Assembly: GCA_033439265.1 (NCBI GenBank)
Contig: JAVTVX010000013.1
Location: forward strand, 126,501 to 190,500
Length of the DNA stretch: 64,000 nucleotides
Source: Dillenia suffruticosa
Taxonomy: Eukaryota > Streptophyta > Magnoliopsida > Dilleniales > Dilleniaceae
Direction: 5' to 3'
The first letter of the stretch is position 1, and the number at the start of each line of letters is the position of its first letter. Below are positions 1-64,000 of the stretch, in pieces. The position numbers were made by a program, and so were the translations under genes. A model generated the notes under the pieces. The model was given only the letters and a program-made list of their open reading frames with translations. It searched no databases and had not been told where the DNA came from.

Positions 1-1863
1 CGGAAGAAGAGAAGGTTGGAGTGGAAAAGAAAAAAGGTGAAGGTGAAAGCGAAAGGCTTATAATAGACTGTACTACCCCATCTCGTAAGTCAACAACTGT
101 CCATGCCAAGCCCCCAGTATATTTTCTTGGGATTTTTTTTTTTTTTTGAGTGTCTGGCCAATAGCTGAATATATGAATATCTTATGTATGATCTGGCTTA
201 CCCCCCTTCCCACTTGTAACATTTGAACGTGACACATGAAAACTAGGTAAAGTAACATATACAATAGAAAATATATAGAAATAAAGAGGGGAGTGCATTT
301 GCCTGATTTCGTTTGCTGGGAGGACAGATGGGGACACTTTTGCATTTTGAATATAATCACCTACGCCATAACAACGAGCCAGGAAAGCATTCGAGTAGTG
401 AAATCTTTAACTTCTAAATTTTATTTTTTATATTTTTCAATTTTCGAGATGGGCATGACTATAACGTGAAAATATGTAGCATTAACCAAAATAAGGTCTA
501 TTGCAAAAGCAAAATAACCCAACCTCTCAAAATTTTTAATAAAAAGTGTGGCAACACCCTGACTTGGTTTTTGTTTGTTTGATTTAATGACAAGAAGAGA
601 CTCTGATACAGCTTCCCTGCGCGGCCAAGCAAAATGTCGATTCATGACCAGGTTCCATACTATGTACTTGCTAAACGTACATTTAAAGTTACCTCAAAAC
701 ACAAACACCGACTCTCTCTCTCTCTCTCTCTCTCTCCAGGTTTGTTTGTATTGTATGGCAGACACGTGTTTATAATAGGGACAGAATCTGGTCTTAGCCG
801 CGTATGTTGCCCAATGCATGAGCTGTATTTTGTATTTTTTTTTATCGTTAGAGAATCCAAATTTCAAGACATGGTGTTATGGGTGTCAATTAGGATCCGC
901 ATGTGTGGAGTTCTAAGGATACCCCGAAATTGCTTTCTGAGTTACAAAAATAATTTTATAATAAAGGGGTTAGATGATACCAAAATTAATTCAATAAATA
1001 CATTTACAAATGATCACTAAATAAGCTTAAACAGCATTAAGCTTGTAATAATTATTCATATGACACGTGGTCGTGAATATTTCTAATCAAGATGCCCTAT
1101 AATATTTATTTAGTTGGGCACCTCTACGAAAACTAATGTAAAATGCACATAGCGAGCAGGAAGGGGACGGCAAGACGAAGGACCAACGAGATAGATAGAA
1201 TAGAAAGCAACTGAAATCTTTATGGTTATTGGATAATGGTATCAGCGGGAAAACAACCTTAGGAAGGTAATTAAAAAAAAAAAAGGTCATGCATGAGTCA
1301 CTAAGTTGGTGTGTTTCATTTGGTGAGAGAGGACCGAGGTTATGAGTAGATTAATAGCCGAGGCCACAACATAAACCCGGACAGTGCTGCATTGAGAACG
1401 GACTGGCGATACATAAAGCTGAAGTCCCCTGCCTAAGGTCAGTAACTAGAAATACATTCCAACAGTCATCAATATGCGCGAGATGAACCCACACCACAAC
1501 TCACAATATTTCACGAGTACGCCACAAGGAGTAAATAATCTACACAATGAAGCTGTCTCAAATTTACAACCCATCACTGAACACCCCCCCCCCCCCCGGC
1601 GGGCCTTCTCAACGGAACATGAACACAATTAACCAAAAAATGGCGGACAACCACCTTAAAAGAAAACGTGTGGGGAACCAAAAAAAAAGGCAAGGGGGGT
1701 CCTCACAGCTCTCAGTTATCTTTATCAATGTTATGACTAATATAACCAAAAAAGGCATGCTATCTTGGAAACACTACAAGAAAGTAAAATTATATATTTT
1801 TTTTTTGTGGAGGGGGGGGGGGGGTGTCTCCCAAGGCATGTACAAACTGAAGGCTTTCTGCCA
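1..1863. other. Intergenic DNA, no gene seen
   Basis: No reading frame here resembles a known protein or has convincing splice context. The stretch is AT-rich with homopolymer runs: T near 127-143, C near 1585-1597, and G near 1811-1824. There is also a (CT)n tract at about 712-738. It lies downstream of the minus-strand APR-like gene, so its right end may hold that gene's 3' untranslated region. Confidence 0.6.
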
Positions 1864-4800
1864 TCACAATAAACCTGAGTCATCAGAGCATAAAATATTG
1901 GAGGTTAACTTGACCTTCTTGCCCATGATCTTTCTCCCAACGAGACAGAAGCAAGAAGAAGCCCATGCCCGACCACTCCTTGCACTTTCATGCAAGTTCC
2001 TGGTCTTAAGTAACCGAAGCTTGGTCCAGACCCTCTTCATGTCAATCATGCGGAGAACTCGCCCTAAAATTTGGCTTGTCTCTCCAAATATTTCTAGGTT
2101 CAGATGGGGGACATATGAGTTCCAAAAGGTTCTGAGGCATGATAGAACCTTTGGGAGTATTAGCAGGACCAACCTTAGAATCAGAAAAATGAACGACAAT
2201 GCTAAGTAGGGTTCCCTATTTAATTTCTCCTTCAGTGATGAACCATGCCGTGTCTTGATCCTAACAGAACTGAGAGATTCATCCCAAGCCAAATACTGAG
2301 TTGGTTGAAGCCCTGCAATGCACATAGACAAAGTAAGAGGGCTACCCTTGACCATGGTGGACGAACCTAATATGTGATTGCAGAGAAATCTTAAAACAAA
2401 TCAAGGTGTTCCTTGTTTTCATCCATGATATTTACCTGTGGCCTTCTCATAAAATTTTGTAAGGGAAGGGAGATCTTTTGAACCATGATATTTCACCCTT
2501 GACTTCTGGTTAAGAATTAAAATTGAGGGCAAGCTATGGACTCCATATCTAGAGAACACACTGCACGAAAAGGAACAAAACAATATAAATAACCAAAAAT
2601 GTCAACAAAGTAGCATCATTAAGGAAAAACGTAATCGATAGCATATTAACCAAATAACTCTGAATATAACTTTCTAACTTTATTAGATTTCTAACAGTTT
2701 TTGCAAAGCCTTATGAAGTAGTCCCCAAAGGTAGCAGTCCAACATTCAAGGAATGTTAAGTTTTGCTAGATAACTATAACAAGACCACATATAAGACAAC
2801 ACCAATCAACAAAACCTGGTAGTAACTTCTTGAAGTTGCTTCCAGCTAGATGGCTATAGAGGAGAATATATTTCAAGCTTTAATATCTAATAAAATGGAA
2901 CAGGCACTCCAAATGTCTTTCATAAAACAGAATGTGATCATGAAAACCAAAAATTCTAATGTCACACATGCCATTTTAGTAACATAATGAATGAATGCAT
3001 CAGATTATTTACAGCACATTACAAGCTTCAAATTATGATTTTGGCTCAGAAACCATAATTTCGGAGCCTATCAGCATTAAATCACAACTTATGTTCATTT
3101 ATATGAGAGGGAATAACTTAGTCATCCTTTGCAAATCAGGGTAGGTGGAAGACTCATACCTTGGCAAAGCAGAAGATTTCTCAATTACCAAGTGCTGTAT
3201 TTTAGGAAACATGGAGCTGAGGATTTCAAATAACTTATAGGAGCTGTGTGAAAATGGGCACCGGGAAGCATAAAAGAGCACAGCAAAATATACATTCCCT
3301 TGCTTGAAATTCAAAGATCTGTCGAGGAAGCTCCCATTTACCTGAAATCAAGGGCAAAAAAGAAAATTAAAGAAGCAGTCAGCGTAAAGCAGTTGCTACA
3401 TAGATGATCTCCATCTTTAGAAAGTACAGAAAACACCATTCTGTTGCAGGATGATCCCTTTAACAACAAAACTTACTTAAATTTAAATAATTTGTTCAGT
3501 TTCTAAAATGCGGACAGATTAGCATCGATTACATAAGTTGCAGATTTTCAATCCCATTAATTGAAGCAAACTTTTACAGCCATGGTGGAGACAACTAGAA
3601 CATTCTTTCCTGATAGGTGAGAAACAATAGTAACAAAGGGCACAAGTGGAAGTACTCCGAAAGGAACCCCACAAGTAGAAAATAAACAAAATTACCAACA
3701 TCTACAAAGTAGTAAGAATATTAAGAGAAAACCAAAGTCAAGATCTCCTCCCACCCCCCCCCCCCCAAAAAAAGTTGAAAATAAATGTCAAGAATTTGTC
3801 AAATCGCTAAAAATTCCACATATTACATTCCCTTCAAAACAACCAAAAAATGGCTAGAGGAATTATCCTAAAAAAGTTAATCATCATTCTACAAATCCTC
3901 AAGCCGCTCCATGGCCATAATTCACTTTGCATGGAGTTGCAAGTCATGTAGTGTTGATGAAGGATAAAAAGAGAAAACCTTCTCCCCCAATAAATGAGTC
4001 TATTAACAACTAAATGATTGTGATTGATAGTGTAAGTAAAGAATTAAAAAAAAAAAAATCATACTTCTCTAAGAGCAATGACTAGATGCAATTTCAGTAT
4101 GAAAATCACCAAAGAAATACAAGTACTGAAAGCACGAGTCGGAGGATAAAAAATAGCTAAATTGTTCAAATGACAATAAATTTGCACTTGGATTCTTGGG
4201 CTCCTTCATGGCACAAAATTTTCCTAATTTTCCTACTTTCACAGTGCCCGAGTGTAAAAATTTATTGGAAAAGATGATAGCACCATAGAAAACCAACAAT
4301 TTTTAGCGGTTGCAGAGGGATTGTGATGATGGAGGCAATTAAGGAAATTGGTGTGCACAGGCAAAAATTGTACATGGCAGTAACATCAGGTTGGCAGAGG
4401 CAGAAGCTTTCAGTCAAGAGGTTTGCATGACCTGTTTTTGTCATCTAATACTCATAGATTCAATTTTCCTTTCACATCTCAGTCCTTCTATCAAGATGGA
4501 ACACCCCTCATTCCCAATCCATCACCTCTACTCATGATTCTTTGTTCCTACTTCAGTGATAATAAGCCATCTGTATTAGAGGGCTTTATATTAGAGCAGA
4601 GTCATATAGCATCAAAATTTCAATGGCAGGTTGGTGTGCATGCCCCTTTCTCGCAAGGCTGAAATTCAGTTCATCAACTTTAGCTCTTGTCTCCAATTTA
4701 GTGCTACTTTAAATTTTTTCTAATTCTTTTCAAAATCAAAGTTATGTGGATCCCCATTCCCATCATTACATGCGTGATGCAGGATGACCTCTAGAGGATT

Positions 4801-7676
4801 TTAGGGAAAGTATCTAGGGTTTTGCCAACAGACTGGTGTTAGAAAAACAAATAGGGTTTGTGCAGAATAAAAAACCAGCAACTAAATTTGAAAGAAAAAA
4901 AGAACTAGATGAGACGAAAGAGGATAATCTATTAACATCACACTTGTAGATCCATACACATCTAAGGGCAAGAAAGCATCACATGTTCGAGGGTTTGAGA
5001 GAACTCAAAGCAATTTTCTGGAAAATTGAAATTCTTATTTTAACTTTTTAAAATAAAGTTATAAGTTTTTGGATAGACAATCAACTTTAAGAAAATTAAA
5101 ACTACTACATGAGTGAAATCTGAAAACTCGTAACAAAATTGTAAGTTAACTTTAATAATAACGAAATTTAAAAGAACTTTCTAAATAATTTCAAACAAAA
5201 AATAGAAACTAAACTAATAAAGTTCTAAAAGAAAAGATTCCACTACAGGGAAAAGTACCACCACTCCTTTCATTGCTAACTCTTAAAATCGTAATCAAGC
5301 TGCTCAAATAAGGGTGATCAACTGTTGGAGCTTTGGTCCCTATCAGTGTGGTAAGGGCATTAAGAATGTGGTGCCATGCTTTTCTTGGGACATGGTTACT
5401 GAACTGGTAGGCTTAGCCAATTACGTACTATGTATGATTTGTTTATGTGCAAGCAAATATCTGAAAATATGTTTGAAAATTTACTTCATAAATAATAAAC
5501 AAATGAAAATTATGATAATAAACTTGGATCATTAGATTAATCACAAAGATCTAAACAATTTGATTATTTTAGATGCTTCTACTCATTCTTAAATTAAGTA
5601 TGAATTGGGCCATTGGATTTTCATATAATTTTTTTTAGCAGATTTCGACTATTGGATTCTTTACGGCTCTGCTATCACCCAAAGCCTCCTAGATAAACAA
5701 AGAATTCCACCTTGTGGTAATTTACATTTAAATGAGAGAGAGAGGGAGAGAGAACTCAATCTTCAATAAGATCTCTTGCTCTTCCTTTTCATTCTTTTTT
5801 TTTTTGAGCATTTCTCGCAATCTTCTTTTCACATTTCTCTCTTTAGGAAAAACACGTCTCTTCATGGGTCCAAAGAAAAAGGAAAAAAAAGGAAACTACT
5901 TGTTTCCCACCCTCCGTTCTAACCTCCAAGCCTCTCACTTAAGAAGTTCCCTATTTCTCTCCTGTCTCTGTCGACAACATCAATCTGGTTTTCGACTCAT
6001 AAATTGGCTGCTGATGAGATCTCGTATGTTTCTCTGCACAACATTGATCTGGTTTTCGACACATGAATTGGGTCCACACGAAATATTGTATGTTTCTCGC
6101 TTTCAATCAGGATTATGAAAGCTCAAGATCCACCTGACAGACCCACCAGTTGCAGATCGCAGTACTCTAGGGAGTAGGAGCAAACCAGCCAACTAGGTAG
6201 CATTGTTCCAAATTAAAATCTTTTTCGTAATCAAAGATTGAAACTTACCATGGTTAACAATGTTTAGCCTTGAGTGCACTTGCACTCTAACAGAGCCATG
6301 GCCCCGAGCCCAACAGCTATAAACCTCTTGGAAAACCATGCACCATTTCCCTAGGTCTCTTCTGACCTCAAATGCCCAATCCCAGTCACCACTTCGTTAG
6401 CTTTAGTTCTCTTTCAGCTAAACTCCTAGTTTTAATACCAGTGATTGCTCTCAAGCAATCAGACCCCAATAAACTTGTCCATTTAGTGCCACTCGAGTGA
6501 AAATATAGTTGTGAACCAATTGCCTATGTGATCCTTTCAAAACTCAGAGAACAATAAATGGACTTTTAACTAGGACAATGGTGTATCAGTACTACAATTT
6601 TGCAAAAATGGGTTTGTGCCCAAAAGCGGAGGTGGATCACTTATTGACAATTTGACCAGCGCAAACTCATTGAATGCCAACCAAAAGACAATATTTAATC
6701 ATCCACCTAGACATTTAATTGATATATCCCCCATTTTCAAACATGATCTGCTGCCACAGCCATTCTCAGGATTCTGGAAACTGGAATCAGCACTCAAAGG
6801 TTTTTATCTTTTTGTTCCCGCTCTCTTTTTTTAGTGGATAATTATTCGCAATTAAGTCAATATTGACGGTTTATCTCAAGAAACTGTCCACCAACTCTCT
6901 ACTCCATGCACAGACACGAAAGAAAGGGGTAGAAAAAGAAAACAAGTTGTCTCTACTTCGATGCAAATCTCGTATATTATCAAAATCTGAAAAGCCATTG
7001 CGTCTTGTATTCTGGTTAAGGCAGAGTCAAATGGCTACAGAAGATTAAAAAGAAGCCATCGAACTGGCTTCAGACAACAACCCGCCATCAAATAAACCTG
7101 GTCCCGCGTCACTGTGAATCCTATACCTATGGAGATGGAAAGAATTGAATCAGGCTCTGTTATTCTGTATGCAGCATCTAATCCTATCCTCTATTTTCCA
7201 AATAAAAAAAAAAAAAAACCTACATACCAAAATCAGGAGAGAATTATGTTGAATTGGAAAAATTGCAGAAAACCCCAATAATAATTCTTAACTCATACTT
7301 GAGAATCAGATCAACAGACAGAGAAGGTTATAGCAATAATAAAGAACAACCCGCCCCCAAACCCCAAAGAAAGGCAAATGAGAAAGAATAAATGTACACA
7401 AGAAACAAATAACAGGATGATGGAGATGTTAAAGTCAATATATTAAACAAATCTGAAAGAAAAGGAAATAAAATTTAAATGGAAATGAATGGGTGGGGGT
7501 ACCTGAAGAGGAGGAATTGGAGAAAGGAAACGAGGGCATTGAGATTGCAGATTGTTGAGAAAGAAAACCGATTGATGAGGGTACGAAGGCGAAGATGAGA
7601 CACCTGGGATCGAAGAGGTCACCACCACGCAAACGATCACAATTGGAACAACCATAGAAACAGAGGATGCGGCCAT
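1864..7676 (-). CDS. APRL5: 5'-adenylylsulfate reductase-like protein (APRL5/7 type)
   Basis: Four exons on the minus strand: 7676-7503, 3341-3160, 2560-2436 and 2312-1864. All introns are GT-AG and phases agree, giving 309 residues (Arabidopsis relatives are about 300). The product has an N-terminal hydrophobic signal (about residues 8-28), a thioredoxin-like domain (about 59-165) and one strong membrane segment near residues 200-220 (YLALSFIFLILRLVLLILP). Family members resemble the C-terminal thioredoxin half of plant APS reductase but lack the reductase domain and a CxxC pair, so they are probably secretory-pathway thioredoxin-like membrane proteins of unknown reaction. The single active-site-like Cys is C86 in YASRCPFS; relatives usually have Trp before it, here Arg85. 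Alternative in-frame TTG codons upstream were not used; ATG at 7676 gives the signal peptide. Intron 1 is about 4.2 kb and contains no gene I recognise. Confidence 0.93.
5975..6103. repeat. Two-copy tandem duplication of about 62 bp
   Basis: Two adjacent diverged units each contain TCTGGTTTTCGACNCATNAAT and end in TATGTTTCTC. They lie inside the long first intron of the APR-like gene and show clear point divergence, so the duplication is not recent. Confidence 0.6.
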
Positions 7677-8999
7677 TAAAGCACGGGCAGCAAGAAGCAA
7701 ACTATAAAGACTTGATTTTGATTAATTTTTATTGTTAGCACCACACCAACCCAAACAGAACAACCTTTCCTATTTCTCGCTCTCTCGCTCTCTCTCTCTC
7801 TCTCTCTGGGTTATGCGTTTTGGATCGGTGATGCTCTGGGTGGATATCGGGAACTGAAAAAGGGAAAGAAGAAAGAGGAGGACACAGAGGTGGGACCTAA
7901 TGGACATAAATACCCCTAGCGTTTTCCCTCAATTACCAGGTCGGTTCCAAATGGTCCAACCAAGTAAGCACAACGGTTGCAATGTACCGTAATGCGACAG
8001 CAACGGCACAATGCGAATTGTCAGTATGTCCTGAGATGATGGGTCCTGAACTTTTGCGAGTTAATTCTAAATTATTATTTTTTGCCCCTTAATGTTTTTT
8101 AACCAATGCCAATGCCAATGCCAATGACAATGCTAATCCTAATCTTAACCGTCGATGTCGTTTGGTTTGTAATGTAAATGTGTTTGTTTGTATGCTCTTA
8201 ACTCCTTAATTGAGTTTAAGCATAAGAAACGAATAAAATGAATGTTTTCCTCCGATCCGATAATTATTTAGCAGAAAATAGGGTGGGGGAGGGGGAGGGG
8301 GTGAGGGGGATGCGGTTTAATAATGTTCTCAAATCTGAACCAAAACAACCCAGAAAATGCTACCAATTTTTTTCTCTATTCGGCTCACCGGATTTTTTTT
8401 TAACACCTTAATTCTCAATTATTAAGCCAATTAAATCAACAAATCTTTTTTCTCTGAGTCATTGTAAGATGATTTTTGAAACATTAAATATTATGTCAGT
8501 TTTCGTATTCACTCTCTTCTTGTATCTTTAGGTAGTCGGTTATTTATCAAATGAATTAAAGTTTTATAATCGATTAACTTAATTTTTTAAACATAATAGA
8601 TAATCATGAGACTCATCCACCTAACCAATTAATTTTTAAGGTAAGAATCCGATTATTTTCTAATAAAAGTGTTTATACCCAAAACAAAAAACAAAACAAA
8701 ACCCAACAATTACTTATAATATATTTTGTGATTTTATAAATTATTATTGTGTTTGATAATAATAAGAAATTATAAATTGTTTTTAGTATTGAAATGTGTA
8801 AAAAGAAAATGGCGCTATTGTAACGTAGATTGTTCTTTATTGATACATGGAACGATGATAAAGATGAGATAATGAAGTATCAAGCACAGTGTTTTAATTA
8901 GGTTAAAAGTTATAGTAAAATTGTTGATAAGATGGAAGAAAGGGGTTGATCCATATTTTTTAAATAACTTATGAACTTGAAATATTTTATTTTAAGAAT
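7677..8999. other. Upstream region of the APR-like gene; no coding sequence
   Basis: Contains the presumed leader and promoter of the minus-strand APR-like gene. A (CT)n tract lies at about 7789-7807, roughly 115 bp upstream of its ATG. A CCAATG hexamer repeat lies near 8104-8135 and a G-rich tract at 8281-8312. The rest becomes AT-rich towards the LINE. I see no protein-coding signal. Confidence 0.5.
8281..8312 (+). other. Potential G-quadruplex tract
   Basis: Plus strand has GGTGGGGGAGGGGGAGG followed by more G runs: at least four runs of four to five G separated by one to three bases. This fits the usual G3+N1-7 quadruplex pattern. It lies about 600 bp upstream of the APR-like start codon, on that gene's non-coding strand. 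Folding is inferred, not shown. Confidence 0.6.
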
Positions 9000-11900
9000 C
9001 TATAAACTCTTTTTATTTGAAAGAATTTCGTCAAGGCTGGTCTCAATCTCGGATAAATGAGTCGAGTTACCGTAGGTCAATAGTCAGTGTAAAATCTTTT
9101 ATCAAAATGAAAAATGAGAGACAAATATAGAAAAATTTTTGGGGAGTTTCGTTATATCAATCCCCGAATGTAGTGACAAGTTAACAAAAAATCTTAGGGT
9201 GCAAATAAGTAAAATGATTTATGAAAATAGAATTCATCTAATCATTTGAAATATAGAATCCTTAATCGGCAAGTTAGGGGAGATGAGAGAAATAATAAGT
9301 AGAAGAAATATTAATATCACATGTTTTCAAGAAACTAAGTGGGTGGAAAAAAGTAAAAGTGGTAGAACCTTATGAACATAAGATTTGGTACACGGATTGA
9401 GATAGAACTACAAATAAAATAACAATGATTGTATATAAAGATTTATTAGAGAATGTAGTAGAGATTAAAAAAATTAAGATATAATTATACTTGTTAAGAT
9501 AGTAGACAGAGAAATTATAATCAATATAATTAGTGTACATATGCCCCAAATAAGTATAAATGCTGTTAGTAAAATACAATTTTGAGAGAATTTAGATAAA
9601 TTTATATAAACCATATCTAGTGGAGAAAAGTTATTTATCGGAGGAGAACTAAATAAACATATAAGAGAGACAAATGAAGAATTCAAAACTATATATGAAA
9701 ACTTAGGATTTGGTAGTAGGAACGAGGCAGAAAGTACTATTTTAAAATTTGCTATAACATTCGATTTTATACTCGTAAACACTTTTTCAAGAAAAAAGAG
9801 TTACGCATAGTTACATATAAAAATAGATCCAATGCCAGTCAAATAAATTTCTTTTTCAGTAGAAGAGATGATAGAATAACCTGTAAAAATTGTAAGGTTA
9901 TACCGAAAGAGAGTATAACAATTTAGTATAAATTTCTAATTTTAGATATACGTGTGTCTAAAAAGTAAAAGAAATATCATCAATTTGTAAAGTTAAAAAT
10001 TAAGTAGTGGAATCTGAAAAGAGAAAAAATAACGACTTTTAGAGACAAATTAATTCAAATAATAAATTAATCTGTTAATAATGATTCAGAAACAATATAA
10101 AAAGAAATGTCTTCCAATATTAAGAGTATAGATATGAAGATTCTTTGTGTATCTAACGATCAAGCCCCAATAAGCAATGAGTCAAAGTGGTGGAACGAAA
10201 AAATATAGACAACTATCCAAACCAAATAAGAGTGTTATAGGAGTCTTAAAATAACAATAACGATACATATGAAAAATATAAAAGTATAAAAGAGATATAA
10301 AAAAGATTATCCATAAATCAAAGTATAAGGTGTATAATGAACTGTACAAGAGACTTAAGACTAAAAATGGAGAAAAAGAGATCTATAGAATTGTCAAATT
10401 AAGAGAGAAAAATGAAAAAGATCTAAATAGTGTTAAGTATATTAAGAGTGAAACCAAGAGTATATTTATAAAAAATGAAAACATAAGAAAATGTTGAAAG
10501 AACTATTTTAATAATCTTTTTAATGTTTAGAATACAATAAATATAGAAAATATCGAGATATTTGTAAAAAAAAATTAATAGAGATTTTAAACATACAATT
10601 CGTTCTCATGAAATTAAGGACGCCTTAAAAAGAATGAAAAATAATAAAATCATAGAAGTTGATAGTATTTCCATTGAAATGTTGAAATGTTTAGATAGAT
10701 TTTGTATAATAATGTTAATGGATTTTTTTAACAAAATTTGACAAAATAAGAGAATGTCCAAAATATAGAGGAAGAGCACACTTGTACCAATATATAAGAA
10801 TAAATTAGACATATAATATTACTCCAACTATAAACTTATGAATTATACCAATAAAACTATGAGAGAGAGTGATAGGGTATAGGTCGAAATCGAAAATAAA
10901 TACGTCTCAAAATCAATTTAAATTCATAACAAAAAAATTCACTTGCTAAGACATTTAATAGAGACATATAGAATATAAAAGAGAGAACTATATATGATAT
11001 TTATTTATATAAAAAAAGCATATAATAGGATTTTTAGTGATATATTGTGGTGGATGCTAATGAAAAAGAAATCCTTTTGAATTATATTAATTTTATTAGA
11101 AATATATATATATATATGACGGAATTGTAATCAATGTAAAAACTTGCGGGGGTCTGAGTGATAGTTCTCTATTAATATTTTATTGGGTTCCATTAAAATT
11201 CGGTATTAAATTCTTTCATTTTTGTAACAGTGATAAATGAAATCACAAAAAACATGTAATGTAAAATATCATAGTGTATATTTTTTATAAATGATAGAGT
11301 ATTGATTGATAAAATCAGAGAAGACATTAGTGTTAAATTAGAGTTATGGACAGTTATATTGGAATTTATAAAATTTAGAGTAAATATATCAAAAACTGAG
11401 TATATAAAATATAAATTTAATGACAATTATCATAATAATGAAAAAAATGATTAGATTAGAATGAGAAAATATTCTAAAAAATAAACGTTTTAGATATCAT
11501 GATTCTATCATTAAAAATGATAGTAGTATAGATTGAGATGTGAATTATAGGAGTCAAGCAGATTTGATGAAATGAAGAAAGATATTTGGAGTTCTTTGCG
11601 ATCGCATAATACTGTAACATTTGAATGAAAAGTTTTATAAAATTGTAATAAGGCACGCACTATTGTATAACACTAAGTGTTGAGCTATTAAACAATAATA
11701 AGAATAGTAAACACCCGTAATAGAAATGATAATATTTAGATAAATGTGTGGTAAAACTAGAAAAGATAAAATTAAAAACGAAAAGATTCGTAATAAATTG
11801 GGAATTAATTCAATTATGAATAAAATGTAAGAGTGTCATCCGAGATGATTCAAATATGTGCAACGAAAACCCAAAAATATATTGCTTAGGAGAAACAAGA

Positions 11901-12055
11901 ACTTAAGTATATGAAATTTAGTAAAATAAAAAGATAAACAATTGAAAATTTAGATACAAATTATCTATAAAAACATGATAGTTAAGGGTGTAGAGGAGGG
12001 GATAATGTTGGATAGAAATAAACTGCGTAAGAGAATTTGTATAAATTAAACCAAA
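9000..12055 (+). mobile_element. Decayed, near full-length RTE-clade LINE
   Basis: Broken plus-strand frames follow the order of plant RTE LINE proteins (often mis-annotated as craniofacial development protein 2-like). Endonuclease (about 9250-9970): GKLGEMREI then INITCFQETKWV, and later ILVNTFFKKK. Reverse transcriptase (about 10590-11440): HEIKDALKRMKNNKI, RKSTLVPIYKNK, then ILWWML and DDxxL-like remains reading INDRVLIDKIRED. C-terminal region (about 11740-12030): CGKTRKDKIKNEKIRNKLG. There are many stops and frame changes, so it is dead. Base composition is strikingly A/T-rich compared with the Copia element next to it, as expected after long decay of methylated cytosines. Ends are approximate and I found no target-site duplication. 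Confidence 0.85.
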
Positions 12056-13612
12056 ACTTTTTCTTTTTCTTTTTAATATTTATTTTTAAAACTGACGAAC
12101 CAAATTAAAATTAAAACTCAATTTATTATTTGTTATTTGTTATTGTTTTTGTAGTAGTTTATAAACTCTTTAAAAAAATTATCAAACATATTTTATTGCT
12201 TACAAATTTTTTTAACCATTTAGTAAGATGTCTTAAAAATTTATAAATTTATCCAAACATTCTCTGTGATCTAAAATCATCATTTTAGAGGCATACAAAA
12301 AGAACTTATCCACTATTTCTAAATGATAGCTTTTCTAATTTCTTGAATTTTAAAATTGCTTGTTCTTATTTTAGAAATCAAAATAAGTTCGCAATTTTAA
12401 TCTCATTAAAGTGTAATAAAAGTATTTTAAGATTTAGATATGGCTTATGCAATTTCACATGGACATGTGTTATATGATAATAACAGCATTTAGAAGATAA
12501 AAATTGCTCCCACAAAATTTATTCCTATCAATATTATTGTTAATTTTTTTTAGAGTAACTTTTACTTATTTCTTCTTTTCAGAGGGAAAAAGAGAGACAC
12601 GAGAGAAGAGGTAATCCGAAAAGAGAGTAAATTATAATAATTTTTTTATAAAAATATTTTAATATCACCATCATCACCATCATCATCATCATTATTATTT
12701 TTTTAGCTTTTCCTCCCATTTTCATACCCCCATGTACTTATAGAGTAACATTTATCCCACAATATTACCCATCTTAAATTTTAAAGGGAAAATTTATTTA
12801 TCCAACATATTTAAAAAAATAAAATTTTAAGAGAATAATATTTCCCTTTCTTCTCTTCCTACCACATAGAAACCAACTCACACTCATGTATCTTTATTGG
12901 AGAAATAATAGTAATCACGTGAACTAAAAACAGAGAAGTATGAACCAAATATAGAAATACCTCTAAACTTTCAACAAATATAAAACCATCCCCTCAAGTA
13001 TGAAAAAATACAAAGTTGGCCCTTCGGGCTATTTCAGCTTATTTTGTACTATTAAAATAATATAAAAAGATAATGGAAACTTTATTTTTTCATAAAAATA
13101 TTTAATATATATTTTTTCCTCAAAATGGGAGAGTATACCCAAAAAAAAAAAATAAAATAAAACAAAACAAAAACAAAAACGAAGAAACCCATTCTCGCGA
13201 AGCACGCCCACGGGAGATCAGATCCAGAGAGGGAGACACAGTAATGGTGCTTAACCCATAATATCCGACCATCACGTCTCTTCTTCAGCAAAAAATTGTC
13301 GAACCACCTCCAATCACTAGCACTGAGGATGCTCTATTTTCGACATATCCTCAGGATTATGACTAGTATTGTGCTTCATCCTCTAACCTGCTTCTTCTCT
13401 TATCGTCACTGGATATTGAGTCCCAGTAGCCATAATCACTATTTTGTTTTTACCATCCCTACCCATGTTTTCTGTCGTTTGGGAATTTTATCAAACAATT
13501 GTAAAGTGAAATTTTGCCGAGGCCTATAGAAAATGTCGATGAAAAAATAGACCGCAACAATGAATTGTTGAAGATTGCAATTGGAATTCGACAACTGAAA
13601 GCGAGGAGAATT
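12056..13612. other. AT-rich intergenic DNA
   Basis: No recognised gene. Contains a (CAT)n-type microsatellite at about 12664-12698 and an A-rich stretch at 13140-13180. From about 13200 the composition is less AT-biased. A short open frame next to the LTR element (13528-13606) is listed separately. Confidence 0.5.
13528..13606 (+). other. Coding-like host fragment left of the Copia insertion
   Basis: An open plus-strand frame reads ENVDEKIDRNNELLKIAIG and then IRQLKAR, charged and helix-like, and runs up to the 5' LTR. A similarly charged open frame starts right after the 3' LTR. I do not recognise a family. It may be part of an old exon that the retrotransposon split, or chance. Confidence 0.35.
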
Positions 13613-14076
13613 AATATGCCCATTGAGGTGGGTATTTGGGTAATTTAGGAATGGGATAACTCTCATCCTTAACTACCCTATTAACCACTCAATAAAGTGG
13701 TAACTCCCCTATAATGATGCTATTATTATTCATTAATGGAATCTAAAGAAAAAGAACTCTCCTTCCTTGTTCCACGTGAACAGTAACCATGAGATGGTAA
13801 GGATGGCACATTTTTTCTAGAGAGAGAAAATGGAATGAGGGATGAAGATTTTCGCGTAGAAAAATCTCTCATCGGCAAACGATTCACTGGACATTAGGCT
13901 TGAGGCGTCATGGAATTACGGTGGTAGTTCGATTGCGTGATCACCATCCGACCGTGCGATCCGTTCGAGGGACATCGCGATACGGTGGATTTTGGAGACT
14001 GCTCTATCGAGGTATTTATCCCAAAAAATTTCGAACTATTTAATTCACGCTTCCGCATGCGCGATAAAATCTAACA
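13613..14076 (+). repeat. 5' LTR of the Copia element
   Basis: About 464 bp matching the repeat at 20041-20509, from AATATGCCCATTGAGGTGGG to the terminal AACA. Its first six bases relative to the 3' copy (TGTTGG) are not recognisable, so the left edge is eroded. The primer binding site follows at once. Confidence 0.92.
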
Positions 14077-17000
14077 TTGATATCAGAGCGATCGTTGGAT
14101 TTAATTTAAATGATTTTCGAAATTATTTTTTGGGGTTTTAAAATTTTGGGGTCCGAATCACGGATAAATTTCGTGAATCTGAGAACACCGTAAGAATACC
14201 CATGGCCCAGGGATTACAAAACTATTTTTTATTTAATTTTTGGAGCAAGTTTGGGTCATGAAACGTTCGGTCAAAGTTTACGGCCGTACGGACATGAAAA
14301 CCTTAGATCTATGGCTTTAGAGGGCGGATCGATGCATAAAAATGTTATAAGTGTGTTCCTTGCATCTAAATCTACATTTTCATGTCTTTTATTGTAAGTT
14401 TTGGATACTGGAAATTGGGATTTCCGAATGGCCGCGGAGGGCCGCGACTGGGGTAGTTGGTTTTCGCCATTTTTGGACATGAATCCTCCTAAAATCTAGT
14501 GTAAGATGTTTTGAGGATATCCATTAATTTTTTTCTAGTCGAAAAATGCGAGAAAAAACAGTTGGAATTGAGTTTTCCAGCAATCGGGTTGAAAAACCCG
14601 TTACAAGACCTGTCGGGCAAAGAAGAACCGACCCAGACCCACGGGTGCGTGACACGCACGCGCTATAAGGCGCGTCTGGCAGGTGCGTGTAGTGCACGCG
14701 CCACACAAGCGCGTGAAGCGGGTAGGCAGCGGTTCGGGTCGGACCCTGACCCGGATCGACCCGTAACCCGACCGACCGGGTCGGACCCCGACCCCATTGA
14801 CCGGACGGTCGGGTCAACCCTGACCCGTTGACTGACACGGTATAACCCGACTCAAGGCGGCTCAGTGTGTGAAGGCACGTGAGCCGCGCGCCGCGCGCCG
14901 CGACTGGACGCGCGTGAGCCGAGCAGCTCCAGGCGCGTGGCGGTGCGTGTGAAGCGCGCCGCGCGTCTGGCGCGTGCGGCAAGCTGCTGGCGGCACGTTG
15001 AAAGCACCGCCGGCATGCGGCGGCGAGTGTAGTCCCCGTGCGGCGGCGAGTGTAGTCCCCGGGCGGCGCGTGAGGTCGCTTAAAATCGAATTTTTTCAAT
15101 TTTTTGGGGGTCTTATATCCATAAATATGACTTTTTGTGGGTTTTTGTGTGCCGAATCAAAGTCCAAATAGTAAGATGCGATTCCGAGTTGTGGTATATG
15201 GTGTCCGTTGACTCATATGCTAACTTTGGAGTCTGTACTCAAGTCATTTTGGTTTTGATGATTCGTAGGGCGTACAAAAATGTGATAATATGCATCTCTA
15301 AGTCACAAATATTTCTCTTAATGCGTTGAGAACTGTCGTATTAAATTTTTGCAAGGAGAGTAAACTGAATGATGTGATCTGTGAGATTTTATCAGTAGAT
15401 TCAGTTTATTCTCGAGAGGCAAAAACTAACGGCAATCTAAGGCATGAGATGATAGGCTCTAGGGTGGATACCGCGCCTCAGGATATACAAGATAAAGAGA
15501 TCTATTATGCATGATGGAAAAGAATTGTTAAGTTAGGGCAATCCTTATCAATGGCAATGACTTAATCTCGTTATACGAGTCATATCCTATGGAAATGTCT
15601 ATTCGATTCGTCCCATAAGAGCATTGTGTTGCTTTCTTCAGCTCCTAATGTGAAGATGTAGAAGAAAAGTGTTGATCATACATGATGCAAATGTCAAGTA
15701 TGATCACCAAATTAAAATATATGGACGAGCAAATTTCGGATGGAATTTATGTACTGGATGTGATCCATATTTTTACCTGATTCATGGGAAACCGTGAAAG
15801 TCTATCTCACATTTGGCGAAAGTATTCGTATTTTCGTTGAAGTGCATACGTAATATGAACTCGATGAGGAGCACTTAGAGGCGAGTAGGCCACACTCGAG
15901 TCATGTTTATTTAGAGGAGTCGAGTAAGGACTTCCCCGGCGCTAAGCAAATAGCATAAGCATGTAAACGAGACGTGAGATCCAGGTAATAAAAAAATCAT
16001 CCGAGAAAACCGACAACGTGGTACAAGAACGTAAGAAAAAGGAATTTGATTAGACCAATGTAAATTGCTACGTTTGCGGTAGATTTGGTTATTTCGCTCG
16101 TGAGTGTGATGAGCAGAAATTAATATCCTTCTTCTTTACGTGGTTTGAGATTTGTCTCATTCACAATAATGCTCGCAGATTTCTCTCCTTTGTAATCAGG
16201 AGCAACCGACCACGTAACTCGAGACAAGAGTGCGTAAATATAGTTCCGTCAAGTGAATCCTTAAGTTTGGAGGATTTACGTTAAGGACAGAGCATTTGTC
16301 ATTGTCAGAGGAAACGACACTTGTCATGACGTTTTTAATACTGTAGGCATTCGATGGATCTACAATTTAGTATCTTGTCTAAAATTGACTAGATTATGCG
16401 TGAAATTATTCCTTTTTTTTAATACGACAATTTTCTAAATTGTTCTGGTTTTAATCCATGATGGATTGTATGCACTGGGTGCTACTCCTTGTAATGGTTT
16501 CTTGTCGTTCTACTATTGTCTTTACATCTGATTACGTGGATGATGATATAAATGAATGACATAGTAGACTTAGACACATAAGGTAAGCGATGACGAATCG
16601 GTTAGTAGCGAGAGGTTTATTAAACTCGCTGAGCAGATTCGAGTTACCCGTATGTGAGTTTTGCCTAGTCGGCAAAATGACGAAAAAACCATTTGACAAT
16701 GCAATGATAGCTGGGGCTCCATTGCAGTTAGACCATTGAGCTTTTCTTTTTTTGTGGTCTTATGAGCATGAGAACCAGAAATGGGGTTGTATAGATAATT
16801 ATAGACGCTTGCGTTTCGGTTCATCTATCTGACCTCGCATAAGTCTGAGGCATTAGACTGGTTTAGGAGATTCATAAGTGAGATTAAGAATCAGTTAGAT
16901 TTGAGATTAAAGACTCTTAGAACCGATCGAGAACGCAAGTATTCGTCTAAACTACACATGGGGCTCTATTTCAAGAAGAGTATTACGAGACTACTGACTA

Positions 17001-20000
17001 TTAGTTAGTTTCCCATTTGAGCTTTGGACAGAGAGACAGCTTGACCTTAGCCACTTGAGGTTATGGGGTTGTGCCACGATTTCTCGCATTCACAAGGTGA
17101 GTTAGGCCCGCGAGAAAATACGTGTTTTTAGGCGAACACGGATAGCACTATAATCGAGATTGAGTCTCGTAATACCATGTTTCTTGAAAATGATATCCCT
17201 AAGAGAGGTGAAATCAATTTGGACCCTACCCTTTATGCGATGGATGAGCCTAGTGGCTTGGGGAGCCCAGCGGCGGGATACAAGAATCTACTATAGATCT
17301 TGATTTCAGTGGGAGCGATCCGTCAAAAGATAAAATTTTTTCTCTCCTCCTAAGAGTATCGAGCATGCATATTTAAACGTTGTTTTTCAATTGAGGGTGA
17401 GACCCTCGTTGCGACTCTATAGGATGATGAGAAATCTAAAACGGTCCAAGAGACTCTCGAGAAAGATGCAAAAGACCGCTTATTGAAGGCCATATATGAA
17501 GAGAAGGAGTTGATGAGAATCAACGGGGTCTGGGACCTAGTTGATTAGCCTGAGGGCGGAAGGACTATTGGGAACAAGTAGGTTCTTAAAGCCAAGATAA
17601 ATGTCAACGGATTGATAAAGAGGTAAAGAACCCGTCTAGTAACCAAGGGTTACACTTAGAATGAAGGGTGGACTACTGAGGTGTCGTAATCAAATTTATC
17701 TCAATCCATTTAGCGATTATCACGAACATGGATCTAGAGTCACATCACATGGAGCATCCCTCTAGGTTCGTTCTAGTAGATCAGGTGGATGATTTTAGAA
17801 ATCAAAATACGACCTTAAGCCATCATCTAGACAGCGACGTTTGAGATTTTACGAGAATGTGATATCTTATGGTTTTGTAATGATCGAGTAGGATCATTGC
17901 ATCTGTCTGATACGTCCCGATAACTCCTTTATGAGCATGTTCTCATATATAGGTGACATTTTGTTGGCCGGGAACAACAGAGAGGATTCAATGACCATTG
18001 TAACATGGTTATGAGGTTTTAGTTCATTCTCAGATTTTGGATCCATAGGGATCGCTTGAGAATGGTGTTAATTATTTAACAAGAGTTTTATATCAGGTAG
18101 ATTCTTGAGCATTTCGAGAAAAGCGATGACAACCTAAAAGATACTCTTATCGCTAAAGGTAAAAAGAACTGAATCTTGACACATGCCCTAGAATTTATAA
18201 AGAAATAAGGGAAATGAGCAGAATCCCTTATTCCAGTGCAAAATACATTTTTAGTGTATGCGATGAGGTATGCACGTACGCTATATAGTTTGATGTATGC
18301 GATGAGGCATACATGACCAGACGTTTATTTTATGGTCGATCTGGTGAGTAGGTATTAATAGATTCCTGGAAGGGATCACTGTAGAGCAATAAAAAAGGAT
18401 TCTGAAATATCTCATTTGAACTGCGGAGCTCTCCATGTGTTACGGATGAGGAGATTTGCGTTTTTCATTGGGATTCAGATACTGACTGGGAGTAGTGATA
18501 TGAATAAATGCAAAAGATTTTATCTTCTTAGAGCAGTAAGAAGAAAACCTGTATATCTTTATTTACGATAGAAACTGAATTTGTAGTATGCTCAATTGCA
18601 ATTCATGAGAATGGTTGGCTTTAGAAATTTTCTGGAAGACTTTGGGGTTGTGATAAATAGTGGGAGGTCAGTGATGATTATTGTGATAATCAGACCGATA
18701 CTGTCAACAAATGAGACCCTACGTGTTATAATAAAACCAAACACATTGATACCGAAAACCACTTTGTGAGAGATATTACCGAGAAGGGTATTGTGACAGC
18801 TAAGTACATCTTAACATACAGCATGATAGCTGATCCCTTCAGAAAACCTGTTGTGAAAGATTCCTTTGTGAGATAAGGAATTATTAGGTTTAGTGTAATT
18901 TAACATTTTTTATTATATATTGTTTTAGATACTTATTGAAATATATGACATGCATGCATTATTGGGTCACATATGTATTTCATGCACTATTTATTGTCAT
19001 ATATTGTGATCTTGTGATAAAAGATGTATCAGGCAGGTGTGATCGACTCTCTCACACAAGTGACCACCTTCGACTCTGAGTGAGTGGAGATGAGACGGAT
19101 TTTAGTTGTAAGAGGCTTTGAAAATAGCCCTATTAGAACATAAGTCGCTCTTATATGTATTGAGAATAAGATCATATGCGATATGACCGACATGGAAATA
19201 CCCACATCCATGTTGCCTGTAAGTAGCCAGGTTTGAGATCTCAGATATTACCTGCGATTTGTGATATTGTCTCTGAGATAGTCTCTCTGAGATCTCTGGG
19301 TAAAATCTTATGTGTAGACTGAGTTATGTACCTGTACAGTGTTAGAGAAATCTGACATATGCCCTTTGAGAGATGAGGGAATAACACTGTGGCACGTGTT
19401 TCATACCACGTGTGATGAGATGACCATGGGATAGTGGGAGCTATTATTTGAGACAATAGTTTGATCTTGATCTCCGTTCCCACTGTGTGAGACCTGAGAT
19501 CCATTGGGTGGGATCTCTTATACCCTTATTACTTTCGGCTGTCTCTAGAAGTCTTGGTTTAGTGTTGCTACTTTAGTTTGTTTACCTATGGCCCGGAAGA
19601 TAAATTGAGATCTAAGGGGCAGGTCTAGGAAAGCAGCTGAATTGAGACTGATAGATTTGAGTTTGGGAAAAAGAAGGCCAATAGATATTATATCATTATT
19701 GTGTATTTATAGGTCGACCTATTATGTTAATCTATGTTGGGATTCAAACATAATAATGAATACATAGTCGAGCAAATTGATTGGGGATCACTTTCGATGA
19801 GAAAAGTGGTTCGATGGATGTAAATGCATTGAGTTTGGGGTATAGCGAGTTATTTTTATACTAACGGTGACTACTCGATCATCCTAACAGGTGTATCGAG
19901 AAATCTTTGTTTGCAAGTGTACTCGCCGGTCGTACGACGCCCAATCCAGTATGAAAATTCAGTAGGGTGATGTGAGAGATCGCATGAGTTGTGATCTTGT

Positions 20001-20040
20001 GATTGACAGAAGTGACATGCCCTCATGTGCAAGTGAGAGA

Positions 20041-20509
20041 TGTTGGAATATGCCCATTGAGGTGGGCATTTGGATAATTTAGGAATGGGGTAACTCTCAT
20101 TCTTAACTACCCTATTAACCACTCAATAAAGTGGTAACTCCTCTATAATGATGCTATTATTATTCATTGATGGAATCTAAGGAAAAAGAACTCTCATTCC
20201 TTGTCCCACGTGAACAGTAACCATGAGATGGCAAGGATGGCACATTTTCTCAAGAGAGAGAAAATGGAGTGAGGGATGAGATTTTCGCATAGGAAAATCT
20301 CTCATCGTCAAGTGATTTACCGGACATGAGGCTTGAGGCGTCGTGGAATTGCGGTGGTGGTTCGATTGCGTGATCACCATCCGACCGTGCGATCCGTTCG
20401 AGGGACATCGCGATACGGTGGATTTTGGAAACTGCCCTATCAAGGTATTTATCCCAAAAAATTCTGAATTATTTAATTCACGCTTCCGCATGCGCGATTA
20501 AATCCAACA
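20041..20509 (+). repeat. 3' LTR of the Copia element
   Basis: About 469 bp, starting TGTTGGAATATGCCC and ending AAATCCAACA, the usual TG...CA ends of a Copia LTR. It differs from the 5' copy mostly by transitions spread along its length. Confidence 0.93.
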
Positions 20510-21371
20510 GATTTGAATGGCAGTGACGATTTGCAGAAGGTGTTGAAGATGCAAGAACTCACGGCTAAAACTCGGGTGATGATAGAAGATGGTGACGAGA
20601 TGGGAGAGGATTGATGAAATTGAACCATAGAAGAAGTGAAAAACCTAGTAAATCCAACAAAAGCAACCCATAGTGGGCTGAAGATGAATACGGAGATGAA
20701 ATTTAAAGGGCAACCGCTCAAGAAAGAGTAGGAAAGAAAATTAACAGCAATGAAAGAAAGAAAAACAAACAGATTGTAAAATTAAACGTCGTGAGAGAAA
20801 ATTTTAACGGCGGTAGAGATGTATTTCTCCTTCCGTTCACCCCCTTCCTATAGGATTGTAACTCCTTGGGGCTTCGATCTAATCATCCGCATTGCTTGAT
20901 TGTTCAATCTGATCATCACCAATCGCATGATTGTAAAGGAATGATGAAATTTTGTTTCATATTTTTGGTTATTCAACTAGTTTTAAACTGAAGGCTTGGA
21001 GTTGAATAGTATCGATTTCAGCAGCCGCATGAGATATATCCACATCCTTCAACTGGGCTTTGAGGCCTTGAACTTCAACTTGATTATCTCTTAGTGGTGG
21101 TGGTGGGTGGTGGTCGGACAAAATTTTATCCGAGAAGATAGGTGGACTGGCCAGAAATTATAGGTTAAACATTGTTTTAGCGGCAGAGCTTCATCAGAAA
21201 AAGAGAGAGAGAATAGAATTCGGAATTAGATTTGATTTTTCTCAAAAAGAGGGGGACAATGAGAGTGCAGAGAAAGAACTCAAATATTTTTTAAAAATAA
21301 TTAATTTAAAAATTAAAAGGTAAAATAAATAATTTTTTTATTATATTCACATGCCACAAATATAACTGTAA
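20510..21371. other. Right flank of the Copia insertion
   Basis: Starts with a short open plus-strand frame (20510-20613) reading DLNGSDDLQKVLKMQELTA and then KTRVMIEDGDEMGED before a stop. I do not recognise it. The rest has no protein-like frame; a GGT-rich patch lies at 21093-21117 and GA-rich DNA at 21198-21215. Confidence 0.4.
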
Positions 21372-21659
21372 CAAGATATGTACGGATCTAGACAAAAAAA
21401 AATTTTAAATGATTTCCGACGGAATATAATTCCTTTTGTGATTCTCATTTATTGTGGGTTGAACTCGTGATAAAGTATGTCGTGAGTTAAACTCGCGGCA
21501 TTGGGTATATATGTCACGGGGACATGGGTATGTCACATCTTGAAAACGCGACATGTCCCAACTCCCCTCTCTCTCCCTCCTGCCCCGTGGCCCTCTCCTC
21601 CCTACGGCCCTGTGATTCTCTCTCCCTCCCACTCCCTCCCCCTCCCCCTCCCCCCGTGG

Positions 21660-22498
21660 CAGAACTTTGTATGAATCTAACCTAAAAAATAAAAAAATTT
21701 AAAACAATCTAGGCGAAAAATTATTTCCGTTTGTAACCCCATATATCGTTTAAACCACGACATATTATATTGCGTCTTGAACCCGCGACATAGTCCATGT
21801 CGTAGGGGGTGGGAGAGAGAGGAGTGCCACGGGGGAGAGAGAGAGAGTGCCGAGGGGGGAGAAGAGAGAAAGGAGTGCCGTGGAGAGGAGAGAGAGGGGA
21901 GAATGCTGTGGGGGGAGGAGAGAGAGAGGGGAGTGCCGTGGGGGGAGGGAGAGAGGAGTGCCGTGGGGGGAGTGTCGCGGGAGCGAGATGAGAGAGGAGT
22001 CTGCGGGGGGGAGAGAGAAAAAGAGAAAGGGGAGGAGTGCAAGGGGGAATGTCGCGTCTGCCGCAGGAGCGAGAGCGAGAGAGAGAGGAGTCCGCAGGGG
22101 AGAGAGAGAAAGAGGAGAGGAGTGTGGGGGGAATGTCACGTCTTCATCTCTCTCCCCCGCAGACTCCTCTCTCTCTCCCGCGACACTCCTCCCGCGACAC
22201 TTCTCTCTCCCTCCCCCGCGGCACTCCTCTCTCTCTTCTCCCCTCGCGACACTTCTCCCTCTCTCCCCCCGCGACACTCCCCTCTCTCTCTCTCTTGCGA
22301 CACTCCTCTCTGCCCACCACGACATGGACTATGTCGCAGATTCAAGATGCGACATGGACTATGTCATGAGTTGAACCCGCGACATGGACTATGTCATGAG
22401 TTGAACCCGCAACATATAAAGGTTATAAACGAAAATAATTTTCTGTGTAGATTATTTTATTTTTTCTATTTTTTAGTTTAGATTCGTATAAAACTCTC
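21660..22498. mobile_element. Inner nested inverted-repeat element of the same family
   Basis: The left end (ACTTTGTATGAATCTAACC, then AATTATTTCCGTTTGTAACC) recurs inverted at the right end (TTTTATACGAATCTAAAC and AATTATTTTCGTTTATAACC on the minus strand). Inside, the left arm (21790-22130) is G/A-rich on the plus strand with units like GGAGTGCCGTGGGGGGAG. The right arm (22140-22320) is C/T-rich with units like CGCGACACTCCTCTCTC, so the whole can fold back on itself. Terminal sequence is alignable with the outer element's, so one family member probably inserted into another. I see no clean target-site duplication. Confidence 0.7.
22319..22415 (+). repeat. 30-bp tandem repeat with internal palindrome
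   Basis: Just over three units of 30 bp starting at 22319, 22349 and 22379, each beginning GCGACATGGACTATGTC. The core CGACATGGACTATGTCG is a near-perfect palindrome. Units two and three are identical. Similar but diverged units occur near both ends of the outer and inner elements. Confidence 0.85.
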
Positions 22499-22860
22499 CA
22501 CGGCACTCTTCTCTCTCCCTCCCGCGACACTCGTCTCTCTCTCTCTCCCTCTCCCTCCCCCGTGGCCTTGCGGCACTCGTCTCTCTCTCTCTCCCTCCCT
22601 CTCCCTCCCCCTGTGGCTCTGCAGCACTCATCTCTCTCTCTCTCTCCCTCTCCTCCCCCTATGGCTCTGCAGCACTCATCTCTCTCTCTCTCTCCCTCTC
22701 CCTCTCTCCCTCTCCCTCCCCCCGGGGCACCACGACACTCCTCTCTCTCTATCTCCCTCTCCCTCCCCTTCCCCCTCCCTGAGGCCCCACGACACTCCTC
22801 TCTCTCTCTCTTTCCCCCATGGCACTCCTCTCCCTCTTTCTCTTCTCTCTCCCCCCACGG
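22499..22860 (+). repeat. C/T-rich minisatellite array
   Basis: Several imperfect units of roughly 35-60 bp on a pattern of GTGGCTCTGCAGCACTC followed by (CT)n and CCCTCTCCCTCCCC. The plus strand is almost pure pyrimidine over about 360 bp. It forms part of the right arm of the outer inverted-repeat element. Open frames on both strands (Ser/Pro/Leu-rich, or Arg/Glu/Gly-rich in the reverse) are composition artefacts. Confidence 0.85.
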
Positions 22861-23082
22861 GGGGAGAGAAAAGGCCGCAGGGCGAGGGAAGAGAAAGAAA
22901 TGAGTGGGGATATGTCGCATTTTCAAGACGCAACATATCCCATGTCAACCATATCACGAGTTGAAGACGCGATACAATTTGTCATGGGTTTAACTTACAA
23001 TAAATGGGGGTCACAAAAGGAATTATTTTCCTTCGAAAGTAATTTAAAAATTTTTTTTTGGGTCTATATCTGTACATGTCTC

Positions 23083-23567
23083 TAACTTTAATGACCCTAA
23101 ATGGAAGGATTAAATTTATATTCTTTTCATAACTGAGGGGAGATTTTTGTATTTTTAAAAAATTTAAGGGTATTTTGTATTTAATCTTAAGTTTATGGAT
23201 ACTTTTTACTTTTTCCAATTAACAAATAAAAATCCATAAATAATAATAATAGATAAATAAATAAATAAATAATTACAATAATAATATTGAGAACCTTTTA
23301 TGTTTTAATTGCTTTTAAAATAAAACCCTTGAGGGGAGATAGAGAGAGAGAGAGGGAGTGAGAGTTGGGAATTTAAATGCGTGGTGATTTGGAAGAAAGG
23401 TATAGAGTGGTCGGAGAGAAAAGATCAGACAGCAGTGTCTTGTGTTTGTATTGTATTCCCCAACTTCAACTGGGGTTTTTTTTTTTCTTAATAATTTTAT
23501 TTAGAGATATAGAGAGGGGGAACGCGAAACAAATTAGGGTTTGGTTTCCTCAAGAGTTCAGTAGAAA
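23083..23567. other. Upstream and leader region of nCBP
   Basis: AT-rich DNA with an AAT/AAAT-type microsatellite at about 23236-23292, then a (GA)n tract at 23337-23362 and a T-run near 23477. The part just before the ATG at 23568 should include promoter and 5' leader. No separate gene is visible. Confidence 0.5.
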
Positions 23568-26500
23568 ATGGAGGTTGTAACAGAGAAGATGGAGACTGAT
23601 AACAAGATGGCTTCCAATACTCAGCCACTCTTAGATCCATCTTCCGATAAAGATGCCGAAGATCGTGAACGTCAGGCTCGCGAGCTCAAAGCTGGTGTGC
23701 ACCCTCTCAAGGTCTCTCTCTTTCTCTCTCTCCCGATCTTTCCTATGTTGATGATGATATCTTCCGATGCTTCATTTTGTTTCATTTCGGCGTAAAATTA
23801 TTAGATGGGTTAGGATCGTTATTTAGGGTTCTTGCACATTACTGTAATTGCTTGCCTTGGTTTGTTTTGAAAATTTTAAGGATTAATTTTGGGCAAATTT
23901 ATTTCTCTCTTGCAAAAAAAGAAAAAAAAGCTCTCCTAAACTTCATAGTGTTTTAGGGTATTACAAAACACAACTGAATGCAGATACTAGAGGTTTTAAC
24001 CACACCGTAGGATACATTTGTTTCATGGATAATCATTTTCCTGTAAAGAACACATATATGGATAGGCCTAGGTATCGAATGATGAGAAGGTGATTTATTA
24101 ATGTGAAAATACAAATAAGGTCCATTCGCCCACTAGAAATAGACAGAGAAACAACTTATGGATCAATTTTGTGGAAGTCATTTTGATGAGATTTCTTTTA
24201 GTTATCTTTATTGTCTTGAAAATCACACACAGAAGTCTCTTCTGTGAAACAAGTAGATCCTATCTACCCAAGCAGTTTGGCAGAGCAGCAAATTGTCAAG
24301 CCATGTGTAAATTACCATTCCAACTCTCCCATGGTTCTAGCTGATTGCATTTTGAGGCTTAAACTAATTGTAAAGCAAGTTAAAGAGAATTTAAAACTTG
24401 ATACCTTGTTCATTTCTAGTTCTGAGCACTGATTTCTTGGATGAAGGTATTAGTTAACTCATGTTCTGAATCAAGAATCAAGTTGACTTTTGCTTCTGAA
24501 GTGGTGAGCAAAATATCTATGTCTCTTGAGTTTTCTGGTAACATGTTAAGAAAAAATTTCATTCACACTGTTCACAGATATTTTTCTTTTCAAGCATCTC
24601 TAAACTAAATTGCTTCAACTCATGAATTTAAATCCTTCTTTTTGCTTCTTACTTAGTGAAAAGAAAAAAAAATCATTAACATTTATAACTCAAGCTGGAA
24701 AATTCTCAAGTACGTCAAAGGAAAATTATTCAAAAATTGTCTCCAAGTTGTGCTTAAATGTGTACAATGCCACAATCCCATTACCAACCAGCTATCTGTT
24801 GTTAACAACATTTTGCACAGCCTTAATACATCTTTGAAATTTGAGATAATATGGAACGGAAATCTTAATTCTAGTGTTGAATGCAAATATTTTCTTTGGG
24901 CCCTGGAGGGGGGGGTCAAGAAGAAGCAATGAAGCAACGAAGCAACGAAGCAACGAAATGCATTTAAGTGCTTACAACCTAAAGAAACAAAGTGTCTACA
25001 AAGGAGGCAACCTTCCCATGTTAATTCAACTTTGCCATGCTGTCATCTTTTGAAAATTGAGTCTTCACTTGTAATGTGCATGTCACATTTTTTCTTCTGT
25101 AAGTAGCTATTAGTTTTTGTGCTGCTCATCTAACCCGAAATGTATTATCAGCACAAGTTTGTGTTCTGGTATACCCGTCGAACACCAGGAGTTAGAACAC
25201 AAACGTCATACGAAGACAACATTAAGAAAATCGTGGAATTTAGTACGGTAAGACTTTCTATAATCATTAAACAGTCACACTTCCTGAATAAATGCCAATT
25301 CTCTCAATAATAGTTGTGGTGCTGATTTTTAAGTTAGGATTTCTTTTGTAGGTTGAAGGATTTTGGGTATGTTATTGTCATTTGGCTCGTGCTCCATCTT
25401 TGCCTAGTCCAACTGATTTGCACCTTTTCAAAGAGGGGATACGTCCACTTTGGGAGGTAGATGCTTTTACATTTGAAGTTGCATCTACTTTTGCTTGTTA
25501 TTACTTATTTATATATTAAGCTTTTTTAGATGTGCGCAAAACTTATAGCGTGCTGAAATTGTGCTTGTGATAGGGTTGGGAGTGTGTATGGGTTGTTAAA
25601 GGATGACACCCACTTTAAGGAAGTTTGCAATCAGGCGCTGGATAATTTGAATATCATACTAATGCTTTTTTTCTACTACGTGTATTCTCTAATTAGGATT
25701 CTGCTAATCGCAATGGTGGAAAATGGATAATACGATTCAAAAAGGCTATCTCAGGTCGCTTTTGGGAGGATCTGGTAAGGGAAGCTAAAACAATTTTTTC
25801 TTGTTTGTATCATCTGCATATGCTTTTGTGGTGCTTGAAGACATTATTCATGCTTCCTGCTCCAATTTTAGTGGTATCACTAAGGGCAGATAAATTTGAG
25901 AAAACTTGTTCTAGTGACATAATCTGAGATGCTTTGACAACAGCACTTTTTCTCGCCTAAAGCAACACGTGCTGGTCTAAAAAGACTAAAGATTGTCTAG
26001 AAGATTTGAATTGGTTTGCCGGTGAAAGAGAATGGATGTTTTGATATAACTAACTATCGGGGACTTGTTTCGTGATCTTTGGTATGAGGATTGATATTTC
26101 TGCATTCCCAAGTGGACACTACTTCTAAAGAGGATGCTGTTTATTTGAAGTTCCTTCTTCTACCTTAACATTATGCTTGGAATTAATGAAAAATAAATTC
26201 AGTTTCTTTTGAAATAAATTGAATTGTGGAATTGTGGAGATTATTTGCAAATGAAATCTTGTACTTCGAACCAAAAAGTAGAAATGCCAAACTCAATTGA
26301 ATTCCTTTGCTTGAAATAACATGCGAATTCAATCTGGGTTCAATTCTGATAATCACTATTCACTGAATTATTCTTTACTCTTCATTTAAAAATATATAAC
26401 ATGAAAAATTATTGCAACCAAGTGAAAACAAGAAAAAGAGGAGAAAATCTGACAAAACCCAAATATGTAAACATCTAAACAAAGTCAATAAATCCCAAGA

Positions 26501-29500
26501 CATAAAGTGTGGGAACCATCCTTTTCTTCCACAACCACACCCCTACCTTTTCTTTCTTTCAATTCCACAACATTTCCTACAATAATTTCTTTCTCTAAAA
26601 ATGGCTGTCTTAGCCTTAAGATCAACCTCGAGAAGAGAACCTGTACTCACTGATCCAAAACCAGTTCTAAAACAAGCGCATCTGCAAAACACGCTTGTAA
26701 TAATTCACCCAGAAAACCCCAATTCACATGTCAAGAAGTGTGTGCTTTGTTAAGAACTCAGCTTAATTACTTGAACAAAAGAGGCAGTACCTGTTTTGCG
26801 CTGACAATTCACGTGTTTGAGATCGTGAAAGCAATAGCTGATCATCAATATTTGATCAAAATGACTCAAGTTTTGCTGATTATGTTTCAAAATTTGCAGA
26901 TTTTAAGGTTTTAGGTGACAATAGGAGAAGTGGAGCCACACGTTTTCCCTGAAAAAAAAAAAGATTTTCTCCTAAGAAAAAAGCAAGGTTTTCCATCCAT
27001 TTAGGTTGGAGACCAAATTTACATGAGCTGCAAACTCTGGTAGAGTTCATTTTCATTTTTTTTTGATGATTTAAAAATCCATACTTTTTGTGGAGTTTGA
27101 ATTGAACACATTTTTTTCCTAAGTAACAGTACACAATTTTTGTGGAACTCATTTGGTTCTAAATAGAGGCTTACGCAAATGCGTCATGTCAACATTGATC
27201 TAGTTGTCAGAGTGAGGATCCACATAACATGTAATTTGCAATGTTACCAGGGTTATGGTTTACCATAGTATGTGATACTCAGTAAGTCCATGGTATGATG
27301 CTTTCTGTGTTTCACGGTTTGAATGGGGTGAGTTTGGTTGGGTCCTATTCCGACTTGTAATTCATATTCTAGCTTGTATGTTGGGAAGCACAATATATTT
27401 GGATTGTTCATATACATATACATGTGCATAGAAACATAGTTGTCTTAAATCATCAAGAGGCATCGGTTGACTACTTTTTTGCTGATAAGCTCTATTTTAT
27501 ACTTTTTTTTTTAATTTTTTTTTTAAAATTTATTGACTGTTAATATATGGTACAGAGCTAGTTGCAAGTGGTCCTTTAAATATAGCAAGTTGCTTTCAGT
27601 TTAAAAGAATTGAATTGTTTAGTAGTGAAAAATAAATAAATAAATAAAATCAAAAGAACCTTTGTGTCAACTTAAATGATATAAAGAGAGATGAGTTTAG
27701 GTAAACAAACGAAAAAAAGAAATAAAAAGACGTCTCTTGTACACACCCAACTTCTTCTCAACCCCATGAGCATGATTCTTCTTTGTCTTCTCATTCTCTG
27801 TGATGTCCATGATTATGGCTCTTAATGTCTCACCAAAGTTGGATACTATTCTTCTGCCTCCCTTCTTCTTTCATTCCTAAATTGCCTCTTTTTCACAGAA
27901 ATCTCTAATTTCTCTTTCTTCTCACCATAACTCGCTGATATCTATGGCCATAAAATTGATCATCTTACCTTTGATTTTATCCAATATGATCAAACTCACT
28001 CTGTTTTGAACAAGCCAATGTGATTAGGATATTTTGAGATTTGGAACAAGGGGAGTGACGACGGTGGATTGATGATATGGGAGAGAAAATAGGATATGGT
28101 GTTTGTTGTGGTGGTAGAGCAAACCCAGTTTTTTCCTTAAGATTTTTTTTTCATTTTATTATTTAATTATTTTTGTAACATTTGTCTCCCTAAATTAGAT
28201 GGAGGGGAAATTTATAATGGAGTAAATCCGACAAAGCATTTTGACACTTTCTGAACTACCGGAGGAAACTGATTTTGGTTCAATCCACAAATGGTGAAAA
28301 TGATTTTTCCCATAATTAGTATCTCTTTTAAGTCATGGTTGAATTTATGCCTTGGCCTACTGTAATTGATCCTATCCTCTCTCTCGAATCTAATTGTCCA
28401 ATATCCTTGTCTTTCTCTCTCAAGTCATAGCACAACCATTCTGATCATATTAAAAATACCTACCCAAAAACCTTAGGCGGGTCAATCTGTCTTGAAATTA
28501 CCCTAGAAGTGTTGTGCATTCAAAAATTGAAATATACGCACCATTTTGGCACATTTTTTGTGAGTGTGAAATGGGTTTTCAGGTTCATATTATATGATGC
28601 TGGCATAACTTTTATTTTTGAGTTTTAAGTGTCCTAGACTAATCAGAAATCAAAGCTGGTGATTTGATGAAAGATTTTCATAGCTACCAAAATGAAAAAT
28701 GTCTAGAAACAAAGAAAATTTTAATTCATAGGAGTTGGGGGGGGGGGAGTACCATTCCTTGAGCTTGGACCATGGCCTGCGAGACTAACCCCTCATTAAG
28801 TGGTTAGATTACTGACACCATATCATTTGAGCTTTGGTGTTATAATGACATCTTTAGAGACTGGTTTATTTGAGGTAATTTCTTGTTGTAAGAAGCATGA
28901 ATCTGGATGCAGAAATGTATAAAACATGTAGTCAAAGACTACGTTAAGTGTATATGGTTTTAATTGCCATAGATTGTTTAGTTTAAACTATAGTTGTTCT
29001 CTGTTCACATGTTGTATATAGGGATGGCCATTGTGCTTGAACCAGATAAACCTGCCCTGCCCAAAATGGTTCGGGTATGGGAGCCTGGTTTAGTGAAAAG
29101 GGGTGGCTATGGTATTTTGCTCATAGCTATTCCATAATCCATGATTCTGCTCCCTTGCTTCGCTAATTGTATAATCAGTGTAACATAAAAGGATTATATG
29201 CATCATTACTGAGTCTAATTGAAACAAAAAATGTTGATACAAAGTATCTGTCAAGTATATGGTATTTCAAATAATTAAAAAAAAATTGATTTGATATGCC
29301 ATTTCGAGTGTCTGACTCATGGAAGTTATTCGCCTATACATGGCCAATATGGATACATCTTCCATAGGTTTTCCAGATATAGGAGGGGAGTCATTACATT
29401 TCATTTCAATAGTGTGATTTGGAGCATTTGGGTGTCTCTCTTGTCATTGATGAGATCTCTGATGCCAGATCCACTTGCCAAGGATTTACTGGATGAGAGA

Positions 29501-32169
29501 TCGAGAAGTAGGAAAGAGAAATGGACTAGAGAGGGACCTGTTCTGGAGAGAGAGAAGCTTTGTTGGAGTGGGAGGCAGAGAAACATGAGCAACAGTGGGC
29601 AAAGGTCGGGTAGAGTCGTGCAGACATGAAAAAGAAAGAAAAAAAGGGTAACATTCTAGGACATGGTCTTTTATATACCAATAGAGATTAATATTTAATA
29701 CTTTTAACCCAACTCGTTTGGCTTGGTTTGGTTCAGTTCCCCCCCCCCCAAAAAAAAAATGCTGTAGGTGAGGCCAAAGTCTTGGTTGTTGTTATTAAAG
29801 ACTGCAGGCCACCTGGGAAGTAAAAAACTGTAAATTTTCATCTGGTTCAGCTCAGTGCAGCTGATTTAGTCAGTTTTCCTTTCTTTCTTTATTTTTTTTT
29901 CTTTTGTGGCTTGCTCTTCTTGTTTGTACCGGCTACTCTTACGAAATTCAGCTCAGCTTGGCTCATTTAGCTAGCTAAATGAGCCAATCTTTAACAAGAT
30001 GTTTAGGCGTGTCATGTCTGGATATGAAACTCAACTTGTTTTGGAAAGGAACTAAGCTTCGTGACTTGTTTGACTCGACTTAGTTGTAACACTAGGCTAC
30101 AAGTTATATAACAACACTAAGGTCTTAATTCATGAAATGAAAAATGGTTGAACTAGAAAATGGAAATCTTGAAAAGTAATTTTAGACTCAGTACAACACT
30201 ACCACATTAGCTGAATTAAAATGTACATTGAATTGAGTGAAAAATTATAATATTAATGGAGTATATGAGATTGATGGACCTATGATGATTATCATTTATG
30301 TCAGAGATATATGATGATAGAGTACATAGGATTAGATTGAAAGGAGAAGTGGAGGAGTGCTTTAACATGTGCTATATTATTGTGAAATTATAGCTAACAT
30401 AAAAGAGAAAATTTTATAGAACACTAAAGAATTGAAAATAATCTTGATTAAAGGAGTGCTAATCAATAATACAACATATATAGTAAATGAATGTTCTATA
30501 ATAAATGAAAAAAAAAAGAAGGAAAATGAGTGTTGTAAATACGGGTATCCTAAGGTGAATGAATGGTATGACAAGGAAAGAATAGTTTGAGGAAATCATT
30601 CATGTAGAAAAAGTTAGCTTTGCTTTATCTCTAATTGAAAATATGTTAAGATTTCCATTTATGTAGCTTTCACAGGAGAAAATGACTATAAGGTTTTGTT
30701 GCTGTAGTTTTAATTTAACAAGGAAATTAGGGCAGTCCAATAGAAAATGCAGTTTAAATTTTTGTGGCTAAACCCAACTAACTGGGTTTATGTTTACTTG
30801 AATTGAGTGGTAAAATTAAAGCCAAAAGTGTTTTGGAAGCATGGGATTGCATTTAAAGAGGTTTATGTTACCCACAAGAAGTTGTATATGTTAGGGTGAA
30901 AGAATGTAAATTCTGTTTCTGCTTCTAATTTTGTGGGTTCAATAAACTTTTTCTTCGTCCATCTGTTGACAAGAACAAATATAACTTGGCTCTTGCTGAA
31001 CTTAAAAGTATCCTGAAGTCTTAGCATTCGACAGTTAGTCTTGATCCAAAATGTATTATCCTATGGGCTTAATCTTATAGATGCCAATTCAAAATCTATG
31101 CAGAAGCTTTATTTGATTCTATGACCTTACTCTCAAAATTGTTGATATTGATTCTCGATTGCAACAAGGTTGTACCATGCTATAAAAAAATGGTAATTGC
31201 AACTACTTTCAATGACTCCTCCTTGCATTTTCTTTCTTTTGAATCTGCCATTTATGACCCCTTGGTATCTATTTTTGAAAGGATCAATTTTATAGATTTG
31301 CATAACTCAACATGCCCTTCTTTCTGTTGTGTAAAAACTAGTCTCTTTGAATGTGTTCATATTGACACATGTTACGATTTGGTTGATAAGCACTTGGAGG
31401 CTAATGTGCCATGCTCTGAAGTAGTGCGTCAGTAACAAATCTAAAATTTGTTAATATTACTTCTAAATGATTTTTGAGTTATATGTCATTAATGATGTAT
31501 TTTTTATCTGGTTTTTCATCTTTGCAACACCCTGTCATAATATTTTGAGTAGATCAAATGGAAATTATATATTTCGCAAAGCAGTGCTTCTATCAGCAAA
31601 AAAAAAAAAAAAAAAAAAAAAATGCAAAGCAGTGCATGCTACTTTGCAAATCGGTTCTCCTCCCCCCCTCCCGGTCCCCCCTTTTTTTTTGGGGGGGGGG
31701 GTTGAAGCTATTTTTGGGTGAAGGAGTCCTATTTTATACACCACAGCTTCCATATTTGAAGTGTTAGTACTTAAAGACTATGGGTTGACATGATGGAATT
31801 GTGGTATTACCTCTGCAGGTTCTTGCCTTGGTAGGTGACCAACTTGACTATGGAGATAACATTTGTGGTGCTGTGTTGAGCATCCGCTTCAATGAGGATA
31901 TACTCAGCGTGTGGAATCGCAATGCATCTGATCATCAAGTGGGTCATCCATTTTTGTTATAGAAATTCTATCGTTGCTTTCTTTTGCATAATTGTGTGAA
32001 ACTTTTGGTATTCTAACATCCGCTTGCTTTTCAACAGGCAGTAATGGCTCTTAGGGATGCTATTAAGAGGCATCTAAAGCTTCCACACAGCTATGTTATG
32101 GAATACAAGCCCCATGATGCCTCCTTGCGTGATAACTCGTCATATAGGAATACATGGTTGAGAGGGTGA
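23568..32169 (+). CDS. NCBP: nCBP, eIF4E-family (4EHP type) cap-binding protein
   Basis: Six exons: 23568-23711, 25152-25247, 25352-25456, 25697-25774, 31819-31938 and 32038-32169. All splice in phase 0 with GT-AG introns, giving 224 residues (Arabidopsis nCBP is about 221). The first 48 residues are a charged tail; the eIF4E fold begins with HKFVFWYTRRTPG. Class II hallmarks are present: Tyr68 in TSYEDNIKKI takes the place of the first cap-stacking Trp of eIF4E, and Trp114 in IRPLWEDSANRNGGKW is the second. GDQLDYGDNICGAVLSIRF and the C-terminal YKPHDASLRDNSSYRNTW match plant nCBP. The protein binds the m7G mRNA cap in the cytoplasm and is thought to modulate translation; in some plants it is also a potyvirid VPg partner. 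Intron 4 is about 6 kb, unusually long for this gene. Confidence 0.97.
24921..24957 (+). repeat. Short minisatellite, GAAGCAAC units
   Basis: About four copies of an 8-bp unit (GAAGCAAC with one GAAGCAAT) in nCBP intron 1, a likely length-variable locus. Confidence 0.8.
31576..31635 (+). mobile_element. Micro-retroinsertion: poly(A) with 12-bp target-site duplication
   Basis: GCAAAGCAGTGC occurs at 31576-31587 and again at 31624-31635. Between them lie only about ten bases (TTCTATCAGC) and a run of about 25 A. This is what target-primed reverse transcription leaves when the copy is almost completely truncated at its 5' end. The source element cannot be identified. Confidence 0.7.
31659..31702. 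other. C/T/G homopolymer palindrome
   Basis: Runs of C (with breaks), then about ten T, then about eleven G. The final C6 and the G run can pair around the T loop as a perfect stem. Lies in nCBP intron 4 directly after the poly(A) insertion and about 115 bp before exon 5. Confidence 0.55.
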
Positions 32170-32430
32170 GCACAAGCTCAGATAATGGCATGACTGGAAG
32201 AGCAAACATTACTTGAAGATTGAGTGCTGTCTTATTAATTCATGGAAGTCCCTTATCTATACGAGGCATTGGAATGATAATAGCATTTAAAAGGGCTTCA
32301 AGACAAGTGGTGATCAAGTAGACCATGATAATTTGTGTAACACAATAGTTTTCAAGTTTTATAAATGGAAAACTCAAAGAAAATTTCTTCGTAGTATGAG
32401 CATTTACGTGACTCTAATTTGTAGTTCGAT

Positions 32431-32492
32431 GGTGATTATTTTTTTGGGGTTGATAGTGAGACTCGAACCGAGCCTATTACAAGGTGATTATT
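32431..32492 (-). mobile_element. Truncated SINE-like insertion with 10-bp duplication
   Basis: GGTGATTATT at 32431-32440 recurs at 32483-32492, flanking 42 bp that read on the minus strand as a poly(A)-ended fragment. It contains GGTTCGAGTC, close to the RNA polymerase III box B, then ACTATCAACCCC and A's. This suggests a severely truncated tRNA-derived SINE or similar short retroelement. A third GGTGATTATT at 32506-32515 adds some doubt about the exact duplication. Confidence 0.5.
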
Positions 32493-33116
32493 CATTGGCT
32501 TTTATGGTGATTATTGATTTGCATGCAAGATAGCTTCTACGCTCCAATGTGGAAATTTTTGCACGTGAAATCTCAAATAGGTAGTGCACCTTAGTTTCTG
32601 GATGTGAAAACACGATGCTCCCATGGTCCGTGTGAGTCAATGAGAGCTCTATGCTATATTTATGTAGCAAACAAGCATCCGAATTAGTAGGCAAAAAATC
32701 TACTAAGAAAACCAACCAGTCATGGGGCTCTCCTTTAGTTGGAGATAATGTAGATAGACATTGCCGTGATTGTTATCTTATGTGGTTTACCCAATCTGAT
32801 AAAGGCTACATGTGGCGGTTGTCTTTGAAGCTCAAAATTTAAAGTGTTGGGCTTGACCTTTGGGCACACCTGGGACTGACCCATTTCCGTTACTGAAGGA
32901 GAAGTGGGATGACATGCTTGGACTAGATTTTTTGTTCTGATGCAATTAATCCCAAAAAGATTTCGTTTATGCCTATGTTTATGTAAGACTCGTATATAAT
33001 TACGGACTATAGAAGCAATATTGCTTGAAATGGTTGAATTTCTCAATTCGTTTATATTGTGGGATAAACGAAATGACATGTTATTAGTACAATGCAAAGT
33101 GAAAAAACATATGTAC

Positions 33117-33164
33117 AAAGTGGTATGGTCTACTCACCAAAAAAAAAAAAAAGTGGTATGGTCT
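33117..33164 (+). mobile_element. Micro-retroinsertion: poly(A) with 15-bp target-site duplication
   Basis: AAAGTGGTATGGTCT occurs at 33117-33131 and again at 33150-33164. Only ACTCACC and a short A-run lie between. The perfect 15-bp repeat bracketing an A-tail indicates LINE-machinery insertion with near-total 5' truncation. Confidence 0.75.
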
Positions 33165-33391
33165 GATGGTGATAATTTGAAAGAAACCAAATGTCTTCAG
33201 GAAAGCACAATCAAATTATTTCACAACCATAGAGATGGATTTCTTGGGCCTGTTTGGAAAATATTAATACAGTTCAGTTTGTTTTTTTTTTTTTTTTTTC
33301 GTCATATTTTTTTAATTAAAGTCAATCATTTTGCAAAATAATAATAATAATAATAATAAGAATTTATAAATAAAAGTGAATTTTTTTTCCA

Positions 33392-34638
33392 GATATTATT
33401 ATTGAAGGTTCTCTGCTTGATCTTTACGTGAAGTGTTCTGACATTGAAACTGCCAACAAATTCTTCCTTGCAACAGAGACCAAAAATATTGTTTTGTGGA
33501 ATGTGATGCTCGTGGCCTTTGGGCAAATGGGCGATCTAATCAATATATGTAACCAAGCATATTGAGAACCTGTACTTCTCTCGGAGCTCTTGAACTTGGA
33601 GAACAGATCCACTCCTAATTCATTAAGACTGGCTTTCAGCCTAATGTTGATGTCTCTAGCGTGCTGATAGATATGGATGTCAAGCGTGGTGGATTGGATA
33701 CCTCCAAGGAAATTCTTAGAAGCATTCCTGAGGAAGATGTTGTCTCTTGGACAGCAATGATTGCAGGGTGTGCTAAGCATAATTTGTTTAGATGCTCTTC
33801 AAACTTCTGAAGAGATGCAATCAGTGCATGTACTGGGATTCAAGGACTCAATCAAGGATGACAAATCCATGCTCAATCAGTCGTCTCATGTTACGCAGTG
33901 GATCTCTCGATCAGGAATGCAGTTGCTAGCCTTTATGCTAGATGTGCTAAAGTAAATGAAGCATATTTAGTATTTGATAGAAATGATTTGAAGGATAAAA
34001 TTTTTTGGAATGGGCTTATATCAGCATTTGCACGAAGTAGCCACTGTGAAGAAGCACTGCAGGTGTTTTCTTGGATGAATCAAGCAGGAATAGAAGTTCA
34101 TTGTTCACTTTTGCCTCTGCCGTTAGTGCTGCAGCTAATAATGCCAATATTAAAGAAGGAAAACAGATACATGCTAGGATGATAAAGACTGGGTATGACA
34201 CGGAAACAACCTTCTAACGTACTAATTACATTGCATTCCAAGTGTGGGAGCATTGATGATGTAAAGAGAGAATTTTCGGACATGCATGAGAAAAATGAGG
34301 TTTCATGGAATGGCATGATTACAGTCTTTTCTCAGCACGGACATAGCATTGAAGCAATTAATCTCTTTGAAGAGATGAAGCAAAGTGGTGTGATGCCTAC
34401 CCTTGTCACTTTTGTCAGTGTTTTATCTGCTTGTAGCCATGTGGTTTTGGTGAATGAGGGGCTTAACTACTTCAATTCTATGAGCAAAGAACATGGCTTA
34501 GGGCCAAAACCCGAACAATATGTTTGTGTTGTTGATGTTCTTGGACGGGCTGGCCATCTGGACCGTGCTCAGAAGTTCATTGATGAGATGCCAATTGAGC
34601 CAGATGCTATGGTCTGGAAGACCATTAAAAGTGGTATT
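33392..34638 (+). pseudogene. Broken pentatricopeptide-repeat (PPR) gene, At4g13650-like
   Basis: Pieces of a PLS-class PPR protein occur in order but in different frames: [97 protein letters not shown], then HVVLVNEGLNYFNSMSKEHG and MPIEPDAMVWKT. Order and wording match the organellar RNA-editing PPR family around Arabidopsis At4g13650. Both the N-terminal repeats and the C-terminal E/DYW region are missing. At least two frame changes and an internal stop (near 33617) interrupt the rest. The longest intact stretch is 34195-34638. It is a dead, truncated gene copy with no introns visible, though these PPR genes are often intronless anyway. Confidence 0.88.
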
Positions 34639-35954
34639 TTGATTCATTTTTCTTTCTTGATCATTTCATGTTGTTTTCTTATCTCTTTCATTGTAATATC
34701 CTTTTTGGAGATACCTCATGTGGTTCTGCAGAATCCTTTCTTTTGGATGTCTTTAGCTTCTCACTCACCCTCGATTGGACCAACCCGTTCCCTGCCACGC
34801 ACTCGGTCAAATCATGGAAAATTTAAGGTTGTTTTCTTCCCATTAACAAGTCTTTCAAGAATTTGCAGAAGCTATATATTTGTTTAATTAATTTTCCTAT
34901 GGTTCTTGACATTGTTGTTTGGTCAAAATTTACAGCCAATCCACGTAAGCATAAGTATGAAACCGCATTTTCTAAATTGATAAATTTGTTTAGGACTTCT
35001 ATTCATGGATACATTTCATTGGGTCACATTGTGATTGTCCCAAGGACAATCCAATAATCACAACCCCTTTTCCCAACCTAATGATATCAAGTTTGAGTTT
35101 CTATGTAACTAAAAAAACAAAAAACATTGTGATTGTGGAGCTTTGTGTTGGTATCTCGTTTGTTTGTACTAATATGTTAGTAGTTAATGAATTTTATGTC
35201 TCGGGATATCGACGTAAATAAATGGGAGGGAGCCATAATAGAAAAAGAGATTTTTATAAATCATTAGACAATTTTAAAATTATCCAATTTTGTTAATTAC
35301 TTGGTATTAACCCAATCAAGTTATTATTATTATTTTGTTAATTACTACGCATTACCCTCCGGATTGTAAATGTAATTTGGCTCTTCCACCGAAGACCATC
35401 CGAGGTGAAATTGTGTCTGCAACTCTGCTTCCGCCTGCGACTCTCTCTCTCTCTCCCAAGATCAAGGATGATGGCCCTGGCCAGGTCAACATGGTTACCG
35501 CATCTGAGCTGTAGTATTAAGAGGAAGAGGATATGTTTTGAAAGAAAGGAAGTGGCTGTGACGTGGGTTCACACAGCCTGCCCATTCAACAGTAAATGTA
35601 CACAGCCTTTTTAGGTTTATCTATATGACCGTCAAGAATTCCACTCCTTGGGCCTCAACTATACACCTCTCCTCTATGACAAGTTCCTAGGAGGAACAAT
35701 AAGTTTGTCAATCAATCTGGGATCATCAAGCACGATACTGCACATAATTATTTGTCGCAACCATCCATAAAACTTTAATTTGGAAACAACTGTGAAATTT
35801 TCCATAATTCTTGATTTGTCCGGTCTAAAGAAACATCAACAACTTTTATGCATGACATAGACAATCTTCCACAAGACATAAAACTACTGCTTTCTATAAA
35901 ATTTGAAGCTTTAAAGACACAAAAAAGTGTACGTTTATGTCTTGGATGCAGGAT
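34639..35954. other. Between the PPR pseudogene and SOD; no confident gene
   Basis: Mostly AT-rich. It includes a small poly(A) insertion (35026-35136). At 35400-35520 there is a less AT-rich patch with a CT tract and a short frame (MMALARSTWLPHLSC) that looks like the start of an organelle-targeted protein but has no recognisable continuation. The right end probably contains SOD 3' untranslated sequence. Confidence 0.4.
35026..35136 (+). mobile_element. Short retroinsertion with 13-bp target-site duplication
   Basis: ACATTGTGATTGT occurs at 35026-35038 and 35124-35136. The 85 bp between them end in an A-rich tail (AAAAAAACAAAAAA). The body (CAACCCCTTTTCCCAACC, then AAGTTTGAGTTTCTATG) could be the 3' end of a SINE or a truncated LINE; family unknown. 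Confidence 0.7.
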
Positions 35955-37980
35955 CTACACAGAAGATTTAAGTCCGATAATACCTGCAAAAAACAAACGC
36001 TAATCATGTCGGTAAATGCAACAAGAAAAGGGGGAAAACTAGTGTCAAATTAAAGCTCCTACTAAGGCCCCATTTAGAGTCTCAGGCGTAACAATATCAA
36101 GCAGTAAGTGTGCTAAACATACAGAAGCTTTCCAGTTTGCATTATGGTGGCATATGATTTAAGGCAATGAGATTCAAGATGAAATTTCATTTCCACTAAA
36201 TAGAGCATTGGCAAGGTCAGACGAGTGTAATTCTAGCCTTGGCAAATTAAGAGTCCTCCAGGCTTAGCCTACCGCACCCACCTAAGTTTAACTATTTGTG
36301 CTACTGCCCTAGGCAATGGTCATACTTGCTAATGATGGCATCTAACACGATGCAGATTCTCAGGAAGCAAAGAAAGGGAGCCGGTTGATTTTGCATTGGA
36401 ACCTCCTTCCTAAGGGCTGTCCCAAAGGCCAGGCCATTCTATAGGGTTCTAACTTATTTGTTGCCCTAGTCTTAAGTGTGTTCAAAATCCAAATTCACTT
36501 CATACAAGATGTTAATAGGGCCCATAGTAAAATAAATGAATAAAAAAAAGATAGAAAGTAAGAAGTAGGAGGAGGAGCAACATCTACCACAGCCAACTCT
36601 TGCACCAGCATTTCCAGTTGTCTTGCTTAACTCATGTCCACCTGTTGAACAGTATCAACAGTTAGATAATTGGAAAACATGAATTTATATGGTGAAGATT
36701 GAAAGATAAGAATTGAATGCTTTGTCCTCCCCTCAAACAACAACACTAGTGAGCTGGGCAATGTTCAGTTTCCTAACTCAACCAAGACAAAACCTGAAAT
36801 CTCATGTTATTTTGATTTACCTCTATTCGGTGCTAACTTTATTTCTTAATATTTTCTTTTCCTCTCTATTCTAAGACAATACACTAATTTTTAATAAGAA
36901 AAAACCAGCCCAAGTCTCCACCTATGGCATGGATGTTGCTCTCCTCAAGAAAACTCTCCTTTTTGCGTTCCAAGAGTGACACCTTTGCCATGTAAAACAT
37001 CTCAAGTCCCACAGCTGCATTTCATGTAATGGTAATGGTAATGGATACCAAAATTTGATGAGGTGATAGAATAGTAATTGACACAAGGGAGGAAAGACCA
37101 CAAGATTGCTTGGCGAAACCTAATTGCACGAGTACTCTTATTTTCATTGCTCTAGTTTCAATCTACAAACACCCGATACGGTTTCTGAAGGTCAGGAAGC
37201 AAGTAATTGTGCATGAACAGGCAAAGAAGCTATGTACAGCGGACAACGCACATAACATAAAAGGAGTTAGAAATCAAGATGTAACACGATACCTCTGCCA
37301 AGATCATCAGGGTCAGCATGCACAACTACTGCCCTCCCCAATATGGAGTGTTGACCACTTAGCGGAATCTACAAAATTAAGAGTAGAGAAGAAGAAATCA
37401 ATCAGGTCTTCTACAACGCAAAGCCAACAAAGAGCTGAAAATTCAGAGGGGAACACCCTTTCACACAGCCCCCACTTTAGTCTTAGGATTCTGCTACATA
37501 ATCTGAATTCATCATAGAGTGTGCAGGATGCTTTGGAAGACACGATTGTAGCTGTATCCTTAAAGATGTATAAATATGTAATAACTTAAATTAGTTAAAT
37601 GTAAAAAAAGAAAAGAGGCTGGTTTACTTGCGTATCTGTAATTGAAATCTCAGCAACTCCTGCAACAGAGAAAATAAATAAGCTTTAAATTGAAAGAGAT
37701 GAACACCTTTGAAAGCAATGGGAAAAAAGAGTTGAGAAGAGACCATCGGGGCCCGCAAGAATGTTTCCCAAATCACCAGCATGACGCTCCGAATCAGAAG
37801 GAGCTCCATGATGTTTCTTCGATGGATTGAAGTGGGGTCCTGATGACAAAACACCCAACCCAGCAAAATGGAATTGAAGGAAAAAATCAGAAAACCCCAC
37901 ATCAGACAGAGAAAAGAAATCCCAGAACAAGGAAAATATTTGGTACCAAAAAAAAAAAAAAAGAATGAAAATTGAGAATT

Positions 37981-38045
<65 letters not shown>

Positions 38046-38323
38046 AACCTGTGGAGTTGCAGCCATTGGTGGTGTCGCCAAGAGAGTGGATATGGAAGCC
38101 ATGAAGACCTGGAGAGAGTCCCGATATACACCCCGTCACATGTGTTATCCCTGCCAGATTCACAAAACAATCAATACCCAATTGCTCGGTCACTACACAT
38201 ATATATAGAGAGAGAGAGGAGCAAGCCTGAAGGATCCTGAGCAAAGTGAACGGAGCCTCTAATGAGAGGGTCACCGCTGATGAGAGCCACTGCCTTCAGG
38301 GTTGCCATCCCTTGTTGTGCCAT
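35955..38323 (-). CDS. CSD3: Copper/zinc superoxide dismutase, CSD3 type
   Basis: Seven exons on the minus strand: 38323-38227, 38150-38049, 37839-37744, 37659-37628, 37368-37293, 36641-36588 and 35983-35955, encoding 161 residues. It converts superoxide to oxygen and hydrogen peroxide. All metal ligands are visible: Cu by H52, H54, H69 and H126 (GFHIHS, PHFNP, VVHAD); Zn by H69, H77, H86 and D89 ([14 protein letters not shown]). The C63-C152 disulfide pair and Arg149 are kept. [10 protein letters not shown] and the absence of a long transit peptide match CSD3 rather than chloroplast CSD2. Two oddities: intron 1 (76 bp) seems to use a GC donor (CAG|GCTTGC), and the C-terminus is GLKSSV, not the AKL peroxisomal signal of Arabidopsis CSD3. 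Other introns are GT-AG. Confidence 0.94.
37982..38045 (+). repeat. (GA)n microsatellite in SOD intron 2
   Basis: About 64 bp of almost perfect GA dinucleotides, CT on the SOD sense strand. It starts only a few bases after the exon 2 donor (exon ends at 38049), so the 5' end of the intron is essentially a polypyrimidine repeat. Confidence 0.95.
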
Positions 38324-39409
38324 CTTATTTCTTGGGCATTATCAATTATATGATATCTGACGGACGTCAAAACAAAAACAAGAGGTGAACCAAAGGGCGG
38401 ACCCCCGGTTTTGGTGCTCCTGACGTCACGTCTTTGCATTTTCATTTTTCACCTTATCCATTATAACATCATAATATATATGTATATATCGACTTGCAAA
38501 TAATAATAATTCGAGAGGTGTAAACTAGCACTTACAACAGACCATAGAACCCCAAAATCATTTAAATGTAAATTTTGAAAGCCGTGGCCTCAATTTTAAG
38601 GACACAAATTGTAGAGAGAGAATATTATATTAATGCTACTCCGCCTTTCCACTCGTTCAATTCGAAAAGAATAATAATAATAAACTCAAGAAAGCTGGCA
38701 AGTTATTTATGCACCTGGTGCAGCTGTGGATGCAATTAGTACCATATCGACCAGTTAATTTTGACAATCGTTGCTGTTTTTGCATCAACGTCTGAACCAA
38801 AACCAAATAAAAACACATACAACACTAAAGACCCAAAAAACCCATATGCATTCCCATGCTTATCAGGGGGTCTAAACAGAGGCCTGTTCCCCCAGCATAT
38901 GCATGCCAACGACCACTAACTTCGCTGGTAAAGTAATAAAAACCGAACCCTACAAAGAAAAAATGTCAAAATAGGAGTATGAAACCCTCCTCTAACAACA
39001 AACAAGATAATATCCCAACCTTGTGGGACTCGAAGATGCATATGCCCCCACTCGTATTCATATTTTCAATATTGAAAGAAAGCGGGGTGGGTGGGGTAGA
39101 TAAACTTAGACAACAGTTTTACTCCGACATCTTTTCGGAATAAAATTCAAATCAGGGGAAGATCTCCAGTGGCATCAAACCTAAGTCTCAGGCCCACTAA
39201 TCCATAACCTATTCCCCCAAAAAATCATCGACTATAACAATATCTGTTACATGTTTGAAGAGATAAAGAATTATTTCATGGAACACTCCAAAAAGTTCAA
39301 AAACTTGTTAAAAGCTGCCATGTCCTGCAAAATCAGCCACCACTTCAATGCTGACCCTTATTTCGGTATTTAAAGCTAAACTTTCCAGAAGAATTTCTTC
39401 TATTGGGGT
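38324..39409. other. SOD promoter side and DTC 3' flank
   Basis: Both neighbours are on the minus strand, so this stretch holds the SOD upstream region (38324 onward) and, at its right end, the 3' untranslated region of the carrier gene. An ACGTCACGTC-like patch near 38421-38432 resembles plant bZIP-binding ACGT cores but is only suggestive. No gene is seen. Confidence 0.5.
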
Positions 39410-42400
39410 CTACAAGCCAGCGGACTTCTCAAACTTCTGAATTTGGTTGAGGAATATCCATGTCATCTGTAAAACCGTCCAGCCAAATATCAAAACCAAA
39501 TCAAACACGCTTTCAACAAATTCGCAATATGCCTTAAATGTATCCAAATCTCAGAATATCACTGAAAATTTTAAAAATTGGATAGATTACTAGATCCGGT
39601 GCTAACATACAGAATAACAGATAGATGCTACTTTCAAACTTTAAAAGCATGAGTAAATTTATTTACATCTACTTCTAGCAATTGGAAATAATCTGCAAAG
39701 ATGGACTCCAAAGCACTCCCAGCAAATGTGCATGACAGAGAGAGAGAGAGGTATACCATGACATGAGGAGCAATCCTAACACAGTAGACTGGAAACCCTG
39801 TATAGAACTTGAAAGGCCCCCCAGATTTCATGGTTCTCATTGCGCAATCCAAAGAGCCAGTGTATGGTAACTTCCCTTCTGCATCAGGCTGCATCTTTTG
39901 TATTTGTGTTTTAACATAATCAAATGGCAAACTGCATGCTGAGGCAAAAAATCCTGAGACAGCACTTGCTCCTGAAAGAACAGTGACAAAACTAAGTTAA
40001 CTTCAAATCAATAAACCAGCCAAAGTGGTGGGGGCGAATAAATGAATAAAATTTTTCTTCTATTTTCTTTTCCACAATAAGAGAGTTACAACTTAAAGCT
40101 ATAGACAAAAATTTCAATCCTCTTGCATTTGTCTTATTTTATTTAGCAGGCTAACTTACCCAGCACAGTAGCAGCTTCACCTAAACCAAGGGAATCCTTG
40201 AAAAACTCAGCAGTTTGATCATAGGAGGCAAGCATTCCCATATTCAATGCCATTGCTCGCACTACAGTTGGACCTGCACCTTTCCATAGTGCTAGAACAC
40301 CTTCATCTGCCACAATTCGATAGAGTGCATGGAATGCATTTGTGTAGTTCCTACGCTGAGCAGCTGGTAGAGTTGCATCAGCCTGCATACGGATGAGTGC
40401 TAAATCTGCAGGATTACCAACACATGCTCCTATTGCTCCGGCTGTTAGACCGCATAGAGCTTTCTGATAGAGAGGTAATGGCTTCCCATCATTGGCTTCA
40501 GTAGCTTTATTTGTCAAGATTCTAATCAAACAAACAATACACAATCATTCATATTCCAAGTAAAATTTAAAGTAAACCGCCTGCCACCAAAGAGCCGTCT
40601 GATATAGCATGTATAGCCACTAATTGAACAAAAAAGAAGGGAGCACATCCATCTCTCATTTCCTTCGCACCAAAATTCTACTATGTAGAGAAGGAAATCC
40701 AACACGTTCAGAATAGCATAAATCAGGCATTGAAGAAAGTTTTCGCCTATTCAAAAGATGGTCCAGACTTTGTCAAAAACCCAAGGTAGCAACTAGCTTG
40801 CTTTATAGGCCTAAGAGATAACAACCAATTAATGGCCAGCTTGAAACAAGAACAAAATATCACCTACTTAACTTAAGTGCAACTTACAGAACAACCTAAC
40901 ACAAAGTGACCTGGTTCTCTCACAGTAAAAGGTATATATTTCTTAGGATGGCATTCCTTTATATTTTCGAGGAAGAATCAGCGAGTCAAACTCAGGAGTT
41001 AGCCTTACAAGTAACTTGGGGCAATGGAATGAATGATTTAGATTGTTTGTCGGTATGGGGCAGCATTTAGATTGTTAGTTTATTGGTATAGGGCAGTAAT
41101 GAAATAATTCTCAACAACAAGCCACAAGTAGTTGGAAATCCATGGCCATTTGGCACAATTGAAGGCTTAAACTGAAGCCTGCCCTCTAGATGCCCCCAAA
41201 AGAGATGTCACAACAGGCCAAGCAATGGGATATTAATACAAGAAGGAATTTGAAACAGGAGATATGTAAGAACTCCACAAACTCCAGAGAAATCATACTT
41301 GACAAACACATCTATATTTATAGTAATTTACCCATTTTATCTATAAATACCATTTACAATGGACAGATCAGAATATATGGTGTCACACCAAACCAAAGTC
41401 ACTCATAGGACTTAAATGAGTATAATATTTATGATTGATTTTACTTTATTTTTAAATAAATATTACACTAATGACATTTGACATGTTAGGATTGATGGAG
41501 GATAAGGAAAGTGAAGAAGAATGAACTAAATTGCAGCAATTATGCAAATAATGAAAAATTGGACAACAATACTCTTTCATTAGTACGTGGACATATTGAT
41601 TACAAGAGGCAATGCAAAAAGTTTTGAAGATTTATTGCAATAAAATTTCCTTTCCCAATTGTACATTCAAGAGGAAATTGGGATGGAATTGAAGATATTG
41701 AAGATTTTTATTCCATTCCTAATATTTAGGAAAAGGAATTTTTGAAGATGTAAATCTCAAGTTATTTTGTCTTTTAGAAACTTTTATTTTGAATTTCTAG
41801 GATATTATCTTTTAGGGAATTTTATCCTCTCTTAGAAAACAATTTGAATAATTTTCCCTAAGGTAAAAAAAATAGAAAAAGTTCCTCCCTTCCTTTAGGA
41901 ATAGCAGCCGGCACCCTAGGTATATATATGTGTTTATTTTCCTAATCAAGGGACATTGTTTTTGGTGTGCAGCCCCAAAGGGGGCAGCAGCTGGCTGCTT
42001 GAGAAAAAGCACATTTTCTTCTTTCTTATTCTTGGTAGAGAGACATTCTTTTGTAGAAGGAAAAAAAGGCTGCAGCCGTGGGATTATTTGATTCCTCTTG
42101 TCATTTCACATTCTTTGGCATCAATAAAATCATTTGTGAGTTTTACTTTTATTATGTTTTGTTTTTAAATTAATTTTCTAGTCGAAAGTTTATTGAATCA
42201 TTGATTTTCAATGATTATGAGATTTAATTGGGTATATTAATTTAATATATCATAGATATTTATTTAATTTATGTACTTCATGGATCATAATTTTCTAGGG
42301 TTTATCGAATAGTGACAAATATTTAATTGTCCTAAAATAATTTACAATCAATTAAAACGGTAAATCCGTAATTGTTTTTAGTTTTAATTTAGTAGTGAAT

Positions 42401-44730
42401 GACATCTATATCATGAAATTGAATAATCTAATCTCAGCAGTCCAGTTGTGTGTTTGTCACTTAGAATTGGGTCTCTCTAGATCTTAATATTGTCGAAACA
42501 TTAAATCCAATAAGAGTCACTTGGGTTGTCTTTCGATTAGGGAAGTAATTAATGATGGTATCTTAATTACCGAAAAAATAAGGAGATTGATCGTTTCATG
42601 ATACTTAACGGCTATTACCAATTTATCTATGGTTATTGAAATCGTTTGGTAGATCGATGATCAATGGCATGAAATCAAGGTGGAAATAATTCCTTTGGCT
42701 AGGATTTCTATTCATTGATATTTTATCTTTTAATTGATAGTATTTGATTTTCTAATTTTAGTTAATTTTATTGATTTTGTTAATTTTAGATAATTTCTCA
42801 AATCCCTACATTTTTATTTTTCTTTTCCTTAAAAGAAATAAATCTGCCATTCCCTATGGATACGACCCTACTCACCCTAGACTCATCTTTTGTGAAATAG
42901 GTATTTTAATTTTTGATTGGATTGACACTCACCGATCACAAAAGAGTGGAATGCCTGAATTAGTTACCAATTATGCCAAGAACATGAAAGCGATGGAGAA
43001 AAAGGACAAAAGAACCACAAGTAACTTAAAAGACAAGTTACTGGAAGTGAAGGAATACACACTTGAATGATCCAAGTCGAGCGGTTGTATATGTAGCCTG
43101 TCTGAGTAATCCAGCAGATAATCCCTACAAAAGAAACACAAAGTTTAGATGAAATAACAAAAGAGGGTAAACATATCAACCAGCAAAAACCATAAACCAC
43201 CCCAACCCCCATCCACCTCCCAAAAAGAAAAATAAAAATAGAAAAGAAGTGATAGATTAAAAGAGAAAGCCTCCTTTTCGAAAGACTAAAAGTTAGTAGC
43301 GTCAAGAATGATAAACTGTAAGAAATATGTACCGTGAACCCCAAGAAATGTATATTCCAGAATTAACGACAGAGAACAAAGTGTTTAAAGGAAAAAATAT
43401 GCCTTGAACTAAAGCAATTGGGAAAAACATAAGCAAGAAACATGAGTGAGACTTCATAATAGACACATCAAGAACCCTGGATGCTGGTAAGATTAATTTC
43501 ATTGGTCTTGTTTAAATGGAGAGAACACCAATGACCGACCTTAGGAAAACCAAGTTCATCCCAAACAAGGAAATGGTAAAGCACAGGATTGCTGCAACAC
43601 CCAAACCACATAAAACTATTAATTGTGAGAGCAGAGACATATGCACACAAGGCAGCAATGATATCTTTCTAGAATTCCAAGCCTAGCTCCTACAAACTAG
43701 TAAGACAGAAGTCAGTAATCTAAGGTCCGGCTGCAAAAGACAACAACATAGGTCAAGGGGTTTTTTTGGTTTCCTTTTTCACTAATTCTCCACTAAATTA
43801 TGAGACTTATACCTCAACTAGAACCTGCCCCCAACCCACCATTGAGCATAAGGAAACCCATTAATAGTTGATGAATTGATGTTCTCAAGAGTTGTAAAAA
43901 GGAAAAAGGAATTGAATTCCCAAAAGAAGAACATTCGTGGGGGTGGAGAAACCTTTGGTGGTTCTTGTGAATACTTTTCTCAAGTGCAAGTTCTTTTTTT
44001 GGTAGACTTGTAAGTCATTTGAATCTTTTGTTGAGGTAGTTGAGATTTCATAGATTCCTCGTTGTTGTAGCTTTATGGGTTAGCAACACCTTGGTGCTCT
44101 ACTAGTCTATGTTTAATGTGGATAATATTTTTTAAATTATAACTAAAAAAAAAAGAGAGAAAGCCCGAAATGAGGCACGATTAATCAGCAAAAATTAAAT
44201 CACCCGGGTAGGGCGGACAGAGGAGTTGAAGAAAGTAATCGGGGTGCATTAAGAAAATTCATAAATTTTGGGGCGGAAGATCTTTTTCACCTTAAGATAA
44301 AAAATGACAATTTGAGAAATGATGCCGTCAACCTTGTTCATGCGAATCAAGAAAAAGCAAACATGAATAAAAAAAAGACTAGATCTAGAAAGGTGAAAAG
44401 AATAGAAGTAAAGAAAGAAGCAAACCTTGTAGAAGGCACCAATACCCTCATTTTGAAGCATATTTCTGGTGACCTGAGCAGCTGATCCCTGGCCTAATTG
44501 AATCCTCACCTGCGGCCAAAAACGCAAAACAATAGCAACATGAAACCCCCAAGATCTCCAAAAACGAGAGAGAGAGAGAGAGAGAGAGAGAGGAAGAGAG
44601 AGAGAACCTTGATCATATCGATAGGTTGGATGACACAGGTGGCGAGCATACCGGAAGTTCCGCCATTGACGAATGGCTTGACAGTGGTCCACACTCCCGC
44701 AGTTGCTGGCTTAGCCTTCTCCTCTCCCAT
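39410..44730 (-). CDS. DTC: Mitochondrial dicarboxylate/tricarboxylate carrier
   Basis: Six exons on the minus strand: 44730-44608, 44509-44426, 43124-43063, 40521-40160, 39971-39757 and 39466-39410. They splice in frame into 300 residues (Arabidopsis DTC is 298). It is a mitochondrial carrier family protein that exchanges 2-oxoglutarate, malate, oxaloacetate and citrate-type acids across the inner membrane. The three repeats each carry the signature: QPIDMIKVRIQLG, NPADLALIRMQAD and LPFDYVKTQIQKM. The conserved starts (KPFVNGGTSGMLATC) and ends (TWIFLNQIQKFEKSAGL) match plant DTC closely. The leader has a (CT)n tract and GAA repeats directly before the ATG. Intron 3 is 2.5 kb and contains a solo LTR (41484-42938). 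Confidence 0.97.
41484..42938 (+). mobile_element. Probable solo LTR of an LTR retrotransposon in DTC intron 3
   Basis: About 1.45 kb starting TGTTAGGATTGATGG. It has an internal TATATATATG promoter-like patch (41920-41932) and an AATAAA signal near 42123. It ends with CTATGGATACGACCCTACTC and GACACTCACCGATCA, the kind of 3' LTR end common in plant Gypsy-type elements. No internal coding region or second LTR is present, so it is a fossil left by LTR recombination. Ends are approximate and no target-site duplication could be fixed. Confidence 0.6.
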
Positions 44731-44761
44731 TTCTTCTTCTTCTTCTCAGATCAAACAAATT

Positions 44762-44763
<2 letters not shown>

Positions 44764-44800
<37 letters not shown>
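44764..44800 (+). repeat. (GA)n tract in the DTC leader
   Basis: Dinucleotide run, CT on the transcript strand, about 34 bp upstream of the carrier ATG, followed by GAA triplets. A second GA run (about 44568-44604) sits just inside intron 1. CT-rich leaders of this kind are frequent at plant housekeeping promoters. Confidence 0.9.
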
Positions 44801-44802
<2 letters not shown>

Positions 44803-46510
44803 AGACGATGCGCAGAGGAGGAGAAAGAAAAGGTGTGGAATTGGGAACTCCTGTACCCTTTCTTTTAGTTTTGCTCAAAAAAAGTGCGAGCGCACAAGTA
44901 AAGAAAAGGGGTCTACAACTTTACTGCCACTTGAGTTGCCACAAATTTACCAAAATAACGTGAAGATGGAAGCTGTCCATTAATGGCAGTTTGGACTTTT
45001 CGGTTTGGGAAAGGCTTAGGGAAAGCAGAGCACCGCCCGGTTCGGAAAAATAAAATGGAAGGGGACAAAGGACAAGTCTTGGTAAATTACGCCGCATTGT
45101 CTCGGGTGTTCCGGATGAGATTTTGATTTTGATTTTGTATTTATTAAGGTAAATTTTTTATTTCTTTACAAATCCCACTCCATCTGCACTCCACCTCATT
45201 AGTTCTTATTTATTTTTTTTTTTGGTCACTTAATTTATGAAATGTTTAATCGGGGGGGGGGGGGGGAGAGAGAGAGAGAGAGAGAGAGATTTCTTCCATT
45301 TCTTGAATAGTCGGACAAGATTGGACGAGTTCGGATCCGACCCAACTTCTTCTCCCACCTTCCTACTCTACCGATCAAGGATTTAGGATGCTATCCACTT
45401 GCTGCCATAACAAGATATTCTATGCCGCTTCCCCACCATCAATCGTTGAGGCTTGAGCCAATATCAGCGCTCATTCCTCAAGTGTCTCTTTCCAAATCTT
45501 AATTAAAATCAATTCTTTCCATAAAAGCATAGAATCATTGGAAAAATAATTATAATAAACTAATAATCATAAAGCCACGCTGCAAGATATAGCCCGGCCC
45601 CCTTTTGTCTTTTTTTTTTTTGCCCCAATTGGGAATAGCACGTGCGTGCACATGCTTCTGCTTCAATACATATATATGTTCATTACTCTTACTATGATGC
45701 AATTCCTTGGAAGCTACATGTGTTATGCTCCTAAATGAGAGGGATCCTGCGGATAACCTGTTGCTTTTCATGAGTGCAAAATGGATTTTTTTTTTTTTTT
45801 TTGTATTATATCAACCGGTATATAAAATTATGATCTGACTAATTCGATCCGAGATTTATAATGGCTCATTAAAAAGAGGGACGTGGTAAATTTAAATATT
45901 ATAGTTAAAATATTTATCGCAATTTCTAATGTGCATTTATTCATTTCGATGTTAAGTAGAGGGTTTAGTCCATATTTTTTATTTAGGCCCAATTTATGAT
46001 TGTGGCTCCATGGCCTAGCCCATAATTTTAGAATCGGATTGATTTAATTGATCTCTTTTGTCCGAAATTGGGCCCAAAATGGTTAGTGGAAGGATGGGAA
46101 ACAATATGTAGGCTTCAGCTTCGAGGCGGGGTGGGCTTAGGCCTGCATGAGTTGCGACTGCCTGCCTTAGATGTAGGTGTAGATTAATTTTGGTGTAATG
46201 TTTTTTTGTGGTGCTAATTTTTGGTGTAATGTTGAGAGTGGGTATGGATATGTGTAAGTGTGGTCCACCTCCACCCATTTGAGGTTCTTCAAATGCATAA
46301 AATTAGTTTCTCCCCGTGTAATCGCTGTCATGTTTTTGTCGGTAACTTAACATGTAAGTGTTCAAAATTATAGTTTAGTGATCACAATCTCACTCTCTCA
46401 ATTTGGTGATTCGAATTGAAATATGTATAACCAAAAACAGAAAAAAAAAAAAAACCGAGCAAGTATCAATCAAACTTTATACTCTTCATTCATTTGCTTC
46501 CCTTCCCCAT

Positions 46511-46511
<1 letters not shown>

Positions 46512-46547
<36 letters not shown>
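46512..46547 (+). repeat. (CT)n microsatellite upstream of alpha-tubulin
   Basis: About 36 bp of CT dinucleotides roughly 520 bp before the tubulin ATG. Confidence 0.95.
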
Positions 46548-46549
<2 letters not shown>

Positions 46550-47065
46550 CATACATATATTAAATTTAGATGGCATATCTAGCGGAATAAACTGAGTAAG
46601 ATTTAAATTTTTAAATAGTTTGGTTTAAACAAATGCTAAATATTTAGAAAACGTCACATTCATTTGCAGCGTTAAATCTAAAGCATTAACGATGATCATT
46701 ATTTTTAAAATAGGAAACTCGATTATTTTGATATGGGCTGTGTGATGAACATATAATTTGTGGGCCGGGGGGGGGACGTGAGTGGGCCACACACAACTAA
46801 GGAAGCGCCGATTGGGGTCTCATCTACGGACTCAAAACCATTCCTCAAATCCAATTCAATTTCAATCATAAATCCCCACATTCACAAAACAAACCCACCC
46901 CCCACCCCTCTCCTTCTCCCCCCGCCCGCTCTCACATTACATTTGCCGTCCTGAGAACATTTATTTGGACACAAACAATCTCTCCCCCCCTTTCTCTCTT
47001 TGGATCCCATTGCGGTCGCGGCAAGAGGCTCTTCACCCTCGTAGTCAGTATCACAAGAGAGAGAA

Positions 47066-50477
<3,412 letters not shown>

Positions 50478-50889
50478 ATGCAATTTCTGGATATGTTATA
50501 TCAATGTTATGTTTTGAAACATTTCATTGTGGTTGTTTTGTGCCTCATTTGTACTGCCACGATCAAACATGCTCTAGTCCTGTCTTTTGTTGCAATTGAT
50601 GCTTCTGGTGAGTTGTAATAATTCTAGTATTGTATTGTTAATTGTGATAGGTCTTTGGATCCAAATGTGCATGTGGATGCTCGAGTTTTATGGAAAAACA
50701 TTTGCACCTTGATATTCTTTGATATGGTTGCCGTGAACAATTTATTATTTGCTGGAATAAAATGCTAGCATGATGATTAGCCAACAGCATGGCTCGTCTG
50801 GTAGGAAGGTGTGCCTTGGTCAATCACCATCTTTCTGGTTTGCATGATGATAGGACAGGAAAAGCATAATAGGAAACTTAATAGAAACT
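50478..50889 (+). other. Tubulin 3' flank
   Basis: Expected 3' untranslated region (T/G-rich with AATAATTCTAG near 50619) and flank. No second gene is visible. AGCATAATAGGAAA occurs twice (50862 and 50898) at the edge of the LINE debris. Confidence 0.5.
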
Positions 50890-52697
50890 TATTTGGAGCA
50901 TAATAGGAAAAGCAAATCTTCGGTGGTTTGGAAAGGAATTTGTGCTAGTAGAGAGTGCCTAAGACAGGGTTTGACTTGGAGAATTGGCAATGGAAATTCT
51001 GTTAGCTTCTTGTTTGATCCTTGGATTGGGAATGATGCTTTGGTGCATGATGCGATTATCCCTCAGGTGGACTGCGCCGTGGCACCTAAAGTCAATCATT
51101 GTTGGGATGAGGAGGGTAGGTGGAAGGTTGAAGAGTTGAGCGCCTTGCTTCCCAGATCCAAAGTGGAGGAGGTAAGGGCTCTGCCCATTCCCAGGACTAC
51201 GCTTGACTCTCTGGTTTGGAAGGAGAGAGTGGATGGGGAGTTTTCTGTGGCTTCGGCTTATTGGATCCAGAAGAACCGGGGGGCTCAGCAGCTGCCAGGC
51301 AATGATTGGAGTTGGATTTAGAGGTCCAGAAATCTTGAGAGGGTCAAACTCTTCCTGTGGTTGGCAGTTAAGGACAAAGTATTAACTAAATCAGCACTTA
51401 AAAGGAGGAGAGTAGTGAGTGATGATGTCTGTGTGCTCTATAGGATGAAGGAGGAGTCTCTTGAGCATGTCTTGAGTGACTGCCCGCATGCTTCCAGTAT
51501 TTGGGATAAAATGGTGCACAAAATAGAATCTGCAGAGAGCTTTTGGAATGATATGTGAGAGGTGTGGCTCAAGAAGGGTGTGACAAGGAAATACCAGATT
51601 AGCTTTGAGGAAGAAGCAGTTAATGAAGGGGTAGGGTTGGCAGCTAAGGACAAAGCATTAACTAAATCAGCACTTAAAAGGAGGAGAGTAGTGAGTGATG
51701 ATGTCTGTGTGCTCTGTAGGATGGAGAAGGAGTCTCTTGAGCATGTCTTGAGTGGCTGCCTGCATGCTTCCAATATTTGGGTTAAAATGGTGCACAAAAT
51801 AGAATCTGCAGAGAGCTTTTGGAATGATATGGGAAAGGTGTGGCTCAAGAAGGGTGTGACAAGGAAATAACAGATTAGCTTCGAGGAAGAAGCAGTTAAT
51901 GAAGGGGCAGGGTTTGCGCTGAGAGTATGGGCCGTATGGAAGTCTAGGTGCAGTGGCATCTTCCAGCAGAAGCTTGAGCGGCCTCTTCAGGTTGTGAGAA
52001 GAACGCTTGAGTTGATCAAAGTCATCTCTAATAGAACTCATAGTGAAACAGACGAGGAGGAGGAGTTTCTGATTGCGTGGTCTAAGCTTGCAGAAGGCAA
52101 AACCAAGTTGAACGTGGATGGGGGAGCTAATATTTCGGGTGAGCTGGCTAGTGCAGGAGGGCTTTTTAGGGATTGCAGAGGAGAATGACTGTATGGTTTT
52201 TGGGCTAATGTGGGGTCTGTATGGTTTTTGGGCTAACGTGGGGTTTGCAGGAAGAGACCTCGCTGAATTATGGGCGCTGAGGGAGGGCTTAAGAATTGCC
52301 AAGGATCAAGAGCTTCAGGATCCAGAGGTCGAGTGTGACTCCCTAAACATAACATCTGGAGAAGTGGGAGTTAACCATTCTGCACGTTCCGAAAATATGC
52401 CATATCTATAGAGAAGCTAACAGGTGTGCGGACATGGTTGTGGAACTTGGCAAGAACTCCAAACCTGGTCTGGTTGAAGATCGCAGGCCTCCGCCGGAAG
52501 TGATTCCCCTGCTGCTGTCTGATGCGCTGGGAGTTGCTTGGTCTAGAAGGAGAAAGAAGGTCATGGTGCCTCCAGCAGCTCATTTGGAGCAAGTTGAGTC
52601 TTTTTGGTTCTAGGCTCTCGTTTCGCTGTTGCGGTCGTTTTGTTCCTTTCTGTTCATGTCTTTGTTTCCTACTATTCCTGTCCCAAAAAAAAAAAAA
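50890..52697 (+). mobile_element. 5'-truncated L1-type LINE, 3' end with RNase H domain
   Basis: Frames read as the C-terminal part of a plant L1-type ORF2. The zinc-binding reverse-transcriptase-associated domain (zf-RVT) is at about 50900-51560 (LTWRIGNGNSVSFLFDPWIG, FSVASAYWIQ, LKRRRVVSDDVCVL, EESLEHVLSDCPHA). An RNase H domain is at about 52080-52360 (TKLNVDGGANISGELASAGG, ELWALREGLRIAKD). The copy ends in a poly(A) tail at 52684-52697 after TTCCTGTCCC. Endonuclease and most of the reverse transcriptase are missing. Stops and two internal tandem duplications (51361-51912 and 52191-52246) show it is dead. No target-site duplication was found. Confidence 0.9.
51361..51912 (+). repeat. 276-bp tandem duplication within the LINE
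   Basis: TTGGCAGTTAAGGACAAAG at 51361 recurs as TTGGCAGCTAAGGACAAAG at 51637, and the whole 276-bp unit repeats to 51912 with a few percent difference. The unit covers the zf-RVT histidine/cysteine segment. A length of 276 is 92 codons, so the duplication itself keeps frame. Confidence 0.9.
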
Positions 52698-53140
52698 GAA
52701 TATTGGGCCATATTTATTTGCAGAGTTCGGATGAAATTTCAGGTGTGAATTCTACAGAAGGGCATGCTGAGCCTGCAGAACTCATGGTGTTTGCGCCACT
52801 CCAAACAAAAACGCAAATCTTCTGGGACTGATACCCATCTCGTGACGAGTGGTACAGGGATTAGTCGGCCGGGTCTTTATACAGAACCTCGCCGCAGGCG
52901 CTTCAAGGTGGAAGAGGCTGGGCAACAGTCACTTTTTGCGGCGAGTTTGGTACGACCTTTGAGGTTGAGACTGGGCCCCTAAGACACCTGGCTCGCAATC
53001 AGGGGATGCCTGTTATGCTCATCTTGTAGAGGATTAGACTCCTCCGGAATCTCCTGTGATGGCCGCAATACGGTTCTCATCCAAGGTTCATTGCAACCAA
53101 TTCTGATGGCTAATTAAAAATCTCAATCGAATGTACTGGG
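52698..53140 (+). other. Possible second LINE fragment (ORF1 end / ORF2 start)
   Basis: Directly after the LINE poly(A) the sequence stays less AT-rich and holds Arg-rich frames (YTEPRRRRFKVEEAG) and ATGCTCATCTTGTAGAGG near 53015. The latter loosely resembles the start of plant L1 ORF2 (MxxxxWNCRGL). This may be a fragment of another LINE copy; the match is weak. (GA)n follows at about 53150-53175. Confidence 0.3.
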
Positions 53141-53410
53141 GAGGGGGGGGGAGAGAGAGAGAGAGAGAAAGAGAGTTCAGAAAATGAAATAACCACTATG
53201 TTGAGGTCAATTCAGTGCCGATTGATGAAAAATCGGGATAAAAGACCTCTTCATATGGTTCACCTCTGACATATATTAACATTTAGCATCCACACTATTC
53301 ATAACAACAAAGTTCAAAATAGAGGCAACATTGTTTTGTTATCTTTTGCAAACTTCATTATCGTAGTGTCTTTGCATTCTCCAATATTATAAAACAAAAA
53401 CTAAAAAGAA

Positions 53411-54262
53411 TCAGAAAGTGACGGCGGAGAATTGATCATCATTGAAAGAGATCTCTTCATCATTGCAGAACAAAGAAGGAATAGGAGGAAGATTCCAAAG
53501 AGCTTCACAAGGACTGTGAAACTCCATATACTCTTGCAATCCATTCATTGCATATAACGACGCCGATATCTGTCTTTCAACTTTCATCCTCTCAAATTCC
53601 GTGAAATCCGTTCCGTTTCCATCTGTTTCATTCTTGGGAAAATTAGACATTTTCGTCGTCATTTCTTGACTCAACGAATACCGATCAACAAACCCACACC
53701 CAAAATTCCACGATTGATCAGATTGACACGAACCCAGTTCGTATTCTTCCTTGCAGCTGCTCAAATCTGGCTTGTATGCATCATCAAACAACTGGGTATC
53801 TTGGATTTTCACAGAATTTGAAGTCACGCAACTGTTGCAAGCACTGATGCTAATGCTTGCTGAAGAAACAGATTTGCTATTTTCAGAGGAAATAGAGTCC
53901 ACTGTTTTGCACTGTTGTTTCGCTCCCTTTTTCTTGTCGAGGAGACTCTGTATCCGAGCAGCGAGTGGAGAATTGGGAGAAACGTGTGTGATGAAGTTGG
54001 TTCTTGTCTTGGAACCGCGAAGAAGACAAGCGGCTTCATCGTAGGCGTGAGCGGCTTCTTCTGCGGTCTCAAATGTTCCAAGCCACATCCTAATCTTGTG
54101 TGTTGTGTCCTTGATTTCCGCTACCCATCTCCCCGAAGGTCTCTGCCTTACACCGACAAATTTGTTATTGTTATTACTTCGGTTTCTGCCTTTGAATTTA
54201 CTCATTCTGGTAACAGGGCTCACTCTTGTGCTCTGTTTTTGTTGTTGGAAATGAATTTCCAT
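53411..54262 (-). CDS. ERN1: AP2/ERF transcription factor, ERN1 / RAP2.11 type
   Basis: Single minus-strand exon of 283 residues from ATG at 54262; an in-frame GTG upstream was not used because MEIHFQQQK matches the conserved N-terminus of legume ERN1 (MEIQFQQ). One AP2/ERF DNA-binding domain spans about residues 35-91 ([45 protein letters not shown]). KFKGRN just before it and [16 protein letters not shown] after it are typical of this subgroup. A C-terminal [13 protein letters not shown] motif is also seen. The family binds GCC-like boxes in the nucleus: legume ERN1 acts in rhizobial infection, while Arabidopsis RAP2.11 acts in low-potassium signalling. The tubulin neighbour supports orthology with RAP2.11 (At5g19790). 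Nothing here shows that the plant nodulates. Confidence 0.95.
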
Positions 54263-54413
54263 CGAACAAAACACACTTACCCAATTTTAAGAGAGAGATG
54301 GTGTCGGTTTTATTGAGGGATCGAGAGAACAAAAATGGAATCTCTCTTGGAGGCTCTGAATTGGCGATGAGTGGAGAGGTCGTCTCGTCTATTTGTTGGA
54401 TTACAAATGTGTG

Positions 54414-54422
54414 AATATATAA
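54414..54422 (-). promoter_or_regulatory. Candidate TATA box of the ERF gene
   Basis: The minus strand reads CTTATATATTC about 155 bp upstream of the ATG, a sensible distance for a core promoter with a leader of roughly 120 bp. Assigned by position and sequence only. Confidence 0.4.
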
Positions 54423-55031
54423 GTTTGAATACTATGGGACTGAGTTTTCAATGGAAAATTTTTGGTCGTCCTCTCTTATCTTTGCTTTTGTCTATTAGTG
54501 ATTGTCATTTTGTGGCATCAGAATTTATAATTCTAAATAACTCTCAAACCACGTTTGACCTTGTCTACCAGCACCGCATGCCCTTTGGTATTGGTTCTGA
54601 TGCTGGATGAATGTCTGCTTCCCACATATTTACCAAACCTCTGTCATTCTTACGTAACAAATTTTATTATCAAACAGAAAAGACCTTAAACCCGTCTTTC
54701 CCTGAGACTAAAAATGCACCTTTGTGTTTTTGGGAGAGTCGAACTATCTGTCCTCCTTAACGGTGGAAATTGGCAAATGGACAAACAGCCTAACGACAAG
54801 TGCCTGCCTACATGCATTAATGCCCCAACATTAAGTATGTGCTCTTTATTACATATAAATTCCACGAGATTGCAGTTATTTACACTTTGCTGCTCACAGT
54901 CACAAGTCAGGTTTCGTTTCCCGTTTCTCTGGCAATCCAAATATAAAAGGAAAAACTTTATTTGGATAAAAAACAAAATCACTAAAATGATTTCAATTTG
55001 AGTGCAAGGGGATACGAATCCTTTTAGTACA

Positions 55032-55032
55032 A

Positions 55033-55074
<42 letters not shown>
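55032..55074 (+). repeat. Compound (AT)n(GT)n microsatellite
   Basis: About seven AT followed by about fourteen GT dinucleotides, alternating purine-pyrimidine over 43 bp and so a possible Z-DNA former. Confidence 0.95.
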
Positions 55075-55077
<3 letters not shown>

Positions 55078-55257
55078 CTTGTTTGAATGGTAGAAATATT
55101 ATGTTACATGCAATCTACCCATTTTAACCGAGTCTTTTTTCGAATTCTCCCAAAGAGTTGTGGGGGACGGGAGGGTCACCGGGGTGCCATCCGAAATTTA
55201 TGACGTTGAAGGTTTTACAAAATTGCAATATTAAAGGGGAGTGGAAATGATATACTT

Positions 55258-55261
<4 letters not shown>

Positions 55262-55302
<41 letters not shown>
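55262..55302 (+). repeat. (CT)n microsatellite
   Basis: About 20 CT dinucleotides, with a (GA)n run 120 bp downstream (55424-55446) that could pair with it as a hairpin. Confidence 0.95.
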
Positions 55303-55305
<3 letters not shown>

Positions 55306-56570
55306 GGATAGGTCATAGTCGTGAAGGCACGATGAGTTGCTGCCACTTGGAGGCAAGATAGCAATCCTCTAGATGAATACAAGAAGCAAACTAAGGATCA
55401 AACCAAAACAAAACAAATGGTCAGAGAGAGAGAGAGAGAGAGAGAGACAAAAGAAGAATATCTTATGGCGCACGCTGCCGTATTTTTCTAAACCTTTTCC
55501 CTGAACGTCACCAGACAAAAAGGTTCGTTGCTTCCGTCATTATACTCGCACATTCTATTATTTTATTCACATTTGCAATCCGTCTCTTATTTTATTCACA
55601 TTTCAAATCGCTATTCATCCCCATCTGACCAATTTCAAGCCCACTATATCGATTCTGCCATCGATCTATAATTCTTTTGATTCAAAAAATAATAATAATA
55701 AAGAAATGCTTGCTACGAGAGTTGAATAATGCTAGTAAATAAAGAAGATTGAATGCCCCATGAATTTGTATGATGTCCGATGTGCATGTTTGTCGAGGCA
55801 TCTGAGAGGACCATTTTGCAAATTGCAAAGACTTCTTCATTCATAAACATAATCACCCATTTTGGCTGTTATCATCCTTTTTCCTTCATACGCCAGGCAC
55901 AACGCTTCCTCTGCCCTTCACAAGAATCTAATTTTCCAAATTCCATCTCTCATAAATTAGTCCAAAAACCCCCCATCGGATAAAGCCCTATTATTTGTAT
56001 TTGAGGAATATGCCTAATTATTGATAGTTTTGGTTGAAATTCACCTAGTCTAGTCACAATGCCACACGCATCCCATGCCAGCACCGCACGCTTGATAATG
56101 AAGAATGGAGAAAATCAACATCGAGATATATATATATAATGCAATTTAATCCCACGAACACCAACGGTTGGACATATGGTTTCTTCTCACATCACCGCAA
56201 CCGTACAAAGCAAGACTTCTCTAAAAACCTTTAGACACACTTTCACACATCAACCCTGGTCCTGGGAACGAGGTTCAGCTCATCTACATGCATACCAGAT
56301 TCCCATTAATAGATGAGCCTCAACCTAGTATCTTAATATGGTGATCAAAACACGCTCTAGCCTAATGCCAGCAGGCTGGCTTTCACCTTCAACCAAACAA
56401 TGCACCAAAATCCAAAGAAACATGAAAAAAAAAAATCATGGCAAGAATGGACCATTAAACACAACAAAAATCCGGGCAAGCTGCAGCACTTAAGTACTCA
56501 GGATTGCATGACCACTAAAGCCAGAGGAGCACAACACATTGCTTAAGCTGCGAGAATGACCAAGTAGGTA

Positions 56571-58712
56571 CTAGGCCAAGGGGCTAGCCAGTAATGTTTG
56601 CACGAGTGGTTTCAACAAAATAGTCATTCTGCCGGGATTACGCTTTGTAGCCACATCTATACCCTGCACAAATAACCTCAAACATTTACCATTTGAGAGC
56701 TTGCCATAACAATAAGCACATGACACAACTTCCAGGGTAACAGGCTCAACAGAAGCACCGCCTGACCTGGTCTTGCCTGGCACTAGCACAACATAATGAT
56801 GGTATAATTTCAGAATACAGCTTTTTGCAACATAACAAAGGGTGCATTCAGAGGTATAAAGAATTGCACATTCTGCTTGGTTACTTATACTATTTTTTAA
56901 AGCTTGACAAAGCTTTGCTTCTAATTCAAAAGAGGAGAAAAAAAGAGCAAAATATTTCTTCGCTTCCATGCTCTAATTGCAAAAGGAAAATTCATGAGAA
57001 ACATGCCAAAATAAATCATGCGATGTAGTTAGCCCACATTGCACATAATATTTAGAGCCTTCAAAGACTTTTAGTTGGAGTAATGTATGTGTACAAACAT
57101 ATTAAGCTTGCAACATATTCAAAAACTGTTAATATTCACTTACTCTGTGTATCTATCAATATACTAGATCTATTAACAAACTTTCACAAAACTTTACTTG
57201 AACATATGAAACCTTCGCAAATTTATAAGTAATGTAATACAAGTATGGATAATCGCACTAACAAAGTGTAAATATCTAAGGAGCTTGTATTTTGAGTGGG
57301 AACATTTGGCCCCACTAGTCCCCACTTAGATTTGCGAATGCTTAAAACTTGAAACCCAGCAGCATACTGTGCTTAATAGAGCTTCCCAGTACTCAAATTT
57401 GCCCTTGAAATACTGAATTGACTGAAACAAAAGAAACTAATCCACATCTAAACAATTGAGCTGATTTAGTAGATCTATTTAAATACAATACGCTATTGCT
57501 AACGCTGGTTGAAGCAGTGCGCAGAAAATAGGTTGTTATTTTTTACTTAAAAGTATGACAATAAAGAAAGTACTTTCAATCCACAAGTGAAAAGTTGACT
57601 ATAAGACCCGCAAGAGACACATTTCTTAATGATTCACCTGAGGGGAGGACCAAAAAACCCCCTAAACCAACAAGGTATCAAGGATGAAGTGAGAGAGACA
57701 ACAGAAGATATCTGCATAAGGAGACTATAGAGCAAATTTCCAGTTTTATAACTTTCAACTGGCAGCAGCATAAATAACCAGGCAGAGACAACCTTAGGCA
57801 GAATTCACAGACCTACAGACAAGACAAGAGAGCTCTGACAGCTGCATAAGTTTGTTGCGCTAACAGAGGCAAAAGAACTCTTTGATATCAAACCAAAATT
57901 CTTTTCATTATCAATGGAATTTCTAATTAATGGAACATAAAAATGTAAAACACCAGAAATTGTTTCAGGTTTTGCTAGACGCAACACTTATGGATGATTG
58001 AGACAATCAAAGTGACTTTATACGAAAAAACTCCCTCTAGCTTGCCCATGCTGCCCTGACCCTTCTTTTTGGGGTACAAATAATCAAATATCTAACCATG
58101 TAGCATGGATTCACTAGGGGATGGAATGCTATCATAAGTGTAGAGATATACTCTACATACATCATTACCTAATGCTAACCCAATTATCATATCAAAATCA
58201 GAAAATATTAATTTAGACCTGTAGTTTGAAATCTTACTGAGAGTTCTTTATGAAGCTCTCCACTCTTCAGACTAGAAAAGCCAAGGAAGTTCTCAGCAAT
58301 ATGAAAAACAACATATAAGATTCAGCTCGATATTTTACTATCATAGAGAAATCGACATATACTTCAAGGAATGAAAGCAGCACCTCAGTTGCCATCAGGT
58401 CCAAATAGAGGCAATCTATCCCATAAATAAATAGAACACATCAAATAAATAGATTTGATGCTTTCACAGTACTTGCAAAATCAGTCTTACCACTAAACAG
58501 TCGCAATTCAAAACACATAAATTAAATAAACCAAATATTCCACACTGATACATCACATTTAATATCTTCATAAAAAAGAAAAAATCTTCAGAAAGTAAAG
58601 AACATACCTGAACGGTAAGGGTGTAACCTTGTGTGAAACCTCCACCCAAACAGATATATGCAATCAGATAACTATATGATGTACACTCATTCCGACCTTG
58701 AGCTTCCCGCTT
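56571..58712 (-). other. Exon-like segments of an unrecognised minus-strand gene
   Basis: Several segments have open frames bounded by good splice signals on the minus strand. 58712-58608 reads NECTSYSYLIAYICLGGG and ends CAG|GTATGT. 58291-58238 reads NFLGFSSLKSGELHKELS and ends TCA|GTAAGA. 56663-56571 follows TTTGTGCAG, reads GIDVATKRNPGRMTILLK and stops at 56571. A segment near 56790-56692 lies upstream of the last one, but its most protein-like frame does not match that exon's phase. I do not recognise a family and could not chain the segments into one protein. It could be a poorly known gene, a non-coding transcript, or chance. Confidence 0.35.
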
Positions 58713-60527
58713 CTTTATGGTTAGTTTTGTAAAATCCAACAGCAAAGCATTTATACTTACAGATGGTGAAACTAAACATAAGCATTATTCTAGAACATTT
58801 TATGCATCCCCAAGCAGACAACCTGCTCTATGCAGGAGCAAGGGGTACCACAAAATTATGGATGATAGAATACACAATCTTTGATTGAACTTTAACCATG
58901 GGCAGTACGGAGCAATGAACAACTGACATTGAAGACTTCTTGCAACATGGGTATAGAACAAGAAACTTCAATTACATACAAACTTTAGCGGCAATCGTTT
59001 GCAAATAAAAGTGGCACTACTTAAAATAAATAAGACAGGACATTAAAAGCTTCGAGGCATGTACATCATGACAGTTTTTAAAAAAATAAAAAAATAAAAA
59101 AACCTGTAATCATGTTAAAAATCCACTAATTCACTAACAAGAATAGCCAGAGACAGCAAAAAACAGAGATAAAAGTGAAAAGTAGCTTGTGTATAATGAT
59201 ATATTCTACCGTCAAAAGTTTATTCCTTGGATCAGTTCTAATCTTGCCATTTGCCAACCATGAGGAAAACATTCCCCACGCAAAGGCTAGTGATGTTAAA
59301 TTCCTAAGGAAGGTGAAAAATTTTGTCATCAGAGTTCTAGAACCTGGGCTCTTAATCTGACTGAATTTCAGGAAACCAATAATGTCTCAACCATAGCCAA
59401 ATCCATATCTGATATAATGGAAGACGTATGGGCTATAAAAATGAATAGCCTGCCTTGATTGGATCCAGTTGTGGTAGTCAAAGGTGTACTGTCTTCAATG
59501 TAAGGAGGGCCGCTAGAACAATAACTCAACAGATTAAATAGAATAAATACTCCAAATCTCAGGAAACCCAAGTGCTCTGATAGAAGCAAGTAGTTGCAGG
59601 TCTCAGCTGCAGGAATCTTCTGAACTCCGAAAGCAGACCACACCATCATTGGCCCAACAACTGTCTTCTAGCAAGTTTCTCTAAAACAGGGAATATTTGA
59701 AGAAGTCAGCAAAGAAACAAATAAAGTAATTTGCATTGAAACTTGAAAGAGGTGATTTTTAAAGCTAGACTCATATTAAAAAAAATGATGAGAGAAAACT
59801 AATGCTACTTGGCTAATGATAACGATAAGAAAGTAAAAGGTATGCTACTTAACAGTACTAAGCAGAGTGCACCAAGGGCACTTCTTTCTGTGCATCTATA
59901 CTTTCTTGTAACAACCTTTAAGTTTTTTGAACCAAAAAGTTCATTAAAAACACTAATTGTTGGCTTTTTTCCCCTAAAAAAATGTGAAATATCAGCATTA
60001 TTGCATTAAAGTCAGCACATTCTTGGATTTTCCTGGAAACATGAAATCCATAATATTGCTTTATTTAAATCAACATCCTAAACACCTTTTTATTTTCCCA
60101 AAAAATACAAGAGATTATTTACCAAATTTTGTTTGTTTGACCTTATTGTTTAGAATTAGTCAATATTTACTTTACAGATATCTATTTGTATAATGAAACT
60201 ACTTGCTTATAAAAAACACCCATTAACAAACCCTCACACAAGTATATATGAAGGGCCCAAAGGAGCAAAAACTGCCATTAAAAAAGCTGTCCAAGCATCC
60301 AACAAACTCCACCATACATACTGCGTAATAATTGAGATACTAGGAATTTTCAATCTTTTGAAACTTGTCCTTCATTTGGACTCAGACCTCTTAGTAGTCT
60401 CATGTTCCAAGTCATGCAAGTTGGACTGTGGATCCCTAGGAGAGAGCAATCACAATAATAGAATATTTTATTTAATTTGAAGAACACACAGATTCTCGTA
60501 CCAAAGAATTCCAGCACGAGGTGTAAG
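58713..60527. other. Between the unnamed exon-like segments and APY7
   Basis: AT-rich, with minus-strand open stretches near 59640-59450 (IPAAETCNYLLLSEHLGF; PPYIEDSTPLTTTTG) that could be further exons of the unnamed gene, but their downstream splice sites are poor. The right end should contain the APY7 3' untranslated region. Confidence 0.35.
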
Positions 60528-63500
60528 TTAAACCTTTGCCATATGCGCTTCTGCTAGGGAAGAATTCAGGTCTTCCCGAGATTGTGATCTCCTGCTTTGA
60601 AGGCGCATTTGACCCCTGTGAGGGGTCCAGAAGGAGCCCATGCCATTGTTCTCAAATTGCATCTGGCCTAAGCTACCTGATGAATAACTGTGCAAAACAC
60701 TAGTTGATGGATATAAGGATGGTTCCATCAATTGGATATCACCACTACCAAATCCATGTACCATGCCAAATGGTCTTTGTGGGGAGCTTGCAATAGTAGG
60801 GCTCAATGGCGTCTTTACTCTTCCATCACCTGAAATATCACATTGAATAAATTTATATGAAATTATCAAGTGGAAAAGGCTCAAAGACGTAATTGCACTG
60901 GAAGCATTGTTCCACGATAGAAGAAGACATGCCACGTCTATAAGGAAGCTAACATTTAACCAATATTGTGACAATAATCTTTTGATTGAAAAAAAAAGAA
61001 TTTTATTTACATATAAACAATACAAAAAGCAGGGGAAGAACACTAACACGATGAGGGGGAAACAAAACAGTTAACCAACATGATCAGAATTTAGGAAAAA
61101 TTGTTCCAAATATGGATGGTGTGTCAATTAAAAAGCTTCATATAACTGGGAGTAACAATAAGGAAGAAGAGAGAGGACAGTGGATCCCAGGGGGCTTACA
61201 CAGACTCTTTAAGCCAGATGAGCTTTTTATGTAGCTTATGTAGCTCCTTTAAATTCCAATGTTCACAATAAACAGCACTCAGTCAGAAAGAGAACAAAAA
61301 ATCAAACGGGCAATTACCGGAAGATGAGCAATAGCAATGGGAAACAATTCTCAAGAGGCTAGAGATGCCAAGTTAAGAAGCATATGAAGATAATTCTACC
61401 AAAATTTGCCGTTGCACACAGAAGATTGAGATAGAAAGGGTGGACACAAGCAGTGAGAAAGAAAAAGACAGGCTATTACATACTGCAATCTGAATAGCTG
61501 AATTCATTTATTAAAAAATAAAAATAAAATAAAAATAAAAATCTAAAACTAAAACTTGTGGAAGACCCATAATGTTTCATCTGGATATGCATTACAGTAC
61601 TAAGTTCAAGATACGTAAGACGTTAATTGGCAGTTAAGACTACAATGAGGAAAGGAAAGCACAAAGAAGATAAATTAGAAAGGAAAGCAGTTGCATTATT
61701 ATGGTATAATGGTTTTGGTAAAAGTCTACCTGTACTTATGGGACTCCACCGTTGGAACCGATTGAGAAAAGATGATGTGGACGTACTATTATGAATGAAA
61801 AGTGGGAGGTATGGCCTGCGGAAGAATCTTGGCGTCCAATTCCCAACACATGACAATGCACAAACAAGCAAAAATAGCGAAACAAAGAAAATAGCAAAAA
61901 GAAGGACTGGATTTATCTTCATTTGAAATATCTCATAACTCTGAATGTTCAATTCGGTCAAATATGTTTTTCCAGCTTCCAATAGGGCAACACCAAGAGT
62001 CCACGTAATACTGCCAGAACCAACAATGACTTGGCTATCTGTGATGTGCAAACCCTCTCTCAAAAGCAAAACAATGTAAGGTGCTCTGAAGCAGTACTGT
62101 TCTATATAGGGTTGTGGAGGGACACTGTTCTTTGCCGTTTCCCAATTCTTTTCACAGAATTCTTGACCCTTCTCGAGAACATCATCAAGTGTAGCTTCCG
62201 AGGTCAAGTTGAAAAATTGGTACACAACAAAAAAACCAGACATCGCATGAAATTTACCATAAGGGTGAGGCAAATTGTCATTTAGCGCACATGGTTGCAT
62301 CTCACAATCAATTCCAGGACCCGAATCTGACCATTCAGACAAATTGACAGCAATTTTTGCAAGTGAACCACATTCTTCCCATTTCGGAGCTCCAATAAGC
62401 CGAACAGTGATCCTAGCCTTTTCTCCTTGTCGCAAATTTCTTCCTCCAACCACAGGACTTCCAGCTTCTTGGAACAGAGAAGCGCATTGAGAACAGGTGT
62501 ACTGTTCGTTGTATCCAGTCTGTAAACAGGGGTGCTTCAACTCTATTTTTCCATTAGCTAGATCTGCAGTGTTAACTTTAGGAAGCTTTTTGAGAAGACG
62601 AACCACAGACTTGTCAAAAGCATCATTCAAACCATAGCCACTAAGTGAGTAAGCAGCAAGATGATGATTGACGGATCCAATGCTCAGATTTAAGCTGGAT
62701 TCATCATGAACATGCTCCTTATTCTCAAAAGTAACCTGCAATGATGACCCACCCATATCAAGTGCACCAAAAGTTTCTTGTCTGGGCAAAGCCCCCAACA
62801 TGCCTGTGTGATAATTAAGAGCAATCCATCCATAGTAAGCCTCCTCCATCCCAGTAATAACTTTAACCCATTCCCTTTGGCACAAAAACTTTGAAGTCTT
62901 GAGTATGGACCAAGCAGTGTTCAGAAGCCAATTAGAATCTGAACTTGGCAACCTGCGAACCCCAGCAGTGGCATAGAGGAAGAGAGAAGTTGACTTATGT
63001 GCATGCGATGGGATTTGCTTCTCCGCCCAGTGAAGAAGGGGTTTAATAGCTGCCTTCAGTCCAGATGCATTGTGAACCAACTTGTCAAAGCCAGGCTCAG
63101 TCTCCATCCGACGGTAAGCACGCCCAATCTGTGACCTGGGCTTTCTTTGGAGACCATCTGGAATTGATCTCAAGGTGAAAGGGAGGCTGTTAGTTTTCTT
63201 GTCGTTGAATGATGCTTGATACACATAAACCCGTGTCCCAGTACTTCCGCAATCAAGCACAACATAGAATTTTGATGCTCCAGTGTACCAATTGCAGTAA
63301 ATATACTTTGAAACAAAGTATGCACCAAAAGCAAACAACAATAAAAATGTGAAAAATATTATCCCTTGCAGCCACTTCTTCCTCTTGGATACAGATCCGG
63401 ACATTGCATTCTCTTTTGAAAAACTTGACCCTGCATTTTCTCTTTGTAAGAGAGGGGGAGGTTTTGCATGATTTGGCAACCTTTCAAACCTGACATCACC

Positions 63501-63629
63501 GTCACCTTTCTCCGGATCATGCTGGAGATATGCTGAAAAATCCTGGAGAGATGCAGAGAACCTCAAACTGCTTCTCTGTCCGGTGCTCACATAACCAAAA
63601 CCTTGTCCAGGTTCTGCTTTTCGTGACAT
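60528..63629 (-). CDS. APY7: Apyrase 7-type GDA1/CD39 nucleoside phosphatase
   Basis: Two coding exons on the minus strand, 63629-61730 and 60829-60528, joined in frame (GT-AG) into 733 residues (Arabidopsis APY7 is about 740). Apyrase-conserved regions are visible: VVLDCGSTGTRVYVY (about 123-137, phosphate binding), ATAGVR (220-225), GMEEAYYGWIALN (260-272, with the catalytic Glu) and GALDMGGSSLQVTF (288-301). VGSGSITWTLGVAL lies further on. A membrane segment at about 87-110 follows a Ser/Lys-rich cytosolic tail; a second hydrophobic segment lies at about 570-595, so the catalytic domain is probably lumenal or extracellular between two anchors. Exon 2 encodes a low-complexity Ser/Arg tail (SRRSQSREDLNSSL) typical of the APY7 branch. 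It hydrolyses nucleoside di- or triphosphates; in Arabidopsis APY6/7 affect pollen exine. Confidence 0.96.
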
Positions 63630-64000
63630 TGTCGGTCATACACATGGAGGGACTAGAAAAAATATATGGGAAATTCAGCTAAATGTGGTACAAAGAAATT
63701 GCGAAGACAATGTGGGCATAACCGCACAAGTTTCAATGATTTCGGTAATATACAAATCAACCCACTTGAACTAGATTTACAGCAGCGATTGGTAATTTAT
63801 AAGAGCCCTGCATCAATTAAAACAGCATACGTAGACTTTGCAATTTTGACCGATGAAACACCCTAAATGTCTAGAATTTTTCATCAACTCACACAATCTC
63901 TTTAATGTCAGAATTATAAAAATTGCCGCGCAAGAGAGCGTACGCTAACTTCAAATCCAATATCGTTATTCCACATTTGCTTAGATACACTTTTCACAAG
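63630..64000. other. Upstream of APY7, window edge
   Basis: Leader, a possible leader intron, and the start of the promoter of the minus-strand apyrase gene. No other gene is visible before the window ends. Confidence 0.5.

Follow-up and report, generated by a model that had tools for sequence, protein, structure and literature searches.

Probable nesting of two related non-coding Mutator-like elements that carry GA/CT minisatellites in Dillenia suffruticosa

A 1.7-kb stretch of the Dillenia suffruticosa genome contains inverted repeats within inverted repeats, and between them long arrays that are purine-rich on one strand and pyrimidine-rich on the other. What kind of element has this architecture, and where do its arrays come from? 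The stretch lies in a 64-kb window (C13:126501-190500; coordinates without a contig are positions in this window) of an assembly of 596 Mb in 37 contigs. The window has a GC content of 37.5%, and the Pfam families present in it are of plant type, among them PPR, AP2 and GDA1_CD39. We consider it very probable that the outer and inner structures are old non-coding Mutator-like elements (MULEs) of two related families, here called A and B, that a B element landed in the array of an A element, that both were moved in trans, and that the arrays are their cargo.

Downstream of this structure lies an eIF4E-type gene (23568–25459, ATG at 23568), in which two later exon stretches match the IF4E Pfam family, one above and one just below the cut-off. 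The gene starts 477 bp downstream of the end of the outer element's right duplication, and the nested elements therefore sit in its upstream region; we take it to be possibly nCBP/4EHP. Elsewhere in the window, a 276-bp unit is present in two tandem copies with 95% identity (51359–51914) and adjoins an open reading frame (ORF) without a Pfam match, which we presume to resemble a LINE tail.

MULEs typically create target duplications of 9 bp, within a range of 8–11 bp, and have terminal inverted repeats (TIRs) of about 100 bp or more. The ends of the outer element form an ungapped 102-nt inverted repeat (21394–21495 and 22957–23058) that is 78% complementary, and a gapped alignment extends almost to the tips, in agreement with the inverted ends of about 110 bp described in an earlier reading of this DNA (the sequence-only reading). 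The 8-of-9 target duplication described there is likewise present, as TAACTGTAA and TAACTTTAA directly outside the ends; when the flanks were shuffled, a match of this quality arose in 0.04–0.9% of trials, depending on the shift allowed. The four ORFs running through the window elements contained no Pfam family, consistent with the lack of coding capacity reported before. Within the outer element, two further segments (21654–22016 and 22147–22503) form an inverted repeat (69% over 401 columns). Similarity also links the inner left end to the outer right end (73% over 113 columns), and both findings bear out the claim that a second element with related inverted ends lies inside the first. Together, the two elements comprise the following features.

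21363..21371, no strand: left target-site duplication of the outer element, TAACTGTAA; 8/9 with 23083..23091
21372..21476, plus strand: left TIR of the outer element (family A), with an AT-rich tip; from the inverted alignment; A profile 106.6 bits, B profile 69.1 bits
21477..21556, plus strand: outer left subterminal dyads of the ATGTCGCG-n9-CGCGACAT type; from dyad pattern matches
21557..21655, plus strand: left piece of the outer CT array, 13% purine; from the purine fraction
21653..21661, no strand: possible left duplication of the inner element, CCCGTGGCA, weak; 6/9, with a 6/8 core
21662..21755, plus strand: left TIR of the inner element (family B); B profile 119.8 bits, A profile 41.4 bits
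21756..21803, plus strand: inner left subterminal dyad motifs; from dyad pattern matches
21804..22135, plus strand: inner GA minisatellite arm, 83% purine, units of about 23–30 bp
22141..22311, plus strand: inner CT minisatellite arm, 17% purine, the inverted partner of the GA arm
22318..22415, plus strand: inner right subterminal dyads, 3.2 copies of a 30-bp unit
22416..22496, minus strand: right TIR of the inner element; B profile 99.3 bits, A profile 56.4 bits
22497..22505, no strand: possible right duplication of the inner element, TCCACGGCA, weak; read from the sequence
22498..22857, plus strand: right piece of the outer CT array, 16% purine, units of about 30, 48 and 57 bp
22858..22910, plus strand: short outer GA array adjoining the right end, 87% purine
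22911..22975, plus strand: outer right subterminal dyads; from dyad pattern matches
22976..23082, minus strand: right TIR of the outer element (family A); A profile 96.1 bits, B profile 78.7 bits
23083..23091, no strand: right target-site duplication of the outer element, TAACTTTAA; 8/9 with 21363..21371

All four subterminal regions contain a 25-bp dyad, ATGTCGCG-n9-CGCGACAT, which the sequence-only reading did not mention. A degenerate form of the pattern, with up to three mismatches, produced 15 strand-matches in the window, all inside the element, and none in 100 window shuffles. The half-site CGCGACAT, within one mismatch on either strand, occurs 26 times in the window, 21 of them inside the 1.7-kb element, and the half-sites alternate mostly at 13 and 17 bp, which together make a 30-bp ruler. 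Exact-pattern scans of viral and genome contigs returned 5, 1 and 1 loci, where the likeness extended little beyond the seed word, as by chance.

Searches of the same genome revealed that neither element is alone. The outer left end found at least 41 matches (61 candidates, 40 scored) and the inner left end at least 40 (126 candidates, 40 scored). With a second A end as the query there were at least 43 matches (252 candidates, 40 scored), some of them internal pieces, and with a second B end at least 56 (571 candidates, 40 scored), the weaker of which are internal dyad pieces. By profile, the ends form two families, A with the tip GAGACATGTACGGATCTAGAC and B with the tip GAGCTTTGTACGGATTTAACC, and when the ends were placed in a tree, the closest end of a different element belonged to the same family for 72 of 74 A ends and 45 of 52 B ends. 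The copies have diverged, the best TIR identity between A or B copies being 91% among the matches listed. Elsewhere in the 64-kb window, neither profile matched anything beyond the two elements described here, at E values up to 1.

For the analysis of target duplications, seven of 60 loci (L008–L067) were set aside, namely six second ends and a neighbouring A element (L035), leaving 53. An inverted partner end was present in 45 of these; the other eight had no partner within the locus, including the outer window element, which is cut by the locus size. The best 9-mer duplication lying up to 4 bases from the ends matched at 9/9 positions in 12 of the 45, at 8/9 in 20, at 7/9 in 9, at 6/9 in 2 (one of them the inner window element), at 5/9 in 1 and at 4/9 in 1. 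Duplications of 8–9/9 were thus present in 32 of 45, as compared with 1.1% of 1,980 cross-pairings (8/9 in 1.1%, 9/9 in none). In a larger set of 61 unique two-ended elements, taken without a separate null, 42 had duplications of 8–9/9 (A, 27/37; B, 15/24), the 37 A rows including the outer window element (L008) mispaired with the inner right end at 4/9. This set was drawn from 90 loci (L008–L097) by removing 13 in which the partner end was missing from the locus and 16 that held second ends or repeats of elements already included. The 62-element analyses below cover 60 genome elements, with L008 removed, and the two window elements. The length of the duplications and the long TIRs of the outer element both agree with the definition of MULEs. 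The sequence-only reading named as refuting it a single copy in the genome, or copies lacking shared termini and target duplications; the genome holds many copies, with shared termini and 9-bp duplications, and their array lengths vary widely.

The arrays in the window are strand-asymmetric, with purine fractions from left to right of 0.13, 0.83, 0.17, 0.16 and 0.87 and pure runs of up to 45 bp; the asymmetry was described correctly in the earlier reading, but at these fractions its wording 'almost pure' is overstated. Arrays make up a median of 75% of the interior in A (60–86%) and 83% in B (47–92%; n = 62 in total), whereas the array share of random 900-bp pieces of the rest of the window is 24% in the median, 46% at the 95th percentile and at most 63%. 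The least array-like element falls within this background range, and the bulk of the 62 lie well above it. Arrays in both orientations, the smaller being at least one quarter of the larger, are present in 15 of 25 B elements (including the inner one) and in 2 of 37 A elements, so B is for the most part a foldback family, unlike A. The window pair has the same division: the inner arms (337 bp of purine and 185 bp of pyrimidine array) are inverted partners in a foldback layout, whereas the outer element's own interior, with 465 bp of pyrimidine and just 63 bp of purine array on the plus strand, rules out a foldback of its own arms. The earlier suggestion that the whole folds back through its inverted arrays consequently applies to the inner element and not to the outer element's own interior. 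Its proposal of one Mutator-like foldback family survives as to the Mutator-like character, given the 9-bp duplications and the coding MULE relative described below, but there are two end families and the foldback form belongs mainly to B.

What the arrays are made of bears on their origin. They are GC-rich (60–71%), and 51 of the 62 elements contain the core GGAGT(C, GC or GT)CG, the three plain forms of which are absent from the rest of the window. In the arrays of the 60 genome elements, the window pair not being included, the half-dyad word TGTCGCGG occurs 68 times on the purine strand with up to one mismatch, as compared with 5.4 times in shuffles (reverse complement, 11 versus 2.9). For TGCCGCGG, which overlaps TGTCGCGG and was chosen after the frequent words had been seen, the counts are 164 versus 10.1 (reverse, 37 versus 6.7). 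This enrichment suggests, without proving, that the array unit began as a half-dyad together with a GA microsatellite, and such words may also have arisen by convergence on CG-containing cores. Alternatively, an ancestor could have captured a GA/CT-rich stretch of host DNA, such as a gene leader, in the manner of Pack-MULEs, and the captured stretch could later have become tandem. MULEs do acquire host DNA, and the GC-richness of the arrays would suit the tendency of Pack-MULEs in rice and maize to favour GC-rich sequence, both as described in PMC3310237. The CG-containing core, however, resembles the element's own half-dyad, and we regard capture as rather unlikely.

The nesting itself rests on the ends. 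The inner ends favour the B profile (120 and 99 bits, versus 41 and 56 for A) and the outer ends favour the A profile (107 and 96 bits, versus 69 and 79 for B), although three of these four ends lean to their family because they were in the training sets, both outer ends in that of A and the inner left end in that of B; the inner right end was not. On these scores, the inner structure is identified by its sequence as a B element inside an A element. Its target duplication is unconvincing. The best 9-mer pair near the predicted ends, among pairs within about 20 bp of them, matches at only 6/9, so a duplication is not established for this element. Higher-scoring pairs also exist, at 7/9 (or 8/10), but they consist of low-complexity, CT-rich words that are offset from where the ends are predicted.

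A weak inner duplication would also be expected if the whole were one MULE with several internal terminal repeats and no nested insertion. MULEs with extra TIRs exist, and PMC3310237, as far as it describes them, weighs a nested insertion whose inner duplication was lost as one origin of such TIRs. The A element L024 also has an extra internal A-type end. Against a single element, the inner and outer ends differ in the profile that they favour, B elements of equal size and layout occur elsewhere on their own and have good duplications, and a second copy of the combined 1.7-kb structure was not found among the loci examined, which were part of the candidates. We judge a single multi-TIR element improbable and retain the reading of a B element inside an A element. 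The extra end in L024 is partial (1793–1887 of the oriented locus), and that locus is possibly a multi-TIR element or a tandem duplication.

Whether the arrays travel with the elements can be read from their content. The more distant their TIRs, the fewer words two arrays share (Mantel r = −0.52 for all 62 elements, with 0 of 999 permutations as extreme; −0.20 within A, 2/999; −0.69 within B, 0/999), and sharing with locally shuffled arrays is 0.038, as compared with means of 0.09–0.14 between real arrays. This relationship fits arrays that were carried along with the elements and not made afresh at each site. Taken together, the shared ends, the 9-bp duplications and the array content that follows the ends indicate that A and B moved as units. 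For the inner window array, word sharing is higher with A arrays (0.162) than with the remaining B arrays (0.096), for which exchange of array with the host element is a possible cause.

If the arrays had instead arisen independently in each copy, the elements would have inserted into GA/CT microsatellites that then expanded, and MULEs that target microsatellites are documented (PMC5907723 and PMC4486113, as described there). Pure purine or pyrimidine runs of at least 15 bp flank the present elements in just 11 of 60 flank sets, a mild excess over the 9.3% of 1,000 window controls and unlike the insertion into microsatellites that characterizes the SaTar and MuTAnT elements. Moreover, the terminal repeats enclose the arrays, 32 of 45 copies have 9-bp duplications immediately beyond these repeats, and the array words follow TIR relatedness, which makes an independent origin very unlikely. 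An origin as satellite DNA or as a product of segmental duplication, for which the highly repetitive interior might speak, is hardly conceivable for copies that are dispersed over many contigs with precise shared ends and target duplications. We therefore continue with A and B as mobile elements that carry their arrays.

Since the elements are non-coding, their movement would depend on a transposase encoded elsewhere. An 8,028-bp (8.0-kb) MULE at C27:734921-742948 (within C27:733600-746600, which was read) is flanked by an exact 9-bp duplication, GGAAATTTA, and its ends are inverted at 76% over 291 columns. It contains an 820-aa ORF with the Pfam domains DBD_Tnp_Mut, MULE and SWIM, and a 482-aa ORF with a plant mobile domain (PMD). 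The ends of this element, here called C, score 76–78 bits with the B profile and 34–40 bits with the A profile, and in the tree the C ends have as their nearest neighbours, apart from each other, one A end (L075) and two B ends (L067 and L085). The array content of C, at 21%, is at the background level. Its dyad, TTTGTCGCGGGTTGAACCCGCGACAAA, is perfect, and two dyads lie 87 and 115 bp from the left end, with a mirrored arrangement at the right. Further inside than these TTTGTCGCGGG-type dyads, C has a second, CTTTCCGCGT-TTGAAAACGCGGAAAG-like type of dyad, in three copies per end at steps of about 29–39 bp (L098:1500-1595 and the right end).

Dyads are similarly placed in the A and B elements examined. 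Allowing up to five mismatches in the 18 fixed positions, we found them up to 260 bp from the end at every one of the 62 left ends and at 60 of the 62 right ends. The 62 elements contain 283 in total, in which the inner element's dyads count twice because the sequence used for the outer element included the inner one, as compared with 1.95 in base-shuffled elements. The dyads begin about 75 bp inside the ends and peak at about 70–90, 100–120 and 130–140 bp from the end, with repetition about every 30 bp. Starting about 70–90 bp inside the A, B and C ends, they appear to be the best candidates for transposase-binding sites.

The C left end (179 bp) is 100% identical at 12 places among 40 scored (738 candidates), 30 of 40 scored C ends read into a scored MULE domain 3.3–3.6 kb away on the same strand, and at least 15 copies have an unbroken 870-aa transposase frame at 99–100% identity (55 of 2,363 candidates scored). 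With identical ends and unbroken transposase frames, the C family looks recently active. By contrast, the A and B copies have diverged, and the present-day C family need not be the one that moved them.

A search with the Pfam MULE domain (PF10551) returned 737 genome candidates, of which 150 were scored, all above the cut-off. Among these 150, no scored MULE domain was reached at 2.5–6 kb from any of 66 A ends, and no coding copy with B ends was found. Two of 65 B ends were placed rightly, 4.5 kb from a MULE domain, and were rejected as ends of autonomous copies, as the loci show separate, self-contained short B elements. A second transposase subfamily is 75–76% identical to that of the C27 element and has three members among the matches listed (C20:10785820-10788294, C27:9588582-9591059 and C12:18281650-18284127), two of them with unbroken frames; in stretches of 1.7–1.8 kb upstream of two members there was no A or B profile match, C-end similarity or dyad. 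The expectation of a partner transposase with the same ends is therefore borne out in part: a coding MULE relative exists, with similar ends and the same dyads, but its ends have diverged and it is a candidate mobilizer only. From these similarities, we infer that a C-type relative moves A and B.

Several elements or ends of A, B and C lie tens to hundreds of bases from another of the group, in L009/L012, L019/L035, L039, L048, L053 and L067, at C24:6426601-6426924 and at L098:200-1322. In L019 about 25 bp separate two A elements, and a short B element adjoins the C27 MULE at a distance of about 60 bp. This clustering looks denser than the copy number would give.

On the basis of these observations, we propose the following course of events. 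A Mutator-type transposase supplied by relatives such as the 8.0-kb C27 element would bind the subterminal dyads, cut at the ends of A and B, and insert the elements in trans; in one such event, a B copy would have inserted into the array of an A copy. The GA/CT arrays would be passive cargo that grows by slippage and unequal exchange, with a unit that probably derives from a half-dyad (TGTCGCGG/TGCCGCGG) beside a GA microsatellite, and in B an array would have been duplicated in inverted orientation, giving the foldback arms. A more far-reaching proposal, which we advance tentatively and with some doubt, is that the dyad is the transposase-binding site and that the minisatellites grew from its half-site. 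The lineage would then make minisatellites, in B in foldback form, out of its own binding-site DNA, and the interior would amount to an extended array of weak sites.

The elements reveal a Mutator-type lineage of a plant whose non-autonomous copies, as far as sampled, are filled for the most part with a strand-asymmetric minisatellite that moves along with them. Because the minisatellite travels in this way, transposition could seed GA/CT-rich, structure-prone minisatellites throughout the genome. The dyads, which occupy corresponding positions in a coding relative with numerous identical ends, offer a concrete candidate for a MULE transposase-binding site.

In the open-access literature searched, we found no description of MULEs with a GA/CT minisatellite interior, and several known systems share individual features with A and B. 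Galileo of Drosophila is foldback-like, and footprinting located its first binding site at about 70 bp from the end and further sites in the tandem repeats, as reported in PMC3688188. It belongs to the P superfamily, however, so its likeness to the dyad placement in A, B and C is one of layout only. MULEs with multiple long TIRs (PMC3310237) also have extra terminal repeats within the element; these are mostly tandem duplicated TIRs in the description given there, whereas here the inner and outer ends differ in family and the inner set is a complete element. SaTar elements of guayule, rice, sorghum and citrus are small non-autonomous MULEs that often lie adjacent to one another, as A and B do, but according to PMC5907723 microsatellites flank the elements and no nesting was observed in the guayule clusters, whereas A and B have internal minisatellites and one case of nesting. 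MuTAnT of Medicago, in the account of PMC4486113, comprises short non-autonomous MULEs with modular foldback terminal repeats and with 9-nt duplications at its few non-microsatellite sites; it sits in TA microsatellites, whereas A and B have their repeats inside.

Two further systems, likened here by description alone, combine mobile elements with tandem repeats outside plants: a miniature transposon (MITE) of the bacterium Porphyromonas gingivalis contains a minisatellite (as described in PMC4596501), and the Tetris foldback element of an animal, Drosophila virilis, is a source of satellite DNA (as described in PMC4079207). Among plants, FARE of Arabidopsis provides a precedent for foldback elements with a MULE-domain transposase (cited in PMC3169594 and PMC4486113). 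The Tm1 Mutator/Foldback elements of root-knot nematodes (PMC3169594) are animal elements of the Phantom subclass, with units of about 14 bp and, as far as described there, without the 25-bp dyad or a GA/CT minisatellite interior. Like A and B, however, they have 9-bp duplications, composite terminal repeats made of variable-number tandem units and a purine-rich motif, and, in that description, their non-autonomous groups stand beside a group with a putative Mutator-type transposase.
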